From the NCBI RefSeq assembly GCF_007830055.1, contig NZ_VLLE01000003.1:868001-932000 (forward strand): DNA of 64,000 nt, read 5' to 3'. Below are positions 1 to 64,000 of this stretch, piece after piece. The DNA is from Lacibacter cauensis (GTDB taxonomy: Bacteria > Bacteroidota > Bacteroidia > Chitinophagales > Chitinophagaceae). A program made the translations under genes and the position numbers. Each line of letters opens with the position of its first letter. The first letter of the stretch is position 1. Below the pieces are notes generated by a model that searched no databases, was not told where the DNA came from, and was given only the letters and a program-made list of their open reading frames with translations.

Positions 1-1305
1 TTCACGGCGTGCACCCGGTCTTGCACCACTAATGGCATCGCAAGCTTGGACAATCGGAGAAATAACATACTGCATTTCCATTTCATCGTGGTGGGCACCA
101 ATGGCATTGACAACTGCAGGGTTTTCACCGTACTTCTCAGCCAGTTTAGCACCGAGCAATGCGTGGCTCAGTTCAGTTTCTTCGTCTGGTACTTTACCAA
201 TATCGTGTAAAAGACCGGCACGTTTAGCCAGCTTTGGATTCAAACCAAGTTCAGAAGCCATGATGGCACAAAGGTTCGCTGTTTCACGGCTGTGCATTAA
301 CAGGTTTTGACCGTAAGAAGAACGGAAACGCATACGGCCTACCATGCGGATCAGCTCTTTATGCATGCCATGAATGCCGAGTTCAATAACAGTACGCTCG
401 CCAATTTCCATTACCTGCTCTTCCAGTTGCTTACGGGTTTTTTCCACCACTTCCTCAATACGGGCAGGGTGAATACGACCATCGGCCACCAAACGCTGTA
501 AGCTCAAACGGGCTACTTCACGGCGAAGCGGATCGAAAGAAGATAACAGAATCGCCTCAGGCGTATCATCAACAATCAGGTCAACGCCTGTCGCTGCTTC
601 AATCGCACGGATGTTACGGCCTTCACGACCGATGATCTGACCTTTTATTTCATCGCTTTCAAGGTTGAAAACGGTTACTGTATTTTCAATAGTCTGTTCT
701 GCTGCAGTACGCTGAATTGTTTGGATGACAATCTTACGTGCTTCCTTACCGGCTTTGAGCTTGGCATCTTCAATAATTTCCTGTTGCAATACCAGTGCAC
801 GGGTCTGTGCCTCCTGCTTCAGACTTTCTACCAATTGATTTTTGGCTTCTTCTGCGCTAAGACCAGCAATTTTTTCGAGGCGGCGGATATGCTCCTCCTG
901 GTGTTTCTCCAGTTCGGTACGCTTTAGGTTCACCACTTCGATCTGGCGGTTGAGGTTTTCTTTGATAGCCTCGTTTTCTTTAATCTGCTTATCGAGGTTA
1001 GCTTCCTTCTGGTTAATGGATTGTTCTTTCTGGCGGGCACGGTTCTCGCTTTCGCTGATTTTGCGGTTGCGTTCCATCACGTCACGGTCGTGATCAGCCT
1101 TCAGTTGAACAAACTTTTCTTTTGCCTCGAGTTCTTTTTCTTTCCGGATGGTTTCGGCCCGGATGCCTGCTTCTTTAATAATGGATTGTGCCTGTGCTTC
1201 GGCTTCTTCTACCTGCTTTTGTGTGTTTTTAGCAAAGATGAATTTTCCTGCTACCACCCCTATGAGGAGTGCTACAATACCAATTATAACATAAATGAGT
1301 TCCAT
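1..1305 (-). CDS. rny: Ribonuclease Y, 3' part cut by window edge
   Basis: Membrane-anchored endoribonuclease that starts mRNA decay. The visible 435 residues (family about 520) begin with one membrane segment (about residues 3-21), then a long charged coiled coil (about 25-190), a KH RNA-binding domain with GREG at 226-229, and the HD phosphohydrolase domain with the catalytic His-Asp pair at 367-368 in LLHDIGKV. The frame is open to base 1, so the last part of the HD domain and the C-terminal domain lie outside. The ATG at 1303-1305 is chosen because it puts the membrane anchor at the N-terminus. It follows zapA on the same strand after about 140 bp, a common Bacteroidota pairing. Identity is very secure. 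Confidence 0.96.
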
Positions 1306-1445
1306 TGTTGATGTGGGGTTTGTTTTCTTTCTGCAAATCGTTCCTTTCTATGGCTTTATACATATACATAGCGGGACAATAGTGGCGAAAATACAGAAAA
1401 AAAGAAAGCATACCGACGTAATACAGCCCGAGCGGAGAATATGGC

Positions 1446-1748
1446 TTACGATTGCAGCAGCTGATCTATTTGCAGTTCGAGTTTTTTCAAGGCTTCTTCT
1501 GCATCGGCAGCGTTGGCTGAAGCTGGGGTATTGCCCGTTTTGGCGCTCACTTCAGTAGCATACCATATCAACACCATTGCAACATAATCCTGCATGTCTT
1601 TGCCGGCAAAGCTGGTTTTGTATTCAATTATTTTTTCATTGATGATTTTAACCGTTTTGCGAACATGTTCTTCATGCTCGCTGCTTACTTTAATACGGTA
1701 GCTGCGGTCGCCAATAACAATGTTTATGGGAATTAATGATTCCATCAT
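1446..1748 (-). CDS. zapA: Cell division protein ZapA
   Basis: Small cytosolic FtsZ-ring stabiliser. The 100-residue product has the ZapA pattern: an N-terminal strand region (IPINIVIGDRSYRIKVSSEHEE), then a long helix and a C-terminal coiled coil (ALKKLELQIDQLLQS) used for dimer and tetramer formation. The start is Met-Met and either ATG could be used. A weak -7-like element (TTATTTTG on the minus strand, 1751-1758) lies only a few bases upstream, so the message may be nearly leaderless. It sits between a coiled-coil gene and rny on the same strand. Confidence 0.9.
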   Translation of the reverse strand: MMESLIPINIVIGDRSYRIKVSSEHEEHVRKTVKIINEKIIEYKTSFAGKDMQDYVAMVLIWYATEVSAKTGNTPASANAADAEEALKKLELQIDQLLQS

Positions 1749-1867
1749 ACCAAAATAAGGCTAAGTTTTTATATATTCGAAACTCGTAAAAAAGTTCCCT
1801 TATCTGTTTTGTTGCATACTTTTTGAGAAGCACTGCTTATCACTTACCTCAAACCAGGATCAAAACA

Positions 1868-2119
1868 ATGTTTGCAAAAGTTAAACCACAAGTGTTTATC
1901 GATACACTTACGTTGGAACTTTCGTCACCGGAACGGAAAGCAATAAAAGCAGTACTGAAAGATGAAGGTGGAGCTGTATGTCGCCATCTCGAATCAGAAG
2001 CATCTTCTCATCGTTCGCTCATCTGGAGTGGACTCAACGATCTTCCATACGGCGTGTATACCATCGAATTAAAGCAGGGTGAAAACGAGATGAAAATGCA
2101 GATCGTTAAGCGGGTGTAA
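1868..2119 (+). CDS. Stand-alone type IX secretion tail-like protein, no signal peptide
   Basis: An 83-residue protein whose whole length resembles the C-terminal type A sorting domain of type IX secretion cargo. An N-terminal VKPQVFIDTLTLEL stands where cargo has a PNP-x-x-x-x-L-T-I-E-type motif. Then come beta strands with an IKAVLKDEGGAV segment (the usual D-x-x-G-K-x-V position), LNDLPYGVYTIEL (usual L-x-x-L-x-x-G-x-Y), and a closing KMQIVKRV strand. No signal peptide or passenger domain is present. I chose the ATG at 1868; a longer reading from 1823 adds 15 residues with no domain signal. The gene lies on the opposite strand between the coiled-coil gene and zapA, with its stop abutting the coiled-coil stop. 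The family link is inference from motif spacing. Confidence 0.7.
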   Translation: MFAKVKPQVFIDTLTLELSSPERKAIKAVLKDEGGAVCRHLESEASSHRSLIWSGLNDLPYGVYTIELKQGENEMKMQIVKRV

Positions 2120-2407
2120 CTACTCTGTAAGCAAGGCAATACAACGATCAATTTCTCTTATAAATCCGTTCAGCTTTTTTTCCAGTTCCTTTTTTTCTTT
2201 TTCGTCTAATTGCTGTTGCGATGCTTTTAAAATTGCATTCTGCATTTCCAGTATTTCCATTTCCTGTTTACGATCGCTATGCTTGTCCTTTAACTGCAGC
2301 AGTTCTTCCTTGAGCTTTTTATTCTCTTTTTCAAGCTGCTGATGTTTTTTTACCAGCAGTTGCATTTTTTGCTGCAGTGATTGTATGTGTTGCTCGATAG
2401 CTGTCAC
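2120..2407 (-). CDS. Small coiled-coil protein, function unknown
   Basis: A 95-residue protein that is almost wholly heptad-like (Q/E/K/L-rich: SLQQKMQLLVKKHQQLEKEN, then further LKEELLQLKDK repeats). It has no membrane segment and no signal peptide. It lies 19 bp downstream of pheT and upstream of zapA on the same strand, so it is probably co-transcribed with pheT and perhaps linked to division through zapA. It resembles the short coiled-coil proteins found before zapA in many Bacteroidota (ZapB-like in form only). No function is assigned. Confidence 0.75.
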   Translation of the reverse strand: MTAIEQHIQSLQQKMQLLVKKHQQLEKENKKLKEELLQLKDKHSDRKQEMEILEMQNAILKASQQQLDEKEKKELEKKLNGFIREIDRCIALLTE

Positions 2408-2426
2408 CGTAAAGGTTTAATGAACA

Positions 2427-4850
2427 TTATTTGCGTATTTCAGCCGAAAGTTGTTTTTCCAGCGTTTGAATGAGTGTGCTCATCATCTTCTCTGTTTCTT
2501 TATCTACCAATGTCTTTTCATCGTCCTGGAACACAAAATTGAGCGCCAGTGATTTTTTGTTGGCTCCAATTTTTTCACTCTCAAAAACATCGAATAACGA
2601 CACAGCTTTCAGGCGGCTCACTTTCGCATTCTTAATTGCTTTCTCCACTTCCGCATAGCTGATATTCTTTTCAATTACAATCGCCAAGTCACGCTCTACG
2701 GCAGGGAAACGTGGAATTTCTTTGTACTCCAGTTTGGCTTTTGCAGCAAGCTGAGTTAAAATGTTCCAGTTAATATCGGCAAAGTAAACCGGTTGTTTAA
2801 TATCGAACTGTTTTAACTGGGCAGCATCAACAATACCTACTTTGGCGATTACCTGTTTTTGGGTTTTGTAGTTGATGACTCCGCTGAAGCCTTTTTCTGC
2901 TTCTGCAATTTCTGTTTCGGCAGTAAGCCCCGCCTGTTGTAAAATACCATTCACCACTGCTTTGAGGAAGTACACATCGGTAGCCGATGCTTTTTGTTTC
3001 CATGAAGCTTCGGTAGTGCCGGTTGTATAAATAGCTAAGTGATCGGTTTCGAAATATTTACCGGTTTCGGTTGTTTTGTACGTTTTACCAAACTCAAACA
3101 AACGCAGACTGCTGTTTTTACGGTTGAGGTTAAACGCTATGCACTGCAAGCCTGTTTCCAGCATCGACGGACGCATCACATTCAGCTCGGCACTCAGGTT
3201 GTTGAGCATTTTAACCGTTGTTGCCAGCACTTCTTCGCTGTACCATGCACTGTTGGCAATGGAGTTGGTGAAGATTTCATTAAAGCCCTGACCGGCCAGG
3301 ATGTTGCTTATTTTTTCTTTGTACGCAAAGCTTGTTTGATCGGCTTCGGTAGAAGGAGAGATGGTGATGCTGGTTGGAATTTCTACATTATCCAATCCAT
3401 CAATACGCATTACTTCTTCTGCAAGATCGGCCGGTAATTCCATATCGGGTTTGCTGAAAGGTGCGGCCACCCATAGTTCATCAATGGATTCTTTCACCAA
3501 TTCAAAACCCAGCGATTCAAAAATTTTCTTCACCGTATCGGGGTGATAGTTTTTACCGCTGATCTTTTTGAGGTAATGGAATTTGAGCGCAATTTGTGTT
3601 TTCTCTTTTGGCTTCGGATACACATCAACAACATCACTTGCAATTTCACCGCCACCGAGTTCTTTAATCAGTAACGCCGCACGCTTCAGTACGTTTACAG
3701 TATTACTAATGTCAACACCCTTTTCAAAACGTGTAGCAGCATCGGTACGCAGGTTATGACGGAACGATGTTTTACGTGTTGTAACCGGGTTGAACCAGGC
3801 ACTCTCTAAAAAGATATTCTTAGTGGTTTCTTTTACACCGCTTTTCATGCCTCCAAAAACACCTGCAATACACATCGCTTCTTCTTTATTGCAGATCATC
3901 AGATCTTCTGCATTGAGCTTACGTTCTTTTTCATCAAGTGTAACAAAGGCAGTGCCTTCGGGTAAGTTCTTTACAATTACTTCGCCACCGGCAATAGCAT
4001 CTGCATCAAATGCATGTAACGGTTGGCCTGTTTCGTGCAGAATATAATTGGTAATATCTACAATGTTATTGATCGGTCTTACACCAATTGCTTTTAACCG
4101 TTGCTTCAGCCAAACAGGGCTTTCTTTTACGGTAACATTGGCAATACTTACACCTGCATAACGCTGACAAGCTTCTGTATTTTCAACCTTAACTGTGATG
4201 GGTAAGTTTTTATGATCGGTTTTGAAACCATTGCTGAAAGGCGATTTCAGCACATAGTTTTTCTTATCATGAAAGTTGAGGTAGGCAATTACATCACGGG
4301 CAACACCCATGTGGCTCATGGCATCCATGTGGTTGGGTGTTAAACCAATTTCGATGATCCAATCAGTGTAGGGTTTAAAATAATCAGCTGCACTTGTACC
4401 CACAGTTACGTTGGCGGGTAGAATCATAATGCCTGCATGGCTGTTGCCTAAACCAATTTCATCTTCAGCGCAAATCATACCATGACTTTCAACACCACGG
4501 ATCTTCGCCTTCTTCATGGTTAACGGTTCGCCATTTGCCGGGTAGATGGTTGTACCAATCGTTGCCACTACTACTTTTTGACCAGCAGCAACATTCGGTG
4601 CGCCACATACAATTTGCAAAGACTCAGCCGCACCAATATTTACTGTAGTGAGCGATAATTTATCGGCATCGGGATGTTTTTCGCAGGTAAGTACTTCGCC
4701 AATAACCAAACCCTGCAAACCTCCTTTTACTTCTTCGTAGGCCTCCATGCTTTCTACTTCTAGGCCAATTGATGTAAGAATACGGCTCAAACGCTCCGGT
4801 TCAACCGAAACGGGTAAATATTCGTGCAACCACTTATAACTGATCGTCAT
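2427..4850 (-). CDS. pheT: Phenylalanyl-tRNA synthetase beta subunit
   Basis: The beta chain of the alpha2-beta2 enzyme that charges tRNA-Phe. The 807 residues match the usual full bacterial length: N-terminal MTISYKWLHEYLP, an EMAP/OB-type tRNA-binding domain (about 40-150), B3/B4 editing domain (about 210-360), B5 domain (about 400-470), the catalytic-like core with an F-x-x-A-x-x-F-N class II fold, and a C-terminal ferredoxin-like anticodon-binding domain ending at the last residue. The frame stays open for 46 codons further upstream, but the ATG at 4848-4850 gives the family N-terminus and is used here. pheS is not in the window. A perfect -7 element lies 29 bp upstream. Confidence 0.96.
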   Translation of the reverse strand: MTISYKWLHEYLPVSVEPERLSRILTSIGLEVESMEAYEEVKGGLQGLVIGEVLTCEKHPDADKLSLTTVNIGAAESLQIVCGAPNVAAGQKVVVATIGTTIYPANGEPLTMKKAKIRGVESHGMICAEDEIGLGNSHAGIMILPANVTVGTSAADYFKPYTDWIIEIGLTPNHMDAMSHMGVARDVIAYLNFHDKKNYVLKSPFSNGFKTDHKNLPITVKVENTEACQRYAGVSIANVTVKESPVWLKQRLKAIGVRPINNIVDITNYILHETGQPLHAFDADAIAGGEVIVKNLPEGTAFVTLDEKERKLNAEDLMICNKEEAMCIAGVFGGMKSGVKETTKNIFLESAWFNPVTTRKTSFRHNLRTDAATRFEKGVDISNTVNVLKRAALLIKELGGGEIASDVVDVYPKPKEKTQIALKFHYLKKISGKNYHPDTVKKIFESLGFELVKESIDELWVAAPFSKPDMELPADLAEEVMRIDGLDNVEIPTSITISPSTEADQTSFAYKEKISNILAGQGFNEIFTNSIANSAWYSEEVLATTVKMLNNLSAELNVMRPSMLETGLQCIAFNLNRKNSSLRLFEFGKTYKTTETGKYFETDHLAIYTTGTTEASWKQKASATDVYFLKAVVNGILQQAGLTAETEIAEAEKGFSGVINYKTQKQVIAKVGIVDAAQLKQFDIKQPVYFADINWNILTQLAAKAKLEYKEIPRFPAVERDLAIVIEKNISYAEVEKAIKNAKVSRLKAVSLFDVFESEKIGANKKSLALNFVFQDDEKTLVDKETEKMMSTLIQTLEKQLSAEIRK

Positions 4851-4878
4851 GCTAAGAGAACTTTTATTCGGAAAGCTG

Positions 4879-4886
4879 CAAAGATA
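4879..4886 (-). promoter_or_regulatory. Probable -7 element of the pheT promoter
   Basis: On the minus strand this reads TATCTTTG, a perfect match to the Bacteroidota -7 consensus TAnnTTTG, 29 bp before the pheT ATG. No clear -33 TTTG is seen at the usual spacing, so only the -7 box is supported. Confidence 0.5.
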
Positions 4887-5110
4887 ATTGATTGACTGCT
4901 TGAGCCCTACAGTAGTTTTTGGCAGCTGACGAAAGGAGCAAAAACAGGGTTTTGGAAGCAAAAGTCCATATTGTAATCTGCGCCACACAGCAAAAGAATC
5001 GGTTCAAAATCTTTCTGCACAGCCTGTGTGGAAATGCGCACTGTTGGAGCGAAAAAATAAATTAAATTGAGGATAAGCCGGGTGTTTTATGTGCATCACT
5101 TCAAGAAAAG

Positions 5111-5167
5111 CGTGGATAACCCGGAATTTAATGTGGATTGAGGTTGAAAAAATTATACTGTGGATTT
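5111..5167 (-). promoter_or_regulatory. Weak cluster of DnaA-box-like sites upstream of dnaB
   Basis: Three sites on the minus strand read TTATCCACG (5111-5119, one mismatch to TTATCCACA), CAATCCACA (5132-5140, two mismatches) and AAATCCACA (5159-5167, two mismatches). All have the same orientation. Only the first is a good box. Their place in front of the replicative helicase gene is suggestive but not proof. Confidence 0.3.
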
Positions 5168-5300
5168 GTTTTTGCTGGTATTGGTTTGTCCTTTACATTC
5201 GTCGCCCTTGTTCCGGTAACAATTGCTTAACATGAAAAAACGATTGTACAACGCCGGCAAGGCAAATCCCAAAATAACATTGTAGTATTCTTTGTGAACT

Positions 5301-6899
5301 ATGGCTATTCCGAATTTAAATACAGACCGTTCTAAGAAAAAACGTACTACGGTAGATCAGCTCACCGGCAGCTACAGCAAAGTGCAACCCCAGGCAAGAG
5401 AGCTGGAAGAAGCAGTGCTTGGCGCTATTATGCTGGAGAAAAGTGCATTCGATATTGTAAGCGAAATTCTGAAACCGGAATGCTTCTATGTATCGGCACA
5501 CCAAAGCATTTTTAAAGCAATGCAGGAGCTGCAAAGCAAATCGACGCCCATTGATATTTTAACGGTTGTTGAACAGCTGAAAATTAATGGCGAACTGGAA
5601 ATGGTTGGTGGTGCGTATTATGTGGCCAAGCTAACCAATTCGGTTGTATCTACTGCCAATGTGGAAGCGCATTCACGTATTGTACTCGAAAAATTTATTC
5701 AGCGGAAATTAATCACCATCAGCAACGAAACGATTGCAGAGGCATATGAAGATGCTGCAGATATTTTCGATTTGCTGGATGATGCGGAAAGCAAGTTATT
5801 CGAGATCACCAATAACTACATGCGCAAGAACTTCGAATCGATGGAAGATATTTTGGTGAAGACTATCCAGCGTATCGAAGACATGCGGAACAAGCAGGAA
5901 GATATTACGGGTGTACCGAGTGGCTTCCCCTCAATGGATAAAGTAATTTATGGCTGGCAGCCATCCGATCTGGTTATTCTTGCTGCCCGTCCTGCCGTGG
6001 GTAAAACAGCGTTTGCTTTAAATCTAGTACGTTACGCTGCATTAAATAAAACAAAGCCAACGCCGGTTGCTTTCTTCTCGCTTGAAATGAGTGCTGCACA
6101 GCTGGTGCAGCGTATTCTTTCGGCCGAAAGTGAAATTATGCTCGAAAAGATCTCCCGTGGTAAACTGGAAGATCATGAAGTTCAAGAGCTGTATAAAAAA
6201 GGAATTGAACCTTTAGCAAAGGCGCCGATTTATATTGACGACAGTGCGGCACTCAACATTTTCGAATTGCGTGCAAAAGCCCGCCGATTGGTAAACAAGC
6301 ATGGTGTAGGCTTATTGATCATCGACTATCTGCAGTTGATGAGCGGTGCAGGAAATAAAAACACCAATCGTGAACAGGAGATCAGTACCATTTCACGTGG
6401 TTTAAAACAGCTGGCAAAAGAATTACATATTCCCATCATTGCACTTTCGCAGTTAAGTCGTGATGTGGAGAAACGTAAGGATGGTAACAAGATGCCGCAG
6501 TTGAGTGACCTTCGTGAATCGGGTGCGATTGAACAGGATGCGGATATGGTGTTGTTCTTGTATCGTCCCGAATATTACGATATTACATCGAATGAGTTTG
6601 GTGAAAGCAACCGTGGTGAAACACACGTACGTATTGCCAAGCACAGGAATGGTTCGCTCGAAACAATTAAACTGAGAGGCTTACTGCATATTCAGAAATT
6701 TATTGAAGATGATTTTGGTGATGCAGGTGGAATGCCAGGTGGCGGTGGTAGTTACAATGCGCCATTACCGGGCGGACCGGGCATGTTGCCGGGCAGTGGT
6801 AGTTGGAAGCAAATTCCAGAAGATGACGGCCCCAAAGTTTACGTACAGAAAGGAAGTAAAATGAATGATATGAACTTCGATGAGGAAACGCCGTTTTAG
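5301..6899 (+). CDS. dnaB: Replicative DNA helicase DnaB
   Basis: The 5'-3' ring helicase of the replication fork. The 532 residues comprise the N-terminal collar domain (starting QARELEEAVLGAIMLE near 32), a linker helix, and the RecA-like C-terminal domain with Walker A AARPAVGKTAF (about 226-236), Walker B LLIIDYLQLM, and the DLRESGAIEQDADMV segment of the DnaB family. An extra tail of about 60 residues follows: Gly/Pro-rich (GGMPGGGGS), then acidic, ending NFDEETPF. That tip looks like the SSB C-terminal tip (acidic residues then P-F). The start ATG gives the usual short N-terminal extension. A strong terminator follows. Confidence 0.96.
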   Translation: MAIPNLNTDRSKKKRTTVDQLTGSYSKVQPQARELEEAVLGAIMLEKSAFDIVSEILKPECFYVSAHQSIFKAMQELQSKSTPIDILTVVEQLKINGELEMVGGAYYVAKLTNSVVSTANVEAHSRIVLEKFIQRKLITISNETIAEAYEDAADIFDLLDDAESKLFEITNNYMRKNFESMEDILVKTIQRIEDMRNKQEDITGVPSGFPSMDKVIYGWQPSDLVILAARPAVGKTAFALNLVRYAALNKTKPTPVAFFSLEMSAAQLVQRILSAESEIMLEKISRGKLEDHEVQELYKKGIEPLAKAPIYIDDSAALNIFELRAKARRLVNKHGVGLLIIDYLQLMSGAGNKNTNREQEISTISRGLKQLAKELHIPIIALSQLSRDVEKRKDGNKMPQLSDLRESGAIEQDADMVLFLYRPEYYDITSNEFGESNRGETHVRIAKHRNGSLETIKLRGLLHIQKFIEDDFGDAGGMPGGGGSYNAPLPGGPGMLPGSGSWKQIPEDDGPKVYVQKGSKMNDMNFDEETPF

Positions 6900-6930
6900 A
6901 TTTCTGATTTCGGATGTATGATTTTAGATT
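6900..6930. repeat. Spacer word repeat, GATTTCGGAT family
   Basis: Right after the dnaB stop the spacer is built from related words (GATTTCTGATTTCGGATG, then TATGATTTTAGATTT). The same words occur in reverse orientation before glpF (21424-21456) and in a looser form between nuoD and nuoH (38761-38790). No protein or RNA explains them. Confidence 0.5.
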
Positions 6931-6963
6931 TGTCCCGCTTGCTTAAAGCGGGACATTCTTTTT
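6931..6963 (+). terminator. Intrinsic terminator after dnaB
   Basis: Perfect 10-bp stem TGTCCCGCTT (6931-6940) with AAGCGGGACA (6946-6955), 5-nt loop, followed by TTCTTTTTT. It ends only a base or two before the rsmE ATG, so rsmE must start from read-through or from a promoter overlapping the stem. Confidence 0.85.
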
Positions 6964-6964
6964 T

Positions 6965-7678
6965 ATGGCATTACCTTTTTTCTATATCGAGTCTTTAGAT
7001 TCATCGCAACAACTTCTTACGTTAAACGAAGAAACCTCGAAGCATGTGGTGCAAGTATTGCGTATGCAGGCAGGAGAGCAGTTGAATTTAACCGACGGGA
7101 AAGGCAATTTGTTTACAGCGCTAATAAACGATGCACATAAAAAGCATTGTGTAGTAAAAATTCAAACAAAAAGCTTTACACCGCAAGCTGCACGCAAAAC
7201 ATGCATAGCTGTTTCGCTGGTGAAGAATGCAAGTCGTTTCGAATGGTTTTTAGAAAAGGCAACAGAAATCGGTATCACCGAAATTATTCCGTTGTTGTGC
7301 GACCGGACCGAGCGCCAGCATTTCCGTTACGACCGGATGAAAGGAATACTTGTAAGTGCCATGCTGCAGAGCCAGCAAACATGGATGCCTGTGCTGCATG
7401 AACCAATGAGATTTGAAAATTTAAAAATGATGCAATTTGAAAATGCAGTAAAGCTGATTGCACATTGTGAAGAAAGAGAAAAAACATCGATCACCGATAT
7501 CCTGAGCGAAGTCGAAGGTGCAAATTGTATGATCCTGATTGGTCCGGAAGGTGATTTTACTTCTGCTGAAATTGAATCTGCAATTGCAAGCGGATGCCAA
7601 CCCGTAATGCTGGGCGAAACAAGATTGCGAACAGAAACAGCTGCTGTTGTTGCAGCCACTTTATTGAAAATCCGGTAA
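6965..7678 (+). CDS. rsmE: 16S rRNA (uracil-1498-N3)-methyltransferase RsmE
   Basis: SPOUT-class methyltransferase acting on 16S rRNA in assembled 30S subunits. The 237 residues match the family: an N-terminal PUA-like domain (HVVQVLRMQAGEQLNLTDG, about 28-46), then the knotted SAM domain with the LVKNASRFEWFLEKATEIG segment (about 86-104), the ILIGPEGDFTSAE loop (about 188-201) and the C-terminal LGETRLRTETA knot motif (about 216-226). Odd feature: residues DILSEVEG, just before the knot, are encoded by a copy of a dispersed DNA repeat (7500-7518). The gene otherwise looks intact. The terminator right before the ATG suggests its own promoter or read-through. Confidence 0.94.
   Translation: MALPFFYIESLDSSQQLLTLNEETSKHVVQVLRMQAGEQLNLTDGKGNLFTALINDAHKKHCVVKIQTKSFTPQAARKTCIAVSLVKNASRFEWFLEKATEIGITEIIPLLCDRTERQHFRYDRMKGILVSAMLQSQQTWMPVLHEPMRFENLKMMQFENAVKLIAHCEEREKTSITDILSEVEGANCMILIGPEGDFTSAEIESAIASGCQPVMLGETRLRTETAAVVAATLLKIR
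7500..7518 (+). repeat. Dispersed repeat TCCTGAGCGAAGTCGAAGG inside rsmE
   Basis: These 19 bases match the element at 49335-49353 in 18 of 19 positions (A versus C at one site). Such LSEVEG-encoding elements are, as I recall, widespread dispersed palindromic repeats in Bacteroidota. Here the repeat lies in the coding frame and contributes I-L-S-E-V-E-G to RsmE. Confidence 0.7.
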
Positions 7679-7745
7679 GAATAGGGGCGAAGAATTTACG
7701 AACCGTGGTTTACACGGTTGAGAGACAGAATCGTAAACGAAACAA

Positions 7746-8219
7746 TCAGTTTACTATTTTATTGGCACAGCTGCTGCTGGCAAAAGCTTCGGGCTTGGCT
7801 TTAAAAGCAAAGCCCATACCGAGGATATAACCCATGGCTTCACGCAATGCTTCATTGCTTTTAAAATGCGGATTGGTATTAATATCGGCATGTACTTCCA
7901 TATCCACATCGTACTGTGTAAACAGATCGCAGAGCTCGTAGGCAATTTCAATACTCTTTGCCACTTCTACCAACATCCGTTCTTTGATGGAATACTTCTG
8001 TTTGGTTTTATCGTTATGAATGAACATGAAGCCACCATGTCCTTCACGCAGAAAAACAATAACTGTTGCAAATTCGGTATCGCTTCCTTTTACCTGGCTA
8101 TCGGTACCAATACAAACTTTTAAACGGAAACCTTTTTCGGTTTCTCTTATGATGGCGGTACGTACCTCATCCTTAATAGGAATACGGATGTGCTCGCCGT
8201 TAAATTTTCTCCATTTCAT
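7746..8219 (-). CDS. YkuK-type RNase H-like protein (DUF458)
   Basis: A 157-residue cytosolic protein with the YkuK/DUF458 layout: N-terminal MKWRKFNGEHIRIPI, then VCIGTDSQVKGSDTEFATVI (a TDSQ motif at the RNase H-fold acidic strand), a helix with SIEIAYEL, a VHADIN motif and a C-terminal MGYILGMGFAFKAKPEAFASS. Acidic residues in the TDSQ and HADIN motifs are placed like RNase H-fold metal ligands, but an activity is not established for this family. The ATG at 8217-8219 is used; a reading 34 residues longer adds nothing family-like. It is convergent with rsmE. Confidence 0.75.
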   Translation of the reverse strand: MKWRKFNGEHIRIPIKDEVRTAIIRETEKGFRLKVCIGTDSQVKGSDTEFATVIVFLREGHGGFMFIHNDKTKQKYSIKERMLVEVAKSIEIAYELCDLFTQYDVDMEVHADINTNPHFKSNEALREAMGYILGMGFAFKAKPEAFASSSCANKIVN

Positions 8220-8341
8220 AAAAAGGGTTTTCCCTAATTTACGAAACTCTTTTTGCCTGCTGCAAGCTTGTTCAGTTATTAGTTTATTAACAGCTGGGGA
8301 TAACCGAAGCCACTTCAACAAAACTGCCGGAACGCTGAAAG

Positions 8342-8704
8342 CTAATACTGGCCTGTACTTAAGAGCACAAGTGTACAGGCTTCCATCGTTTCAATATTGT
8401 TATTACGTGCCAATTCTTCCAGCTCCCGATTTTCAGTACCCGGGTTAAAAATGATGCGTTTAGGATGTAAGGAGAGTATATAATCGTAATACGCTTTCTG
8501 GTGTGTTGGGTTGATATACAGGGTAACCGTATCAATATCGTGGTAAGGTTGCTGTTCTGTTTCAATGGCTACATCTGCCACGGTTCCTTTGTGTTTGCCA
8601 ATAGCTTTTACCGGATGACCATTGCTGCGTAACCGGTGGACAGCCAGGTAACTAAACCGAATGCTGTTGTCTGAGGCACCTATGACTAAGGTTAACTTGG
8701 ACAT
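8342..8704 (-). CDS. CoA-binding domain protein
   Basis: A 120-residue single-domain Rossmann-like protein of the CoA-binding_2 type: N-terminal LVIGASDNSIRFSYLAVHRL (nucleotide-binding loop), VKAIGKHKG, DTVTLYINPTHQ, and a conserved RIIFNPGTENRELEELA segment near the C-terminus. Family members bind CoA or related nucleotides; the physiological role is unknown. It ends 123 bp from the YkuK-type gene start and begins 3 bp after the TonB-family gene stop on the same strand, so it is probably co-transcribed with that gene. Confidence 0.8.
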   Translation of the reverse strand: MSKLTLVIGASDNSIRFSYLAVHRLRSNGHPVKAIGKHKGTVADVAIETEQQPYHDIDTVTLYINPTHQKAYYDYILSLHPKRIIFNPGTENRELEELARNNNIETMEACTLVLLSTGQY

Positions 8705-8707
8705 TAT

Positions 8708-9505
8708 TTAATCTTCGGGTATGATGAATGAAATTTTTTGACGACGCCATGCTTTTACATTTTTATTGTTCTGAAAAGCAGGCTCCCATTTTGGGCCTTT
8801 TCGGATTGCATTAACGGCCATAATATCCAACAGAGGGCTGGAGCTGTTTATTGCTTCAACAGAGCAAACTTCTCCGTCATTACAAACTACAAACTGAACT
8901 TCAACAGTCATACGTTGCGGTCTGTTAATAGCCATAATAAGATCGGGCATGCTTAACTGCTTGGTAAGATATTTCGACCATCCTTTGTCTCCTCCCGGAA
9001 ACGAAGCTTCTTTTTCAACTGTTGCAAAAACAACACTACTGTCTTTTTTCATATGCTCATTTTGCAGCATTGCTGTTTTATTTTTTTCAGCTTCATCATT
9101 CTTTTCCGGAAAAGAATTTTTTACTTCCGCTGTTGTTTTTTCAACATAGTGCAATGAGTCGTAGATTTCTCCTTTAGTATTATAGAAATACCAATAGCCG
9201 CTTGGTTTACCATCTACAAATTTTCCTTTATACATTGGTTTTCCTTCCCAAAAAAAGGAGTGAGGTCCTATTTGTGTTGTGAAATTGCTATCTGTAAAAT
9301 ACCCTGTTCGTACAACTCTGTCTTTTGAATCGTAATCGGTATAAGCCCAATAACCTTTAAAAGGCTGCGATAAACGATAAAAGAAAGCTTCTTTTACATT
9401 GGTGGTTACTTCGAAATAGCGATTTAGCAAATTTTGCTTTACTTCCTGTGCATTTACCGTAAAGACTGAAATAAAAAAAAGCAATGTTATTTGAAGTGTT
9501 CTCAT
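8708..9505 (-). CDS. Secreted protein with MORN-like middle and TonB C-terminal domain
   Basis: A 265-residue exported protein. The N-terminus (MRTLQITLLFFISVFTVNAQ) is a classic Sec signal peptide with cleavage after NAQ; six extra residues from an earlier ATG at 9523 would only lengthen it. The middle has strand-turn repeats of MORN type (GPHSFFWEGKPMYKGKFVDG, then GYWYFYNTKGEIY). The C-terminal half matches the TonB C-terminal domain of Bacteroidota, with the preceding ASFPGG motif. There is no TonB-type membrane anchor beyond the signal, so it is probably a periplasmic partner rather than a true energy transducer. Function is inferred from domains only. Confidence 0.75.
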   Translation of the reverse strand: MRTLQITLLFFISVFTVNAQEVKQNLLNRYFEVTTNVKEAFFYRLSQPFKGYWAYTDYDSKDRVVRTGYFTDSNFTTQIGPHSFFWEGKPMYKGKFVDGKPSGYWYFYNTKGEIYDSLHYVEKTTAEVKNSFPEKNDEAEKNKTAMLQNEHMKKDSSVVFATVEKEASFPGGDKGWSKYLTKQLSMPDLIMAINRPQRMTVEVQFVVCNDGEVCSVEAINSSSPLLDIMAVNAIRKGPKWEPAFQNNKNVKAWRRQKISFIIPED

Positions 9506-9540
9506 TGAATAAAAATATTGCATAACGAGGAATATTCTAA

Positions 9541-9987
9541 CTAAAGGGGAGATGTTTTTAGTAACAACAGATTATACACAAACAGCAAAATAAATACAAG
9601 TGCAAATGTTATAAATAGAGCATTCATGCCTATTTCGCCTATTTTGAAAATCAGTTTTTTGGGTATCTGGTACATAGGGTAGTAGGCAAACTGTGTCGCA
9701 ACTTTCCCTGTCCAATAAGCTGCTATTAAGCCGGTTAAAGCCACTGCCAGTGATGTGCCGTTTTTCAATTCATCGGCTAGCAGTAAAGAAATGAGTCCGA
9801 ATGAAAAATTTAACCCCTGAATATACCTGCCGTATGTTTTTGCTATTTCCTGGTTAAGAGGCTTTAGTTTTTTAATATCATTATACCAATCAAATACTTT
9901 GTGGCGTATGTATGGATAGATGAGTGCAGTAAACATTTGTCCTACTGCTCCTACGTAGATAACCCAGTTTGGAATTTCGAATTTCAT
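9541..9987 (-). CDS. Small multi-pass membrane protein, unknown
   Basis: A 148-residue protein with about four hydrophobic segments (near residues 7-25, 60-72, 78-95 and 120-142), separated by a charged loop (KVFDWYNDIKKLKPLNQEIA). I recognise no family or catalytic motif. It lies upstream of the TonB-family gene and downstream of another small membrane protein on the same strand, with 23-35 bp spacers, which suggests one transcript. Confidence 0.6.
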   Translation of the reverse strand: MKFEIPNWVIYVGAVGQMFTALIYPYIRHKVFDWYNDIKKLKPLNQEIAKTYGRYIQGLNFSFGLISLLLADELKNGTSLAVALTGLIAAYWTGKVATQFAYYPMYQIPKKLIFKIGEIGMNALFITFALVFILLFVYNLLLLKTSPL

Positions 9988-10010
9988 TACAGATAATTTA
10001 GCAACAGCTA

Positions 10011-10364
10011 TTATTTCAAATGCACAAGCTCTTTCAGCTCCAGTGCATTCAGTTCAAGCTTGCAGATGATGGTATAGATGAGTGCAAGAACAGGTGCGGT
10101 GTACAACAGAATAAATAAGCCAAAGCCAAACGGAACAAGCAGGATTAGAATAGCAATGAGCCAATGATAATAAAGGCGCAGACTGCTTCGGTTGGTAAAC
10201 CATTTATTAGCCGCATGTACCAACATACCAACAATGTGTACTGCGCCCACAACAAAATAAGCGGTAAGCAACTGGCTGTTGTCTCTGCTGATGAGCCAGC
10301 TGATAAAAAATCCAATGATCAGCAGAACACTGCTGTAAAATTCAATTTGCTTAAAACGTTTCAT
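10011..10364 (-). CDS. Small membrane protein, unknown
   Basis: A 117-residue protein with four predicted membrane segments (about 10-26, 34-52, 66-80, 83-101) and a short positively charged N-terminus (MKRFKQIEF). It ends in a soluble helix (LELNALELKELVHLK). No family is recognised. It is followed on the same strand by another small membrane protein after 23 bp. The upstream spacer carries the terminator of the GbsR-like gene, so this gene probably has its own promoter. Confidence 0.6.
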   Translation of the reverse strand: MKRFKQIEFYSSVLLIIGFFISWLISRDNSQLLTAYFVVGAVHIVGMLVHAANKWFTNRSSLRLYYHWLIAILILLVPFGFGLFILLYTAPVLALIYTIICKLELNALELKELVHLK

Positions 10365-10410
10365 GGGTTCTTTTTATGATCGAAATAATGCAAAACGATT
10401 GTGTATAAAA

Positions 10411-10430
10411 AAAGCCGGGAAATACCGGCT
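10411..10430 (-). terminator. Intrinsic terminator of the GbsR-like gene
   Basis: Stem AGCCGG / CCGGCT (10413-10418 with 10425-10430) with a 6-nt loop. Read on the minus strand it is followed by a run of T residues. It lies just after the stop of the regulator gene at 10436. Confidence 0.8.
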
Positions 10431-10435
10431 GTTAA

Positions 10436-10942
10436 CTATTTGAATATTTTGAGTGCTGTACTTAAAAACCAGTTTTCATCACTCTTTACCAACACGTCGA
10501 GCATGTCATCGGCATGCGCACCAAATTTCTTGATGCCGTTGATGGTGTCGAGAAAAGTTTTCACTTCTTTATCACGTTTATCACCTTCCACTTTGCTCAG
10601 CTGATCCATCAGCTTCATCATTGGGTCAAGCTCACGTTTCTTACGTTCCTTGATGATTTGCGTGGCAACTTTCCAGATATCTTTTTCTGCCGTAAAATAT
10701 TCTTTGCGTTCACCCGGTATCAGCACACGATCAACCAACCCCCAATCAATCAGATCCCGGATATTCATATTTACATTTCCCCGGCTGATGTTGAGTTGTG
10801 CCATAATATCATCCTGTGTAAGCGGATCAGCACTGATCATCAGCAACGCATGTACTTGCGCCATGGTACGGTTAATACCCCAATGCGTTCCCATCGCTCC
10901 CCATGTGCTGATGAATTGTTGCCTTGCTTCTGAAATCTTCAT
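10436..10942 (-). CDS. GbsR/MarR-family transcription regulator
   Basis: A 168-residue winged-helix regulator of the GbsR subgroup: N-terminal FISTWGAMGTHWGINRTMAQ, then a MarR-type helix-turn-helix (LTQDDIMAQLNISRGNVNMN, about 41-60), a wing (LVDRVLIPGERKEYF) and a long C-terminal helical dimerisation part. GbsR proteins in other bacteria control osmoprotectant or efflux genes, but the target here is unknown. It is monocistronic between two terminators or spacers. An inverted repeat 28-47 bp upstream of its start is a candidate own operator. Confidence 0.82.
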   Translation of the reverse strand: MKISEARQQFISTWGAMGTHWGINRTMAQVHALLMISADPLTQDDIMAQLNISRGNVNMNIRDLIDWGLVDRVLIPGERKEYFTAEKDIWKVATQIIKERKKRELDPMMKLMDQLSKVEGDKRDKEVKTFLDTINGIKKFGAHADDMLDVLVKSDENWFLSTALKIFK

Positions 10943-10969
10943 GGCCCTAAGTTAGCAAGAAGTTTAGAA

Positions 10970-10989
10970 TTTTCAAAAATTACTGAAAA
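10970..10989. promoter_or_regulatory. Inverted repeat upstream of the GbsR-like gene
   Basis: TTTTCA (10970-10975), 8-bp spacer, TGAAAA (10984-10989). A related AATTTTCAAA also occurs as a direct repeat at 10968 and 10992. This is a candidate autoregulatory operator, from position and symmetry only. Confidence 0.35.
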
Positions 10990-11157
10990 ATAATTTTCAA
11001 ATATGAACGGCTGTAAGTATGCTGCAGCAAGGGTTTGGCTAAAATGGATAGTATCCTGTCCGATTGCAGAACAACATTGTTTAAAGTACACGACTGCTAA
11101 TAGTACTGCCATGCACACAACGATGCATGTGCAACAACTCCACTGTACTAGCAGATA

Positions 11158-11916
11158 CTATATTTCGTTGGCTGCTGTAAGAATAACTGGTTTGTTATCG
11201 GTAATTAAAATGGTGTGTTCATGCTGCGCAACATAACCACCTTTGTTGCCAACAAAAGTCCAGCCATCACTTAACTCCACTGCTAATGTTGAATGTGTGG
11301 CAATAAATGTTTCAATAGCTACAACCGAATTTTTGCGAAAGCGTTTGGTGTTGAAGCGATCGTAATAGTTGGGTATTTCTTCCGGCTCTTCGTGTAAACT
11401 TCTGCCAACACCATGGCCGGTTAAGTTCTGGATTACTTTACAGTTTGCTTTTTTTGCCTGTGTTTCGATGAGCTTACCAATTTCTGCAATGCGTACACCG
11501 CCTTTTATTTCGTTGAGTGCATTATATAAAATGCGTTTCGATAAATCAACAAGTGGTTGATGTTGATGAAGATCTTCACCCACAACAAAAGAACCACCAT
11601 TGTCAGACCAAAATCCATTTAACTCTGCCGATACATCAATATTCACCAAATCGCCTTCCTGTAAAATAATATCGGCAGATGGAATACCATGTGCAAACGA
11701 TTTGTTGACACTGATACAGGTGTATCCGGGAAAGTTATAGGTAAGATAAGGAGCCGATTTCGCACCCATTTCTTCCAGCATCTTCTTTCCATATTCATCT
11801 AATTCTTTTGTACTGATGCCGGGCTTTGCATACTCCCGCATGGCTTTTAATGTAACAGCAACGGCATTGCTGATTTGTTTCATGCCCTCCAGTTCTTCGT
11901 TGTTGGTGATGCTCAT
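11158..11916 (-). CDS. map: Type I methionine aminopeptidase
   Basis: Removes the N-terminal Met from nascent proteins. The 252 residues keep all five metal ligands of the pita-bread fold: Asp in NIDVSAELNG, Asp in FWSDNGGSF, His in GHGVGRSLHEEP, Glu in VAIETF and Glu in AQHEHTI. The second aspartate sits in an SDN context, where most type I enzymes have GDT/GDS, so this may belong to a variant subgroup. Bacteroidota usually carry another map in the secY ribosomal-protein operon; this stand-alone copy would then be a paralogue (inference). A terminator of the upstream pdhC separates the two genes. Confidence 0.93.
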   Translation of the reverse strand: MSITNNEELEGMKQISNAVAVTLKAMREYAKPGISTKELDEYGKKMLEEMGAKSAPYLTYNFPGYTCISVNKSFAHGIPSADIILQEGDLVNIDVSAELNGFWSDNGGSFVVGEDLHQHQPLVDLSKRILYNALNEIKGGVRIAEIGKLIETQAKKANCKVIQNLTGHGVGRSLHEEPEEIPNYYDRFNTKRFRKNSVVAIETFIATHSTLAVELSDGWTFVGNKGGYVAQHEHTILITDNKPVILTAANEI

Positions 11917-11965
11917 TTTTATAAGTGCTTATGGCTGCTAAGTTAGGTAATGAATACACAAAAAA

Positions 11966-11990
11966 AATCCCGTTGCATGGCAACGGGATT
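11966..11990 (-). terminator. Intrinsic terminator after pdhC
   Basis: Perfect 11-bp stem AATCCCGTTGC (11966-11976) with GCAACGGGATT (11980-11990) around a 3-nt loop. On the minus strand it runs into a T-rich tract. It lies 20 bp after the pdhC stop. Confidence 0.88.
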
Positions 11991-12010
11991 GTATGCGATA
12001 ATCGATGAAC

Positions 12011-13654
12011 TTATACCAACATGGTAACAGGATTCTCGATATATTTTTTGAGTGTTTGTAAGAAGGCTGCACCAATTGCACCATCCACACTGCGGTGGTC
12101 GCAGCTCAATGTTACTTTCATCACATTAGTTGTACCAAAGCTGCCATCTTTTTTCTTGATTACAATTTCTTTAATGCGACCAACAGCAAGGATACAGCTG
12201 TCTGGCGGATTAATGATGGCAGTGAAATCTTCAATGTCCATCATACCAAGATTAGAAATGGTAAAGGTGTTGCCACTGAATTCCTGTGGCTGCAGTTTAC
12301 CTGTTCTTGCTTTATCGTACAAACCATTTGCTTCTGCCGCAATCTGGCTTAAACTTTTCTGATCTGCAAATTTGAATACCGGAACAATCAATCCCTGATC
12401 AACGGCAACTGCACTACCAATATGAATGTGCTGGTAAGTGCGGATGAAATCACCCATCCAGGAAGAGTTTACTGCCGGATGTTGACGCAAGGCCATTGCA
12501 CAGGCTTTGATCATCATATCCTGGAAGCTGATCTTAACAGGACTCACTGCATTCATTTGCGCACGTGCAGCCATTGCATTGTCCATGTTCAGTTCCATCT
12601 TCAGGTAGAAGTGTGGAGCGGTAAACATGCTTTCGCCCAAACGACGTGCAATGGTTTTACGCATGTTGCTGTTTGGCGTATCAACATAACCTTCGCCTGC
12701 ACCCGGCGTAAATGCCATAACAGGAGCAGAAGGCGTTGCCGCTTTCGAAGCAGCAGGAGCCGTAGCTGCTGCAGGTTTGAAATTATCGATATCTGCTTTA
12801 ATGATACGGCCACCATCGCCACTGCCTTGTACAGCGTGGAGATCGATACCTTTTTCAGCAGCAATTTTCTTTGCTAAAGGTGATGCTTTAACACGACCAT
12901 TTTCAGTGCTTGAAGTCGTTGTTGTTGCAACCGTAGGAGCACTGGCAGCAGTAGGAGTTGCAGCAGCCGGTGCACTTGCAGGAGCTGCGGTTGCACCCGG
13001 ATTTTTAAAGGCAGCTACCAACGCTGTAATATCAGTACCGGCTTTACCGATCACTGCAATTACTTCGTTTACTTTCGCAGCATTGCCGGCTTCAACACCG
13101 GTATATAAAATGGTACCGTCAGCATAAGGAACCACTTCCATGGTTGCTTTGTCGGTTTCAACATCCGCTAAACTTTCGTCGGCTTTTACACTGTCGCCCA
13201 CTTTTTTATTCCAGGCAACAATCTTTCCTTCCGTCATTGTATCGCTCAACAAAGGCATGCGGATGACCGTAACACCCAGTTGACTTGCCAATGCATCTGC
13301 ATCAACACCCGCAGCGGCAGGAGCCGATGGAGCAGGGGCAGCAGTTTCAGTTGCAGCAGCGGGAGCCGGAGCCGGAGCAGCAGAGCCACCATCCAACAGG
13401 CTCTTATAATCTTCGCCTTCTTTACCTACAATTGCAATGATTTCGTTGATTTGGGCTGCCTTTCCTTCGGGCACGCCAATGTATAATAATGTGCCATCTG
13501 CATAGCCAACCACTTCCATGGTAGCCTTATCAGTTTCAACATCTGCAAGCACATCGTCGCTTTTTACCTTATCGCCTACCTGTTTGTTCCATTTTACAAT
13601 CTTTCCTTCGGTCATTGTATCACTTAACAGGGGCATACGAATCACTTCAGCCAT
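12011..13654 (-). CDS. pdhC: Pyruvate dehydrogenase E2, dihydrolipoamide acetyltransferase with two lipoyl domains
   Basis: Core of the pyruvate dehydrogenase complex: moves the acetyl group from E1 to CoA. The 547 residues hold two lipoyl domains, each with the lipoylated Lys in ETDKATMEV (about 1-80 and 130-210), Ala/Pro-rich linkers, an E1/E3-binding domain (KASPLAKKIAAEKGIDLHAV, about 260-295), and the acetyltransferase domain ending with the catalytic motif CDHRSVDGAIGAAF (His and Asp). The ATG at 13652-13654 starts MAEVIRMP; an in-frame extension upstream is not domain-like. The linkers are low-complexity, as usual. No E1 or E3 gene is adjacent. It acts beside NifJ (24836-28411), so the cell has two pyruvate-oxidising routes. 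Confidence 0.95.
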   Translation of the reverse strand: MAEVIRMPLLSDTMTEGKIVKWNKQVGDKVKSDDVLADVETDKATMEVVGYADGTLLYIGVPEGKAAQINEIIAIVGKEGEDYKSLLDGGSAAPAPAPAAATETAAPAPSAPAAAGVDADALASQLGVTVIRMPLLSDTMTEGKIVAWNKKVGDSVKADESLADVETDKATMEVVPYADGTILYTGVEAGNAAKVNEVIAVIGKAGTDITALVAAFKNPGATAAPASAPAAATPTAASAPTVATTTTSSTENGRVKASPLAKKIAAEKGIDLHAVQGSGDGGRIIKADIDNFKPAAATAPAASKAATPSAPVMAFTPGAGEGYVDTPNSNMRKTIARRLGESMFTAPHFYLKMELNMDNAMAARAQMNAVSPVKISFQDMMIKACAMALRQHPAVNSSWMGDFIRTYQHIHIGSAVAVDQGLIVPVFKFADQKSLSQIAAEANGLYDKARTGKLQPQEFSGNTFTISNLGMMDIEDFTAIINPPDSCILAVGRIKEIVIKKKDGSFGTTNVMKVTLSCDHRSVDGAIGAAFLQTLKKYIENPVTMLV

Positions 13655-13934
13655 AAAATCAGTTTTTTTGTCGTAATGAAGGCGTGAAATTAAGGCAATT
13701 TGGCCAAATATCTTCCTGTGCTTTCTGGCCAATAACTGTTAGCTTTTTGCATGGGGCAGAAGCAGGTTAACGGAAGTCCGGTTCCGGCACTTTTTTCAGG
13801 TGGAAAAAGCGTTTCCCATCATTGTTATTGCCGGCAAAAGTTGTGGGTTACATATCGCTCAATTGCTTTCGAAAAGCGGTATGCTTTTGTTTGAAAAGGG
13901 TGATTTGCTTTTGAGAAAGCGCCGAACGAACAGT

Positions 13935-15722
13935 TTAATCGAGCTGCATACCCAAACGATCTCTCAATTCTTTCACCAAAGGATATTTTTCAGCCATTAG
14001 TTGAAACTGTTCCCGTACGGTAAGCGGACGTTCAATCGGCGTGTCATCTTCCGGGTCTTCAATGAGCTCCACATGAATATTGATGTTGGGATTTTTGAAA
14101 AAGCTTTGTACATGCAGTAGCAATGATGTTTTTTCCTGTTTCAGAAAACCAGCCTGGATAGCACCCGATACCACCACTTCAAAATCAACCGGCGATTTGA
14201 TGCGGTACTCCATCATTTCAAAAATAGATACCACCGAATGTTTAGCTGCTGCTTTTAATTTGAGAATGTATTCCTGCCAGGCAATTTTTAATCCTTCTTC
14301 ATCAAGATCACGTTGCTGGTTAGCTGCATTGTTACTTTCTGCTGCAATTTTTTCACGAAGTTTTGATAAGCCACCTTTTAAACCCGGGGAACTTGGTTTT
14401 GGAACTGAAACGGATGGGGTTTGGACATTGGTTTTTGGCTCTTGTTCCTTGTACCTTGATCCTTCTATCTTCTGCTGCGGTTCTTCCACTAACAGCTTGG
14501 CTCCACTTGTTTCCTGCACCTTGTTCCTTGTACCTTCAGTCTGCTCCTTTATTTCAACCGGCTTTAATGCACGAAACTGAACAGCTTTTGCTTTCTCAAC
14601 TACTTTTTTTTTATCAGCAAGATCAATGGCTTGTTGCAGGTACGTGAGTTTAATAATGGCCAACTCAACATGCAGGCGTTTGTTACGGGCAGCTTTGAAA
14701 CCAATTTCCGCTTCGTTCAAAACATTCAGTGCGCTGATGATATAAGAAGCCGATGTTTTTTTTGCTGCAGCAATGTAACGGTCTTTAAAACTTTCCACTA
14801 CTTCCAGCAAATTGGCCACACGTTCATCTTTACACACTAATAAATTACGGAAGAATTCGGCCATGGCGTTGAGTACCATGTCGCCTTCAAAACCTTTGCG
14901 GTTAATATCATCAAACAACAACATACCGGTTGCCAGATCCTGCTGTTGCATCGCATCAAGCAGTTTGAAGAAATAATCGGCATCGAGTATGTTCAGATGT
15001 TCTAATGTGTTTTGATAGGTTAATTCACCATTGGTAAAACTCACGATCTTATCCATGATGCTGAGTGCATCACGCATACAACCTTCGCTTTTTTGCGCAA
15101 TTACCTGCAGGGCTGGTTTCTCTGCTTTCAGTTCTTCCTTATCAACAATTTCCTGTAAATGTTCAACCGTATCGTTAATGGTAATTCGTTTGAAATCGAA
15201 GATCTGACAACGACTCAATATGGTTGGAAGAATCTTATGCTTCTCCGTTGTAGCCAAAATAAAAATTGCATAGGATGGCGGTTCTTCCAGTGTTTTCAAA
15301 AAAGCGTTGAAGGCACTGGAGCTGAGCATGTGTACCTCATCGATGATGTATACTTTGTATTGACCCATCTGCGGTGCGAAACGTACCTGTTCAATGAGTG
15401 AACGGATATCATCTACCGAGTTGTTACTGGCCGCATCGAGCTCGTGAATGTTGAGCGATGTGCCTTCGTTGAAAGTGCGGCAGCTTACGCAGGTATCGCA
15501 AGCCTCACCGTTGGGTTGAATATTTTCGCAGTTGATGGTTTTGGCCAGAATACGGGCACAGGTTGTTTTACCTACACCACGTGGACCGCAAAACAAAAAT
15601 GCATGCGCCAGCTGGTTGTGGCTGATGGCATTTTTTAATGTTGTAGTAATGTGACTTTGCCCCACAACTGTATCAAAAGTCTGGGGTCTGTACTTTCGTG
15701 CCGAAACAATGAATTTATCCAT
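13935..15722 (-). CDS. dnaX: DNA polymerase III subunit gamma/tau
   Basis: Clamp-loader ATPase. The 595 residues show AAA+ Walker A GPRGVGKTT (46-54), a zinc module with Cys 65, 75, 78 and 81, Walker B IIDEVHML, sensor 1 ILATTEKH and the SRC arginine-finger motif. Domain III continues to about 370, followed by a variable linker and a C-terminal tau-like domain. In the linker (about residues 381-441) two 17-bp DNA repeats (14441-14457, 14520-14536) are identical but are read in different frames, giving unrelated peptides (EGTRNKV, SRYKEQ). The linker thus looks like it was built by DNA-level insertion. The gene is intact. Confidence 0.95.
   Translation of the reverse strand: MDKFIVSARKYRPQTFDTVVGQSHITTTLKNAISHNQLAHAFLFCGPRGVGKTTCARILAKTINCENIQPNGEACDTCVSCRTFNEGTSLNIHELDAASNNSVDDIRSLIEQVRFAPQMGQYKVYIIDEVHMLSSSAFNAFLKTLEEPPSYAIFILATTEKHKILPTILSRCQIFDFKRITINDTVEHLQEIVDKEELKAEKPALQVIAQKSEGCMRDALSIMDKIVSFTNGELTYQNTLEHLNILDADYFFKLLDAMQQQDLATGMLLFDDINRKGFEGDMVLNAMAEFFRNLLVCKDERVANLLEVVESFKDRYIAAAKKTSASYIISALNVLNEAEIGFKAARNKRLHVELAIIKLTYLQQAIDLADKKKVVEKAKAVQFRALKPVEIKEQTEGTRNKVQETSGAKLLVEEPQQKIEGSRYKEQEPKTNVQTPSVSVPKPSSPGLKGGLSKLREKIAAESNNAANQQRDLDEEGLKIAWQEYILKLKAAAKHSVVSIFEMMEYRIKSPVDFEVVVSGAIQAGFLKQEKTSLLLHVQSFFKNPNINIHVELIEDPEDDTPIERPLTVREQFQLMAEKYPLVKELRDRLGMQLD
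14441..14536 (-). repeat. Two 17-bp word repeats inside dnaX linker
   Basis: CTTGTTCCTTGTACCTT occurs at 14441-14457 and 14520-14536 (minus strand AAGGTACAAGGAACAAG). The copies are 79 bp apart, not a multiple of 3, so they are read in different frames. Neighbouring bases continue the GNACAAGG word pattern. This is the coding-region counterpart of the spacer word repeats. Confidence 0.8.
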
Positions 15723-15772
15723 AACTGCGGCTGCAATTTAGTGAAAAAGCGAGTTAGACCTGTAAGGTTTAC

Positions 15773-16903
15773 CTACCCCGCAATATTCACCCCAATCAGT
15801 TTGCCTATTCCAAACGTAATAGCTGCTGCAGCTAAACCAAACAGCACCTGGCGAAAGCCGGAGCTCCAGATGCTTTTGCCGGTGAACAAGGTAATGGCTG
15901 CACCAATAAGAAATAAACCCACTGCACTTAAACCAATGCTCCAGATAATAAAGGTGAAGCCTGTACCAAAAAAGAAAGGCGCAACAGGAATAACCGCACC
16001 AATCGCAAACAAAACAAACGAAGCAATGGCGGCTGTCCATGCACTGCCTCTTAATTCTTCGGCATTAATGCCCAGCTCTTCTTTAATCAACACTTCATGT
16101 GCATGCGATGGATTGCTGATCACTTCCTTCGCCATTTGTTCGGCCTGTTCTGCAGGAATACCTTTGGCCATATAAATCAACTGCAGTTCTTTCATCTCTG
16201 TCTCCGGATTGTTTTCAATCTCTTCCATTTCCAATGCCATCTGTCGCTCATACAATTCCTGCGAGCTTTTTACAGAGATCCATTCGCCCAGCGCCATCGA
16301 TAATGCACCGGCTAACAAACCGGCTAGCCCGGCCAGTAACACACCTGTTTCGCCATTGGTGGCACCGGCCACGCCCATCACTAAACTCATGTTCGATACC
16401 AGTCCATCGTTGGCACCAAGCACGGCAGCACGCAAGGCATTACCACCAACCGATTTATGTCTTCTGCCTTCTAATGACGTTAACTTTTCGCTGCTGATTT
16501 TTGAATCGGCACCAATTAAATTCTTGAGGATTTTTACATGATTATTTTCTGCACCGGATAATGGAATATTTTGCTGGACTTTATCGCTCGATTGTTTAAA
16601 GGCCAATACCTTTTCTGTTTGCATTAATGAATCAAGCACATATTCATAACCGAATAGTTTCCCAATACGATTGAGTGTTTTTGCACGCCACGATGGGGAA
16701 GGCAGTTCAAATGCTTCGCCTTTTTCTTTTGCTTTGGCAACCATACCATCTGCATGGCTGCGTTCGATAGCCGCCATTTGTTGATAAATGGAAGCAATGG
16801 TTTCATTATCTTCTGCCGCTGCTAACTGACTGTATAAATAAGCGGCATCAATTTCGGTTTGTACACTGGCGGCTGCTTTGTTCATTTGCTGAAGAGTTTG
16901 CAC
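15773..16903 (-). CDS. Ferritin-like/VIT1 fusion, iron transporter of the MbfA type
   Basis: Membrane protein predicted to export or sequester iron or manganese. The 376 residues are an N-terminal ferritin/rubrerythrin-like helical domain (1-155, with Glu/His ligand candidates in TEIDAAYLYSQLA, AAIERSHADG and SGAENNH), then a VIT1/CCC1 domain starting GGNALRAAVLGANDGLVSN (about 152-170), membrane segments with GEWISV, an acidic cytosolic loop (LEMEEIENNPETEM), and three C-terminal membrane helices. This order is that of MbfA/Er-VIT1 proteins, known as iron exporters in some alphaproteobacteria; that role here is inference. It ends 50 bp from the dnaX start and precedes dnaX on the same strand. 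Confidence 0.82.
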   Translation of the reverse strand: MQTLQQMNKAAASVQTEIDAAYLYSQLAAAEDNETIASIYQQMAAIERSHADGMVAKAKEKGEAFELPSPSWRAKTLNRIGKLFGYEYVLDSLMQTEKVLAFKQSSDKVQQNIPLSGAENNHVKILKNLIGADSKISSEKLTSLEGRRHKSVGGNALRAAVLGANDGLVSNMSLVMGVAGATNGETGVLLAGLAGLLAGALSMALGEWISVKSSQELYERQMALEMEEIENNPETEMKELQLIYMAKGIPAEQAEQMAKEVISNPSHAHEVLIKEELGINAEELRGSAWTAAIASFVLFAIGAVIPVAPFFFGTGFTFIIWSIGLSAVGLFLIGAAITLFTGKSIWSSGFRQVLFGLAAAAITFGIGKLIGVNIAG

Positions 16904-16969
16904 TAATGTACTTCATCTGTTTCAGAAGAGCAGTGATGTTAAGCACGAACAGTACTGACAGTAATAGGT

Positions 16970-18130
16970 TTAAACAATGGGATGGCGGTAAAATGGTTTT
17001 GTACGATCGAAATTGTAACGATACGTAACCAACCGGCGGCTGATATGCGTACCGAGGCTGGATGCAACGTTCATCATCTTCGGATTAAAATCGCCGATCC
17101 ACTGCATTTCATAATCTTCATACTGCAATTGTTGCTGTATTAGTTTTGATGCTTCAACAATCATAAATGCATCTACACCTTTGGCCCGGTGTTCAGGCAC
17201 CACACCGAAAATAATACCGGTGAATTTTTTATTTTTCTTTCTGGCCTTGATCCACAAAAACTGCAGCTTACCCCACCAGTCGAAACGGCCATTGAGGTAC
17301 TTGAACCATTGATTGAGGTCGGGTAGGTTCAACCAAATGGCAACGGGTTCATTTTTATAATAGGTAAACCAGGCGATGCGTTCGTCAAGCACCGGCTTCA
17401 TCGCTTCAAACATCGCAAGGGCTGTTTTCTCTTCCATTTGTTTTAAGCCTGCATGTGTAGCCCATGCTTTGTTGTAAACCGTACAAAAGTCTTTGGCAAA
17501 TTTTTCCAGTTGATGAATGTTTACATGCACTGCTTTGTAATCGCCATTCTTTGCTATTGCAGCATGACGGGTATAAAATTTATCATCGAGTTGATTTTTT
17601 ACTTTAACGGAATAACAATATTGGTTGAAGAAAAGCTGAAAGCCGGATTGTTCAAACAACTGTTGGTAATAAGGCGGGTTATAATTCATGCAGTACAACG
17701 GTTGTCCGCTGCCTTCTACCTGCAAGCCCCACCAGCGGTCACGCTCACCAAAGTTGATGGGCCCATCCATGGCTTCCATACCCTTGCTTTGCAACCATTG
17801 CCTTGCTGTATCAAATAAATAGTTGGCAGCAGTTTGATCATTGATGCATTCAAAAAAGCCCACACCACCAACAGGCACATCATCGCCTTTCGATTTATAA
17901 CGGCTATTCACAAACGCTGCAATACGGCCAATTAATTTGCCGGCATCATCTTTCAGCACCCATCGAATTGCCTCGCCATATTGAAAGGTTTTATTCTTCT
18001 TTCTGTCAAACACCTGTTCAATATCCTTATCCAGCGGACGGATCCAATCAGCATCATGTGTATATTGTTCAACAGCCACCTGTAAAAATTCTTTTGCTGA
18101 CTGTTTATCATTAACTTCAACCAATTGCAT
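16970..18130 (-). CDS. Acyltransferase-like (GNAT-fold) protein
   Basis: A 386-residue cytosolic protein with two related halves. The first half has an N-terminal strand-helix unit and LIGRIAAFVN followed by GGVGFFECINDQ (about 85-105), typical of GNAT acetyl-CoA-binding cores. The second half has a YNKAW motif and IIFGVVPEHRAKGVDAFMI, where R-x-x-G is the likely CoA pyrophosphate loop. The substrate is unknown. The first ATG at 18212-18214 would overlap glpK regulatory space completely (it forms CATATG with the glpK start), so the ATG at 18128-18130 is preferred and leaves 84 bp for divergent promoters. The family call is moderate. Confidence 0.65.
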   Translation of the reverse strand: MQLVEVNDKQSAKEFLQVAVEQYTHDADWIRPLDKDIEQVFDRKKNKTFQYGEAIRWVLKDDAGKLIGRIAAFVNSRYKSKGDDVPVGGVGFFECINDQTAANYLFDTARQWLQSKGMEAMDGPINFGERDRWWGLQVEGSGQPLYCMNYNPPYYQQLFEQSGFQLFFNQYCYSVKVKNQLDDKFYTRHAAIAKNGDYKAVHVNIHQLEKFAKDFCTVYNKAWATHAGLKQMEEKTALAMFEAMKPVLDERIAWFTYYKNEPVAIWLNLPDLNQWFKYLNGRFDWWGKLQFLWIKARKKNKKFTGIIFGVVPEHRAKGVDAFMIVEASKLIQQQLQYEDYEMQWIGDFNPKMMNVASSLGTHISRRLVTYRYNFDRTKPFYRHPIV

Positions 18131-18214
18131 GTGCCCTTCTTTAATACTCAAATGTAAGGGTTCATACAACAACGGATTGTTAGCGTATTGTAAGAAGTTT
18201 AATACAGATGTCAT

Positions 18215-19699
18215 ATGGAAAAATATATTCTTGCCTTAGACCAGGGAACAACCAGCAGCCGTGCAATTGTGTTTGCACACGATGGAAGTATTGTTTCCGT
18301 TGCACAAAAAGAATTCACACAAATTTTTCCGCAGCCCGGTTGGGTAGAGCATGATCCCGAAGAAATATGGAGCACACAATTAGGTGTAGCTGCTGAAGCT
18401 ATTACCAAAGCTGGATTAACCACCGAGCAGATCCATGCCATCGGTATCACCAATCAACGGGAAACAACCGTGGTGTGGGATCGTAAAACGGGGAAGCCCG
18501 TTTACAACGCAATCGTTTGGCAAGACAGGCGCACGGCCGATTTCTGCGATGAACTGAAACGAAAAAATCTGCACATCCTTATTCAGCAACGAACAGGATT
18601 GGTGGTGGATGCCTACTTCAGTGCTTCGAAAATAAAATGGATTTTAGATCATGTAGAAGGCGCCAGAACAAGAGCCGAAAAAGGGGAACTCTGTTTTGGC
18701 ACCATTGATACGTGGTTGTTATGGAATCTTACAAAAGGGCAGGTGCATGTAACCGATGTTAGTAATGCCAGCCGCACCATGCTTATGAATCTGCAAACAT
18801 TGCAGTGGGATGGTGAACTGGAAAAAATATTCGATATACCCGGAAACATGTTGCCGCAAATACGCAGCAGCAGCGAAGTATACGGCACCACACAAAACAT
18901 CCTAACGGCTACGAATATCCCTATTGCAGGTATTGCAGGCGATCAGCAGAGTGCCTTGTTCGGACAAATGTGTACCAAACAAGGCATGGTAAAAAATACC
19001 TATGGCACCGGTTGTTTTATGCTGATGAATACAGGAGAGAAGGCAGTGATTTCAAGAAACAACTTACTGACAACTGTTGCATGGAAGATCAACGGTAAAA
19101 CAGAATATGCGTTGGAAGGAAGTGTGTTTATTGCCGGCGCAGTGGTACAATGGCTGCGTGATGGTTTGGGTATCATCCGTTCGTCGGGCGATGTAGAGAA
19201 GCTGGCGGCCAAAGTAACCGATAGTGAAGGCGTTTATTTGGTGCCTGCTTTTACAGGACTTGGAGCGCCTTACTGGAACCAGCATGCAAGAGGAACGATG
19301 GTGGGGATGACGAGAGGAACCACCGCTGCACATATTGCCAAAGCAGCCCTCGACAGTATTGCTTACCAAACGGTAGATGTACTGAAAGCGATGGAAGCCG
19401 ATGCCGGCATTTCCATTGCGGAGTTAAGAGTAGATGGTGGCGCTACTGTAAATAATTTGCTCATGCAGTTTCAAAGCGATGTGCTGCATACCAATGTTGT
19501 TCGTCCGCAGATTACAGAAACCACAGCATTAGGTGCTGCTTATCTTGCCGGGCTTGCAACGGGTTACTGGAGCAGTATTGATGAAATACAGCTACAATGG
19601 AAGGTCGAACGAAAATTTGAACCTTTAATGGACGATGAAAAGCGAACAGCTTTGTACAATGGCTGGCTGAAGGCGGTTAAGGCAGCAACTAGTTTTTAG
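18215..19699 (+). CDS. glpK: Glycerol kinase
   Basis: ATP-dependent phosphorylation of glycerol to glycerol-3-phosphate. The 494 residues follow the FGGY kinase pattern closely: [20 protein letters not shown] at the N-terminus, [19 protein letters not shown], the [13 protein letters not shown] segment, a [15 protein letters not shown] segment, [23 protein letters not shown], and [19 protein letters not shown] in the second domain. Length is normal. It begins the cluster glpK-glpD-glpF, with glpD 98 bp downstream. Catalytic residues appear intact. Known enzymes of this family are regulated by effectors, which cannot be judged here. Confidence 0.97.
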
Positions 19700-19797
19700 T
19701 TTATGGTTTATAGTTGTTCAACCTTAACCTGTTTCATTTAATTTGCACTTCAGAATTTTCGAACCAGAAACAAAAAACGTCAAACAAGAAACAGCTT
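19700..19797 (+). repeat. glpK-glpD spacer with word repeats
   Basis: Built from related words: TAGTTTATGGTTTATAGTTG near the start and GAACCAGAAACAAAAAACG then AAACAAGAAACAG near the end. The same words, inverted, lie at 31240-31265 (TTTATAGTTTCTGGTTTCTTG). No terminator or open frame is needed to explain them. Confidence 0.45.
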
Positions 19798-21348
19798 TTG
19801 AATCGTTCGCAACAAATACAACAATTAAAAACCACCAACCATTGGGATATCATTATCATTGGTGGTGGCGCTACCGGTCTTGGTGCGGCAGTGGATGCTG
19901 CTGCCCGTGGCTATAAAACACTTTTACTGGAGCAGTACGATTTCGGCAAGGGAACATCCAGCCGTTCAACCAAACTCATTCATGGCGGTGTGCGTTACAT
20001 GCAGCAGGGAAATTTCCGTTTGGTGCGTGATGCTTTGCGTGAACGTGGTTTGTTGCTGAAGAACGCACCGCATATTGCGCATCCGTTAAAGTTGGTGTTA
20101 CCAGCTTATCGCTGGTGGGAGAAACTGTATTATGGTTTGGGGCTGAAGGTGTACAATTTTTTATCGGCCAAGTTGAGTTTGGGGCCAAGTGAAATTCTTT
20201 CAATCAAAAAAACACAGCAATACATTCAGGGGCTTGACGGAAAAAAGCTGAGCGGTGGTGTTGCTTATTTCGATGGACAGTTTGATGATGCCCGTTTATG
20301 TATTTCGCTGGCATTAACTGCTTCCGATATTGGCGGAACAGTATTGAACTATTGCAAAGTAACCGGCTTAATACATGATCTCGGCAAAGTAAAAGGCGTA
20401 CATATTAAAGACTGTTTAACCAACGAAGAATACGAGGCAAGAGGAACAGTAGTGGTAAACGCAACCGGTGTGTTTGTAGATGAGGTGTTGAAGATGGATG
20501 ATGATGGATTGGAACGATCGGTATCACCATCGCAGGGAATTCATATTGTAGTGGATAAAAAATTCTTTCCCGGCGAGCAGGCTTTGTTTATTCCACGTAC
20601 CGATGATGGTCGTGTATTGTTTGCCGTTCCGTTTCATGATAAAGTAATTATTGGCACAACTGATACCAGCGTTGAAGCAGCAGAGATAGAACCAAAGGCA
20701 TTAGAAGAAGAAGTGGAGTTTGTCATCAACCATTTTAAACGGTATGTACAAACCGGTTTGCAACGCAGCGATGTAAAAAGTGTATTCGCCGGATTACGCC
20801 CTTTGGTGAAAATACCCGGACAGAAAAAAACAGCTGTGCTTCCCCGTGATCATACCATTTGGGTATCGAAGGGCGGCATGATCAATATCAGCGGTGGTAA
20901 ATGGACAACCTATCGTAAGATGGCGCAGGAAGTAATTCTGAAAGCACATTACGAAGGTGGACTTGCTTACACCCGTTGCCAAACGGAAACCATGAAGCTG
21001 CATGGCTGGATGAAGAAAGTTGATTTTACTGATCCGCTGCATTATTACGGCAGCGATGCAGCAGCTATCCGTTTCTTACAGCACCAGGGTTATTCGCAGT
21101 TGATTCATCCTGATTTGCCTTATACGGTTGCAGAAGTTTTCTGGGCTGTAGGTAACGAAATGGCAATGACTGTTGAAGACGTATTGAGCAGAAGAACAAG
21201 AGCGTTGGTGCTTGATGCAAAAGCAGCGATTGCTGCAGCACCACTTGTGGCCGATATTATGATGAAAGAGTTGAACAAAGATGAACAGTGGAAAGAACAG
21301 CAGCTGCACGATTTTTATAAAGTGGCAGAAGGATATGTGTTGAGGTAA
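19798..21348 (+). CDS. glpD: Aerobic glycerol-3-phosphate dehydrogenase, probable TTG start
   Basis: FAD-dependent, membrane-associated oxidation of glycerol-3-phosphate to DHAP with quinone as acceptor. The 516 residues carry DIIIIGGGATGLGAA (FAD GxGxxG at 22-27), SSRSTKLIHGGVRYMQQGNF, DGQFDDARLC, VVNATGVFVDEV and a conserved C-terminal GlpD domain. No ATG precedes the FAD motif in this frame. The TTG at 19798 gives MNRSQQIQQLKTTNHWDI, which fits the family start; a farther TTG at 19714 would translate the word-repeat spacer. Start confidence is moderate, identity high. It is between glpK and glpF and is likely co-transcribed with glpK. Confidence 0.92.
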   Translation: MNRSQQIQQLKTTNHWDIIIIGGGATGLGAAVDAAARGYKTLLLEQYDFGKGTSSRSTKLIHGGVRYMQQGNFRLVRDALRERGLLLKNAPHIAHPLKLVLPAYRWWEKLYYGLGLKVYNFLSAKLSLGPSEILSIKKTQQYIQGLDGKKLSGGVAYFDGQFDDARLCISLALTASDIGGTVLNYCKVTGLIHDLGKVKGVHIKDCLTNEEYEARGTVVVNATGVFVDEVLKMDDDGLERSVSPSQGIHIVVDKKFFPGEQALFIPRTDDGRVLFAVPFHDKVIIGTTDTSVEAAEIEPKALEEEVEFVINHFKRYVQTGLQRSDVKSVFAGLRPLVKIPGQKKTAVLPRDHTIWVSKGGMINISGGKWTTYRKMAQEVILKAHYEGGLAYTRCQTETMKLHGWMKKVDFTDPLHYYGSDAAAIRFLQHQGYSQLIHPDLPYTVAEVFWAVGNEMAMTVEDVLSRRTRALVLDAKAAIAAAPLVADIMMKELNKDEQWKEQQLHDFYKVAEGYVLR

Positions 21349-21460
21349 GAAAGAAGTACGAGTTACGAAGAAAGAAGTACACCACCGTCTGACGCCCTCG
21401 TCTGACGGATTTTAAAGATTGGTCAAATCCGAAATCATACATCTAAAATCATAATCTTTA
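21349..21460. repeat. glpD-glpF spacer: hairpin and word repeats
   Basis: Starts with GAAAGAAGTAC twice, 21 bp apart (21349-21359 and 21370-21380). Then CCGTCTGACG and CGTCTGACGG form a hairpin with a 4-nt loop and one T-T mismatch (21385-21408), followed by ATTTT, so it could terminate glpK-glpD. Then CCGAAATCATACATC and CTAAAATCATAA, the inverted form of the words after dnaB. Confidence 0.5.
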
Positions 21461-21468
21461 TTTGCCAT

Positions 21469-22179
21469 ATGTCTCCTTTCGTTGCAGAATACATCGGTTC
21501 TATGCTCTTATTGTTATTAGGTAACAGTGTTGTTGCAAATGTGTTGCTCAGTAAAACAAAAGGTAATAACAGCGGATTAATCGTGATTGCTTTTGGCTGG
21601 GCGGTTGCAGTGTTTGTAGGCGTGTACAGCAGTGCCAATTACAGCGGCGGACATTTAAACCCTGCCATCACCATTGGTCTTGCAAGCATTGGCAAGTTTG
21701 AATGGAGCAATGTGCCTTCGTATATTCTTGCACAGTTTCTTGGAGCTATGACGGGCTCTGCATTAATGTGGCTGGCGTACAAACAACATTTCGATGCAAC
21801 AGAAGATGCAGAAGCTAAGCTGGCTGTGTTTTGTAATTCACCTGCTATTTCCAGTGTATTTTACAATTTAGCAACAGAAACCATTGGCACATTTGTATTG
21901 ATGTTAGGTGCGTTGCTCATTAGTGCACCTGAAGCAAAGCTCGGCGCATTGGATGCGTTGCCTGTTGCACTGCTTGTACTTGGTATTGGGGTGAGTTTAG
22001 GCGGACCAACCGGTTATGCTATAAATCCTGCACGTGATCTTGGTCCACGCATCATGCATTTTTTATTGCCCATTAAAAATAAACGCAACAGTAACTGGCG
22101 TTACAGCTGGATACCTGTGGTTGGGCCAATCATTGGTGCAGTGATTGCGGCTTTTTTTTTTCAATTGATACAGTCGTAA
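21469..22179 (+). CDS. glpF: Glycerol facilitator / aquaglyceroporin
   Basis: Membrane channel of the MIP family. The 236 residues give about six membrane segments plus the two half-helix loops: GGHLNPAITIG (NPA 64-66) and INPARDLGPRIM (NPARD 186-190). Asp after the second NPAR is the known sign of glycerol-conducting members rather than water-only AqpZ. The place after glpK and glpD fits glycerol entry. The hydrophobic segments start at residue 5, so there is no extra signal. The specificity call is inference from the Asp and the context. Confidence 0.92.
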   Translation: MSPFVAEYIGSMLLLLLGNSVVANVLLSKTKGNNSGLIVIAFGWAVAVFVGVYSSANYSGGHLNPAITIGLASIGKFEWSNVPSYILAQFLGAMTGSALMWLAYKQHFDATEDAEAKLAVFCNSPAISSVFYNLATETIGTFVLMLGALLISAPEAKLGALDALPVALLVLGIGVSLGGPTGYAINPARDLGPRIMHFLLPIKNKRNSNWRYSWIPVVGPIIGAVIAAFFFQLIQS

Positions 22180-22193
22180 AGTTTTTCAACTAA

Positions 22194-22233
22194 GACGTCA
22201 CTGCGAGGAACGAAGCAGTCTCCAGATTGACCA
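22194..22233. repeat. Dispersed intergenic palindromic repeat
   Basis: The convergent spacer after glpF holds CACTGCGAGGAACGAAGCAG (22199-22218), followed by TCTCCAGATTG. The pair ACTGC / GCAGT can form a short stem. I recall this sequence type (TCATTGCGAGGAACGAAGCAAT-like) as a dispersed repeat in many bacterial genomes. A single copy is visible here. Confidence 0.6.
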
Positions 22234-22247
22234 GTAATTTACTTTTG

Positions 22248-22862
22248 TTATTCAACCACTTTCGAAAATACATACAAACATTCCATCGCTATCTGATTAC
22301 TGCGTTCAGTATATTTTTCGTTTTGTAGAATGGTATTGTCAAATGCTTTGGGATCGTTGTAGGTTGTGCCAATGCGTAAATCGCAACCGGGAATGAACGG
22401 ACAATTCTCATCAGCATCAGAACAGGTCATTACCGCTGCAAAATTTTGGGTTGGATTTGCTTCGTGGTTATACAGCTTTGAAAAACAGGTGCTGAACTTG
22501 TCTTCAGTAAAAAATACATTGTACACAGGGTTATTGCTTTCGTCTGTTTTCTGAATTGTAAAACCTGCTGCTGTTAATGCGTTGATGGCATTCGGATTAA
22601 AAGCAGTTGCTTCAGTACCACCTGAAAATGTATGTACATTGTTTACGCCATAGTACGCTGCGGCTACTGCTGCCCATACCTGGCCTAAATGACTGCGGCG
22701 TGAGTTATGCGTACAAACGTAAATGAGATTGATGGTTTCATTCGCTGACTGTTTTACTTTGATATAGTCTGCAATTTTTTCCAGCAGTTGTTTGCGTGCT
22801 GCGGGTATTTCTTTAAAGTTGTTGGCAAGTGCAGCGCAACGTTCTTTTATCGGTTGAAACAT
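22248..22862 (-). CDS. Low-molecular-weight phosphatase / arsenate reductase-like protein
   Basis: A 204-residue cytosolic protein with the P-loop C-T-H-N-S-R-R (Cys50-X5-Arg56) followed by SHLGQ, the pattern of the low-molecular-weight protein tyrosine phosphatase/ArsC superfamily. A C-terminal CSDADENCPFIPG segment supplies more cysteines. Similar proteins are annotated as protein-tyrosine-phosphatase in Bacteroidota; arsenate reduction is an equal possibility. An extra N-terminal helix region (about 1-40) precedes the P-loop. It is convergent with glpF. No arsenic-resistance genes are adjacent, so I do not assign arsC. Confidence 0.75.
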   Translation of the reverse strand: MFQPIKERCAALANNFKEIPAARKQLLEKIADYIKVKQSANETINLIYVCTHNSRRSHLGQVWAAVAAAYYGVNNVHTFSGGTEATAFNPNAINALTAAGFTIQKTDESNNPVYNVFFTEDKFSTCFSKLYNHEANPTQNFAAVMTCSDADENCPFIPGCDLRIGTTYNDPKAFDNTILQNEKYTERSNQIAMECLYVFSKVVE

Positions 22863-22998
22863 GATGGAACTTTGTCTTGTTTGTTTTGCAATATTACAAC
22901 GGATAGAAAGGCTGGTGAATTAATTTTATATTAGCAGGCAAGGAAGAGTAGATTAATTTTCCTGCGAACCCGAATTGATTATAACCCTAAAGCTCATT

Positions 22999-23262
22999 AT
23001 GACATTCAACGAAGCATTCAATACATTTATTCTCCATCAGAAAGTAATTGGCTGGGGATTTCAGCAGCAGAAACGGGTGCAATTGCCGAATGGTTATTCT
23101 GCTTTTCCCTGCGGTTACTATACCGAATATGAAAACGGCTACAAACTGATTGCCAGTGGCGACCGTTTGGGCGAAACACCCATACAGGAAGCCATGATCT
23201 TAGACCCGAATGGGGTGCCGGTTGCAAGAGATACGGAAGATTTGAGAGAGGTGGAGTATTGA
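22999..23262 (+). CDS. Small soluble protein, unknown
   Basis: An 87-residue protein (MTFNEAFNTFILHQKVIGWG) with no membrane segment, no signal peptide and no recognised motif. The ATG at 22999 is preferred over one eight codons earlier, because the extra residues are hydrophobic and run into the preceding spacer. Codon use looks like that of its neighbours. It stands alone with about 87 bp before the next gene and may be a real small gene, but no function is suggested. Confidence 0.5.
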   Translation: MTFNEAFNTFILHQKVIGWGFQQQKRVQLPNGYSAFPCGYYTEYENGYKLIASGDRLGETPIQEAMILDPNGVPVARDTEDLREVEY

Positions 23263-23349
23263 GTAATGATTTTTGAGGTCGCAATTTGCGACCTTAAGTT
23301 TGGATGAGATATGCTGAAATAGAAGTTGTATTCACATAAATACTGACAA

Positions 23350-24531
23350 ATGAAATCATTTGTTCTTTTTCTTGTCTTATGCTGCTGTAGTTTTTATTCC
23401 TGCAATCGCTTCAATAGGCATCCGGATAGTTGCATGGAAAACCCAGATAAAGAACAGTTACTGATTTTTGTTGGCGAGAAGATTGAAGTGACCGAAATGG
23501 AACAAGATCATGAGTCAGACATTCCGTACCTTAAATTTAAAGCAAGGTATAAAGTATTGGATATTGTTTGTGGTGATTATGATGGTAACGAAATTACGTT
23601 TATAGGATACGATCATTATGGTATGCCTGCTTTTTCTGATTATAAAAACTGTATTCTTTATGTTCATAAAGACAGAGATACGTTTTATCATGAATCCTAT
23701 TTATATGATGCTTTGTATAAAACAAAATCTGGCGAGTGGGCTAGCCCCTGCGCTCCTTCGAATTTCGCATTTGCTGACCCAACTGTTCAGAAAATGATCC
23801 CGAGGCCTGTTGATTTTGCAGAGGAAGTGTCGTTTGATGTAAAAGGTGGTTCAAGGAATTGGCTGAAGGAACATTATCCCAATCCTTATTATGAAATAAG
23901 AAATAAAAGAGCAATTGCTAAGTATGGCAATTATGTTGAAGAGGTGGTTGAGTTTAAAAAAAGGGGAGTGCTAAAAGCAAGGGGTTATTATGGAAAAACT
24001 GCTGATAATAAGATTAAAATCCAGGATGTAACATTAGCAGATATTAAACAGGTGGATGAGTCACAAATGCTGCAAAAAAACAAAAGTGAAATAGTTAAGG
24101 CTGCATACAGATTTTTTGATTTTTTAAGACGTCGGGATTCTGCTGCAGTTCGGCAAATGTCGTTTGACAGTGTTTTTTGTTCTATATGTGAAGAGCCAAC
24201 ACGTCGTGATTATGAAAATAATCTGGAAACGTTTGATAGTTTTTATGTTTCAATTAATAAGTATTTGACTTTTTCACAACTTGAACTCGAGATAAAGAAT
24301 AAAGTGTTTGAAGTGTCTGCCCGAAAGATCGAGCCTGCGAAAGAAAATTCTTTAATAAGGAATACAGGGATTGAAGTCGTTTATTCTATTGATTTCACTG
24401 TTATTGAAAATTTTGACGGATATCGGTCAGAACAAAAGCATCGGTTTGAGTTTGTAAAGATGAATGGTGTTTATAAGTTTTATGGCATGAGAACTGAAGA
24501 GAATGGTGGTAAGTATGTAAGAGACTTTTAG
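23350..24531 (+). CDS. Exported lipoprotein, unknown
   Basis: A 393-residue protein with a Bacteroidota lipoprotein signal: a hydrophobic stretch (SFVLFLVLCCCSF) and lipobox YSC with Cys18 as the first mature residue. The mature part is soluble and charged, beginning with CMENPDKEQLLIFVGEKIEV; a region around 25-110 looks like a beta-rich domain and a second half follows from about 250. No family is recognised. There is no close gene partner: 304 bp of spacer follow before nifJ. Probably periplasmic or outer-membrane. Confidence 0.6.
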   Translation: MKSFVLFLVLCCCSFYSCNRFNRHPDSCMENPDKEQLLIFVGEKIEVTEMEQDHESDIPYLKFKARYKVLDIVCGDYDGNEITFIGYDHYGMPAFSDYKNCILYVHKDRDTFYHESYLYDALYKTKSGEWASPCAPSNFAFADPTVQKMIPRPVDFAEEVSFDVKGGSRNWLKEHYPNPYYEIRNKRAIAKYGNYVEEVVEFKKRGVLKARGYYGKTADNKIKIQDVTLADIKQVDESQMLQKNKSEIVKAAYRFFDFLRRRDSAAVRQMSFDSVFCSICEEPTRRDYENNLETFDSFYVSINKYLTFSQLELEIKNKVFEVSARKIEPAKENSLIRNTGIEVVYSIDFTVIENFDGYRSEQKHRFEFVKMNGVYKFYGMRTEENGGKYVRDF

Positions 24532-24835
24532 AAACTCTGCTCCTTCTTTTTTATACAGTAAACCATACTTCACCTGCATCACAAGTTGTTGGTCGGGTGA
24601 CACAACAACGGCAGCTCATAATCTTTAGCCATCTGTTCCTTTTCTGCACCATTGCCCCAAATGCCGCCATGAAAATGGAACCATCAACCGAGCGTGGCAA
24701 CAGTTGATGCCATTATAATATACAGCCCGCTACCAAACCTGCCTTTCCTCATATCAATTAGCTTTTTGGCTGATGATGGTCATGTATCACCCTCCCGGGC
24801 TCGGGTAAATTCGTTGCTTCAAATAATAGTAAATC
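24532..24835. other. 304-bp spacer before nifJ, possible gene remnant
   Basis: Mostly non-coding. GTTGTT (24585-24590) and AACAAC (24604-24609) could pair, but no U-tract follows. On the minus strand bases 24579-24683 stay open for 35 codons (HGGIWGNGAEKEQMAK near the start of the good part), with no start codon and no recognised family; it may be a decayed fragment or chance. No clear -7 element is seen before nifJ. Confidence 0.35.
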
Positions 24836-27800
24836 ATGGAAGCAACAACCAACCTTGCAGTAACTGCAGAACCAGCGCAAAAGAACAAAGCTGTTTACGA
24901 AGTAATGGATGGCAATGAGGCCGCCGCTTACATTGCCTATAAGTGCAATGAAGTGTGCGCTATTTATCCCATCACTCCTTCTTCCACTATGGGCGAGTGG
25001 GCCGATGAGTGGAGTGCCAAAGGCATGAAGAATATTTTCGGCACGGTTCCCCGCATTATGGAAATGCAGAGTGAAGCAGGTGCAGCAGGTGCCATACACG
25101 GAGCGTTACAAGGCGGTGCTTTGGCATCCACCTTTACGGCATCGCAGGGGTTGCTGCTCATGATTCCCAACATGTTTAAAATTGCCGGTGAGTTAACGCC
25201 AACGGTATTTCATATTGCTGCACGTAGTTTAGCAACACATGCGCTTTCAATCTTCGGCGATCATAGTGATGTGATGGCAGTACGATCAACAGGTTTTGCG
25301 ATGTTGTTCGGCAACAATCCGCAGGAAGTAATGGATATGGCGTTGATTGCACAGGCATCTACCTTGCGTTCAAGAGTTCCTTTCCTTAATATTTTTGATG
25401 GCTTCCGTACTTCGCATGAGTTGAATGAAGTTGAAGTAATCCCTGATGAAATCATTGAACGCATGATGGATATGGAAGCCATTCATGCACACCGTAACCG
25501 TGCATTGAATCCGAACAATCCTTCGATACGTGGTACTGCACAAAATCCTGATGTGTATTTCCAGAACAGGGAAGCAGCCAATACGTATCATGCAAATGTG
25601 CCGAACACAGTACAAACAGTGATGGATGAATTTGCAGTTTTAACCGGACGTAAATATAAATTGTACGAATACTATGGTCATGCGCATCCCGATCGTGTAG
25701 TTGTATTGATGGGCTCTGCTGCAGGCGCTGTAAAAGAAACCGTTGATTATCTGAACGCACATGGTGCACATGTAGGTATGATTGCTGTTCGCTTGTTCCG
25801 TCCGCTGGATGTGGAAGCTTTTATGGAAGCATTGCCAAAGAGTGTGGTGAGTATTGCCGTGCTCGACCGTTGTAAAGAACCCAACGGTATTGGTGAGCCA
25901 TTGTACATGAATGTGGTGAATGCGTTGAACGAAGCGCAGGAAAATCATCATGCACATGTAATTGGCGGACGATATGGTTTATCGAGCAAAGAGTTTACAC
26001 CGGCGATGGTAAAAGCTGTTTTCCGTGAGTTGAAAAAAGAACATCCGAAAAATCACTTTACCATCGGTATTGATGATGATGTTACACATACAAGTTTGGA
26101 ATACGATAAAACATTTCACCTGGAAGAGCAACACCAGTTCCGTGGATTGTTCTTTGGTTTGGGTGCCGATGGTACAGTGAGTGCCAATAAAAACTCCATC
26201 AAAATCATTGGCGATAAAACCGATGATCATGTGCAGGGTTACTTCGTATATGATTCAAAAAAATCTGGTTCATTAACGGTGTCGCATCTGCGTTTTGGTA
26301 AGAACCCCATTCAATCAACTTACCTGGTACAGTCTGCAAACTTTGTGGCCTGTCATCATTTCAACTATTTAACCAAGTACGATATTTTAAAAGATGCAGA
26401 ACCGGGCGCAGTGTTCCTCTTAAATGCTCCGTATGAAAAAGAAGAGTTGTGGAGTAAGCTGCCCAAGAAAATTCAGGAAGAAATTGTACATAAAAAATTA
26501 AAGTTCTATGCCATCAATGCGTACACCGTAGCAAAGGATGCAGGCATGGGTAACCGTATCAATACCATTCTGCAAACCTGTTTCTTCGCCATCAGCAATG
26601 TATTGCCACGTGAAGAAGCCATTGCAAAAATTAAAGAAGCCATTTACGATACCTATTGGAAAAAGGGTGAAGCGGTTGTACAAAAGAACTACGATGCCGT
26701 TGATCAAACCTTGGCCAATTTGTACGAAGTGGATTATGCACAATATGCCATTGGCGATAAACCAATTGATGCGCCTGTACCCGATGCAGCCCCTGATTTT
26801 GTAAAACAGGTGTTGGGTAAAATTATTGCCGGTGAAGGTGATGAATTACCCGTGAGTGCATTTCCTGTTGATGGCACCTTCCCAAGCGGAACAACCAAAT
26901 GGGAGAAACGAAATATTGCAGATGCAGTTCCTGTTTGGGATACATCGTTGTGTACACAGTGTGGTAAATGTTTTATGATTTGTCCGCATGCAGCGATTCG
27001 TCCAAAAGTGTATGACAAAGCATTGCTGGCTGATGCACCCGATGGTTGGAAACATGTTGACCCGATTGGTAAAGAGTGGAACAAAGAAACAGAAGCCTAC
27101 ACCTTACAGGTATCAACAGAAGATTGTACCGGTTGTACATTGTGTGTGGAGTTCTGCCCGATTACGAGCAAAACAGATCCCGGTCATAAAGCCATCAACA
27201 TGATGGATAAAACAGATATCCAGGAACAGGAAAAAGAAAACTGGGATTATTTCTTAACGCTGCCCGAAGTTGATCGTACAAGAGTGAACAAGAATACGGT
27301 GAAGGGTTCACAATTCTTCCAGCCGTTGTTTGAGTTCAGCGGTGCATGTGCCGGTTGCGGTGAAACACCGTACATTAAACTCTTAACACAATTGTTTGGT
27401 GAGCGAATGATTGTTGCGAATGCAACAGGTTGTTCATCCATCTTTGGTGGTAACTTACCAACTACGCCTTGGACAAAAAACAAAGAAGGTGTGGGTCCGG
27501 CATGGGCAAACAGTTTGTTTGAAGACAATGCAGAGTTTGGTTTAGGTATCAGCATGGCCAGCAATAAGAAAAAAGAAATGGCTTTGCAGTTGCTCGATGA
27601 ATTGCGTCCGATGATTGGTGAAGAGCTGGCTGATAAGATCATCAATAACAACGGCACAACCGAAGCTGAGCTTGCAGAAAAACATGAGCTGGTAAAACAA
27701 TTGAAAAACAGGTTGAGCCATGAACGTTCCATGGCTGCATTAAATCTGTTCCACCTGGCAGATTTCTTAGAAGAAAAATCAATCTGGATTGTTGGTGGTG

Positions 27801-28411
27801 ATGGTTGGGCGTATGATATTGGTTACGGTGGGTTGGATCATATCCTCAGCACCGGTGAAAATGTCAACATCATGGTATTGGATACTGAAGTGTACAGCAA
27901 TACCGGCGGACAAAAATCAAAATCAACACCAATTGGTGCAAGTGCGAAGTTTAGTGTAAATGGTAAGACAGCTGGTAAGAAAGATTTGGCGATGCAGGCC
28001 ATTGCACACGGCACAGCGTATGTTGCACAGATAGCTATGGGTGGTAATGATATGCATACGATCAGAACGATTCTTGAAGCAGAAGCGTATCCCGGTCCAT
28101 CGTTGATCATTGCCTACAGTCATTGTATTGCCCACGGTATTGATATGGCACATGGTGCAGAAGAACAGGACTTCGCCGTGAAGAGTGGTTACTGGCCATT
28201 GTTCCACTACAATCCGCTGAAACCAAAAGGCGAACGCTTTGTGGTTGATTCAAAAGATCCATCGTTACCATTGAGTGAATTCATGTACCATGAAAACCGT
28301 TTCAATGTCATTAAAGCAAAAGATCCTGCACTGGCTGCACGCTTCCTTGAAACAGCAGAAGAGTTGAAAGAGGGCAAGTGGCACCGTTTGCAAACATTGA
28401 AAGGATTGTAA
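24836..28411 (+). CDS. nifJ: Pyruvate:ferredoxin (flavodoxin) oxidoreductase
   Basis: Oxidises pyruvate with CoA to acetyl-CoA and CO2, reducing ferredoxin or flavodoxin. The 1191-residue single chain has all domains: the N-terminal pyruvate-binding domain (CAIYPITPSSTMGEWADEW, about 42-60), a transketolase-like region, two [4Fe-4S] motifs (CTQCGKCFMICP about 705-716, CTGCTLCVEFCP about 764-775), the CAGCGETP motif near 838 that binds the third cluster, and the TPP-binding GGDGWAYDIGYGG near 983. All cysteines are present. It lies in the same window as a complex I without its NADH module and is a plausible source of its reduced ferredoxin. A bidirectional terminator follows. Confidence 0.96.
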   Translation: MEATTNLAVTAEPAQKNKAVYEVMDGNEAAAYIAYKCNEVCAIYPITPSSTMGEWADEWSAKGMKNIFGTVPRIMEMQSEAGAAGAIHGALQGGALASTFTASQGLLLMIPNMFKIAGELTPTVFHIAARSLATHALSIFGDHSDVMAVRSTGFAMLFGNNPQEVMDMALIAQASTLRSRVPFLNIFDGFRTSHELNEVEVIPDEIIERMMDMEAIHAHRNRALNPNNPSIRGTAQNPDVYFQNREAANTYHANVPNTVQTVMDEFAVLTGRKYKLYEYYGHAHPDRVVVLMGSAAGAVKETVDYLNAHGAHVGMIAVRLFRPLDVEAFMEALPKSVVSIAVLDRCKEPNGIGEPLYMNVVNALNEAQENHHAHVIGGRYGLSSKEFTPAMVKAVFRELKKEHPKNHFTIGIDDDVTHTSLEYDKTFHLEEQHQFRGLFFGLGADGTVSANKNSIKIIGDKTDDHVQGYFVYDSKKSGSLTVSHLRFGKNPIQSTYLVQSANFVACHHFNYLTKYDILKDAEPGAVFLLNAPYEKEELWSKLPKKIQEEIVHKKLKFYAINAYTVAKDAGMGNRINTILQTCFFAISNVLPREEAIAKIKEAIYDTYWKKGEAVVQKNYDAVDQTLANLYEVDYAQYAIGDKPIDAPVPDAAPDFVKQVLGKIIAGEGDELPVSAFPVDGTFPSGTTKWEKRNIADAVPVWDTSLCTQCGKCFMICPHAAIRPKVYDKALLADAPDGWKHVDPIGKEWNKETEAYTLQVSTEDCTGCTLCVEFCPITSKTDPGHKAINMMDKTDIQEQEKENWDYFLTLPEVDRTRVNKNTVKGSQFFQPLFEFSGACAGCGETPYIKLLTQLFGERMIVANATGCSSIFGGNLPTTPWTKNKEGVGPAWANSLFEDNAEFGLGISMASNKKKEMALQLLDELRPMIGEELADKIINNNGTTEAELAEKHELVKQLKNRLSHERSMAALNLFHLADFLEEKSIWIVGGDGWAYDIGYGGLDHILSTGENVNIMVLDTEVYSNTGGQKSKSTPIGASAKFSVNGKTAGKKDLAMQAIAHGTAYVAQIAMGGNDMHTIRTILEAEAYPGPSLIIAYSHCIAHGIDMAHGAEEQDFAVKSGYWPLFHYNPLKPKGERFVVDSKDPSLPLSEFMYHENRFNVIKAKDPALAARFLETAEELKEGKWHRLQTLKGL

Positions 28412-28437
28412 GCAGATTAAACCCATATGAATAAAGC

Positions 28438-28465
28438 AAAGGGAGTTTCGAAAGAAGCTCCCTTT
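28438..28465. terminator. Bidirectional terminator between nifJ and tnaA
   Basis: 12-bp stem AAAGGGAGTTTC (28438-28449) with GAAGCTCCCTTT (28454-28465), one G-T pair and a GAAA tetraloop. T residues follow on both strands. It serves the convergent nifJ and tnaA. Confidence 0.9.
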
Positions 28466-28474
28466 TTATTTTAC

Positions 28475-29851
28475 TTATTCAACCGGTTTCAGCTTTGCTG
28501 TAAAATGCCTTAGCATCGGTGCTTCTTCTGTTATCACTAATCCTTTTATGTTGTTGCGTTTTGCAAACACTTCAATAATTACTTCGGCCACATAATCAAT
28601 ATGGCTTTGGGTATATACTCTTCTGGGTATTGCAAGGCGTACCAATTCCATTTGTGCAGGAATAAGATTGTTTGTTTCGTCATATTTGCCAAACATCAAC
28701 GAACCGATCTCCACACTACGTATACCAGCTTCGGTATACAACGCACACACCAATGCCTGTCCTGGATATTGTTGTGGCGGAATATGTGGCAGAAAAGCTT
28801 TTGCATCCAGATATACTGCATGTCCGCCGCCCGGCTGCATCACCGGAACACCTGCATCAATTAATTTATTGGTGAGATATTCAATGCTGCGGATGCGGTA
28901 TTGCAGATAAGGTTCTTCAAGCACTTCGTTTAAACCAATAGCAATGGCTTCCAGATCACGACCGGCAAGTCCGCCATAGGTTGGAAAACCTTCTGTAATA
29001 ATGAGCAGGTTGCGGCATTGCATTGCCAGGGCTTCATCTTTCAATGCAAGAAAACCACCGATGTTGGCAAACGCATCTTTCTTGGCACTCATGGTACAAC
29101 CATCCGCATAAGAAAATAATTCGTTGGCAATTTCTTTAATCGATTTATTGGCATAACCTTCTTCACGCAGTTTAATAAAGTAACAGTTCTCTGCAAAGCG
29201 ACAGGCATCAATAAAGAACGGGATATTGTGTGCTGCACAAATTGCTTTCGCTTCTTTAATATTCTGCATGCTCACGGGTTGCCCGCCACCGGAGTTGTTC
29301 GTCACTGTCATGATCACCATCGGAATATTTGCAGCACCAACTCTTTCAATAGTTTGTTTCAACGCATCTACATCCATGTTGCCTTTAAATGCAGCTGGAA
29401 TCGATGGATGTTTTCCTTCTTCGCATAACAGGTCAATTCCTTCTGCTCCGGAGAATTCAATATTCGCTCTTGTTGTATCGAAGAGTGTATTACTGATGAA
29501 ATATTTTCCTTTGCCGCCGGTAATACTGAAGAGAATTTTTTCGGATGCCCGTCCTTGGTGTGTAGGAATAACAATGGGCATACCGGTGATATCACGTACC
29601 GCTTTTTCAAACCGGTAAAAGCTGGGACTGCCTGCATACGATTCATCGCCTTGCATAATGCCCGCCCATTGGCGACTGCTCATAGCACTGGTGCCACTGT
29701 CGGTGAGCAGATCGATGAGTACATGCTCCGAGTTTATTAAGAAGGGATTGTAGCTGGCTTGTTTGAGCAATTCGATGCGTTGTTCAGTTGTTGTGAAATA
29801 AATCGGTTCAACCGATTTTATACGGAAGGGTTCAATAATCGTCTTGATCAT
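28475..29851 (-). CDS. tnaA: Tryptophanase (tryptophan indole-lyase)
   Basis: PLP enzyme that cleaves tryptophan into indole, pyruvate and ammonia. The 458 residues follow E. coli TnaA closely: N-terminal EPFRIKSVEP, LIDLLTDSGTSAMSSRQWAG, IPTHQGRASEKILF, TVTNNSGGGQPVSM, DACRFAENCYFIK, and the Schiff-base lysine in MSAKKDAF (Lys258), then EGFPTYGGLAGRD and a C-terminal RHFTAKLK. The ATG at 29849-29851 gives the family start (IEPFRIKSVEP); an in-frame extension of 26 residues reads the upstream hairpin region and is rejected. The close relative tyrosine phenol-lyase is possible, but the match favours tryptophan. A leader with an interesting short ORF precedes it. Confidence 0.93.
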   Translation of the reverse strand: MIKTIIEPFRIKSVEPIYFTTTEQRIELLKQASYNPFLINSEHVLIDLLTDSGTSAMSSRQWAGIMQGDESYAGSPSFYRFEKAVRDITGMPIVIPTHQGRASEKILFSITGGKGKYFISNTLFDTTRANIEFSGAEGIDLLCEEGKHPSIPAAFKGNMDVDALKQTIERVGAANIPMVIMTVTNNSGGGQPVSMQNIKEAKAICAAHNIPFFIDACRFAENCYFIKLREEGYANKSIKEIANELFSYADGCTMSAKKDAFANIGGFLALKDEALAMQCRNLLIITEGFPTYGGLAGRDLEAIAIGLNEVLEEPYLQYRIRSIEYLTNKLIDAGVPVMQPGGGHAVYLDAKAFLPHIPPQQYPGQALVCALYTEAGIRSVEIGSLMFGKYDETNNLIPAQMELVRLAIPRRVYTQSHIDYVAEVIIEVFAKRNNIKGLVITEEAPMLRHFTAKLKPVE

Positions 29852-29982
29852 AACAGATTGGTTTATACTGTTGCGTTGTACAACAGTTGTATGAATAGAA
29901 GAGTAATGCACTGCAGTAAGCAGCATCATTTAATGTGATAGATAAAAAAGAAAATTGGTTCGGAGCGAACCGGATTGCATCG

Positions 29983-30027
29983 TTATGAAGGACGTCTGAT
30001 AATATTTTTCCAGAGATTGGAAAGCAT
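29983..30027 (-). CDS. Candidate tnaC-like leader peptide
   Basis: A 14-codon ORF plus TAA: M-L-S-N-L-W-K-N-I-I-R-R-P-S. It begins 5 bases after the -7 element and lies about 130 nt before the tnaA start. It has one Trp in the context W-x-N-I and an R-P near the stop. E. coli TnaC has W12-F-N-I and ends R-P. The Trp-to-Pro distance is 7 here and 12 in E. coli, so the ribosome-tunnel geometry would differ. No Shine-Dalgarno is visible, and the transcription start would fall at or near the ATG. Chance cannot be excluded. Confidence 0.35.
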   Translation of the reverse strand: MLSNLWKNIIRRPS

Positions 30028-30031
30028 GTTG

Positions 30032-30039
30032 CAAAGATA
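30032..30039 (-). promoter_or_regulatory. Perfect -7 element before the tnaA leader
   Basis: TATCTTTG on the minus strand, a perfect TAnnTTTG. No -33 TTTG is found at 19-21 bp upstream. Confidence 0.5.
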
Positions 30040-30092
30040 GGAAGAAGGATGAAGCTTCTGCCTGATTTGTTGAACCGGAAGAAAGATTGTGT

Positions 30093-30335
30093 TTATTTTC
30101 TCGATTGCAATTCAGTCTTGATCTTTCTCATATTAGCAATGTTCATCATCAGGATTGGGAGGAACATTAGCGGCAAAATTGTAAACACAGAAAATCCTTT
30201 TTGTTGATAGCTTACCACTGCAGAAACAATCATAACACCAATTGATGCTGAAATAACAGCAATGGCAACACGCATCAGTTTCAGGTTTCTGTTGAGTTCT
30301 TCAGTGGTCATTTCAGAGATTTGTTTTTGTGCCAT
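30093..30335 (-). CDS. Small two-helix membrane protein, unknown
   Basis: An 80-residue protein: a charged cytosolic N-terminus (MAQKQISEMTTEELNRNLKL) then two membrane segments (about 21-42 and 49-67) and a basic tail. No known family. The ATG at 30333-30335 is chosen; an upstream in-frame reading adds 28 residues that overlap the start of the preceding gene. It lies 3' of the DUF1569 gene on the same strand and is probably part of that transcript. Confidence 0.55.
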   Translation of the reverse strand: MAQKQISEMTTEELNRNLKLMRVAIAVISASIGVMIVSAVVSYQQKGFSVFTILPLMFLPILMMNIANMRKIKTELQSRK

Positions 30336-30387
30336 AGTTGTCGGTTTTGGTTGTGATGATTGTATGTATTGAATAACTGAAAGCGTT

Positions 30388-30840
30388 TTACGCCCCAAAC
30401 TGCCGCAAATGATGATCAAGATGTTTCCACATACTCTTGCCCCATTGTTCGGCGGTCATTTTTCCAAAGAAGGGATGTACTTTATCGCCCACACCTGCAG
30501 CACCTTTTTCATAAAAAGCTTTGGTAATGGAAAGCATCTCTGCCTTTTCTTTTTCAAAATCCCGATCGTCTTTTACAATAAAATTGGGAGCAGTGGGCAA
30601 ACTTTTGCCGTATGGCCTTGAATTATACAATGCAGGACGAAACAGCCAGGCAATATAACTGATGGGTTTCCGCTTCAGCGGTTTGCTGGTTAACGGTACT
30701 TTGTACGCTTCTTTGCAATGGGTAAGCATTTGTGCGGCCGTCATTTTGCCCCATTGCCGCTGATGATGGATGGTAAGATTTTGCAGGCGCTGATAGATTT
30801 CTTCAAACGCCTCCTGATCGAACATATTCTTTACTTCCAT
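30388..30840 (-). CDS. DUF1569 / DinB-like protein
   Basis: A 150-residue soluble four-helix protein of the DUF1569 type: WGKMTAAQMLTHCKEAYKVP (about 35-54) and, at the end, FFGKMTAEQWGKSMWKHLDHHLRQF. His residues in the HCKE and HLDHHLRQF motifs match possible metal ligands of DinB-like proteins. Function is unknown; DinB-type enzymes act in thiol or stress chemistry. It overlaps the previous gene by 10 bp (30831-30840) on the same strand, a sign of translational coupling. Confidence 0.7.
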   Translation of the reverse strand: MEVKNMFDQEAFEEIYQRLQNLTIHHQRQWGKMTAAQMLTHCKEAYKVPLTSKPLKRKPISYIAWLFRPALYNSRPYGKSLPTAPNFIVKDDRDFEKEKAEMLSITKAFYEKGAAGVGDKVHPFFGKMTAEQWGKSMWKHLDHHLRQFGA

Positions 30841-31238
30841 TTGCTGATGATTTCGTCTTCCGCAAAATACGGAATTGTATCATCATTGCTTTCTTCTTCC
30901 TGTTTCCAGTAAGCCAGTGTAACTACCTTTCCGTTTTTTGTTTTGAGCAAACGACCGAATATCGCATTGGTAGGATTGAAGGTAACATCGGTAACACCAA
31001 CTGTAAACGTTGATGGAGGCGGCGGCGCTTCAACAGGAGCCGGAGCTGCTTCGCCCTCAACAGGCTTTGGTGCGGGTGCTGCTTTCGGTGGAGGAGAGGC
31101 AACTACCACAACTGTATAACGATTCTGTTCGAGCAGATTTTTTAAAAAGGCTACACGTTCAGGCGATGCATTCTTTTCTACGATTGCACACTTCACGCCA
31201 TCTAACTCTTCAAACTCATGATTTTTATTAATAGCCAT
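30831..31238 (-). CDS. Two-segment protein with Pro/Ala-rich linker, unknown
   Basis: A 135-residue soluble protein at the 3' end of the nuo operon. The N-terminal part (about 1-50) starts MAINKNHEFEELDGVKCAIV and has an R-Y-T-V-V-V-V strand; a Pro/Ala-rich linker (about 51-78) follows; the C-terminal part (about 80-135) includes VTFNPTNAIFGRLLKTKNGK and an acidic end. No known family. It begins 63 bp after the nuoN stop and overlaps the next gene, so it is probably transcribed with nuoN. Whether it belongs to complex I is unknown. Confidence 0.6.
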   Translation of the reverse strand: MAINKNHEFEELDGVKCAIVEKNASPERVAFLKNLLEQNRYTVVVVASPPPKAAPAPKPVEGEAAPAPVEAPPPPSTFTVGVTDVTFNPTNAIFGRLLKTKNGKVVTLAYWKQEEESNDDTIPYFAEDEIISKWK

Positions 31239-31301
31239 AAAAACAGTTTATAGTTTCTGGTTTCTTGTTGCGGTAACCGGTAACAAGTAACCTGTAACAG
31301 T
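31239..31301 (-). repeat. Spacer word repeats, GTAAC family
   Basis: Contains GGTAACCGGTAACAAGTAAC, then CTGTAACAG (31271-31300). The same words occur at 59000-59032 before murD (GGTTACCGGTTACTGGTAAC-like, then GCAACCTGTAACAG). The 14-base word ACCTGTAACAG plus flanks is shared. The 5' part carries TTTATAGTTTCTGGTTTCTTG, the inverse of words after glpK. Confidence 0.55.
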
Positions 31302-32705
31302 TTATTTCAACAACGAGTAAATGTATTCATACGCACCGCTGATGATACCGGTAACAACAATACCTGCCATACAAACTGCCATCGAAATTTTCGGACTCCA
31401 GCTGATTGCCAATTTTTCAACAGGTGTTTCATTGGCATCCATAAACATGGCTTTGATGATGCGCAGGTAATAATAGAGCGATATCACCATGTTCAATGCT
31501 GCAACAATAATGAGCAGGTAATTGCCTTTGCTTGCACCGCCCAGCAGTAAAAAGAATTTACCAAAGAAACCAGCTGTTGGCGGTATACCTGCCAATGAAA
31601 ACAACGCAATGGCCAATACCCAGGTAAGCGCAGGATTCGTTTTGTACAATCCTTTGTAATCATCAATGTTTTCTTTTCCGCTTGCTTCGCTTATCACATT
31701 AATAACTGCAAAGGCCGCAAGGTTCGAGAATAGGTACACCAATACAAAATAAACAACCGAACTGTGGCTTTCTATATTTGCGCCCGACATACCGATTAAA
31801 ATAAAACCAACCTGCGATATAGAAGAGAAGGCAAGAAAGCGTTTGATATTTTGCTGACGGATAGCAAACAGGTTACCAACGATCATTGACAACACTGCCA
31901 GTACAGCCACAATATTGTACCATTGAAACAGCAGGTTGGCAAATACAGTAGACAATACACTCGTCATTACAAACAGCATACTGCCTTTTGAAATAACCGA
32001 AAGATAAGAGGTAACGGCAACAGGCGCACCTTCGTATACATCGGCTGTCCATAAATGAAACGGCACTGCTGATATTTTAAATCCAAAACCTGCAATCAAT
32101 AAAATAAAGCCAAACAGAAACAATGGATTTTCGGAAGCAGCAACAGCTATGTCTGTGAAGTTTACTGAACCAACCATGCCATAGATCAATGAAATACCAA
32201 ACAACAACAAACCCGATGCAAACGCCGAGCTCATGATGTATTTCATAGCTGCTTCGGATGAACGTTTTTTATCCAAATCGAAGTTGGCCAAGGCAGCCAA
32301 CGGAATACTGGCCAGTTCAAGACCAACATAAAACATCAGCAGGTTACTGCTGCTCAGCATAAAGAACATACCCAGCAAGGTAGAAAGCATCAGCAGATAA
32401 AACTCTATGGCGTGTTTGTGTTTCAGCAGCCAGTTGTAGGCCTGTAACGAAATAAGCAATGTGCCGAGGTTGAGAATATTTTTTTCGAATCGCAGCAGAT
32501 CGTTGGTTTGAAACATATCGCCAAACAGTGTTCCTTTTTCCTTGAAAAAGAAACCCGCTGCCAGGTTAACGACCAATAATATATTGACGAAGGAAAGCAC
32601 TGTTTGACTGTTCCATTGCTTTGTACTCAGCTTCACAAAAAGCAATACAAAGATGATTGCTGTTAACAGCAGTTCCTGTTGAAGTAAAAGAAAAAAGATA
32701 CTCAT
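31302..32705 (-). CDS. nuoN: NADH-quinone oxidoreductase subunit N
   Basis: Antiporter-like membrane subunit of complex I, one of three proton-channel modules. The 467 residues give about 14 hydrophobic segments, with the conserved proton-antiporter core (GLELASIPLAALANFD, near 130-145, Glu and the following Lys position) and FSLAGIPPTAGFFGKFFLL near 380. This is the last subunit of the operon, 8 bp after nuoM. Its N-terminus is near a normal start and the length is typical. Confidence 0.94.
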   Translation of the reverse strand: MSIFFLLLQQELLLTAIIFVLLFVKLSTKQWNSQTVLSFVNILLVVNLAAGFFFKEKGTLFGDMFQTNDLLRFEKNILNLGTLLISLQAYNWLLKHKHAIEFYLLMLSTLLGMFFMLSSSNLLMFYVGLELASIPLAALANFDLDKKRSSEAAMKYIMSSAFASGLLLFGISLIYGMVGSVNFTDIAVAASENPLFLFGFILLIAGFGFKISAVPFHLWTADVYEGAPVAVTSYLSVISKGSMLFVMTSVLSTVFANLLFQWYNIVAVLAVLSMIVGNLFAIRQQNIKRFLAFSSISQVGFILIGMSGANIESHSSVVYFVLVYLFSNLAAFAVINVISEASGKENIDDYKGLYKTNPALTWVLAIALFSLAGIPPTAGFFGKFFLLLGGASKGNYLLIIVAALNMVISLYYYLRIIKAMFMDANETPVEKLAISWSPKISMAVCMAGIVVTGIISGAYEYIYSLLK

Positions 32706-32713
32706 CGCTTAAT

Positions 32714-34204
32714 TTACTTTATCGATCCAATCTTTTGCATCAGCACTTCGGTACCGGGATTAATTAAATCCGTTAACCAGAATGGTGCAATACCCATAAT
32801 TAAAATTCCTGCCAGTAATACAACAGCTGCAGTTTTTTCGTGCCAGCCTGCATCGCTCAAACTCAAATGCTCGTTGTTTTTGATTGGTCCCATAATGCTG
32901 GAACCAACTGCACGTAAAATGTACACTGCTGTTACAACAATCGATGCACAGGCAACGATGGTTGCTGTATGATAGAATGCACCGGCACGTTGCCAGCTGC
33001 CCATGAACACGGTCATCTCTGCAACAAATCCACTTAAGCCGGGTAACCCAAGTGAACACAAACCTGCAATTACAAACACAGAAGAAATGAACGGCATTAC
33101 TTTCAACAATCCGCCGAGTTGTGAAACCTGTCGTGTATGTGTACGGTCGTAAATCATACCGATCACAGCAAAGAAAAGAGCCGTCATTAAACCATGACTC
33201 ACCATCTGCAGCACTGCACCATTGATGGACGTTTTTGTGAGCATACCAATACCCAGCAATACAAATCCGCAGTGACTAACCGATGAATACGCATTGATGT
33301 ATTTCAGATCGGTCTGCATCATCGTCGCAAACGCTCCGTATAAAATAGCGATACATGCAAGCACAATAATGATGGTTGAATAATGTTGTGCAGCATCCGG
33401 CATCAGCCATGTTGCAACACGCAAACATCCGTAACCGCCAAGCTTCATGGAGATGCCTGCCAAAAACATCGAAGCTGCAGTTGGTGCACTCGAGTGACCA
33501 TCGGGCACCCATGTATGAAACGGAAACAGCGCTGTGAAAATGCCAAAGCCGATAAATGCAAACGGGAAGAAGAAGCGTTGCAGATCACCCGCAAGCGGAT
33601 TTGCCGCCAGCTTTACAATATCGAATGTATGTTCGCCATCCACATTGCTGTTGAAGAACAAACCTGCCAATCCAACAAACACCAATGCAGAACCGGCCAT
33701 TAACATCAACGCCAGTTTCAACGCACTGTATTCTTTTTTACCACTGCCCCAGATACCGATGAGTAAGAATTTAGGAATCACCGCAACTTCCAGGAAGAAG
33801 AACATCAGGAATACATCGAGCGATAAAAAGAAACCATACGCACCTAAACTCAGGAACAACAGCAGGAAGAAAAATTCTTTGTATAACTTTTCCTGCTTCC
33901 ATGATACCAATACACCTGCCAATACAACAAAGGAAGTAAGCAGGATCATGGCAACAGAAATACCATCTACACCCACATGGTAATGGATCTTTAAAGCATG
34001 ATACCAGCTGTGATCGAGTTCAAACAAATAAGCAGCATTGTTTACTGCACGTTCGCCTAAAAACTGAATCAATAAATAAATGCTTAAACCCAATTGTGCT
34101 ACAGCTGCTGCCAGTGCAACACTGCGTACCTGCTGCTGACCTTTCACTACCAATACCAGCAGTGAAAATACAAGGGGCAATATAAGAAGTAAGGATAAGT
34201 TCAT
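32714..34204 (-). CDS. nuoM: NADH-quinone oxidoreductase subunit M
   Basis: Second antiporter-like membrane subunit. The 496 residues have about 14 membrane segments and the conserved HVGVDGISVAMILLTSF (about 77-93), FFLEVAVIPKFLLIGIWGSG (Glu and Lys of the channel), FHTWVPDGHSSAPTAASMFL and an LGLPGLSGFVAE segment. The frame is intact. It overlaps no neighbour but lies 2 bp from nuoL and 8 bp from nuoN. Confidence 0.95.
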   Translation of the reverse strand: MNLSLLLILPLVFSLLVLVVKGQQQVRSVALAAAVAQLGLSIYLLIQFLGERAVNNAAYLFELDHSWYHALKIHYHVGVDGISVAMILLTSFVVLAGVLVSWKQEKLYKEFFFLLLFLSLGAYGFFLSLDVFLMFFFLEVAVIPKFLLIGIWGSGKKEYSALKLALMLMAGSALVFVGLAGLFFNSNVDGEHTFDIVKLAANPLAGDLQRFFFPFAFIGFGIFTALFPFHTWVPDGHSSAPTAASMFLAGISMKLGGYGCLRVATWLMPDAAQHYSTIIIVLACIAILYGAFATMMQTDLKYINAYSSVSHCGFVLLGIGMLTKTSINGAVLQMVSHGLMTALFFAVIGMIYDRTHTRQVSQLGGLLKVMPFISSVFVIAGLCSLGLPGLSGFVAEMTVFMGSWQRAGAFYHTATIVACASIVVTAVYILRAVGSSIMGPIKNNEHLSLSDAGWHEKTAAVVLLAGILIMGIAPFWLTDLINPGTEVLMQKIGSIK

Positions 34205-34206
34205 AG

Positions 34207-36168
34207 TTATGGTTTCCAGATGTAAATAAATATGATCACAAGTGCAGCAATACCGCCAAAGAAATACAGCAGATAATTCTGCACTTTACCCGATTGCAAT
34301 GTTTTAATCAGGTTCGATATCCAACCTGTTGCTGCAGCAATACCATTCATCAGGCCATCAATAATGTTTTTGTCGATCCATGCTGCCGGGCGACCGATAA
34401 GATTAAAGACAAGCTTTTTTGTGATGAACAGGTACAACTCATCGATATAGAATTTTTTATACGCTGCTTTGTATAAACCGCCGAGTGCTGTTGCCAAACG
34501 TTCGGGTTTATCATTTGCTGTTTTGTACAACCACATCGCCAGCAGAATGCCGCCAATACCCAATGCAAGTGGGGCAGCAGCAAAGCTGAGATGAAACTCT
34601 GAAGCCAATGCAGTACCATCGCTTGAAACATAATTACCGAAATGGATAAAGCCTGCCGCAACACTGCATACAGCCAATAAGATCAATGGTAATTTCATTG
34701 ACAATGTTCCTTCGCCGTGATGATGATCGTGTACTGCAGCTTCTTTGTTCCAGAAAATGGAGAAATACAAACGGAACATATAGAAAGCGGTGAGGCCGGA
34801 TGTAAGCAAGGCGATCACATACACAACCATACTTTTGTTATAAGCCGCTAACAGAATTTCTTCTTTGCTGAAGAAACCTGCAAATGGCCAAATACCTGCA
34901 ATCGCTAAACATGCAATTAAGAAACTGATATGTGTAATCGGCATCAATTTGCGTAAGCCGCCCATGTCTTTCATTTCGTTGCTGTGTACTAAATGAATCA
35001 CCGCACCTGCACCAAGGAACAATAGCGATTTAAAGAAGGCGTGTGTAAACAGGTGAAACATGGATGCGGTATAACCAAGACCCTGCCCGACTGAATCGGT
35101 CAGGCGGGCATTCTCACCACCATAACCACTTACACCTAAAGCAAACATCATGTATCCGATCTGGCTCATGGTAGAGTAGGCGAGTACACGTTTAATATCT
35201 GTTTGTGTACATGCAATGATGGCTGCAAACAGTGCAGAGGTAACACCAATGATGGTTACAACAGTTAACGCATCGCTGTTAATAGAGAAAACAGGAAATA
35301 GTCTTGCAACAAGAAACACACCGGCAACAACCATGGTTGCAGCGTGGATTAATGCTGAAACGGGCGTAGGACCTTCCATTGCATCGGGTAACCAGATGTG
35401 CAACGGAAACATCGCACTCTTACCTGCACCACCCATAAACACCATCACCAATCCCCAGGTTAACGCTGAGACACCAAGGAAGGATGCCGATGTAATGGCT
35501 AAGAACTGTGAAGATTGCTGTGTGGTTAAGTTATGAATAATGGTGTTGAAGTCTAAACTTTCACCATAAAATGCGAGGATTAAAATGCCGATGAGAAAAC
35601 CAAGATCGGCAAAGCGTGTAACAATAAATGCTTTTTTCGATGCAGCTACAGCAGATGGTTTCTGGAAATAATAACCGATGAGTAAGTAGGATGATGCACC
35701 CACCAGTTCCCAGAACATGTAGATCTGGAACAGATTGGATGATACAACGAGACCCAACATGGAGAATGTAAACAAGCCAAGGAATGCGTAGTACGTTGCA
35801 AACCGTTCTTCACCTTTCATATAACCAAGGCTGAAGATGTGCACCATCAGCGAAACAAACGTAACCACAACCAGCATCATCACCGAAATAGGATCGAGCA
35901 GAATGCCCATATCGATCGACACATTTTCACTGAACGTAAGCCAGGTATATTTTACAGCGGTAATACTTTGGTATGCATCACCCACTTTTCCATTCACAAA
36001 AAAGTATTGGTAAGCAGTGTAGAGTGATAAACCTGCTGCAACAAGTAACAACATTGTAGCTATTATACCTGCCGACTGGTTAAAATATTTTCGCCCAAAC
36101 AAACCCAGCAGTACAAATGCTGCCAGTGGCAAAAGCGGAATCAGGGCAATGTATGATGAGTAGTTCAT
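34207..36168 (-). CDS. nuoL: NADH-quinone oxidoreductase subunit L
   Basis: Largest antiporter-like subunit. The 653 residues contain about 16 membrane segments and a C-terminal amphipathic helix region that runs along the membrane arm. Core motifs: SIDMGILLDPISVMMLVVVT, FWELVGASSYLLIGYYF (Glu), MFPLHIWLPDAMEGPTPVSA (channel His, Asp, Pro), and LFTHAFFKSLLFLGAGAVIH. Length is in the normal range. It lies 4 bp after nuoK. Confidence 0.96.
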   Translation of the reverse strand: MNYSSYIALIPLLPLAAFVLLGLFGRKYFNQSAGIIATMLLLVAAGLSLYTAYQYFFVNGKVGDAYQSITAVKYTWLTFSENVSIDMGILLDPISVMMLVVVTFVSLMVHIFSLGYMKGEERFATYYAFLGLFTFSMLGLVVSSNLFQIYMFWELVGASSYLLIGYYFQKPSAVAASKKAFIVTRFADLGFLIGILILAFYGESLDFNTIIHNLTTQQSSQFLAITSASFLGVSALTWGLVMVFMGGAGKSAMFPLHIWLPDAMEGPTPVSALIHAATMVVAGVFLVARLFPVFSINSDALTVVTIIGVTSALFAAIIACTQTDIKRVLAYSTMSQIGYMMFALGVSGYGGENARLTDSVGQGLGYTASMFHLFTHAFFKSLLFLGAGAVIHLVHSNEMKDMGGLRKLMPITHISFLIACLAIAGIWPFAGFFSKEEILLAAYNKSMVVYVIALLTSGLTAFYMFRLYFSIFWNKEAAVHDHHHGEGTLSMKLPLILLAVCSVAAGFIHFGNYVSSDGTALASEFHLSFAAAPLALGIGGILLAMWLYKTANDKPERLATALGGLYKAAYKKFYIDELYLFITKKLVFNLIGRPAAWIDKNIIDGLMNGIAAATGWISNLIKTLQSGKVQNYLLYFFGGIAALVIIFIYIWKP

Positions 36169-36172
36169 GGCT

Positions 36173-36487
36173 TTAATATTTCATGTCAGTTGCATCTTCC
36201 ACATCAATTGATTTGTGACTGCGGTAAAGATTAATGATGATGGCAATTGCCACCGCAGCTTCTGCAGCAGCAATGGTTACAATAAATATGGTGAAGAAGA
36301 TGCCGTCTAACTTGTCGGGGTAGAGATATTTGTTAAACACCACAAAGTTGATGTTGACGCTGTTCAGGATCAGTTCAATTGCCATCAGCATCGTAATCAT
36401 ATTACGACGGGTAAACAAACCATACATGCCGATAAAGAACAGCGCTGTGCTGACGAATAGAATATGTGAAATGGGTATATCGCTCAT
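36173..36487 (-). CDS. nuoK: NADH-quinone oxidoreductase subunit K
   Basis: Small membrane subunit with three helices, homologous to MrpC. The 104 residues include the conserved Glu pair in MAIELILNSVNIN (about 36-48) and TIAAAEAAVAIAIII (about 71-85) used in proton transfer. It overlaps nuoJ by 4 bp (ATGA-type), so the two are translationally coupled. Confidence 0.95.
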   Translation of the reverse strand: MSDIPISHILFVSTALFFIGMYGLFTRRNMITMLMAIELILNSVNINFVVFNKYLYPDKLDGIFFTIFIVTIAAAEAAVAIAIIINLYRSHKSIDVEDATDMKY

Positions 36488-36999
36488 TTTTCTTCGGGTT
36501 TTGTTTTAAGGGCAATCACAATACAACCAACCATTGCTGCAAGCAGGAGAATACTCACTACTTCAAACGGTAATGCATAACCGCCTTGTTCTGTATTAAG
36601 CATGGCATTACCAATGCGGGCTACATCATTATCAAACGGCTGATCGATTGCAGGAAATCCGTATTGATCGATGAGTAAAAAGGTAAACGCAAAACCAAAC
36701 AGCACAGCCAATGCGCCTGCAATTGTTCGTAACAGCGGAGCCTTCGGCATTTCTTTTCCTGATTGCTGTGTAAGAAATATGGAAAAAATGATGAGTACAA
36801 CAATACCGCCAACGTACACCACAATTTGTACAGCAGCAATGAACTGCACATCCATCCAGAAGTACAAGGCGGCAATACCAATTAACGAAAATAACAACCA
36901 GATTGCCGAACGGAAAATCTTACGGCTGGTTACCGATAAAACACCCATGCTCAGAATAAATGCTGAGATGAGATAAAATATGATTTGTGATGCTGTCAT
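36484..36999 (-). CDS. nuoJ: NADH-quinone oxidoreductase subunit J
   Basis: Membrane subunit with five helices. The 171 residues start MTASQIIFYLISAF and carry the conserved YVGGIVVLIIFSIFLT segment in the third helix (about 60-75). The ATG at 36997-36999 gives the family start; 7 extra residues are possible from an upstream codon. It couples to nuoK by a 4-bp overlap and follows nuoI after 28 bp. Confidence 0.92.
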   Translation of the reverse strand: MTASQIIFYLISAFILSMGVLSVTSRKIFRSAIWLLFSLIGIAALYFWMDVQFIAAVQIVVYVGGIVVLIIFSIFLTQQSGKEMPKAPLLRTIAGALAVLFGFAFTFLLIDQYGFPAIDQPFDNDVARIGNAMLNTEQGGYALPFEVVSILLLAAMVGCIVIALKTKPEEK

Positions 37000-37027
37000 T
37001 TCTATTCTTTGTAAAACCAATGATCAA

Positions 37028-37507
37028 TTACTCGATACCTGCACGGATCTTTGAACCGGGCTTATTTAATTTTTTCGTCAGCTGACTTCTATCAAACACA
37101 CTATGTTCAAATGTTTGTGCCATTTTAATAGCATCCGTTGGGCAAGCTTCTACGCACAGGTTACACATCGTACACAGTTCAAGATGATACACAAATGTGT
37201 CGATCGCTTTTTTCTTCTTTCCTGTTTCTGCATCTACATCAAACTTGGTAATGATCTTGATCGTTGCATTCGGACAAGCCAGTTCGCAAGCTGTACAACC
37301 GGTACAGGCATGCTCATTGTTCTCATCATGAATCATTACCACTTCGCCTTTGAAGCGTTCGGGTAACACCAGTGTATCCCTGTTATCAGGATATTGTTGT
37401 GTAATGATTTCTTTGTGGTGGGTGAAATAGTAACCGGTACGTTTCATACCTGTTGCCAGCGATTTTATCGCACCCCAGATGTCTTGTATGTATTGTTTTA
37501 AAAACAT
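37028..37507 (-). CDS. nuoI: NADH-quinone oxidoreductase subunit I
   Basis: Peripheral-arm subunit carrying two [4Fe-4S] clusters between the input side and cluster N2. The 159 residues have both motifs: CTGCTACELACP and CTMCNLCVEACP, and an N-terminal amphipathic part (MFLKQYIQDIWGAIKSLATG). With NuoG/F/E missing, electrons must reach these clusters by another way. The ATG at 37505-37507 is preferred; five extra residues are possible. A hairpin repeat lies just upstream at 37528-37552. Confidence 0.95.
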   Translation of the reverse strand: MFLKQYIQDIWGAIKSLATGMKRTGYYFTHHKEIITQQYPDNRDTLVLPERFKGEVVMIHDENNEHACTGCTACELACPNATIKIITKFDVDAETGKKKKAIDTFVYHLELCTMCNLCVEACPTDAIKMAQTFEHSVFDRSQLTKKLNKPGSKIRAGIE

Positions 37508-37527
37508 GGCCTCATCCTCCATCTCCT

Positions 37528-37552
37528 TCTCCTGTAGAGAAGGAGCGGTACT
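37528..37552. repeat. Hairpin repeat upstream of nuoI
   Basis: CTCCTTCTC and GAGAAGGAG around a short CTGTA loop (37529-37551). It belongs to the type of dispersed hairpin seen at other points in the nuo operon. Confidence 0.5.
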
Positions 37553-37647
37553 TTTGATTTTTATTTAAACATCAAATCTTCCACTTCAACATTTATTCTT
37601 TATTCAACAAATCAACACTTTCAAATAAGCTGGCGTTGTGCCTTGCT

Positions 37648-37679
37648 CTCCTCCCTTTCAGGGGAGGTTGGGAGGGGTT
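37648..37679. repeat. Dispersed hairpin repeat just downstream of nuoH
   Basis: CTCCTCCCTTTCAGGGGAGG followed by TTGGGAGGGGTTT, right after the nuoH stop. In many Bacteroidota genomes short intergenic CTCCC...GGGAGG elements of this type are common (recall). It could stabilise or process the nuo message. Confidence 0.6.
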
Positions 37680-38756
37680 TCAAAAATGCCAACCCATAAT
37701 TGCAATCAATGTTACCAGCAGTAAATTGAACATGCTGATGGGTAATAAATATTTCCACTCCAGGTTCAGCAGCTGATCGATCCGTAAACGGGGGAAGGTC
37801 CAGCGGAACCACATGATCACAAAAATTAAAAAGAAGGTTTTGCCAAAGAACCATACGCTCGATGGGATCCAATCCATCACACCGTTAAATGCATGCCAAT
37901 TACCAATATGAAACGGCATCCATCCACCTAAGAATAAAGTAGCACCAATGGCACACACAATAAACACATTCACATATTCTGCAAGAAAGAAAAGAGCGAA
38001 TTTCATTCCCGAATATTCTGTATGAAAACCTGCAGTCAGTTCACTTTCTGCTTCAGCCAGATCAAATGGTGCACGGTTTGTTTCGGCTGTAACCGCAATA
38101 ATGAAAATGATAAAGGCGATGATGACAGGAATATGTCCTTTAAACAACCACCAACCGTTTTCCTGTGCCTGGATAATATCGCTGATACGCAAACTGCCTG
38201 TTAATACAACAATGGCAAGCACAGCAAGACCGGCAGATAATTCGTAGCTCACAATCTGTGCACCGCTGCGCATGGCACCCAGCAACGAATATTTATTATT
38301 GCTGGCCCAGCCTGCCATTAAGATACTAATGACAGAAATGGATGATACAGCAGAGATATACAATACGCCGATGTTCAAATCCCACAGTTGAAAATCTTTT
38401 GCAAACGCAATGGGTGCAAGCAGCAGCATGGCAACGATCATGGCAACAAACGGTGCAACGTTGAACAACAATTTATCTGCACCACCGGGTGTCATGCCTT
38501 CTTTCACCAATAACTTCAATGTATCAGCTAACGATTGCAACATTCCTTTTGGTCCTACACGATTTGGTCCGAGACGGATTTGTATCCATGCCGATACTTT
38601 ACGTTCCATAATTACCAAAACCAATCCGAGAGCGGCAAACAAACCAATTACGGCAACACCTGCAATCACCATTTCCACAATCAATGCCCATGTAGGGCTC
38701 ATGTTTGCGTTGAGCCATTGATCAATATTTGCTGCTATGTTACTTAAGCTCCACAT
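37680..38756 (-). CDS. nuoH: NADH-quinone oxidoreductase subunit H
   Basis: Quinone-site membrane subunit. The 358 residues have about eight helices, the conserved WIQIRLGPNRVGPKGMLQSL loop (about 57-76), the NRAPFDLAEAESELTAGFHT segment (about 207-226) and an F-x-R-W-T-F-P-R-L-R motif near the C-terminus. It follows nuoD directly, with only 70 bp between: in 14-subunit operons nuoE, nuoF and nuoG stand here. The junction spacer carries word repeats. Confidence 0.96.
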   Translation of the reverse strand: MWSLSNIAANIDQWLNANMSPTWALIVEMVIAGVAVIGLFAALGLVLVIMERKVSAWIQIRLGPNRVGPKGMLQSLADTLKLLVKEGMTPGGADKLLFNVAPFVAMIVAMLLLAPIAFAKDFQLWDLNIGVLYISAVSSISVISILMAGWASNNKYSLLGAMRSGAQIVSYELSAGLAVLAIVVLTGSLRISDIIQAQENGWWLFKGHIPVIIAFIIFIIAVTAETNRAPFDLAEAESELTAGFHTEYSGMKFALFFLAEYVNVFIVCAIGATLFLGGWMPFHIGNWHAFNGVMDWIPSSVWFFGKTFFLIFVIMWFRWTFPRLRIDQLLNLEWKYLLPISMFNLLLVTLIAIMGWHF

Positions 38757-38826
38757 TCGATTTTCGATTTATGATTTCTGATTGCTGATTCACCTCTGAA
38801 ACCTGCAATCGCCATTCTGAAATTCT
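38757..38826 (-). repeat. nuoD-nuoH spacer with word repeats at the nuoEFG position
   Basis: 70 bp with TCGATTTATGATTTCTGATT and GCTGATTCACCTCTG-type words, related to the elements after dnaB and before glpF. No gene fragment of nuoE, nuoF or nuoG is visible. The repeat therefore sits exactly where those genes are placed in 14-subunit operons. Confidence 0.45.
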
Positions 38827-39942
38827 TTATCGGTCAATATCCGGTATCACCAGATCCAATGTTCCCATCGCTGCAATCAAGTCGCCGATCTTTCCACCTT
38901 TCACCAAATGATTTAACGCTGATAAATTGGAGAACCCCGGCGAACGGAATTTAATTCTGTAAGGCGTAGTGCCACCTTCACTTACAATATATACACCTAA
39001 CTCACCACGTGCTGTTTCAGCTTTGCTGTAGAATTCACCTTTGGGTAATTTCAATACCGCTTTTGTTTTTGCCTGGAACTCACCATCGGGAATATTATCG
39101 ATCAGTTGTTCAATAATGCGAACCGATTGCTGCATTTCACGAATACGTACCATGTAACGTGCAAACGAATCGCAGCCATCTTCCAATACTTCATCAAACT
39201 CCAGCTTGTCATAAATCTCATACGGATAAAGCTTGCGTACATCGCTGCTTACACCGCTGCCTCTTGCTACTGGTCCTGTACAACCGTAGGAGATCACATC
39301 TTCAGGTGAAATAATACCCACACCTTTCATACGGTTCTGGAAAATGATGTTACCCGTTACCAGTTCATCGTATTCGTGGATCTTACGTTTATAAAGTTGT
39401 AAAAAGTCTTTTACTCTTTGTTGAAAGTTGGGATGAAGATCATGCATCACACCGCCGGGCACCATATAGTTCATGGTTAAGCGTGCACCACATGTTTCTT
39501 CCATGATATCGTTGATGACTTCACGTTCACGAAACGCATGAAAGAAAGGCGTGAAGGCTCCAAGATCCATAGCCATTGCTCCCCACCATAGTTCATGCGA
39601 GGCAAGACGTGTCAGTTCATCCATCAGCACACGGATCACTTGTGCACGTGGCGGCACTTCCAGCTGCAAACCTTTTTCCACGCACATGGCACATGCATGG
39701 TTGTTGATGTGTGCAGAAAGATAATCCATACGGCTTGTTACATAAATGAACTGGCGATAGGTAAGGCTCTCACACATTTTTTCAATAGAGCGGTGAATGT
39801 AACCGAGATGCGGTTCTACATTCTTGATGGTTTCGCCATTGAGCGTTACAACCAAATGCAACACACCATGTGTGGCAGGATGCTGCGGCCCCATGTTAAT
39901 AATCAAATCGCCTTCCGTTGTTGTGCCTACTTCTTCAAACAT
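38827..39942 (-). CDS. nuoD: NADH-quinone oxidoreductase subunit D
   Basis: Peripheral-arm 49-kDa subunit; shapes the quinone site with NuoB. The 371 residues begin with the LIINMGPQHPATHGVLHLVV signature (about 13-32) and include VEPHLGYIHRSIEKMCESLT, then GLQLEVPPRAQ, AFREREVINDIMEETCGAR, and a C-terminal FSNLSALNHLVKGGKIGDLI. Separate from nuoC (no fusion). The length is slightly below the usual 400, at the N-terminus. It follows nuoC after 82 bp with a hairpin repeat between. Confidence 0.95.
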   Translation of the reverse strand: MFEEVGTTTEGDLIINMGPQHPATHGVLHLVVTLNGETIKNVEPHLGYIHRSIEKMCESLTYRQFIYVTSRMDYLSAHINNHACAMCVEKGLQLEVPPRAQVIRVLMDELTRLASHELWWGAMAMDLGAFTPFFHAFREREVINDIMEETCGARLTMNYMVPGGVMHDLHPNFQQRVKDFLQLYKRKIHEYDELVTGNIIFQNRMKGVGIISPEDVISYGCTGPVARGSGVSSDVRKLYPYEIYDKLEFDEVLEDGCDSFARYMVRIREMQQSVRIIEQLIDNIPDGEFQAKTKAVLKLPKGEFYSKAETARGELGVYIVSEGGTTPYRIKFRSPGFSNLSALNHLVKGGKIGDLIAAMGTLDLVIPDIDR

Positions 39943-40005
39943 GCCAATGTTCTCCTTAAGAGAATTTTTTGTTTTTAAAGTTCGTTCTGTTATTCTTGCC
40001 TTACT

Positions 40006-40027
40006 CCCCTTCAGGGGATGGGGGCTA
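40006..40027. repeat. Hairpin repeat at the end of nuoC
   Basis: CTCCCCTTCAGGGGATGGGGG overlaps the nuoC stop (40025-40027). It is the third such element in the operon, all at gene ends or starts. Confidence 0.5.
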
Positions 40028-40489
40028 TAGTCTGATCATGTTAATCGGATCTTCAAAATCTTTCAGTAATGGTTTCTTTCCTTCCCAGCCATCAGGTAAA
40101 ATCAATAAACGCAGATCAGGATGGTTCAGGAATTGCACACCAAACAATTCATACACTTCACGTTCATGAAATTCTGCCGTGCGCCAGATATGTGCAACCG
40201 TTTCTATTTCGGGATTGGTACGATCGAGTTTTGCTTTTACAACCAGCTCGTGTTTGTGCATGGTTGAGCGGAGATGATACACCATGGTAAGATGTGTTTT
40301 CCAGTCAACACAGGTTAAGCAAAACAGGAAATTGAATTGCAGTTCGGGAACGTTGCGTAAGCTTTGTGCAAACGACAACCAATTGGATGCGTCAATGTTT
40401 GCAGTAAGCCAGCCGTTTGCATCTGCTTCATCAATAACAGCAGTTGCGGCTAACTCACCAAGGGTCGTCTTTAATTCTTCGTTCGTCAT
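40025..40489 (-). CDS. nuoC: NADH-quinone oxidoreductase subunit C
   Basis: Peripheral-arm 30-kDa subunit that helps hold NuoB and NuoD. The 154 residues carry the NuoC signature [20 protein letters not shown] and the following [19 protein letters not shown]-type end. Start ATG overlaps the nuoB stop by 4 bp, so it is coupled. It is somewhat shorter than E. coli-type NuoC because NuoD is not fused. Confidence 0.95.
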
Positions 40490-41028
40490 ACGCTTTCTTT
40501 TCCCTCTCTTATTTGTTCACGGGTTAAACCCATTTTAATTTTTTGTTGAAGTGTGATTAACGCATGTAACAATGCTTCGGGCCGTGGCGGACAACCGGCA
40601 ACATACACATCAACCGGTATTACATGATCAGCTCCTTTTACAACAGAGTATGTATTATAAAAGAAAGGACCACCGCTGATAGCGCATGCACCCATTGCAA
40701 TTACATATTTGGGATCGGCCATCTGATCGTACAAACGTTTCAGTACAGGCGCCATTTTATTTACAATGGTTCCCGCTATAATAATGACGTCGGCCTGGCG
40801 TGGCGTAGCACGTGCCACTTCAAATCCAAAACGGGAGAAATCGTATTTCGCACCAGCGGTACTCATCATTTCAATACCACAGCAGCTGGTAGCAAATGTT
40901 AATGGCCATAAGGAGTTGGAACGTGCCCAGTTGATGACATCATCCAGTTTACTGAGAACGATGCCGCCACCGGGTGTTTCATGTATCTCTCCGGGAAAAT
41001 CACTTGCTGTATGTTGTTGTGTTATCAT
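40486..41028 (-). CDS. nuoB: NADH-quinone oxidoreductase subunit B
   Basis: Holds the terminal [4Fe-4S] cluster N2 beside the quinone site. The 180 residues include the four cluster cysteines in [27 protein letters not shown] and [11 protein letters not shown]-terminal residues 1-25 are hydrophilic. It follows nuoA after 19 bp and is coupled to nuoC. Confidence 0.96.
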
Positions 41029-41047
41029 CCGGTACTGTTTGTAAATG

Positions 41048-41398
41048 TTATTTCCATTTCAACGCACCTTTCTTGTGTGCGTATAAAAAGCCCATGAATA
41101 AAATGAAAAAGAAAATAATGATTTCAACAAGGGCAAGCAGGCCAACTTTTTTAGCAGCAACTGCCCATGGATATAAAAAGATCAACTCCACATCGAAGAT
41201 GAGGAAGAGAAGTGCAAATAAATAATAACCGACATTAAACTGTACCCAGCTGGGGCCACGGGTAGGGATACCACTTTCGTAAGGCTCGGCTTTTTGCTTA
41301 TTCTTTGTGGCTTTGGTTACCACTTTAGCGATAAGAATAGCACCGGCCGAAAAGGCAATGGCAGCAAGAATTAAAACAATGAGTGAAGCAGCACCCAT
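41048..41398 (-). CDS. nuoA: NADH-quinone oxidoreductase subunit A
   Basis: Small three-helix membrane subunit. The 116 residues show the conserved [20 protein letters not shown] loop (about 39-58) that contacts NuoH/NuoD, and [16 protein letters not shown] (about 65-80) with the conserved Asp-Glu. First gene of the nuo operon, 189 bp downstream of the reductase gene. An inverted repeat flanks its upstream region. Confidence 0.95.
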
Positions 41399-41426
41399 AT
41401 GCGTTTGGTTTGTTTGAAGATTTAAT

Positions 41427-41495
41427 ATACATCATTTATTGAATCCTCAATTATGCAACGCATAAAAGTTATTCAGATTTAATAAAGTGATGTAT
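41427..41495. promoter_or_regulatory. Inverted repeat upstream of nuoA
   Basis: ATACATCA (41427-41434) and TGATGTAT (41488-41495), exact inverse, 53 bp apart, in the spacer between the reductase gene and nuoA. Could be a loop or operator; no -7 element is clear. Confidence 0.25.
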
Positions 41496-41587
41496 GATTT
41501 GCGAGGTGAAGGTCGATGCTGTACAATTTTCAAGCAGTGATTATCATCATACAAAAAACTGTTTCACCTCACAAACATCATCATCAA

Positions 41588-42307
41588 TTAACCATACAGT
41601 TCCTGATGAATAGCTTTTTTATCGTAGCCCATTTCCATGATGCGTTTTTTTGTTTCATCAATCATGGCTTTCCATCCGCAAAGGAAAAAGCTTGCGTCCT
41701 GTTTGTTGGCGCAGAGTTCTTCGTATATCGGGTGTACATAACCGGAACGGCCTTCCCATTCTTCTCTCGAAAGCGTGGGTATGTAATGGAAGCTTGGTAA
41801 TTCTTTCTGCAGTTGTGTTAATTCTTCGTAATACAGCAGATCGGCTTTTTTACGGGTACCAAACAACAGGTAAATATTCTTGTGGGGGATGTTGTGCATT
41901 TTAATGTACTGCGACATACTGCGGAAAGGAGCAATACCCGTACCGGTGCAGATGAAGAAAATATCTTTTTCAATTTTTTCGGGTAATGTAAATACACCCA
42001 TGGCACCACGTACCGGAAATTGTGTGCCTACAACTGCATTTGCAAATAACCAGGTAGTACCGGCGCCTTGTTCGTTTAATACAATCAACAGTTCAAAAAC
42101 ATTTGTGCCATCGGGTGGTGAGGCAATGCTGTAGCTGCGTAAGCGTTTGCTTTGCTGTTCGTGAATAGGAAATTCGAGTTGTACAAACTGTCCGGGTTTG
42201 AAATCGAACACATCAATTTCGGCAAGTTGTATCCAGTAACGTTTTGTGTTGGGAGTTTCATCCACAATACGGATGATGGTACCGGTTCGCCAGGGTTGTA
42301 GCGCCAT
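41588..42307 (-). CDS. FAD/NAD(P)-binding ferredoxin reductase-type oxidoreductase
   Basis: A 239-residue flavoprotein of the ferredoxin-NADP reductase superfamily. FAD domain (about 1-98) with RLRSYSIAS; NAD(P) domain with CTGTGIAPFRS, the LLFGTRKKADLLYYEEL segment and a C-terminal FFLCGWKAMIDETKKRIMEM. No 2Fe-2S domain is fused, so it needs an external one-electron partner (ferredoxin or flavodoxin). It sits immediately upstream of an 11-subunit complex I, on the same strand, so it may couple NAD(P)H or ferredoxin to that complex (inference). A 189-bp spacer makes a separate promoter for nuoA possible. Confidence 0.85.
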   Translation of the reverse strand: MALQPWRTGTIIRIVDETPNTKRYWIQLAEIDVFDFKPGQFVQLEFPIHEQQSKRLRSYSIASPPDGTNVFELLIVLNEQGAGTTWLFANAVVGTQFPVRGAMGVFTLPEKIEKDIFFICTGTGIAPFRSMSQYIKMHNIPHKNIYLLFGTRKKADLLYYEELTQLQKELPSFHYIPTLSREEWEGRSGYVHPIYEELCANKQDASFFLCGWKAMIDETKKRIMEMGYDKKAIHQELYG

Positions 42308-42491
42308 TAGTTTCAGTTTTAATGCCCCAATTTATTTTATCTGTATGGATAAACCAATCTTTTTTTGCGGAAACGAGTGCGGAGTGATGAGGATCAGTTC
42401 ATACTTAAGGGTTCTGTTTATTAGCTGACAGGTATTAGCTTGTTCTCGTTGGTAATTATCTGTAACAGTATTATAGAACATTGTAAATTAA

Positions 42492-42521
42492 AAAGAGGAA
42501 CCTGAGTTCAGGTTCCTCTTT
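42492..42521. terminator. Bidirectional terminator
   Basis: AAAGAGGAACCTGA (42492-42505) with TCAGGTTCCTCTTT (42508-42521), perfect 14-bp inverse. On the minus strand a T run follows, ending the lipoprotein gene at 42541. Confidence 0.9.
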
Positions 42522-42540
42522 ACATGTTAAATCGCTGCTG

Positions 42541-42957
42541 TTATTGTTTGGTTAAGGTAACAACAAGGGTCTGTCCGCTAAAGCTTTCAGAAATTTCAAT
42601 GCTCTTACATTTGTTGCTCACATTTCCATCGAAATCATCTCCGTCGCCGGTGTGTGTAATGGTAATTCGGCCATTTACTACATCCCAGGTTCCTGTTCCT
42701 TCCGATGATGGACTACATGCTGTACCGGCATCTCTGTAGATTACAGTTTTGTCTGCTTTCAATTCATAGATGTCATCTTTTAAACAGTCTTCAAAAAATA
42801 ATTGACTGGTAATGTCTTGACCTGCAATGGTGCCCTTGGTTATTTTGTAATTGCCGGCAATGGCAGCAACAGTGTTGTCGCAAGAAGTTTTATCTTCTTT
42901 TTTACAGGATGTAAGGATAGCGGATGCAGCAAGGGCTGCAAGAAAGTAATTTTTCAT
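42541..42957 (-). CDS. Small lipocalin-like lipoprotein, unknown
   Basis: A 138-residue lipoprotein: signal with lipobox LTSC (Cys18), then KKEDKTSC. The mature part is a small beta-rich domain (AAIAGNYKITKGTIAGQDI, ELKADKTVIYRD, GTGTWDVVNGRITITHTGDG), the usual layout of lipocalin-like domains in Bacteroidota. Four cysteines in the mature domain could form disulfides. Exported, probably to the outer membrane. No partner gene. Confidence 0.7.
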   Translation of the reverse strand: MKNYFLAALAASAILTSCKKEDKTSCDNTVAAIAGNYKITKGTIAGQDITSQLFFEDCLKDDIYELKADKTVIYRDAGTACSPSSEGTGTWDVVNGRITITHTGDGDDFDGNVSNKCKSIEISESFSGQTLVVTLTKQ

Positions 42958-43102
42958 GTGTTGTTTTTTGGTTTAATGCAGCGAATATAGATGCTGCTCA
43001 TTAGATCGGACTATTTTAGAAGGACAAATTGGTAACTGTGTTGTTTTACCAATGAGTGTGTAAGTAAAATATGATTATTGGTGATACAATATTGTAGAAA
43101 TG

Positions 43103-43130
43103 AAAAGGATCTTCAATTGAAGATCCTTTT
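43103..43130. terminator. Bidirectional terminator after the hydrolase gene
   Basis: A perfect inverted repeat: AAAAGGATCTTCAA (43103-43116) with TTGAAGATCCTTTT (43117-43130). On the minus strand it follows the hydrolase stop at 43152. Confidence 0.85.
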
Positions 43131-43151
43131 TCGTTATACTAACTGTATTAT

Positions 43152-43985
43152 TTATTTACCGGGAAATAATGTTTTAAAGAATTCCTTCATATCGTTCCAG
43201 CTCGCAGTATCAGCAGCGGCATTGTATTTAATCGGAATCTTGAATTTTTCGCCCATTGCGGTTGCGTTGGGGTTGGTAAAGGCATGCACCGCATCGGCAT
43301 ACTCTTTAAAGGTATAAGTAATACCGGCCGAATCCATTTGCTGTTTGAACGTAGTTACTTCGGCTGCCGGTACAAAAGGGTCGGCTGCGCCATGGCAAAC
43401 CAGGATTTTTGCTTTCAGCAGATCTTTATTCAACGGCGTACCAACAAGGTTGCCATGGAAACTAACCACACCCTTCACACCCAGTCCCAAACGTGCAGTA
43501 TTTAATACCATAGCTCCGCCAAAGCAATAACCAATGGCGGCCACATTAGCTGTATCGGTTTGCGGGTAGCTTTTCAGTTTAGCCAAGGCTGCATCCATTC
43601 TTGCCTTCGCCATTTGCGGGTTTTGGTAAAACGGTCCTGCTGCTGCACCCGCACTGTCGGGAGTTTCGGCTGTTTTACCATTACCATACATATCCATGGC
43701 CATCGCCGTGTAGCCAAGCTTTGCCAGTTCACGGGCACGCATTTTGGCGTAATCGTTCAAACCCCACCATTCCGGAACAATTAAAACCGCCGGGCGGGCA
43801 CCTTCCATACTTTCATCGTACACAACGAAACCGTTCATGCTTACACTGTCGGCTGTGTAGGTAACATTTTCTTCTTTTAATACAGGTTCTTTTACTTCTG
43901 CTTTTTTATCAGCCTCATTGTTGCAGGCAACTGCAGAAAATACAATTGCGGCGAACGCCATCAATCGAATTGCTATTTTTTTCAT
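43152..43985 (-). CDS. Dienelactone hydrolase family lipoprotein
   Basis: An alpha/beta hydrolase exported as a lipoprotein. The 277 residues start with a signal and lipobox SAVAC (Cys21). The hydrolase domain has PAVLIVPEWWGLND (oxyanion region), nucleophile Cys in IGYCFGG, Asp in HGAADPFVP and His in YADAVHAFTNP, the C-D-H triad of dienelactone hydrolases. Substrate is unknown. Divergent from atpD. Terminator downstream. Confidence 0.86.
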   Translation of the reverse strand: MKKIAIRLMAFAAIVFSAVACNNEADKKAEVKEPVLKEENVTYTADSVSMNGFVVYDESMEGARPAVLIVPEWWGLNDYAKMRARELAKLGYTAMAMDMYGNGKTAETPDSAGAAAGPFYQNPQMAKARMDAALAKLKSYPQTDTANVAAIGYCFGGAMVLNTARLGLGVKGVVSFHGNLVGTPLNKDLLKAKILVCHGAADPFVPAAEVTTFKQQMDSAGITYTFKEYADAVHAFTNPNATAMGEKFKIPIKYNAAADTASWNDMKEFFKTLFPGK

Positions 43986-44014
43986 TGTAAATCAAGTTTT
44001 AAGAATAGTAATAA

Positions 44015-44041
44015 CCTGTAAACCGCCAAAAAGTTTACAGG
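44015..44041. promoter_or_regulatory. Inverted repeat in the hydrolase / atpD spacer
   Basis: Perfect 9-bp inverted repeat CCTGTAAAC (44015-44023) with GTTTACAGG (44033-44041), 9-nt spacer, 30 bp before the hydrolase ATG. A candidate operator or 5'-leader hairpin. The rest of 43986-44272 is GC-rich near 44100-44165 (GGCCCCGGCTACCCCGG) and otherwise empty. Confidence 0.4.
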
Positions 44042-44201
44042 GTGGGCTTTGCCCGAAGGATAAATTACTGAATATGCGGCCGTTTGGATTGATTTTGTAG
44101 TGATTCTGCGGTTTCTCGCCGGGTAAAAAGGGACGGATCGGCCCCGGCTACCCCGGTTTTCCCGCTTTTTTCCACGAATCAGAAAATTAGGCCGTTACAA
44201 A

Positions 44202-44232
44202 TTGGCAATTCATTCGCTCACACTTACCTTTG
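44202..44232 (+). promoter_or_regulatory. atpD promoter
   Basis: -33-like TTGG (44202-44205), 19-bp spacer and a perfect -7 TACCTTTG (44225-44232). The ATG follows 41 bp later. Confidence 0.7.
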
Positions 44233-44260
44233 CGCCCAGTTTTCAAAACCATTCTTTTAA

Positions 44261-45772
<1,512 letters not shown>

Positions 45773-45775
45773 ACC

Positions 45776-45858
45776 AATTTGAAAATTTGAAGATGGGTTA
45801 ATTTGAAAATGAAACCCGTCAATTTTCAAATTTTCAAATTCACAAATTTTCAAATTGT
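45776..45858. repeat. atpD-atpC spacer: inverted AATTTGAAAATTTG words
   Basis: Copies of AATTTGAAAATTTGA on the plus strand are followed by their reverse complement (CAATTTTCAAATTTTCAAAT), so the whole 83-bp spacer can fold into a long A/T hairpin. Confidence 0.6.
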
Positions 45859-46110
45859 ATGAATTTAGAAATATTAACTCCACTCGGAAAAACATATAGC
45901 GGCGAAGTAATCGGCGTACAGTTACCCGGTATTGATGGTAGCTTTGAAGTGCTCGATAACCACGCTCCGTTGGTGAGTGCATTGAAAGCCGGACAGGTAA
46001 AAGTGCTGGTTGAAAAGAACCGCAATGAATCGTACAAGATTCAGGGTGGTTTTGTAGAAGTGCTCAACAACAAGGTAACGGTGCTGGTTGAAGGCAGTGA
46101 AGCAGTATAA
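45859..46110 (+). CDS. atpC: ATP synthase F1 subunit epsilon, short form
   Basis: An 83-residue epsilon subunit: the N-terminal beta sandwich only (LEILTPLGKTYSGEVIGVQL, then GIDGSFEVLDNHAPLVSALK). It lacks the C-terminal two-helix domain that inhibits rotation in E. coli (138 residues). Short forms are common in Bacteroidota (recall). It is followed by a strong terminator. Confidence 0.93.
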   Translation: MNLEILTPLGKTYSGEVIGVQLPGIDGSFEVLDNHAPLVSALKAGQVKVLVEKNRNESYKIQGGFVEVLNNKVTVLVEGSEAV

Positions 46111-46140
46111 AGTTTTTCTATACAGGTAAGAATGTAAAAG

Positions 46141-46164
46141 TCCCGCCGAGCAGGCGGGATTTTT
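46141..46164 (+). terminator. Intrinsic terminator after atpC
   Basis: Stem TCCCGCC (46141-46147) with GGCGGGA (46153-46159), 5-nt loop, followed by TTTTT. Confidence 0.92.
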
Positions 46165-46217
46165 GTTTTATGTAATCCTCCGCTTAGCTGCATCCATCCT
46201 TCATAAAACAATTGTTT

Positions 46218-48113
46218 ATGAAAACAGCAGCAGCAATTCTTGTCGTTCTTCTTTCTCCTTTTTTACTCCTTTCACAACAGATAAAACGCACAACTGTCGA
46301 TACCAAAATGGAGCAGGTAACCGTGTTTACCAAGGGAGCACAGGTAAAACGTACGGGTAAGCAATCACTCGTTGCAGGTAAACAGGAGATCATCTTCACC
46401 GGCATTTCCACCGATATTGAAAAGCAGAGTGTACAGGTAAAAGCCGATGGTAAACTCATCATTCTATCGGTGCGTGTGCAGCGTGATTATTTGAAAGAAC
46501 AGGAGGTAAGAGAAGAAATTAAACAGTTGCAGGAGAGAGTAAGTACACTCAACGATAAAATCAGTATCACAGCAAAAACACTGGATGTATTTAAACAGGA
46601 AGAATCCATGCTCATCAAGAATCAGCAGATAGCTGGTTCAACAGTTACACTAAAGCCTGAAGAATTGCGGCAGGCACTCGATTTTCAACGGCAACGCTTA
46701 ACCGAAGTGCTGAAGCAACAACTCGCTTTGCAAAAAGAAATAGAAGAGTTGAACAAAGAGCGCAACAAGCTCAATAATCAGCTGGCAGAAATGAATCGTA
46801 AGTTCGATCTTTCTACCAATGAAATTGTTGTGCTTACTGATGTAAAAGAGACAGCAACAGTTCCTTTCGAGATAACTTATCTCGTACAAAAAGCAGGTTG
46901 GTATCCTACGTATAATATCCGTGTAAAAGATGTGGTGAGTAACCTTCAACTCGAAATGAATGCAAATGTTTACCAGACAAGTGGAGAAAACTGGAACAAT
47001 ATCAAACTCGTTTTATCAACCGGCAATCCCAATGAAAATAATTCGAAGCCACTCATTAATCCCTGGTTTATTTCTTATGCCGACGCACAAATGAGCAACT
47101 ATATGAAGCAATGGTATATTGGCGGAAGTGATCAAATGCTGATGGGAAGAGTAACAGATGACAAGGGTGTTCCTCTTCCAAACGCAAGTGTAGTAGTAAA
47201 AGGAACAAACCAGGCTGTAATTACTGATGCCAATGGGTTTTACCGTGTTAAAACAAACGGTGTAGGACAGACGCTGGCTATTTCTTCTGTAGGATATGAG
47301 TCATATGAATTTGCTGCGGGAAGAAGTTTTGTCAATGTTTCGTTGAAACCTGCTATGAATAATTTGCAAGAAGTTGTTGTTGTTGGCTACGGAAGTACAG
47401 ATGGGTATTTAGCCGGAAGTGCTCCCGGCGTTCAAATAAGAGGAACGTCATCAGTGAAAAAAGAAACCAAGTCGATGCCTCTGCAAGTTATCACAACTTT
47501 CCAGCCTATCACCGCCCAATACGAAATTCAGGAAGTTGCAACGGTAAATAACGATGGTAAAATAAATACGATCAGCATCAATGAGAAAAGTATTGAAGCT
47601 TACTATGAATACTACACGGCACCAAAGCTGGATGAAGCAGCTTATCTCACTGCCAAACTCATCAACTGGCAGGAGCTGAATTTAATTCCCGGTGAAACGA
47701 ATTTGTTTTTTGAAGGAACATTTCTCGGCAAGTCCTACCTCGATCTGTCAACTGATTCAGATACCTTATCACTTTCATTAGGTGTAGATAAAGGCATTAC
47801 AGTAAAGCGAACATTGCTGAAAGAGTTCAGCAATAAGAAATTTCTTGGCAGCAATCGTACCGATAACAAACAATATGAAATTGTAATCCGCAACAATAAA
47901 AATGTGCCGGTGAATATGATTGTGGAAGATCAGTTCCCGATTTCAACCCTCAAAGAAATTGAAGTGGATGATCTGAAATATGATGGCGGAAAGCTCAACG
48001 ATGAAACAAAAATCGTTACCTGGACGCATAGGATCGATGCAAAACAATTGAAAAAAATGGAGTTGAAATACAGTGTAAAATACCCGAAGGAAAAGAAGCT
48101 GCAACTCGATTAG
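46218..48113 (+). CDS. MuiA/DUF4139-type exported protein with an inserted SusC-like N-terminal domain
   Basis: A 631-residue exported protein: Sec signal (MKTAAAILVVLLSPFLLLSQ), an N-terminal DUF4140-type part (VDTKMEQVTVFTKGAQVKRT), a coiled coil (about 100-205), then DUF4139 beginning with the TVPFEITYLVQKAGWYPTYN segment. Within DUF4139, at about 306-405, lies a foreign segment: a carboxypeptidase-regulatory-like domain (MGRVTDDKGVPLPNASVVVK) ending LQEVVVVGYG, and then APGVQIRGTSSV like the start of a SusC/TonB-receptor plug. DUF4139 then continues to the end (VDDLKYDGGKLND). Function is unknown; E. coli-type mucoidy genes give the family its name. Confidence 0.8.
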   Translation: MKTAAAILVVLLSPFLLLSQQIKRTTVDTKMEQVTVFTKGAQVKRTGKQSLVAGKQEIIFTGISTDIEKQSVQVKADGKLIILSVRVQRDYLKEQEVREEIKQLQERVSTLNDKISITAKTLDVFKQEESMLIKNQQIAGSTVTLKPEELRQALDFQRQRLTEVLKQQLALQKEIEELNKERNKLNNQLAEMNRKFDLSTNEIVVLTDVKETATVPFEITYLVQKAGWYPTYNIRVKDVVSNLQLEMNANVYQTSGENWNNIKLVLSTGNPNENNSKPLINPWFISYADAQMSNYMKQWYIGGSDQMLMGRVTDDKGVPLPNASVVVKGTNQAVITDANGFYRVKTNGVGQTLAISSVGYESYEFAAGRSFVNVSLKPAMNNLQEVVVVGYGSTDGYLAGSAPGVQIRGTSSVKKETKSMPLQVITTFQPITAQYEIQEVATVNNDGKINTISINEKSIEAYYEYYTAPKLDEAAYLTAKLINWQELNLIPGETNLFFEGTFLGKSYLDLSTDSDTLSLSLGVDKGITVKRTLLKEFSNKKFLGSNRTDNKQYEIVIRNNKNVPVNMIVEDQFPISTLKEIEVDDLKYDGGKLNDETKIVTWTHRIDAKQLKKMELKYSVKYPKEKKLQLD

Positions 48114-48120
48114 AAAAGCT

Positions 48121-48218
48121 GAACCACAAAGACACGAAGGTAAAAAGATATACTAAGGGCTATGTAGGGTTCTATACTTTCCTTTGTGATACGTAGTGTC
48201 TTTGTGTCTTCGTGGTTC
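48121..48218. repeat. Spacer with inverted CACAAAGACACGAAG words
   Basis: GAACCACAAAGACACGAAGG (48121-48140) is inverted at 48199-48218 (17 of 20 positions match), giving a stem with about 58 nt between arms. Such GAACCAC-AAGACAC repeats are, as I recall, frequent in Bacteroidota spacers. Confidence 0.6.
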
Positions 48219-48227
48219 AAAACCTCT

Positions 48228-48258
48228 TTTGCAGCAAAAAACTTCTTTCCTATCTTCA
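48228..48258 (+). promoter_or_regulatory. Probable promoter of the VOC gene
   Basis: TTTG (48228-48231), 19-bp spacer, TATCTTCA (48251-48258, two bases off TAnnTTTG). ATG follows at 48279. Confidence 0.5.
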
Positions 48259-48278
48259 CGCACTTCAAAATTCTTGAT

Positions 48279-49340
48279 ATGCGTAGAATCATCAGTGGTA
48301 TTCAACAGGTAGGTATTGGCGTAACAAATGCCGACGAAGCTTTTGTATGGTATAACAAACATTTTGGTACCGATGTAGTGGTGTTTAAAGATGCTGCCCG
48401 TGCAGAATTAATGAAGCGTTATACAGGTGGCGAAGGACATGAGCGTTATGCCATTCTTGCCATTAATATGCAAGGTGGTGGAGGTTTCGAAATTTGGGAA
48501 TACCGCAGCCGTAAATCGCAGCCGGCAGCTTTTGAAGTGCAGTTGGGCGACACCGGTATTTTCGTGATCAAAATAAAATGCAAGAATGTAAAAGCGGCGT
48601 ATGCGGAATATCAGAAAGCCGGCTTGAATTTATTAAGTGCACCGAAAGAAAATCCCGGTGGTATCGAATCATTTTTCTTAAAAGATCCTTACGGAAACAT
48701 CTTTGAAGTAATGGCCGATGATAACTGGTTTGGCGATACAGGCAGATACACCGGTGGTGTATGTGGTGTAACGATTGGCGTGAGTTCTATTGCCAAAGCA
48801 ATTCCTTTTTATGAAAAGGTATTGGGTTACGACAAGCAATTGTTTTTAGACGAAGGTCATTACGAAGAGTTCAGCAAAATGCCTGGCGGTCAGCATCATT
48901 TTAAACGTGTAATGCTTGGGCATACACGTAAGCAGGAAGGTGCGTTTTCAAAACTGCTTGGTCCAACATACATTGAGTTAGTAGAAGTAACCGATCGTAC
49001 ACCCAAGAAAATATTTGAAAACCGTTACTGGGGCGATCAGGGATATATTCATCTCTGCTTCGATATTAATGGTTACGAAGAACACGAACGCATTTGTAAC
49101 GAAAATGGTTTTCCGTTTACGGTTGATAGCGCCAACAGTTTCGATATGGGTGAAGCTGCAGGTCACTTCTCGTACAACGAAGATCCGGATGGCACATGGA
49201 TTGAATATGTAGAAACACATCGTGTACCAATTCTTAAAAAAATCGGCTGGTATTTAAATTTGAAAAACAGGAAACCCGAAAAGCCATTGCCGAACTGGAT
49301 GGTGAAGAGTTTAAGTTTTTCGAGAGTGAAAGTATCCTGA
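48279..49340 (+). CDS. Two-domain VOC (glyoxalase-fold) protein
   Basis: A 353-residue cytosolic protein with two VOC units. The first (about 1-150) has IQQVGIGVTNADEAFVWYNK and LKDPYGNIFEVMADD; the second (about 165-325) has CGVTIGVSSIAKAIPFYEKV, a LVEVTDRTPKKIFEN region and a C-terminal EDPDGTWIEYVETH. Metal ligands are plausible His/Glu at strand positions, but the reaction is unknown (glyoxalase or extradiol dioxygenase-like). The ATG at 48279 is preferred over the upstream reading that includes the repeat. The TGA stop lies inside the dispersed repeat at 49335. Confidence 0.78.
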   Translation: MRRIISGIQQVGIGVTNADEAFVWYNKHFGTDVVVFKDAARAELMKRYTGGEGHERYAILAINMQGGGGFEIWEYRSRKSQPAAFEVQLGDTGIFVIKIKCKNVKAAYAEYQKAGLNLLSAPKENPGGIESFFLKDPYGNIFEVMADDNWFGDTGRYTGGVCGVTIGVSSIAKAIPFYEKVLGYDKQLFLDEGHYEEFSKMPGGQHHFKRVMLGHTRKQEGAFSKLLGPTYIELVEVTDRTPKKIFENRYWGDQGYIHLCFDINGYEEHERICNENGFPFTVDSANSFDMGEAAGHFSYNEDPDGTWIEYVETHRVPILKKIGWYLNLKNRKPEKPLPNWMVKSLSFSRVKVS

Positions 49341-49390
49341 GCGCAGTCGAAGGAGCTTAGGCGTCCATCGAGCGATAGTCGAGATGGACG
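49335..49390. repeat. Two dispersed repeats after the VOC gene
   Basis: TCCTGAGCGCAGTCGAAGGA (49335-49354), a relative of the copy in rsmE, supplies the VOC stop codon. Then CGTCCATC (49362-49369) pairs with GATGGACG (49383-49390), an 8-bp stem with a 13-nt loop. Confidence 0.7.
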
Positions 49391-49406
49391 TTTGAAAATT
49401 TAGTTA

Positions 49407-50006
49407 TCAATTCAACTGCGGATCAATAGGGTAATTGATGAGTTGTGTGTATTGACCGCCCATTGCTTTCAATGAATTTTTCCAGATTAGATCAGTATCT
49501 TTTTCAAATACAAGCTGGTTCGAAGCCTCAACGGTTAGCCAGCTTTTTTCTTTCAGTTCACTGTCGAGCTGGCCATTGCTCCAACCGCTGTAGCCAAGAT
49601 AAAAACGGATCTTATCAAGATCAAGCAAGCCTTGCCGTAACAGTGTAAGTACAATATCAAAATCGCCACCCCAGAAAATGTCTTTTCCTATTTCTTGTCC
49701 GCCGGGTATTTCGTTGGGCAGTTGATGCAGAAAATGCAGTGTATCCATTTGTACAGGCCCGCCATAATACACCGGCACATCAAAACCGTCAATATCAGTT
49801 ATCAATTGATCCAGCGTTTGTTCAAATGTGCGGTTAATGACAAGGCCAAACGTTCCGGTTGCATCGTTGTGTTCGCAAAGAAGCACAACCGTACGCATGA
49901 AGTTAGGATCTCGAAGAAAGGGATCAGAAATTAATAATATGCCACTCGCAGGATCAATCATATCAGTAATATACTGCGGAAAATTCAATTTTCCTTCTTT
50001 TAACAA
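49407..50006 (-). CDS. YqgE/AlgH family protein
   Basis: A 199-residue cytosolic protein of the YqgE/AlgH family: ASGILLISDPFLRDPNFMRT and VVLLCEHNDATGTFGLVINR near the N-terminus, VYYGGPVQMDTLHFLHQLPN, and FYLGYSGWSNGQLDSELKEK near the C-terminus. The family role is unclear (linked to alginate regulation in Pseudomonas). The first 15 residues before MIDPASG are less conserved and the true start may be there. It is divergent from the histidine kinase. Confidence 0.85.
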   Translation of the reverse strand: MLKEGKLNFPQYITDMIDPASGILLISDPFLRDPNFMRTVVLLCEHNDATGTFGLVINRTFEQTLDQLITDIDGFDVPVYYGGPVQMDTLHFLHQLPNEIPGGQEIGKDIFWGGDFDIVLTLLRQGLLDLDKIRFYLGYSGWSNGQLDSELKEKSWLTVEASNQLVFEKDTDLIWKNSLKAMGGQYTQLINYPIDPQLN

Positions 50007-50074
50007 CCAATGTAAAAGGCACGTTAAAAAGGGGTATTGTTTTTAAATCGGGTATTTCCTTTAATTTTCAAGGG

Positions 50075-50082
50075 TATTTTTG
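50075..50082 (+). promoter_or_regulatory. -7 element of the histidine kinase gene
   Basis: TATTTTTG, a perfect TAnnTTTG, 37 bp before the ATG at 50119. No clear -33. Confidence 0.5.
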
Positions 50083-50118
50083 CAGACTGCCGAAAATTGA
50101 ATAACTGGAACACAACAC

Positions 50119-51447
50119 ATGAAGAAAACATTTCCCGTAATTATTGCATTGATCACGTTATCGTTGATGGGTATTATCTACATCCAGGTATCGTGGTTAA
50201 AAAACCTTGCACAGCTGCGGGAAGAGCAGTTGAAGGAAAAGTTGTCAACGGTTATTCAGCAGGTGGGCGATGAAATGGTTATGCAGCGGAGCGATGCATT
50301 TAATAATCTCGGGCGTATGCCGGGAATGAAGTTTCGTGGTGATGGCTATGATATTTACAAACAGTTTTCAGTTACCAACCGTTTTACGTTATACGAGATA
50401 AGAGAAAAGTTACAGAAAGCCTTTCAACGGCAGAACTTAAGGGATACAAGGTTTGAATTTGCTGTTGCAAGCGACAATGTGTTTGGACATTACGAGCTCA
50501 AGTCGCAACATTTCATGGACATGGCAGTGGATACTGTACATAACCTGAAAGTTTGGTATCCGTTGGTTGCTGCAAGCGGCACCTATCTGGAAAGTCTAGC
50601 TCCCGATGAAGTATTTGTAATTGTTGTACCCGATGTAAAGAACTACGTTATTCAGTCGTTGGGTTGGATGATTGCAGGTTCGTTGTTGTTTACACTCATC
50701 ATCATCACTGCCTTCTTCTTAACCATCCGTACGTTGTTGCGTCAGAAAAAGCTCGGCGATATGAAAAACGATTTCATTAACAATATGACGCATGAACTGA
50801 AAACACCATTGGCTACTATTTCACTGGCCGTAGATGCGTTGAAGAGCGAAAAAGTATTGAGCAATCCTGATAAGCTCAGCTATTTCACCAATATGATCAA
50901 GGATGAAAACAGACGCATGAATAAGCATGTTGAATCGATTTTGCAGGCGGCACAAATGGAGCGGCAGGAAGTACAGTTGAATCTGCGTGAACTGCATGTA
51001 CACGACATCATCAACAAAGTATTAAGTAACCTGCAACTGCAGATTGAAGAGAAACAGGGCAAGGTAGATGTGCAGCTCAACGCAACCAACGATCTGATGG
51101 ATGCAGATGAAGTACATCTCACCAACCTCATCAACAACCTTGTTGACAATGCATTGAAATACTCCAAAGATGATTCGTTCCGATTAAACATTGCTACACG
51201 CAATGCCGGCAAATTCATACGGATTAGTGTAGAAGATCACGGTATTGGTATGAACAAAGAAACACTGGCAAGAGTGTTCGAAAAATTCTATCGTGCACAC
51301 ACCGGTAATGTACACAACGTAAAAGGTTTTGGTTTAGGCTTAAGCTATGTAAAAACAATGGTGGAGGCACACGGCGGCAAAGTAAAAGCCGATAGTGTGG
51401 TTGGTAAGGGCAGTACGTTTACTGTTGATTTGCCGTTGAAGAAATAA
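50119..51447 (+). CDS. Membrane-bound sensor histidine kinase
   Basis: A 442-residue orphan kinase. An N-terminal membrane segment (about 6-25), a periplasmic domain (about 26-180), a second membrane segment (about 182-206), then the HisKA with phospho-His225 in NNMTHELKTPLAT, and the ATPase domain: N box INNLVDNALKYS, G1 EDHGIGM, G2 GFGLGLSYVKTM. All motifs are present. No response regulator is adjacent. The signal sensed is unknown. Convergent with the next gene, 3 bp apart. Confidence 0.9.
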   Translation: MKKTFPVIIALITLSLMGIIYIQVSWLKNLAQLREEQLKEKLSTVIQQVGDEMVMQRSDAFNNLGRMPGMKFRGDGYDIYKQFSVTNRFTLYEIREKLQKAFQRQNLRDTRFEFAVASDNVFGHYELKSQHFMDMAVDTVHNLKVWYPLVAASGTYLESLAPDEVFVIVVPDVKNYVIQSLGWMIAGSLLFTLIIITAFFLTIRTLLRQKKLGDMKNDFINNMTHELKTPLATISLAVDALKSEKVLSNPDKLSYFTNMIKDENRRMNKHVESILQAAQMERQEVQLNLRELHVHDIINKVLSNLQLQIEEKQGKVDVQLNATNDLMDADEVHLTNLINNLVDNALKYSKDDSFRLNIATRNAGKFIRISVEDHGIGMNKETLARVFEKFYRAHTGNVHNVKGFGLGLSYVKTMVEAHGGKVKADSVVGKGSTFTVDLPLKK

Positions 51448-51450
51448 TCA

Positions 51451-51858
51451 TCATCTCTTCGCCACCGGTATCACTAACTTCAAACCACTCCATTTTTCTG
51501 TAACTGCACACACTTTTACATCAACAAAATTATTCGCTAAGGCAAACTGCCGTATCCAGTCTTCGGTAACATCGGTTGCTATTCCCGAACTTTTTTTGTA
51601 CCAGCTCACCCACACACTAACGTTGCCGCTCAGGCGCTTTTCAATTGTGCTGAATAAGTGATGCAATTCTTTTTGTGAAGTGACGAACAGATGAATAAAG
51701 TCTGGACGTTCTTTTGTGCCGCATAATTGTGCAGAACAATCGGCCCCTATCAGCCTCCAATAATCTTCCATTCCACCTGGCGGGTTAAAAATGAACAATC
51801 TCATTCCCTCTTTAATTCCGAGTTTCTTCAGCAGCGGTGTACCCGAGTAACCTGTCAT
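51451..51858 (-). CDS. DUF3052-type protein
   Basis: A 135-residue soluble protein with YSGTPLLKKLGIKEGMRLFI at the start, the pattern of DUF3052 proteins, and a conserved VSWYKKSSGIATDVTEDWIR segment (about 83-102). Function unknown. Its stop is 3 bp from the kinase stop. It is divergent from mraZ, with DnaA-box-like sites in between. Confidence 0.75.
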   Translation of the reverse strand: MTGYSGTPLLKKLGIKEGMRLFIFNPPGGMEDYWRLIGADCSAQLCGTKERPDFIHLFVTSQKELHHLFSTIEKRLSGNVSVWVSWYKKSSGIATDVTEDWIRQFALANNFVDVKVCAVTEKWSGLKLVIPVAKR

Positions 51859-51868
51859 GACAAATGTT

Positions 51869-51991
51869 TAATTCACATTGAAGTTTGGCTTATCCACAGG
51901 CTATTCACGCTAATCCACATCTGTTTCCACTAAAATGCTTCCATTTTCCCCCGAAAGCCTTTGCCAGCAGGGCATAGCGGTTTGTGGAAAA
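51869..51991. promoter_or_regulatory. DnaA-box cluster upstream of mraZ
   Basis: Same-strand sites TAATTCACA (51869-51877, one mismatch), TTATCCACA (51890-51898, perfect), CTATTCACG (51901-51909, two mismatches) and TAATCCACA (51911-51919, one mismatch), spaced 21, 11 and 10 bp, i.e. on one face of the helix. An opposite-strand TTTTCCACA (51983-51991, one mismatch) follows, then A/T-rich DNA. Confidence 0.5.
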
Positions 51992-52007
51992 AATAAAACT
52001 TTCCCGT

Positions 52008-52040
52008 TTTGGTTCGAAAGTGGGAAAAAGTGTTATTTTG
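52008..52040 (+). promoter_or_regulatory. Candidate mraZ promoter
   Basis: TTTG (52008-52011), 21-bp spacer, TTATTTTG (52033-52040, one base off TAnnTTTG), 38 bp before the ATG. Confidence 0.45.
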
Positions 52041-52059
52041 TGTGTAATTGTGTAAGTTT
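52020..52059 (+). promoter_or_regulatory. 10-bp periodic MraZ-like operator
   Basis: GTG occurs at 52020, 52030, 52040 and 52050, exactly 10 bp apart: GTGGGAAAAA, GTGTTATTTT, GTGTGTAATT, GTGTAAGTTT. MraZ binds TGGGn repeats with 5-bp spacers in E. coli; only the first unit here is a full match. Confidence 0.45.
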
Positions 52060-52077
52060 AGAAGTAAACAAGTTTAA

Positions 52078-52527
52078 ATGATTGGTTTTCTGGGAGAATA
52101 TGAGGTTACGCTCGACGCAAAAGGTCGATTCCTGCTCCCGGCCGGCTTTAAAAAGCAAGTGCCGGAAGAGTGGAACAACCAGTTTGTGATCAGCCGTGGC
52201 TTAGACTCATGTCTCACGCTGTACCACACCAAGCATTGGGAACCCATATTCGCCCACATCAGTCAGTTAAACGATTTTGATCCGAAGGTAAGGCAATTCC
52301 AACGCTTCTTTTTGAACGGGGCTACTACGGTGGAACTGGATTCTGCAGGTCGTTTGCTCATCCCCGCTCAGCTGAAAGAATATGCAGGGCTCGACAAAGA
52401 CGTTGTGTTATTTGCCAAAGGGAATAAGATAGAAATATGGGATAGTAATAAGTACAAACAGTTCTTTGAAACCCTTTCGGCCAGCGATTTCAGTAACCTG
52501 GCGAATGAGGTGATGGTGAAACCTTAG
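52078..52527 (+). CDS. mraZ: Division/cell wall cluster regulator MraZ
   Basis: DNA-binding regulator that opens the dcw cluster. The 149 residues have two SpoVT-AbrB-like units, each with D-x-x-x-R: VTLDAKGRFLLPAGF and VELDSAGRLLIPAQL. It is the first gene of the dcw cluster; the operator-like repeats lie just upstream, which fits autoregulation. rsmH follows after 14 bp. Confidence 0.94.
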   Translation: MIGFLGEYEVTLDAKGRFLLPAGFKKQVPEEWNNQFVISRGLDSCLTLYHTKHWEPIFAHISQLNDFDPKVRQFQRFFLNGATTVELDSAGRLLIPAQLKEYAGLDKDVVLFAKGNKIEIWDSNKYKQFFETLSASDFSNLANEVMVKP

Positions 52528-52541
52528 GTGTTGCAAGAAGT

Positions 52542-53498
52542 ATGGCGAAACAGAAACACATACCAACTGCTGATGATGGCGAGGCCAATCAGCAACAGGA
52601 CGTTTATCATGTACCTGTACTGTTGATGGAAACTGTTGATGCATTGAACATACAGCCCAACGGTGTGTATGTTGATTGCACATTTGGCGGCGGTGGGCAC
52701 AGCCGGGAAATATTGAAACGTTTGGGGAAGCATGGTAAACTGGTTGCTTTCGACCAGGACCCCGATGCCAAACGCAATCTCCCTGGTGATGAGCGTATTG
52801 TTTTTGTACCGCACAACTTCAAGCATCTTACCCGCTTTTTAAAACTCAACGGTTTTTCAAAAGTGGATGGCATTATGGCCGACCTCGGCGTTTCCAGTCA
52901 CCAGTTCGATGAAGGTGCAAGAGGCTTTTCTACAAGGTTCGATGGTCCGCTTGATATGCGGATGGATCCATCGCAGCCTGCAACCGCTTCTTCCATTCTT
53001 CTCAACTATTCGCAACAGCAACTGCATAAATTGTTTGAACAGTATGGTGAGGTAACCAATGCCAAAACGCTTGCAGCAACAATTGTTCAGCAACGCAAAA
53101 CCAATCCGTTTCAAACTATTGAGCAGTTGAAACAGGCACTGCAACCGGTGGTAAAGGGTAATCCCAATAAATATTTCGCACAGGTATTTCAGGCATTGCG
53201 TATTGAAGTGAATGATGAATTAGGTGTATTGAAGGAGTTGTTAGAGCAGTTGCCTGCAGTACTGAAACCCAAAGGCCGAGCGGCCATCATTTCGTTTCAT
53301 TCGCTGGAAGACAGATTGGTTAAAAACTTTTTTAAAAAAGGAAGTTTTGAAGAGGAAACCTATAACCCATTTGATCGGGAAATAAAAGAACAAGTCTTTA
53401 ATGTCCTTTCGAAAAAACCAATCGAAGCTTCTGCTGAAGAGTTGAAGCGAAACCCAAGATCGAGAAGCGCACGCTTGCGTGTTGCCGAAAAAATTTAG
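52542..53498 (+). CDS. rsmH: 16S rRNA (cytosine-1402-N4)-methyltransferase
   Basis: Methylates 16S rRNA C1402. The 318 residues show VDCTFGGGGHSREIL (SAM loop, near 45-60), FDQDPDA, IMADLGVSSHQFDEGARGFS (about 110-129) and a C-terminal IISFHSLEDRLVKNFFKKGS. Complete. Second gene of the dcw cluster. 60 bp before ftsL. Confidence 0.96.
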   Translation: MAKQKHIPTADDGEANQQQDVYHVPVLLMETVDALNIQPNGVYVDCTFGGGGHSREILKRLGKHGKLVAFDQDPDAKRNLPGDERIVFVPHNFKHLTRFLKLNGFSKVDGIMADLGVSSHQFDEGARGFSTRFDGPLDMRMDPSQPATASSILLNYSQQQLHKLFEQYGEVTNAKTLAATIVQQRKTNPFQTIEQLKQALQPVVKGNPNKYFAQVFQALRIEVNDELGVLKELLEQLPAVLKPKGRAAIISFHSLEDRLVKNFFKKGSFEEETYNPFDREIKEQVFNVLSKKPIEASAEELKRNPRSRSARLRVAEKI

Positions 53499-53558
53499 AC
53501 CCATTGTAAAACATTGCGCATAAACAACAACTGAAAACGGGAAAATTACAAACAACCA

Positions 53559-53885
53559 ATGGCAGTAAAAGAGCCGAAGATCGATGTAAAAAAGTGGTTC
53601 AATTACCAGTGGATCGTTCGCAACGTTCCATACTTTCTCTTTCTCTCAGTGCTGGCGATCATCTACATCGCCAATGGCCATTATGCCGATAATACCATCC
53701 GGAACATTAACAAAACAACCAAAGAGCTACGGGAGCAGGAGTACGAATACAAAACACTGAACGGACGATTAATGTATCAGAATCGTTTGAGTGAAGTAGC
53801 AAAAGCAACCGAAGCAATTGGTTTAAAAGAAAATATTCAGCAACCCATCAAATTAACCGACAGTACCAAACTGAAAGACAATTAA
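53559..53885 (+). CDS. ftsL: FtsL-like cell division protein
   Basis: A 108-residue bitopic protein: cytosolic N-terminus (1-22), one membrane segment (VPYFLFLSVLAIIYIANG, about 23-42), then a periplasmic coiled coil (NINKTTKELREQEYEYKTLN). Size, topology and the place between rsmH and ftsI match FtsL of Bacteroidota; sequence conservation is low, so the name rests on context. The stop overlaps the ftsI start by 1 bp. Confidence 0.85.
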   Translation: MAVKEPKIDVKKWFNYQWIVRNVPYFLFLSVLAIIYIANGHYADNTIRNINKTTKELREQEYEYKTLNGRLMYQNRLSEVAKATEAIGLKENIQQPIKLTDSTKLKDN

Positions 53886-55990
53886 TGGAAGTTAAAAAAG
53901 ACATATTGTGGCGTGTGTATCTCGGCTTTCTCGGCCTGGGTGTATTTGGCTTCCTCATTTTAGGGAAAGCTTTTTACACACAGCGTTTCGAAGGTAGCTA
54001 CTGGAAAAGCATGGGCGATAGTCTGCATACAAAAATCCTCGACCTCGCTGCAGAGCGTGGCACTATTTATAGTGAAGATGGAAGTATGCTCAGTACATCG
54101 TTGCCGCAATTTGATATTTATATTGATTTTGGTGCAGATGGTTTGCGTGCAAAAGACGGAAAGAATTTTTACGAGAACATCGATTCCTTAAGTATTTCAC
54201 TGGCGGGATTATTCAACGATAAAACGGCAGCTGAATACAAAAAGGAACTGAAGCAGGCATATGCAGACAAAGAGCGCTACTATCAGTTGCACAAAAAAGT
54301 TTCATTTGAAGAATACAAAGCGTTGCGTTCGTTTCCGTTGGTTCGGTTAGGACGTAACAAAAGTGGTTTTATAGCCGAAGTAAAAACCAAGCGTCTCAAT
54401 CCGTTTGGTGAGTTAGGTTTCCGCACCATTGGATTGTATCGTGAAAATTCGAAGCTCGTAGGTTTAGAGCGGTCATTTGATAGTGTATTGCGTGGTACAA
54501 CGGGTAAACGTTTGGTGCGCTATGTAGCAGGCGGTGTATTAATGCCGGTTGAAGGTTTTGAAGTAGAGCCGGAGAATGGGGATGATGTGTACACAACCAT
54601 TGATGTAAATATCCAGGATATTACTGAGCGTGCATTGATGCGTACCATGACCACCAACGAAGCATTGGAAGGAACCTGTATTGTAATGGAAGTAGCTACA
54701 GGAAAAATTAAAGCCATTGCAAATTTGGGTCGTACACCCGAAGGCACCTACTTTGAAACAGATAACTACGCACTGCGTACATCAGAACCCGGTTCAACCA
54801 TTAAATTGGTTACACTCCTTGCAGCTTTGGAAGATAAGCATGTAACCATCAATGATAATATTGCTATCCATGGCGGCCGTTGGAATTTAAACGGAAGAAC
54901 CATTGTGGATGATCACCATGGTCCGGAAGTAACAACCATTAAAACGGCCTTTACACAAAGCTCGAATGTGGCGATGAGTAAACTGGCTTATCAATACTAT
55001 ACTGGTAAGCCGAAAGAGTATTACAAACATTTTACAGCACTTCATCTTACCGGTAAAACCGGTATTGAATTAAATGAAGAATTCAGTCCGCTCATCAGAA
55101 ACCCCAATAAGGTAAAGCCAAAGCAATGGCATCCGCAAACATTGGCATCGTGGGGCTTTGGTTATGAGTTGATGGTATCGCCTCTGCAAATGTTGATGGT
55201 GTACAATGCTGTTGCCAACAACGGTAAGATGATGAAGCCTTACCTGTTGAATGAAATAAAAAGTTACGGAACAGTTATTCGCAAAAACAAACCAATTGTT
55301 TTAAACGAAGCCATTGCCAGTGAAGCAACCATTAAGCAGTTGCAGGAATGTTTGGCTGCTGTTTGTACAGAAGGTACTGCACGCAAACAGTTTGAAACAG
55401 CACCGTACAAAGCAGCCGGTAAAACAGGTACAGCAAAAGTGAATGACGGCAAGTTCAAATACCGTGATGGTGTATATCAATCTGCATTTGCAGGTTATTT
55501 CCCGGTTGATGCACCGAAGTACTCCATTATTGTAGTTGTAAAAAACAAACCACATGCAGCAAACTACTATGGTGGTTCGGTAGCAGCACCGGTGTTTAGA
55601 GAAATTGCCGATCACTTATATAAATACAGTATCGATAAGCAGCAGCCTTTGCAACTACCTGTACAGGATTCAATGCTGTACACATTTGCAGGCATGAAGA
55701 AAGAAGTAAACACGATTGCTTCACAGTTTGGTTTTACATACGCCGATCAGTTAGCTGGTAACTGGCGTCGTTCGTATTTGAAAAATAAAACAGTGCAATC
55801 ACAAACAGTACAAACATCGAATGCAGTAATGCCCGATGTAAAAGGTATGGGTTTGAAAGATGCTCTGTATGTGTTGGAAACAGCCGGTATGAAAGTACAG
55901 GTAACAGGTAAGGGAAGAATTGTAAACACGTCTGTAGCTGCAGGTTCGCCGGTAGCAAAAGGACAGGAAATAATGTTGTATCTCAATTAA
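53885..55990 (+). CDS. ftsI: Septal penicillin-binding protein (FtsI/PBP3 type) with C-terminal PASTA domain
   Basis: Transpeptidase for septal peptidoglycan. The 701 residues have an N-terminal membrane anchor (about 12-32), a dimerisation domain, and the transpeptidase with S304-T-I-K307, S359-S-N361 and K513-T-G515. A C-terminal PASTA domain (about 650-701: MPDVKGMGLKDALYVLETAG) follows. All three motifs are intact. Overlaps ftsL and murE by 1 bp each, so translational coupling is likely. Confidence 0.96.
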   Translation: MEVKKDILWRVYLGFLGLGVFGFLILGKAFYTQRFEGSYWKSMGDSLHTKILDLAAERGTIYSEDGSMLSTSLPQFDIYIDFGADGLRAKDGKNFYENIDSLSISLAGLFNDKTAAEYKKELKQAYADKERYYQLHKKVSFEEYKALRSFPLVRLGRNKSGFIAEVKTKRLNPFGELGFRTIGLYRENSKLVGLERSFDSVLRGTTGKRLVRYVAGGVLMPVEGFEVEPENGDDVYTTIDVNIQDITERALMRTMTTNEALEGTCIVMEVATGKIKAIANLGRTPEGTYFETDNYALRTSEPGSTIKLVTLLAALEDKHVTINDNIAIHGGRWNLNGRTIVDDHHGPEVTTIKTAFTQSSNVAMSKLAYQYYTGKPKEYYKHFTALHLTGKTGIELNEEFSPLIRNPNKVKPKQWHPQTLASWGFGYELMVSPLQMLMVYNAVANNGKMMKPYLLNEIKSYGTVIRKNKPIVLNEAIASEATIKQLQECLAAVCTEGTARKQFETAPYKAAGKTGTAKVNDGKFKYRDGVYQSAFAGYFPVDAPKYSIIVVVKNKPHAANYYGGSVAAPVFREIADHLYKYSIDKQQPLQLPVQDSMLYTFAGMKKEVNTIASQFGFTYADQLAGNWRRSYLKNKTVQSQTVQTSNAVMPDVKGMGLKDALYVLETAGMKVQVTGKGRIVNTSVAAGSPVAKGQEIMLYLN

Positions 55991-57456
55991 TGGCGGAGTT
56001 AAAAGACATATTGTACAAAGTGCATTTGCGCAGCGTTCACGGTTCAACAACTGTTGAAGTGAAAGATCTGCAGATCGACTCCCGCCATGTGAAAGCAGGC
56101 ACTTGTTTTATTGCCGTAAAAGGTGTGTCGGTTGATGGACATGCGTACATCGCAAAAGCAGTAGAGCAAGGTGCAGCAGCAATTATCTGCGAACAGTTGC
56201 CGGAGCAGTTAAGTGATGCTGTTACCTATGTACAGGTAGCCAACAGTGCAGAAGCGGCCGGTTATATGGCCAACGAGTTCTTCGGAAATGTTACAACACA
56301 AATGAAAGTAGTGGGTGTTACCGGCACAAACGGTAAAACAACCATTGCAACATTATTATATAAACTGTTCAGCGGTTTAGGTTACCGCTGCGGATTAATT
56401 TCTACCGTGCAGTATCATGTAGGTGGTAAGGTTTATCCATCAACACATACTACACCTGATGTCATTAACCTCAACAGTTTATTAAAAGAAATGTATGATG
56501 CAGGTTGCACCTATGTGTTTATGGAGTGCAGCAGTCATGCCATTCACCAGCATCGTATTACCGGTATTCATTTTACCGGTGCGTTATTCAGCAATATCAC
56601 ACACGATCACCTCGACTATCACAAAACATTTGATGAGTATATCAAAGTAAAAAAGAGCTTTTTTGATGGATTAGGGAAAGATGCATTTGCAATCAGCAAC
56701 AAAGATGATAAGCGGGGTGAAGTGATGTTGCAGAATACAAAAGCAAGGAAGTTGTATTACGGGTTGAAAAATCTTGCCGACTTCAAAGGAAAGATATTAG
56801 AAAACAGCCTCACCGGTTTGCAGATGATGGTGAATAATGATGAAGTGCATTTTCGTTTGATCGGTGAGTTTAATGCGTATAATCTGTTAGCTGTTTATGG
56901 TGCAGCTGTTTCGATGGGCGAAGACAAACACAAAGTGCTGCAGGTATTAAGCAGCATTACCGGTGCAGAAGGAAGATTTGAATACATCATTTCACGCAAC
57001 CATCTCATCCTTGGCATTATTGATTATGCACACACGCCTGATGCGTTGGAAAATGTGTTGGGGACGATTAAGAAATTAAGAAGAGGACACGAACAGATCA
57101 TCGCAGTTGTTGGTTGTGGTGGCGACAGAGATAAAACCAAGCGCCCGGTAATGGGTGAAGTGGCTTGTGAGTTAAGCGATAAAGTGATTTTCACCAGCGA
57201 TAATCCACGGAGTGAAGATCCGTTGGAAATCCTGGCCGATATGGAATATGGATTGAGCAGTGCAGCAAGAAGAAAATTTATTTCCATTGCCGATCGCAAG
57301 GAAGCCATTAAAACAGCAGTAAGTCTGGCAAAAAACGAAGACATTATTCTGATTGCCGGCAAGGGACATGAAAAGTACCAGGAGATCAAAGGTATAAAGT
57401 ATCCTTTTGATGATAAGCAGGTATTGGAACAAATGTTTGAATTATTAGAACGATGA
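55990..57456 (+). CDS. murE: UDP-MurNAc-L-Ala-D-Glu:meso-DAP ligase
   Basis: Adds meso-diaminopimelate to the cell wall precursor. The 488 residues have GVTGTNGKTTIATLLYK (ATP loop, about 112-128), a THTTPDVINL segment, the HDHLDYHKTFDEY region with the carbamylated-Lys neighbourhood, and DNPR at 404-407, the sign of meso-DAP specificity (Lys-adding enzymes lack it). No murF follows; a word-repeat spacer does. Confidence 0.95.
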   Translation: MAELKDILYKVHLRSVHGSTTVEVKDLQIDSRHVKAGTCFIAVKGVSVDGHAYIAKAVEQGAAAIICEQLPEQLSDAVTYVQVANSAEAAGYMANEFFGNVTTQMKVVGVTGTNGKTTIATLLYKLFSGLGYRCGLISTVQYHVGGKVYPSTHTTPDVINLNSLLKEMYDAGCTYVFMECSSHAIHQHRITGIHFTGALFSNITHDHLDYHKTFDEYIKVKKSFFDGLGKDAFAISNKDDKRGEVMLQNTKARKLYYGLKNLADFKGKILENSLTGLQMMVNNDEVHFRLIGEFNAYNLLAVYGAAVSMGEDKHKVLQVLSSITGAEGRFEYIISRNHLILGIIDYAHTPDALENVLGTIKKLRRGHEQIIAVVGCGGDRDKTKRPVMGEVACELSDKVIFTSDNPRSEDPLEILADMEYGLSSAARRKFISIADRKEAIKTAVSLAKNEDIILIAGKGHEKYQEIKGIKYPFDDKQVLEQMFELLER

Positions 57457-57512
57457 ATGATGAGTAATCAGTGATGAGTATGTATTCACGACTCACTACT
57501 GACGATTCACGA
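57457..57512. repeat. murE-mraY spacer word repeats
   Basis: GATGAGTAATCAGTGATGAG near 57463 and CACGACTCACTACTGACGATT near 57488, similar words in both orientations. The cluster order would have murF here in E. coli. Confidence 0.45.
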
Positions 57513-57525
57513 TAAAACGAAACAC

Positions 57526-58803
57526 ATGTTAAAAAACTTATTTGATTGGTTGAACAGCATCGGGATCAAATTTCCGGGCGACAATCTGTTTCAGTTTATC
57601 ACCAGCAGGGTGATGCTGGCGGTATTGTTATCGCTGATCATTTCAACTGTGTTTGGTAAAAAGCTCATCAACTATCTGCGTAAAAAGCAGGTAGGCGAAA
57701 CCGTTCGTGATTTAGGATTGGCTGGTGAGCAGCAAAAGAAAGGTACACCAACAATGGGTGGTCTTATCATCATCCTTGCAATTGTAGTTCCTACATTATT
57801 GCTTGCTGATGTAAGCAAAGTGTACATTTTGCTCATGTTGTTTGCAACAGTATGGATGGGGTTGATTGGTTTTATTGATGATTACTTGAAGATAAGAGCC
57901 AAGCGTATTGCACAGGAACAGGGTATTGCGTATAAGAAAGGTGATAAAGATGGTTTGGCAGGTTGGTTTAAAGTATTAGGTCAGGTGGTGTTAGGTATTG
58001 CTGTCGCAACCACCTTAATGTTTAATGATTCGGTTAGTGCTTACCGTGAGTTTACAGGTACAAACATACCTGCAGGAGCCGATACGTTTGTTGTGAAGCT
58101 TGACGGAAAAGAACGCATCATGGTAAAAGCAAACGAACCGGTTACAACTATTCCGTTTGTAAAAAGTCATGAGTTTAATTATGCAAAGCTGTTACCAAAG
58201 GCAATGCGTGGTATAACCTGGTTGATATATGTATTGGCAGTGATCTTTATTGTTACAGCAGTATCGAATGCTTCCAACTTAACCGATGGTATTGATGGTT
58301 TGGCGACAGGTGTTTCGGCCATTATCGGTATTGGCCTCGGCATTTTTGCTTATGCAAGTGGTAACGTACGTTTAGCCGATTATCTCAACATCTTATATGT
58401 GCCGGGCATTGGTGAGTTATCCATTTTTATTGCAGCGATGATTGGAGCCTGTATCGGATTCCTCTGGTACAACTCTTATCCTGCACAGGTATTCATGGGC
58501 GATACAGGAAGTTTAATGCTCGGAGGTGTAATAGCATCGTTAGCATTTTTAGTACGTAAGGAATTACTCATTCCCATTTTATGCGCCGTGTTTTTTGTAG
58601 AAACACTGAGTGTAACGCTGCAGGTGAGTTATTTCAAGTATACGAAAAAGAAATATGGTGAAGGAAGAAGGATTTTTTTAATGAGCCCTTTGCACCATCA
58701 CTATCAGAAAAAAGGATTTCATGAGAGTAAGATCGTAACACGCTTCTGGATTGTAACAATCCTGTGCGTAGCATTTGCGATTGTTACACTCAAAATCCGA
58801 TAA
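57526..58803 (+). CDS. mraY: Phospho-N-acetylmuramoyl-pentapeptide transferase
   Basis: Makes lipid I on undecaprenyl phosphate in the inner membrane. The 425 residues are longer than E. coli MraY (360); the extra part, about 165-225 (YREFTGTNIPAGADTFVVKL region), is in a loop between helices. Core motifs: GTPTMGGLIII, FIDDYLKI, NLTDGIDGLATG, FMGDTGSLMLGG and FLMSPLHHHYQKKG. Ten membrane helices are expected. Complete. Confidence 0.95.
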   Translation: MLKNLFDWLNSIGIKFPGDNLFQFITSRVMLAVLLSLIISTVFGKKLINYLRKKQVGETVRDLGLAGEQQKKGTPTMGGLIIILAIVVPTLLLADVSKVYILLMLFATVWMGLIGFIDDYLKIRAKRIAQEQGIAYKKGDKDGLAGWFKVLGQVVLGIAVATTLMFNDSVSAYREFTGTNIPAGADTFVVKLDGKERIMVKANEPVTTIPFVKSHEFNYAKLLPKAMRGITWLIYVLAVIFIVTAVSNASNLTDGIDGLATGVSAIIGIGLGIFAYASGNVRLADYLNILYVPGIGELSIFIAAMIGACIGFLWYNSYPAQVFMGDTGSLMLGGVIASLAFLVRKELLIPILCAVFFVETLSVTLQVSYFKYTKKKYGEGRRIFLMSPLHHHYQKKGFHESKIVTRFWIVTILCVAFAIVTLKIR

Positions 58804-58810
58804 AGAGGTT

Positions 58811-58837
58811 ATTGAAAAACCACCCCTGGTTTTCAAT
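58811..58837. terminator. Hairpin after mraY
   Basis: ATTGAAAAACC (58811-58821) with GGTTTTCAAT (58828-58837), one bulged A. It could also end the minus-strand frame below. T residues are few, so termination is uncertain. Confidence 0.4.
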
Positions 58838-58985
58838 CCTTACCCATCCAATCCTGTGTAAGACCAACAGTGTCCAATGTCTGTGAACCACCAAGAGGAT
58901 CGAGTACTAACCCATACTTGTGAAGAACCTTCTTTTTATTTCTTACTGAAATAAAGAAAGGCGAAAAACCAAAATCAACAAACAG
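58833..58985 (-). pseudogene. Gene remnant in the mraY-murD spacer
   Basis: On the minus strand this stretch stays open for about 50 codons and ends TGA at 58833-58835. It reads like real protein (LFVDFGFSPFFISVRNKKK, then YGLVLDPLGGSQTLDTVGLT) with coding-like codon use, but no ATG/GTG/TTG precedes it and its 5' side ends at the GTAAC word repeat. It is likely a fragment of a lost gene; the family is not recognised. Confidence 0.4.
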
Positions 58986-59034
58986 TTTCCGGTTACAGGT
59001 TACCGGTTACTGGTAACAGGCAACCTGTAACAGA
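58986..59034. repeat. GTAAC word repeats before murD
   Basis: GGTTACAGGTTACCGGTTAC, then TGGTAACAGGCAACCTGTAA, up to 3 bp before the murD ATG. Same words as 31271-31300. Confidence 0.6.
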
Positions 59035-59037
59035 ATT

Positions 59038-60378
59038 ATGGCACACAAATGTTACATACTTGGAGGCGGCGAAAGTGGAGCAGGCGCTGCTATTCTTGCA
59101 AAGAAGCAAGGGTATGATGTATTTGTGAGTGATGCCGGCCCAATTAAAAACATTTACAAAGAAGAGCTGAAAGAGTACGGAATTGAGTTTGAGGAAAGCA
59201 TGCACAGCGAAGAAAGAATTTTAAGTGCAGATGAAATTGTGAAGAGCCCGGGTATTCCGGAGAAGAGTGAGATGATGAAGAAGATCCGCAAGCAGGGAAT
59301 TCCTGTTATCAGCGAAGTAGAGTTGGCTTATCGTTTTAAAGGCGATAGCAAAATTGTTGCTATTACCGGCAGCAACGGAAAAACAACCACTACCTCTTTA
59401 GCTTATCATATTTGTAAACATGCGGGTTTGGATTGTGCGTTGGTTGGTAATATCGGCATCAGTATTGCCAAACAGGTAGCACTCGATCCGAAGGAAGTGT
59501 ACATCGCTGAAATAAGCAGTTTTCAGCTCGATGATATTCAAGAGTTCAGGGCAGATATTGCTGTACTCACCAACATCACCGAAGATCATTTAGACCGATA
59601 CGATTACAAGTTTGAAAATTATATCAACGCAAAATTCAAGATCACGAAAAACCAAACGGCAAACGATTCTTTCATATACTGTCCGGACGATCCGGTAACA
59701 GCAAAGTATTTAAAAAAACTTACTCTCCAATCAAACCCATTACCATTCACCATGAAACAGGAACCACAAAAAGGCGCATTTATTAAAGACGGAACAATGA
59801 CGATTGCAGTAAACGACGATAAGCTCACGATGAGTGTCGATGATTTTAAGATTAAGGGTAAACACAACCAGTACAACACCATGGCAGCAGGTATTGCAGC
59901 GGCTACATTAGGTATCCGCAAGGAGAAAATCAGGGAAGCCGTTACAACATTCGAAAGCCTGGAGCATCGCATGGAAATGGTGGCACTGGTAAAAGGCGTT
60001 GAGTACATCAACGACAGTAAGGCAACAAATATCAATTCTACTTGGTATGCTTTGGAGAGCATGAGCCGCCCAACTATTTTGATTTTAGGTGGTGTGGATA
60101 AGGGTAATGATTACGAAGTGTTGAAAGAACTGGTGAAGGAAAAAGTAAAAGCAATTGTTTGCCTTGGTTTGGACAACAGAAAAATTCATGAAGCATTTGG
60201 CGATACAGTAGCATTGATGGTGAATACAACCAGTGCAGAAGATGCAGTGAAAGCTGCGTATCACTTTGCAGAAAAAGGAGATGCTGTATTGCTGAGCCCG
60301 GCTTGTGCAAGTTTCGATCTGTTTAAAAATTACGAAGACAGAGGAAACCAGTTTAAGCAAGCGGTAAGAAATCTGTAA
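59038..60378 (+). CDS. murD: UDP-MurNAc-L-Ala:D-Glu ligase
   Basis: Adds D-glutamate to UDP-MurNAc-L-Ala. The 446 residues have the N-terminal nucleotide domain (CYILGGGESGAGAAILAKKQ), ATP loop VAITGSNGKTTTTSLAYHIC (about 105-124), NITEDHLDRYDY (about 180-192) and a C-terminal SPACASFDLFKNYEDRGNQF. Complete. ftsW follows after 33 bp. Confidence 0.96.
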   Translation: MAHKCYILGGGESGAGAAILAKKQGYDVFVSDAGPIKNIYKEELKEYGIEFEESMHSEERILSADEIVKSPGIPEKSEMMKKIRKQGIPVISEVELAYRFKGDSKIVAITGSNGKTTTTSLAYHICKHAGLDCALVGNIGISIAKQVALDPKEVYIAEISSFQLDDIQEFRADIAVLTNITEDHLDRYDYKFENYINAKFKITKNQTANDSFIYCPDDPVTAKYLKKLTLQSNPLPFTMKQEPQKGAFIKDGTMTIAVNDDKLTMSVDDFKIKGKHNQYNTMAAGIAAATLGIRKEKIREAVTTFESLEHRMEMVALVKGVEYINDSKATNINSTWYALESMSRPTILILGGVDKGNDYEVLKELVKEKVKAIVCLGLDNRKIHEAFGDTVALMVNTTSAEDAVKAAYHFAEKGDAVLLSPACASFDLFKNYEDRGNQFKQAVRNL

Positions 60379-60411
60379 GCACAAGCACGACGTACGAAGT
60401 AAGAAAACGAA
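60379..60411 (+). repeat. murD-ftsW spacer words
   Basis: ACGACGTACGAAGTAAGAAAACG, related to the GAAAGAAGTACG words near 21349. Only loosely similar. Confidence 0.3.
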
Positions 60412-61653
60412 ATGAGTCAAATCGCAAACATATCATCTAAATTTTCACCGGCAGGGCTGCGGGATAAAACCCGTGGCGATAAAGTAATCTGGGCAATCGT
60501 GGTTGTATTGTCGCTGGTGAGTTTATTGGTGGTGTACAGTGCTACTAACTCATTGGCGTATAAATTATACAAGGGCAATACGTTTGTTTATTTGTTTAAA
60601 CAGATTGCCTTTATTACACTTGGCATCATCATTGTTTATTTTGCCCATCGTGTAAACTATACGATTTATTCACGGGTAGCCAAGATGTTGTTCTACATCT
60701 CCATTGTGCTGCTCATTTACACCTTATTCTTTGGTGCAAAAATTAACGATGGCAGCCGATGGATCAAGTTGCCCATCATTAATCTCACCGTGCAAACATC
60801 CGACATTGCAAAACTTGCTTTGTTCATGTACCTGTCGAGATTGTTATCGAAGAAACAGGATGTCATCAAAGATTTTAAGAAAGGCTTTCTTCCGTTGATG
60901 ATGCCGATTGTGATCATTTGCGGATTGATTGCTCCTGCAAACCTGTCTACAGCATTACTTACCGGTGCAACAAGTATGTTATTACTGTTCATTGGTCGTG
61001 TAAGTTTTAAACACATTGCATTGGTTGGCGCAGCTGTTGCAGTGCCGGTGATTATACTTATTGCAATTGCCGGTGCGTATTACGATAAAGCAGAAGGCAA
61101 GACAAAAGAATTGCCGGCTGTACTTTCTGCAGGTCGTATTCCCACGTGGATCAAACGTGTGCAGGATTTTATGTATGCTGAAAAAAGTGAAGCGCCTTAC
61201 CAGGTATTGCAAGCGAAAATTGCTGTGGCAAAAGGTGGCATGTTTGGTTTGGGTCCGGGTAACAGTGAGCAACGCAACTTTTTACCACATCCTTATTCCG
61301 ATTATATCTATGCCATTATTATTGAAGAGTATGGATTGATTGGTGCTTCGTTCATTGTGTTTATCTACATGGTGTTTTTATTCAGAAGTATACGGTTGTT
61401 CAGAAAATGTCCGTATGCGTTCGGTGCATTTCTGGCATTGGCCTTAAGCTTTACGTTGGTTATTCAGGCAATGACGAATATGGCGGTGAATGTGGGATTG
61501 TTTCCAGTAACAGGTGTAACACTTCCCTTGGTGAGTATGGGTGGTAGTAGCTTTTTGTTTACCTGTCTGGCAATCGGAATTATTTTAAGTGTTGCAAGAA
61601 ATGTGGAAGATGCAGAAGGTTCGTTGGAACCGGCAAAGGAGGAGCTGGCATGA
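60412..61653 (+). CDS. ftsW: Septal peptidoglycan polymerase FtsW
   Basis: SEDS-family glycosyltransferase that works with FtsI. The 413 residues have about ten membrane segments, with INDGSRWIKLPIINLTVQTSD (the SEDS W-x-x-L motif, about 111-130), QVLQAKIAVAKGGMFGLGPG (about 263-282, with the catalytic-region conserved residues), SDYIYAIIIEEYGLIG and a C-terminal GVTLPLVSMGGSSFLF. Overlaps murG by 4 bp. Confidence 0.95.
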   Translation: MSQIANISSKFSPAGLRDKTRGDKVIWAIVVVLSLVSLLVVYSATNSLAYKLYKGNTFVYLFKQIAFITLGIIIVYFAHRVNYTIYSRVAKMLFYISIVLLIYTLFFGAKINDGSRWIKLPIINLTVQTSDIAKLALFMYLSRLLSKKQDVIKDFKKGFLPLMMPIVIICGLIAPANLSTALLTGATSMLLLFIGRVSFKHIALVGAAVAVPVIILIAIAGAYYDKAEGKTKELPAVLSAGRIPTWIKRVQDFMYAEKSEAPYQVLQAKIAVAKGGMFGLGPGNSEQRNFLPHPYSDYIYAIIIEEYGLIGASFIVFIYMVFLFRSIRLFRKCPYAFGAFLALALSFTLVIQAMTNMAVNVGLFPVTGVTLPLVSMGGSSFLFTCLAIGIILSVARNVEDAEGSLEPAKEELA

Positions 61654-62744
61654 GTGTAAAAGTGATTTTGGCAGGTGGTGGTACAGGCGGACATATTTTT
61701 CCCGCCATTGCAATTGCCAATGCTATTAAGAAACAACAACCCGATGCCGAGATATTGTTTGTAGGTGCGAAGGGTAAAATGGAAATGGAAAAGGTACCGC
61801 AGGCCGGTTACAAAATAGAGGGACTGGATATTGCAGGTTTTAACAGAAGTTCTTTGATAAAAAACATCGGTTTACCGTTTAAGTTGGTAAAGAGTTTTTT
61901 TCAGGTGCGTACCATCATTAACAGTTTTAAACCCGATGCAGTCATCGGCGTGGGTGGTTATTCCAGTTTTCCGGTGTTGCGTTTTGCACAAAGCAAGGGT
62001 ATTGCAACGTTCATTCACGAAAGCAATTCGTTTGCGGGCAAGAGTAATATCCTGTTAGGAAAGAAGGCAACGAAAGTATTTGTGGCAAGTGATAAGATGG
62101 AAAAGTTTTTTCCTGCCGATAAACTGATGATCACTGGTAATCCTGTTCGTGCTGCTATTGCACATGCAACAGTAAGCAGGGAAGAAGGGTTGAAGTTTTT
62201 TGGTTTGAATACTGATAAGAAAACAGTACTGGTGGTTGGTGGCAGTCTTGGCGCCAAAAGTATCAACGAAGCCATTGATGCAGGCATTGATCAGTTTCAA
62301 CAAAATGATCTGCAACTCATTTGGCAAACAGGTAAACCGTATGTAGCACAAGGCAAAGCCAGCGCAAACGGAAAAACCAATGTGTGGGTGAATGATTTTA
62401 TTAAGGAGATGGAGCATGCGTATGCCGCTGCTGATGTGGTGATTTCAAGAGCAGGTGCCATGGCGATTGCTGAGATCTGTTTGGTTGCAAAGCCTGCTTT
62501 GTTTGTGCCTTACCCACATGCAGCAGAAGATCATCAGACAGTGAATGCACAACATTTGGTAGAAAAGCATGCCGGACTGATGGTGAAGGATAGTGAAGCA
62601 AAAGAAAAATTGCTAAGCAGCATTATTGCTTTGGCAAAAGATGAAGTAAAACAAAACGAATTGAAACAACAGATTGCAAAGCTGGGTGTGGCAGATGCTG
62701 ACACCGTAATTGCAACAGAAGTATTGAAGTTGATAAAGAAATGA
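61650..62744 (+). CDS. murG: Undecaprenyl-PP-MurNAc-pentapeptide:GlcNAc transferase
   Basis: Makes lipid II. The 364 residues have VILAGGGTGGHIFPAIAIAN (about 5-24), VIGVGGYSSFPVLRFAQSKG, HESNSFAGKSNILLGKKATK, VVGGSLGAKSIN and ISRAGAMAIAEICLVAKPAL (UDP-GlcNAc site). Peripheral inner-membrane enzyme. 4-bp overlaps with ftsW and murC. Confidence 0.96.
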   Translation: MSVKVILAGGGTGGHIFPAIAIANAIKKQQPDAEILFVGAKGKMEMEKVPQAGYKIEGLDIAGFNRSSLIKNIGLPFKLVKSFFQVRTIINSFKPDAVIGVGGYSSFPVLRFAQSKGIATFIHESNSFAGKSNILLGKKATKVFVASDKMEKFFPADKLMITGNPVRAAIAHATVSREEGLKFFGLNTDKKTVLVVGGSLGAKSINEAIDAGIDQFQQNDLQLIWQTGKPYVAQGKASANGKTNVWVNDFIKEMEHAYAAADVVISRAGAMAIAEICLVAKPALFVPYPHAAEDHQTVNAQHLVEKHAGLMVKDSEAKEKLLSSIIALAKDEVKQNELKQQIAKLGVADADTVIATEVLKLIKK

Positions 62745-64000
62745 TTCAGTTGAACGATATAAAAGCAGTGTACTTCGTAGGCATCGGTGGCATCGGCATG
62801 AGTGCACTGGCAAGGTTCTTTAATGAAAAAGGAGTGCGGGTAAGTGGGTACGATAAAACAGTAACGCCGCTTACAGCACAACTGGAAGCTGAAGGAATTG
62901 CGATTCATTACAGCGAAGAAGTAGACTTGATTCCGAAGGATGTGCAGTTAGTTGTTTATACGCCTGCTATTCCAAAGGAGCATAAAGAGTATCAGTATTA
63001 TCTGCAGAACGGGTACAGTGTGGTAAAGCGGAGTGATGTATTGCAGATTATTACACAAAGTTCTTTGAACATCTGCGTAGCAGGTACTCATGGTAAAACA
63101 ACCATCAGCACCATGACGGGACATTTGTTGCGCCATAGTGGTTTTGGTTGCAATGCATTTCTTGGTGGAATTGCGGTTAACTATAATCGCAACTTTTGGG
63201 CAAGTGATAACAATGTGTGTGTGGTAGAAGCCGATGAATATGATCGTTCTTTTCATAAGCTGAGTCCCGATGTAGCAGTGATCACCGCAATGGATCCTGA
63301 TCATTTAGATATCTACGGTACAGCTGAAGCAATGGAAGAGGCATTCATTGAGTTTACAAGAAAAATTAAACCCGGTGGATGGCTTATCAGCAAACATGGA
63401 TTGACACGATACAGCGATTTGGTTGCAGACAATCACATCACGTATCATCTCAACGATGTGAACGCAACGGTTCATGCAACCAACCTGAAAGTACAGAACG
63501 GCAGCTATGTATTTGATGTGGTGTTTGGTGATTGGTTGTTGAAAGATGTATTGCTGAATGTGGGTGGTTTGCACAACGTTGAAAATGCATTGGCTGCAAT
63601 TGCAGTGGCACATGTACTGCAAATCGATGATGAAAAGATAAAAGCAGCTGTTGCAGCCTTTAAAGGAGTGAAGAGAAGATTTGAATATGTGATTGCACCA
63701 GGTGAAGGAGAAGTAGTTTTTGTAGATGATTATGCCCATCATCCTGAAGAATTGAGAGCGTTGATTACCGGTGCAAGAAGTTTGTTTGCAGAGAAGAAAC
63801 TGGTGCTGGTATTTCAACCACACCTGTTTACAAGAACAAGAGATTTAGCTGATGGTTTTGCAGCAAGTCTGGATATGGCAGATGAAGTAATCCTGTTGCC
63901 GATTTACCCGGCACGTGAATTACCGATTGAAGCTGTAACAAGTGAACTCATCTTAAACAAGATGAAGCTGGAGAAGAAGCAGGTGTTGACAAAAGAAGAG
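62741..64000 (+). CDS. murC: UDP-MurNAc:L-Ala ligase, cut by window end
   Basis: Adds L-alanine to UDP-MurNAc. The visible 420 residues include the N-terminal VYFVGIGGIGMSALARFFNE, ATP loop VAGTHGKTTISTMTGHLL (about 108-125), EADEYDRSFHKLSPDVAVIT, DHLDIYG and VDDYAHHPEELRALI. The frame stays open to the end of the window; about 40 residues are missing at the C-terminus. murG overlaps it by 4 bp. Confidence 0.96.
   Translation, partial: MIQLNDIKAVYFVGIGGIGMSALARFFNEKGVRVSGYDKTVTPLTAQLEAEGIAIHYSEEVDLIPKDVQLVVYTPAIPKEHKEYQYYLQNGYSVVKRSDVLQIITQSSLNICVAGTHGKTTISTMTGHLLRHSGFGCNAFLGGIAVNYNRNFWASDNNVCVVEADEYDRSFHKLSPDVAVITAMDPDHLDIYGTAEAMEEAFIEFTRKIKPGGWLISKHGLTRYSDLVADNHITYHLNDVNATVHATNLKVQNGSYVFDVVFGDWLLKDVLLNVGGLHNVENALAAIAVAHVLQIDDEKIKAAVAAFKGVKRRFEYVIAPGEGEVVFVDDYAHHPEELRALITGARSLFAEKKLVLVFQPHLFTRTRDLADGFAASLDMADEVILLPIYPARELPIEAVTSELILNKMKLEKKQVLTKEE

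What the first reader, a model, noticed from the sequence alone, without database searches (positions are those of the whole stretch)
29983..30027. Possible tnaC-like leader peptide upstream of tryptophanase
Seen: a 14-codon ORF (M-L-S-N-L-W-K-N-I-I-R-R-P-S) lies on the tnaA strand about 130 nt before its ATG and starts 5 bases after a perfect TATCTTTG -7 element. It holds a single Trp. Established: E. coli TnaC senses tryptophan through W12 and P24 in the ribosome tunnel, with W-F-N-I and a terminal R-P. Inference: W-x-N-I and R-P recur here, although the distance is 7 instead of 12. Two hairpins lie between the ORF and tnaA. No such leader control is known to me for Bacteroidota.
Basis: partly seen in the sequence, partly recalled or inferred. 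Interest (0 to 1): 0.72.

Follow-up and report, generated by a model that had tools for sequence, protein, structure and literature searches.

The report
Tryptophan-sensing leader peptide in Bacteroidota
A tiny peptide, mostly 11 to 14 amino acids long, encoded just before the gene for tryptophan breakdown appears to be a built-in tryptophan sensor, and comparison with relatives suggests that these bacteria evolved the trick separately from E. coli.

Summary
In detail: at 30027-29983 (-) a 14-codon ORF, MLSNLWKNIIRRPS*, ends 131 nt before tnaA. Of 76 distinct upstream regions of tnaA genes at least 71% identical, chosen by tnaA alone, 56 encode a peptide end W-x-x-aliphatic-aliphatic-x-x-P-[S/T]-stop (46 strictly WKNIIxxP[S/T]); 0 of 29 below 71% do; shuffles give 1 in 10,500. 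Conservation is of protein, not DNA. In 294 family genomes the strict DNA pattern occurs 34 times: 32 before tnaA, 2 before a tryptophan 2,3-dioxygenase gene in genomes without a tnaA hit. One peptide before two unrelated Trp-degrading enzymes suggests it senses tryptophan. Often the ATG lies at the predicted transcription start, 41.5 nt from a CRP/FNR-like palindrome. The RNA after the stop is C-rich and G-poor, as at Rho sites. Best reading: Trp stalls the ribosome at the peptide's stop, so transcription continues into tnaA. It works like E. coli TnaC but fails TnaC's residue tests, so it is probably convergent. Ligand, arrest and Rho are inferred; no experiment was possible.

The parts
29983..30027 (-). 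leader peptide ORF, MLSNLWKNIIRRPS*, ATG at the predicted transcription start
   Evidence: homologous ORFs
30032..30039 (-). TATCTTTG, -7 box of the Bacteroidota housekeeping promoter; 4 nt between its G and the ATG
   Evidence: box at -12 to -5 in F. psychrophilum (PMC9723704, passage)
30063..30074 (-). TTCAACAAATCA, at the place (-41.5) where part of the related promoters have the palindrome TGAYN4RTCA; only one half-site is intact here, so possibly a relic
   Evidence: letters; 30 of 65 loci have the palindrome, at this distance from TTTG in 23 of the 24 that also have a TTTG in range
29957..29971 (-). hairpin GGTTCG-CTC-CGAACC followed by a T-rich tail, terminator-like; genus mates L090 and L091 have GGTCT...AGACC at the same place but do not pass the terminator test
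29867..29887 (-). 8-bp hairpin shortly before tnaA; the region is alike in L090 and L091
29852..29982 (-). spacer between leader stop and tnaA; candidate Rho-loading and termination region
   Evidence: composition over 65 loci
28475..29851 (-). tnaA, tryptophanase (458 aa)

Best explanation
The ORF is a cis-acting arrest peptide that senses tryptophan. In this window and in part of the relatives the message starts at or next to its ATG, so a ribosome binds the bare 5' end and makes a short peptide (11-14 residues in 55 of the 60 leaders with an in-frame ATG) ending W-K-N-I-I-x-x-P-[S/T]. When free tryptophan is plentiful it is held in the exit tunnel with help of the peptide's Trp, and release at the stop codon fails; when it is scarce the ribosome leaves. 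The stalled ribosome covers the start of the C-rich, G-poor spacer, keeps Rho off and lets RNA polymerase go on into tnaA (in a few genomes, into a tryptophan 2,3-dioxygenase gene). Well supported by sequence: a short ORF selected at the protein level and tied to Trp-degrading genes, and a promoter that starts at or just before its ATG. Inferred: Trp as ligand, arrest at the stop, Rho as the terminator. In this genus a hairpin 11 nt after the stop could replace or assist Rho.
For: Protein-level selection: 65 leaders less than 80% alike over leader and flanks have per-position identity 0.81, 0.85, 0.49 at codon positions 1, 2, 3 against 0.27-0.33 in flanking 10-nt bins, except 0.48 in the bin just before W; stops are TAA 18, TGA 28, TAG 19; pN/pS 0.26 against 0.89-0.90 in flanks. 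The search pattern fixes W, P, S/T and stop and restricts the two aliphatic places, which also lowers pN; K (54 of 65) and N (59 of 65) were free. Unbiased: 56 of 76 tnaA-chosen regions carry it, 0 of 29 from tnaA below 71% identity; so do the four other tnaA-bearing genomes of the genus. Specificity: 34 strict matches in 294 genomes and 0 for the reversed pattern; 32 before tnaA (28, 4 by the coordinates), 2 before Trp dioxygenase in genomes not among the 69 with a tnaA hit at E <= 1e-100; locus L051 has a further one before Trp dioxygenase. Promoter: TTTG ends 4 or 5 nt before ATG in 22 of 60; palindrome-to-TTTG distance is 37 nt in 23 of 24, which is -41.5 if the box ends at -5. Rho: in the 40 nt after the stop pyrimidines are 0.66 against 0.49-0.51 and C/G 2.1 against 1.12 in 88 control regions, falling to 1.42 in the next 40 nt; Rho is encoded in the genome. 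Logic: a degrading enzyme should be induced by its substrate.
Against: No expression, toeprint or profiling data exist here. 20 of 76 close tnaA loci show no such leader; two loci without it have near variants (L139, L146). None of 70 further dioxygenase upstream regions carries WKNII (30, 40), so the second association rests on three loci, and both family genes tested lie under NCBIfam's dioxygenase cut-off though over Pfam's. G118 has Tyr in place of Trp before a dioxygenase-like gene. Spacers as short as 46 nt leave little room for Rho before tnaA. The C/G bias is not confined to the place after the stop: the last 60 nt before tnaA have 1.96 (partly the same letters in short spacers) and the stretch before the leader 1.42. 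Leaderless starts are uncommon in the phylum (5.5% in F. psychrophilum, about 3.7% with 5' UTR under 10 nt in B. thetaiotaomicron), and another group of leaders has 13-22 nt between box and ATG; 5 of 65 have no in-frame ATG. 6 of the 30 loci with the palindrome have no TTTG in range, and the window's own palindrome is degenerate.
Confidence: 0.67

Rival explanations
1. Same Trp-induced arrest, but the output is an intrinsic terminator: the stalled ribosome at the stop hinders the hairpin 29971-29957 with its U-rich tail.
For: The hairpin is found (2 terminator-like sites in 801 nt, 0.3 expected), folds at -7.3 kcal/mol (z -1.6) and a hairpin with other letters stands at the same place in L090 and L091.
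Against: Only 5 of 69 leader loci pass the terminator test after the stop, 2.3 expected from shuffles, and L090 and L091 do not pass. Its 5' arm starts 14 nt from the first base of the stop, at the edge of a stalled ribosome's footprint (footprint size recalled).
Confidence: 0.13
2. Same arrest, but the stalled ribosome controls translation or stability of the tnaA message rather than its transcription.
For: Spacers as short as 46 nt; a hairpin before tnaA in the window and in part of the other loci.
Against: No hairpin near the tnaA start is general (by eye and fold energies); the C-rich, G-poor bias is what Rho sites show.
Confidence: 0.15
3. Classical starvation attenuator: the ribosome pauses at the Trp codon when charged tRNA-Trp is scarce.
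For: A Trp codon is in the leader.
Against: One Trp codon only; residues after it are conserved as amino acids with free third bases; no general terminator hairpin; the sign is wrong for a degrading enzyme.
Confidence: 0.03
4. Not a regulator of this kind: a conserved DNA or RNA protein-binding site that happens to be open, or a small peptide acting in trans.
For: None specific.
Against: Third codon positions vary, three stop codons alternate, pN/pS 0.26; the N-terminal part is variable; all 35 strict matches stand just before a Trp-degrading gene.
Confidence: 0.02

Closest known systems
TnaC of E. coli (tnaCAB leader peptide)
   Same: Short ORF before tnaA; a single conserved Trp; a conserved Pro near the end; candidate Rho-loading region right after the stop; CRP-type activation of the promoter (recalled for E. 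coli).
   Different: W-P spacing 7 instead of 12; no Asp four residues after Trp; Pro is next to last, Ser or Thr is last; mostly 11-14 residues instead of 24; leaderless start in part of the loci; also before Trp dioxygenase.
trpL-type starvation attenuators (recalled)
   Same: Leader peptide with a Trp codon before a Trp gene.
   Different: Single Trp codon, conserved amino acids after it, no general terminator hairpin, degrading instead of making enzyme.
Sec/YidC arrest peptides, some with RAPP-like ends (PMC10987492 and PMC12992588, search listing and abstract start only)
   Same: Arrest peptides with a patchy spread over phyla; Pro in the C-terminal motif of the RAPP class.
   Different: Those serve protein localization; this peptide is very short and stands before Trp-degrading genes.

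Membership tests
TnaC | short ORF directly upstream of tnaA on the same strand | tested here: met
   56 of 76 tnaA-chosen regions
TnaC | essential Trp (W12) | tested here: met
   single Trp, conserved in the tnaA-chosen loci; W is required by the pattern used; whether it is essential is not tested
TnaC | Asp four residues after Trp (D16; four critical residues listed in PMC10941005, passages) | tested here: not met
   that place is Ile 62 of 65, Leu 3 of 65 (the pattern allowed aliphatic residues only, but the window itself has Ile)
TnaC | Ile seven residues after Trp (I19) | tested here: not met
   that place is the Pro, in the window and by pattern in the rest
TnaC | Pro (P24) as last residue before the stop, 12 after Trp | tested here: not met
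   Pro is next to last and 7 after Trp
TnaC | Rho site immediately after the leader stop (PMC8429421, passage) | tested here: inconclusive
   C-rich, G-poor, pyrimidine-rich spacer against 88 control regions; Rho encoded; binding not tested
TnaC | free L-Trp stalls the ribosome at the stop codon | not testable with these tools
   needs toeprinting or profiling
trpL-type attenuator | tandem Trp codons | tested here: not met
   one Trp codon
trpL-type attenuator | terminator hairpin with alternative antiterminator | tested here: not met
   terminator-like hairpin in 5 of 69 loci, 2.3 expected; alternative pairings were not searched for
tryptophanase (downstream gene) | tryptophanase rather than tyrosine phenol-lyase residues at three places (places recalled) | tested here: met
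   Asp in LFDTT, Ile in VEIG, His in RHF, as in tryptophanase 8sij; phenol-lyase 9j3u has Thr, Arg, Phe there

The most novel reading that the evidence does not exclude
Bacteroidota evolved their own free-tryptophan sensor in the ribosome tunnel: an often leaderless peptide as short as 11 residues whose Trp, eight residues before the last one, makes a Trp-binding geometry different from TnaC's, which has spread to two unrelated Trp-degrading pathways and whose Trp may be exchanged (Tyr in G118) to retune it.
Probability: 0.5. Interest if true: 0.87.

Novelty: new variant of a known kind. Interest (0 to 1): 0.78.

Why it matters
TnaC is the textbook case of a ribosome that reads a small molecule through its nascent chain. 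A second, shorter peptide that fails TnaC's residue tests yet guards the same enzyme, and also another Trp-degrading enzyme, would allow a direct comparison of two solutions to Trp capture in the tunnel, would show nutrient-sensing arrest in a phylum that starts translation largely without Shine-Dalgarno sequences, and would explain how indole production is switched on in many Bacteroidota. The peptide is short enough for toeprinting, synthesis and cryo-EM.

Tried and rejected
Rfam found nothing in the window at gathering scores. A general intrinsic terminator after the stop was tested and not found. A general hairpin at the tnaA start was looked for by eye and fold energy and seen only in part of the loci. 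None of 29 tnaA loci below 71% identity has the leader. A look at Trp-containing short ORFs in 22 loci without the motif gave two near variants, L139 and L146. None of 70 dioxygenase upstream regions has a WKNII leader; these 70 regions come from 69 of the 82 genomes with a dioxygenase hit. An alignment with wrong coordinates for L090 and L091 was replaced. Structure prediction was not used: a 14-residue peptide cannot be judged that way. Counts: one search examined 147 loci with a tnaA hit of at least 55%; 96 had the relaxed leader, 70 of them distinct; L051 was set aside because its leader lies downstream before a dioxygenase (69 left) and 4 near-identical ones were dropped (65). 17 of the 65 carry ids of loci chosen by the leader pattern itself. 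60 of 65 had an in-frame ATG and were used for spacing. Literature: the searches in the held open-access library listed no report of this peptide or of TnaC-like control in Bacteroidota that I could see from titles, abstract starts and passages; one search shows only that no paper holds both WKNII and tryptophanase; subscription papers and preprints are not covered. PMC9723704 mentions leader-peptide attenuation before amino-acid biosynthesis operons in a flavobacterium (passage). TnaC facts come from passages of PMC10941005 and PMC8429421, promoter facts from passages of PMC7366714 and PMC9723704; PMC8537960, PMC4833913 and PMC11301627 were searched for terms only.

Full report
What is there. 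The minus-strand ORF at 30027-29983 reads MLSNLWKNIIRRPS*. Its stop is 131 nt before the likely tnaA start at 29851. TATCTTTG, a perfect -7 box, ends four bases before its ATG. The downstream protein is a tryptophanase: its best solved relative is tryptophanase 8sij, with which it shares Asp, Ile and His at three places where tyrosine phenol-lyase 9j3u has Thr, Arg and Phe (that these places matter is recalled). NCBIfam puts it in the tryptophanase subfamily but below the equivalog cut-offs.

Is the ORF real? I took tnaA relatives without regard to the leader: 80 loci from named genome records, four same-genus loci and 29 more from the family, 113 in all. After removing 6 duplicates and 2 with short upstream sequence, 105 distinct 250-nt upstream regions remained. 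Of the 76 with tnaA at least 71% identical, 56 contain a stretch coding W-x-x-[ILVM]-[ILVM]-x-x-P-[ST]-stop and 46 the strict WKNIIxxP[ST]-stop; of the 29 less similar ones none do; the antisense strands give 0 of 105 and dinucleotide shuffles 1 of 10,500. The four same-genus peptides are MPLYLWKNIIRRPS (twice), MNLWKNIIKKPT and MSIWKNIIRRPS. Counted from the nearest in-frame ATG, 55 of 60 leaders are 11-14 residues long and five are 16-30; 5 of 65 have no in-frame ATG.

Is it selected as protein? Among 65 leaders that are less than 80% alike over 50 nt upstream, the core and 30 nt downstream, identity per site is 0.81, 0.85 and 0.49 at first, second and third codon positions; flanking 10-nt bins lie at 0.27-0.33, except 0.48 in the bin just before W. 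Stop codons are TAA 18, TGA 28, TAG 19. pN/pS is 0.26 in the core and 0.89-0.90 in flanks read as codons. The pattern itself fixes W, P, S/T and the stop and restricts the two aliphatic places, so those counts are not evidence and pN is lowered by it; the free places Lys (54 of 65) and Asn (59 of 65), the third bases and the stop types are evidence.

What does it go with? The strict DNA pattern was sought in 294 genomes of the family: 34 genomes have one match each and the reversed pattern has none. 28 of the 30 matches returned as loci lie 46-178 nt before tnaA on the same strand; the four matches without a locus lie about 60-75 nt before tnaA by the coordinates. The remaining two, in G239 and G300, which are not among the 69 genomes with a tnaA hit at E <= 1e-100, precede a gene with the tryptophan 2,3-dioxygenase domain, over Pfam's cut-off though under NCBIfam's. 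A third case, in L051, lies before a dioxygenase next to an FAD monooxygenase and a tnaA; that this monooxygenase acts on kynurenine is my reading, the nearest NCBIfam model being VioC far below its cut-off. Over the class, 2 of 395 genomes match: the own one and one more, before tnaA, so the strict form is nearly confined to the family. All 35 strict matches of these two scans stand before a Trp-degrading enzyme. Against this, none of 70 other dioxygenase upstream regions has a WKNII leader (30, 40). One of them, in G118, has MKSLYKNIINRPS*, Tyr in place of Trp, 127 nt before the gene.

Where does the message start? In F. psychrophilum the box TAnnTTTG occupies -12 to -5 (PMC9723704, passage). 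In 17 of 60 leaders with an ATG, TTTG ends exactly 4 nt before it and in 5 more 5 nt before it; others cluster at 13-22 nt. Upstream, 30 of 65 loci have the palindrome TGA[CT]N4[AG]TCA, 0.65 expected from shuffles. 24 of these 30 also have a TTTG within 20-60 nt; the palindrome's centre lies 37 nt from the end of TTTG in 23 of them and 38 nt in the other, whatever the distance to the ATG. With the box ending at -5 the centre is at -41.5, the usual place for a CRP/FNR-type activator that touches the polymerase (recalled). This ruler supports a start at the A of the ATG in the leaderless group, to which the window belongs by its box spacing. The window's own copy at that place, TTCAACAAATCA, has only one good half.

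How does it act? In E. coli, TnaC stalls at its stop when Trp is bound and covers a Rho site immediately downstream (PMC8429421, passage). Here the 40 nt after the stop are 66% pyrimidine with C/G 2.1, against 49-51% and 1.12 in 88 upstream regions of other genes in the same loci. C/G is 1.42 in the following 40 nt and also 1.42 before the leader, but 1.96 in the last 60 nt before tnaA, which in short spacers are the same letters. Rho is encoded in the genome. Terminator-like hairpins are not general (5 of 69, 2.3 expected), although the window has one 11 nt after the stop, and its genus mates have a hairpin there that does not pass the terminator test. I therefore prefer Trp-dependent arrest at the stop that blocks Rho, with a local hairpin as possible aid in this genus. 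Ligand, arrest and Rho are inferences.

Is it TnaC? The critical TnaC residues are W12, D16, I19 and P24, the last next to the stop (PMC10941005 and PMC8429421, passages). Here Asp and Ile at those distances are absent, Pro is next to last, and the Trp-Pro distance is 7. By these tests it is not a TnaC, though it is expected to work like one. If the chain is extended, eight residues could reach about as far up the tunnel as TnaC's twelve in helical form; that is a guess to be tested by structure.

Novelty. Eight searches of the held library listed nothing on this peptide. I rate it a new variant of a known kind: a Trp-sensing arrest peptide of separate make-up, in a phylum where, as far as these searches show, none is described.

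Noticed in passing
L206 (G118), ORF 127 nt before a dioxygenase-like gene: Leader MKSLYKNIINRPS* with Tyr in place of the conserved Trp; could be a retuned or decayed sensor.
   Followed up: partly
upstream of the leader in 30 of 65 loci; window 30074-30063 degenerate: CRP/FNR-like palindrome TGAYN4RTCA, 37 nt from the end of the -7 box in 23 of the 24 loci with both; the regulator is unknown.
   Followed up: partly
L095 1477-2856, and 44-49% identical paralogues beside tnaA in other family genomes: A second lyase gene lies directly downstream of tnaA in several genomes; the one tested (L095) is a tyrosine phenol-lyase over the NCBIfam cut-off, so the leader may control both.
   Followed up: partly
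whole window: TAnnTTTG occurs 28 times against 71.7 expected from shuffles: promoter-like boxes seem to be avoided.
   Followed up: no
window 24836-28411 (+): A large pyruvate:ferredoxin oxidoreductase-like gene converges on tnaA; tryptophanase yields pyruvate (annotation by eye, no family search).
   Followed up: no
L139, stop 74 nt before tnaA: Variant leader MNPWKIIQKNIIRKPS*: the KNIIRKPS end is kept but the Trp sits four residues further away, giving a Trp-Pro distance of 11, close to TnaC's 12.
   Followed up: no
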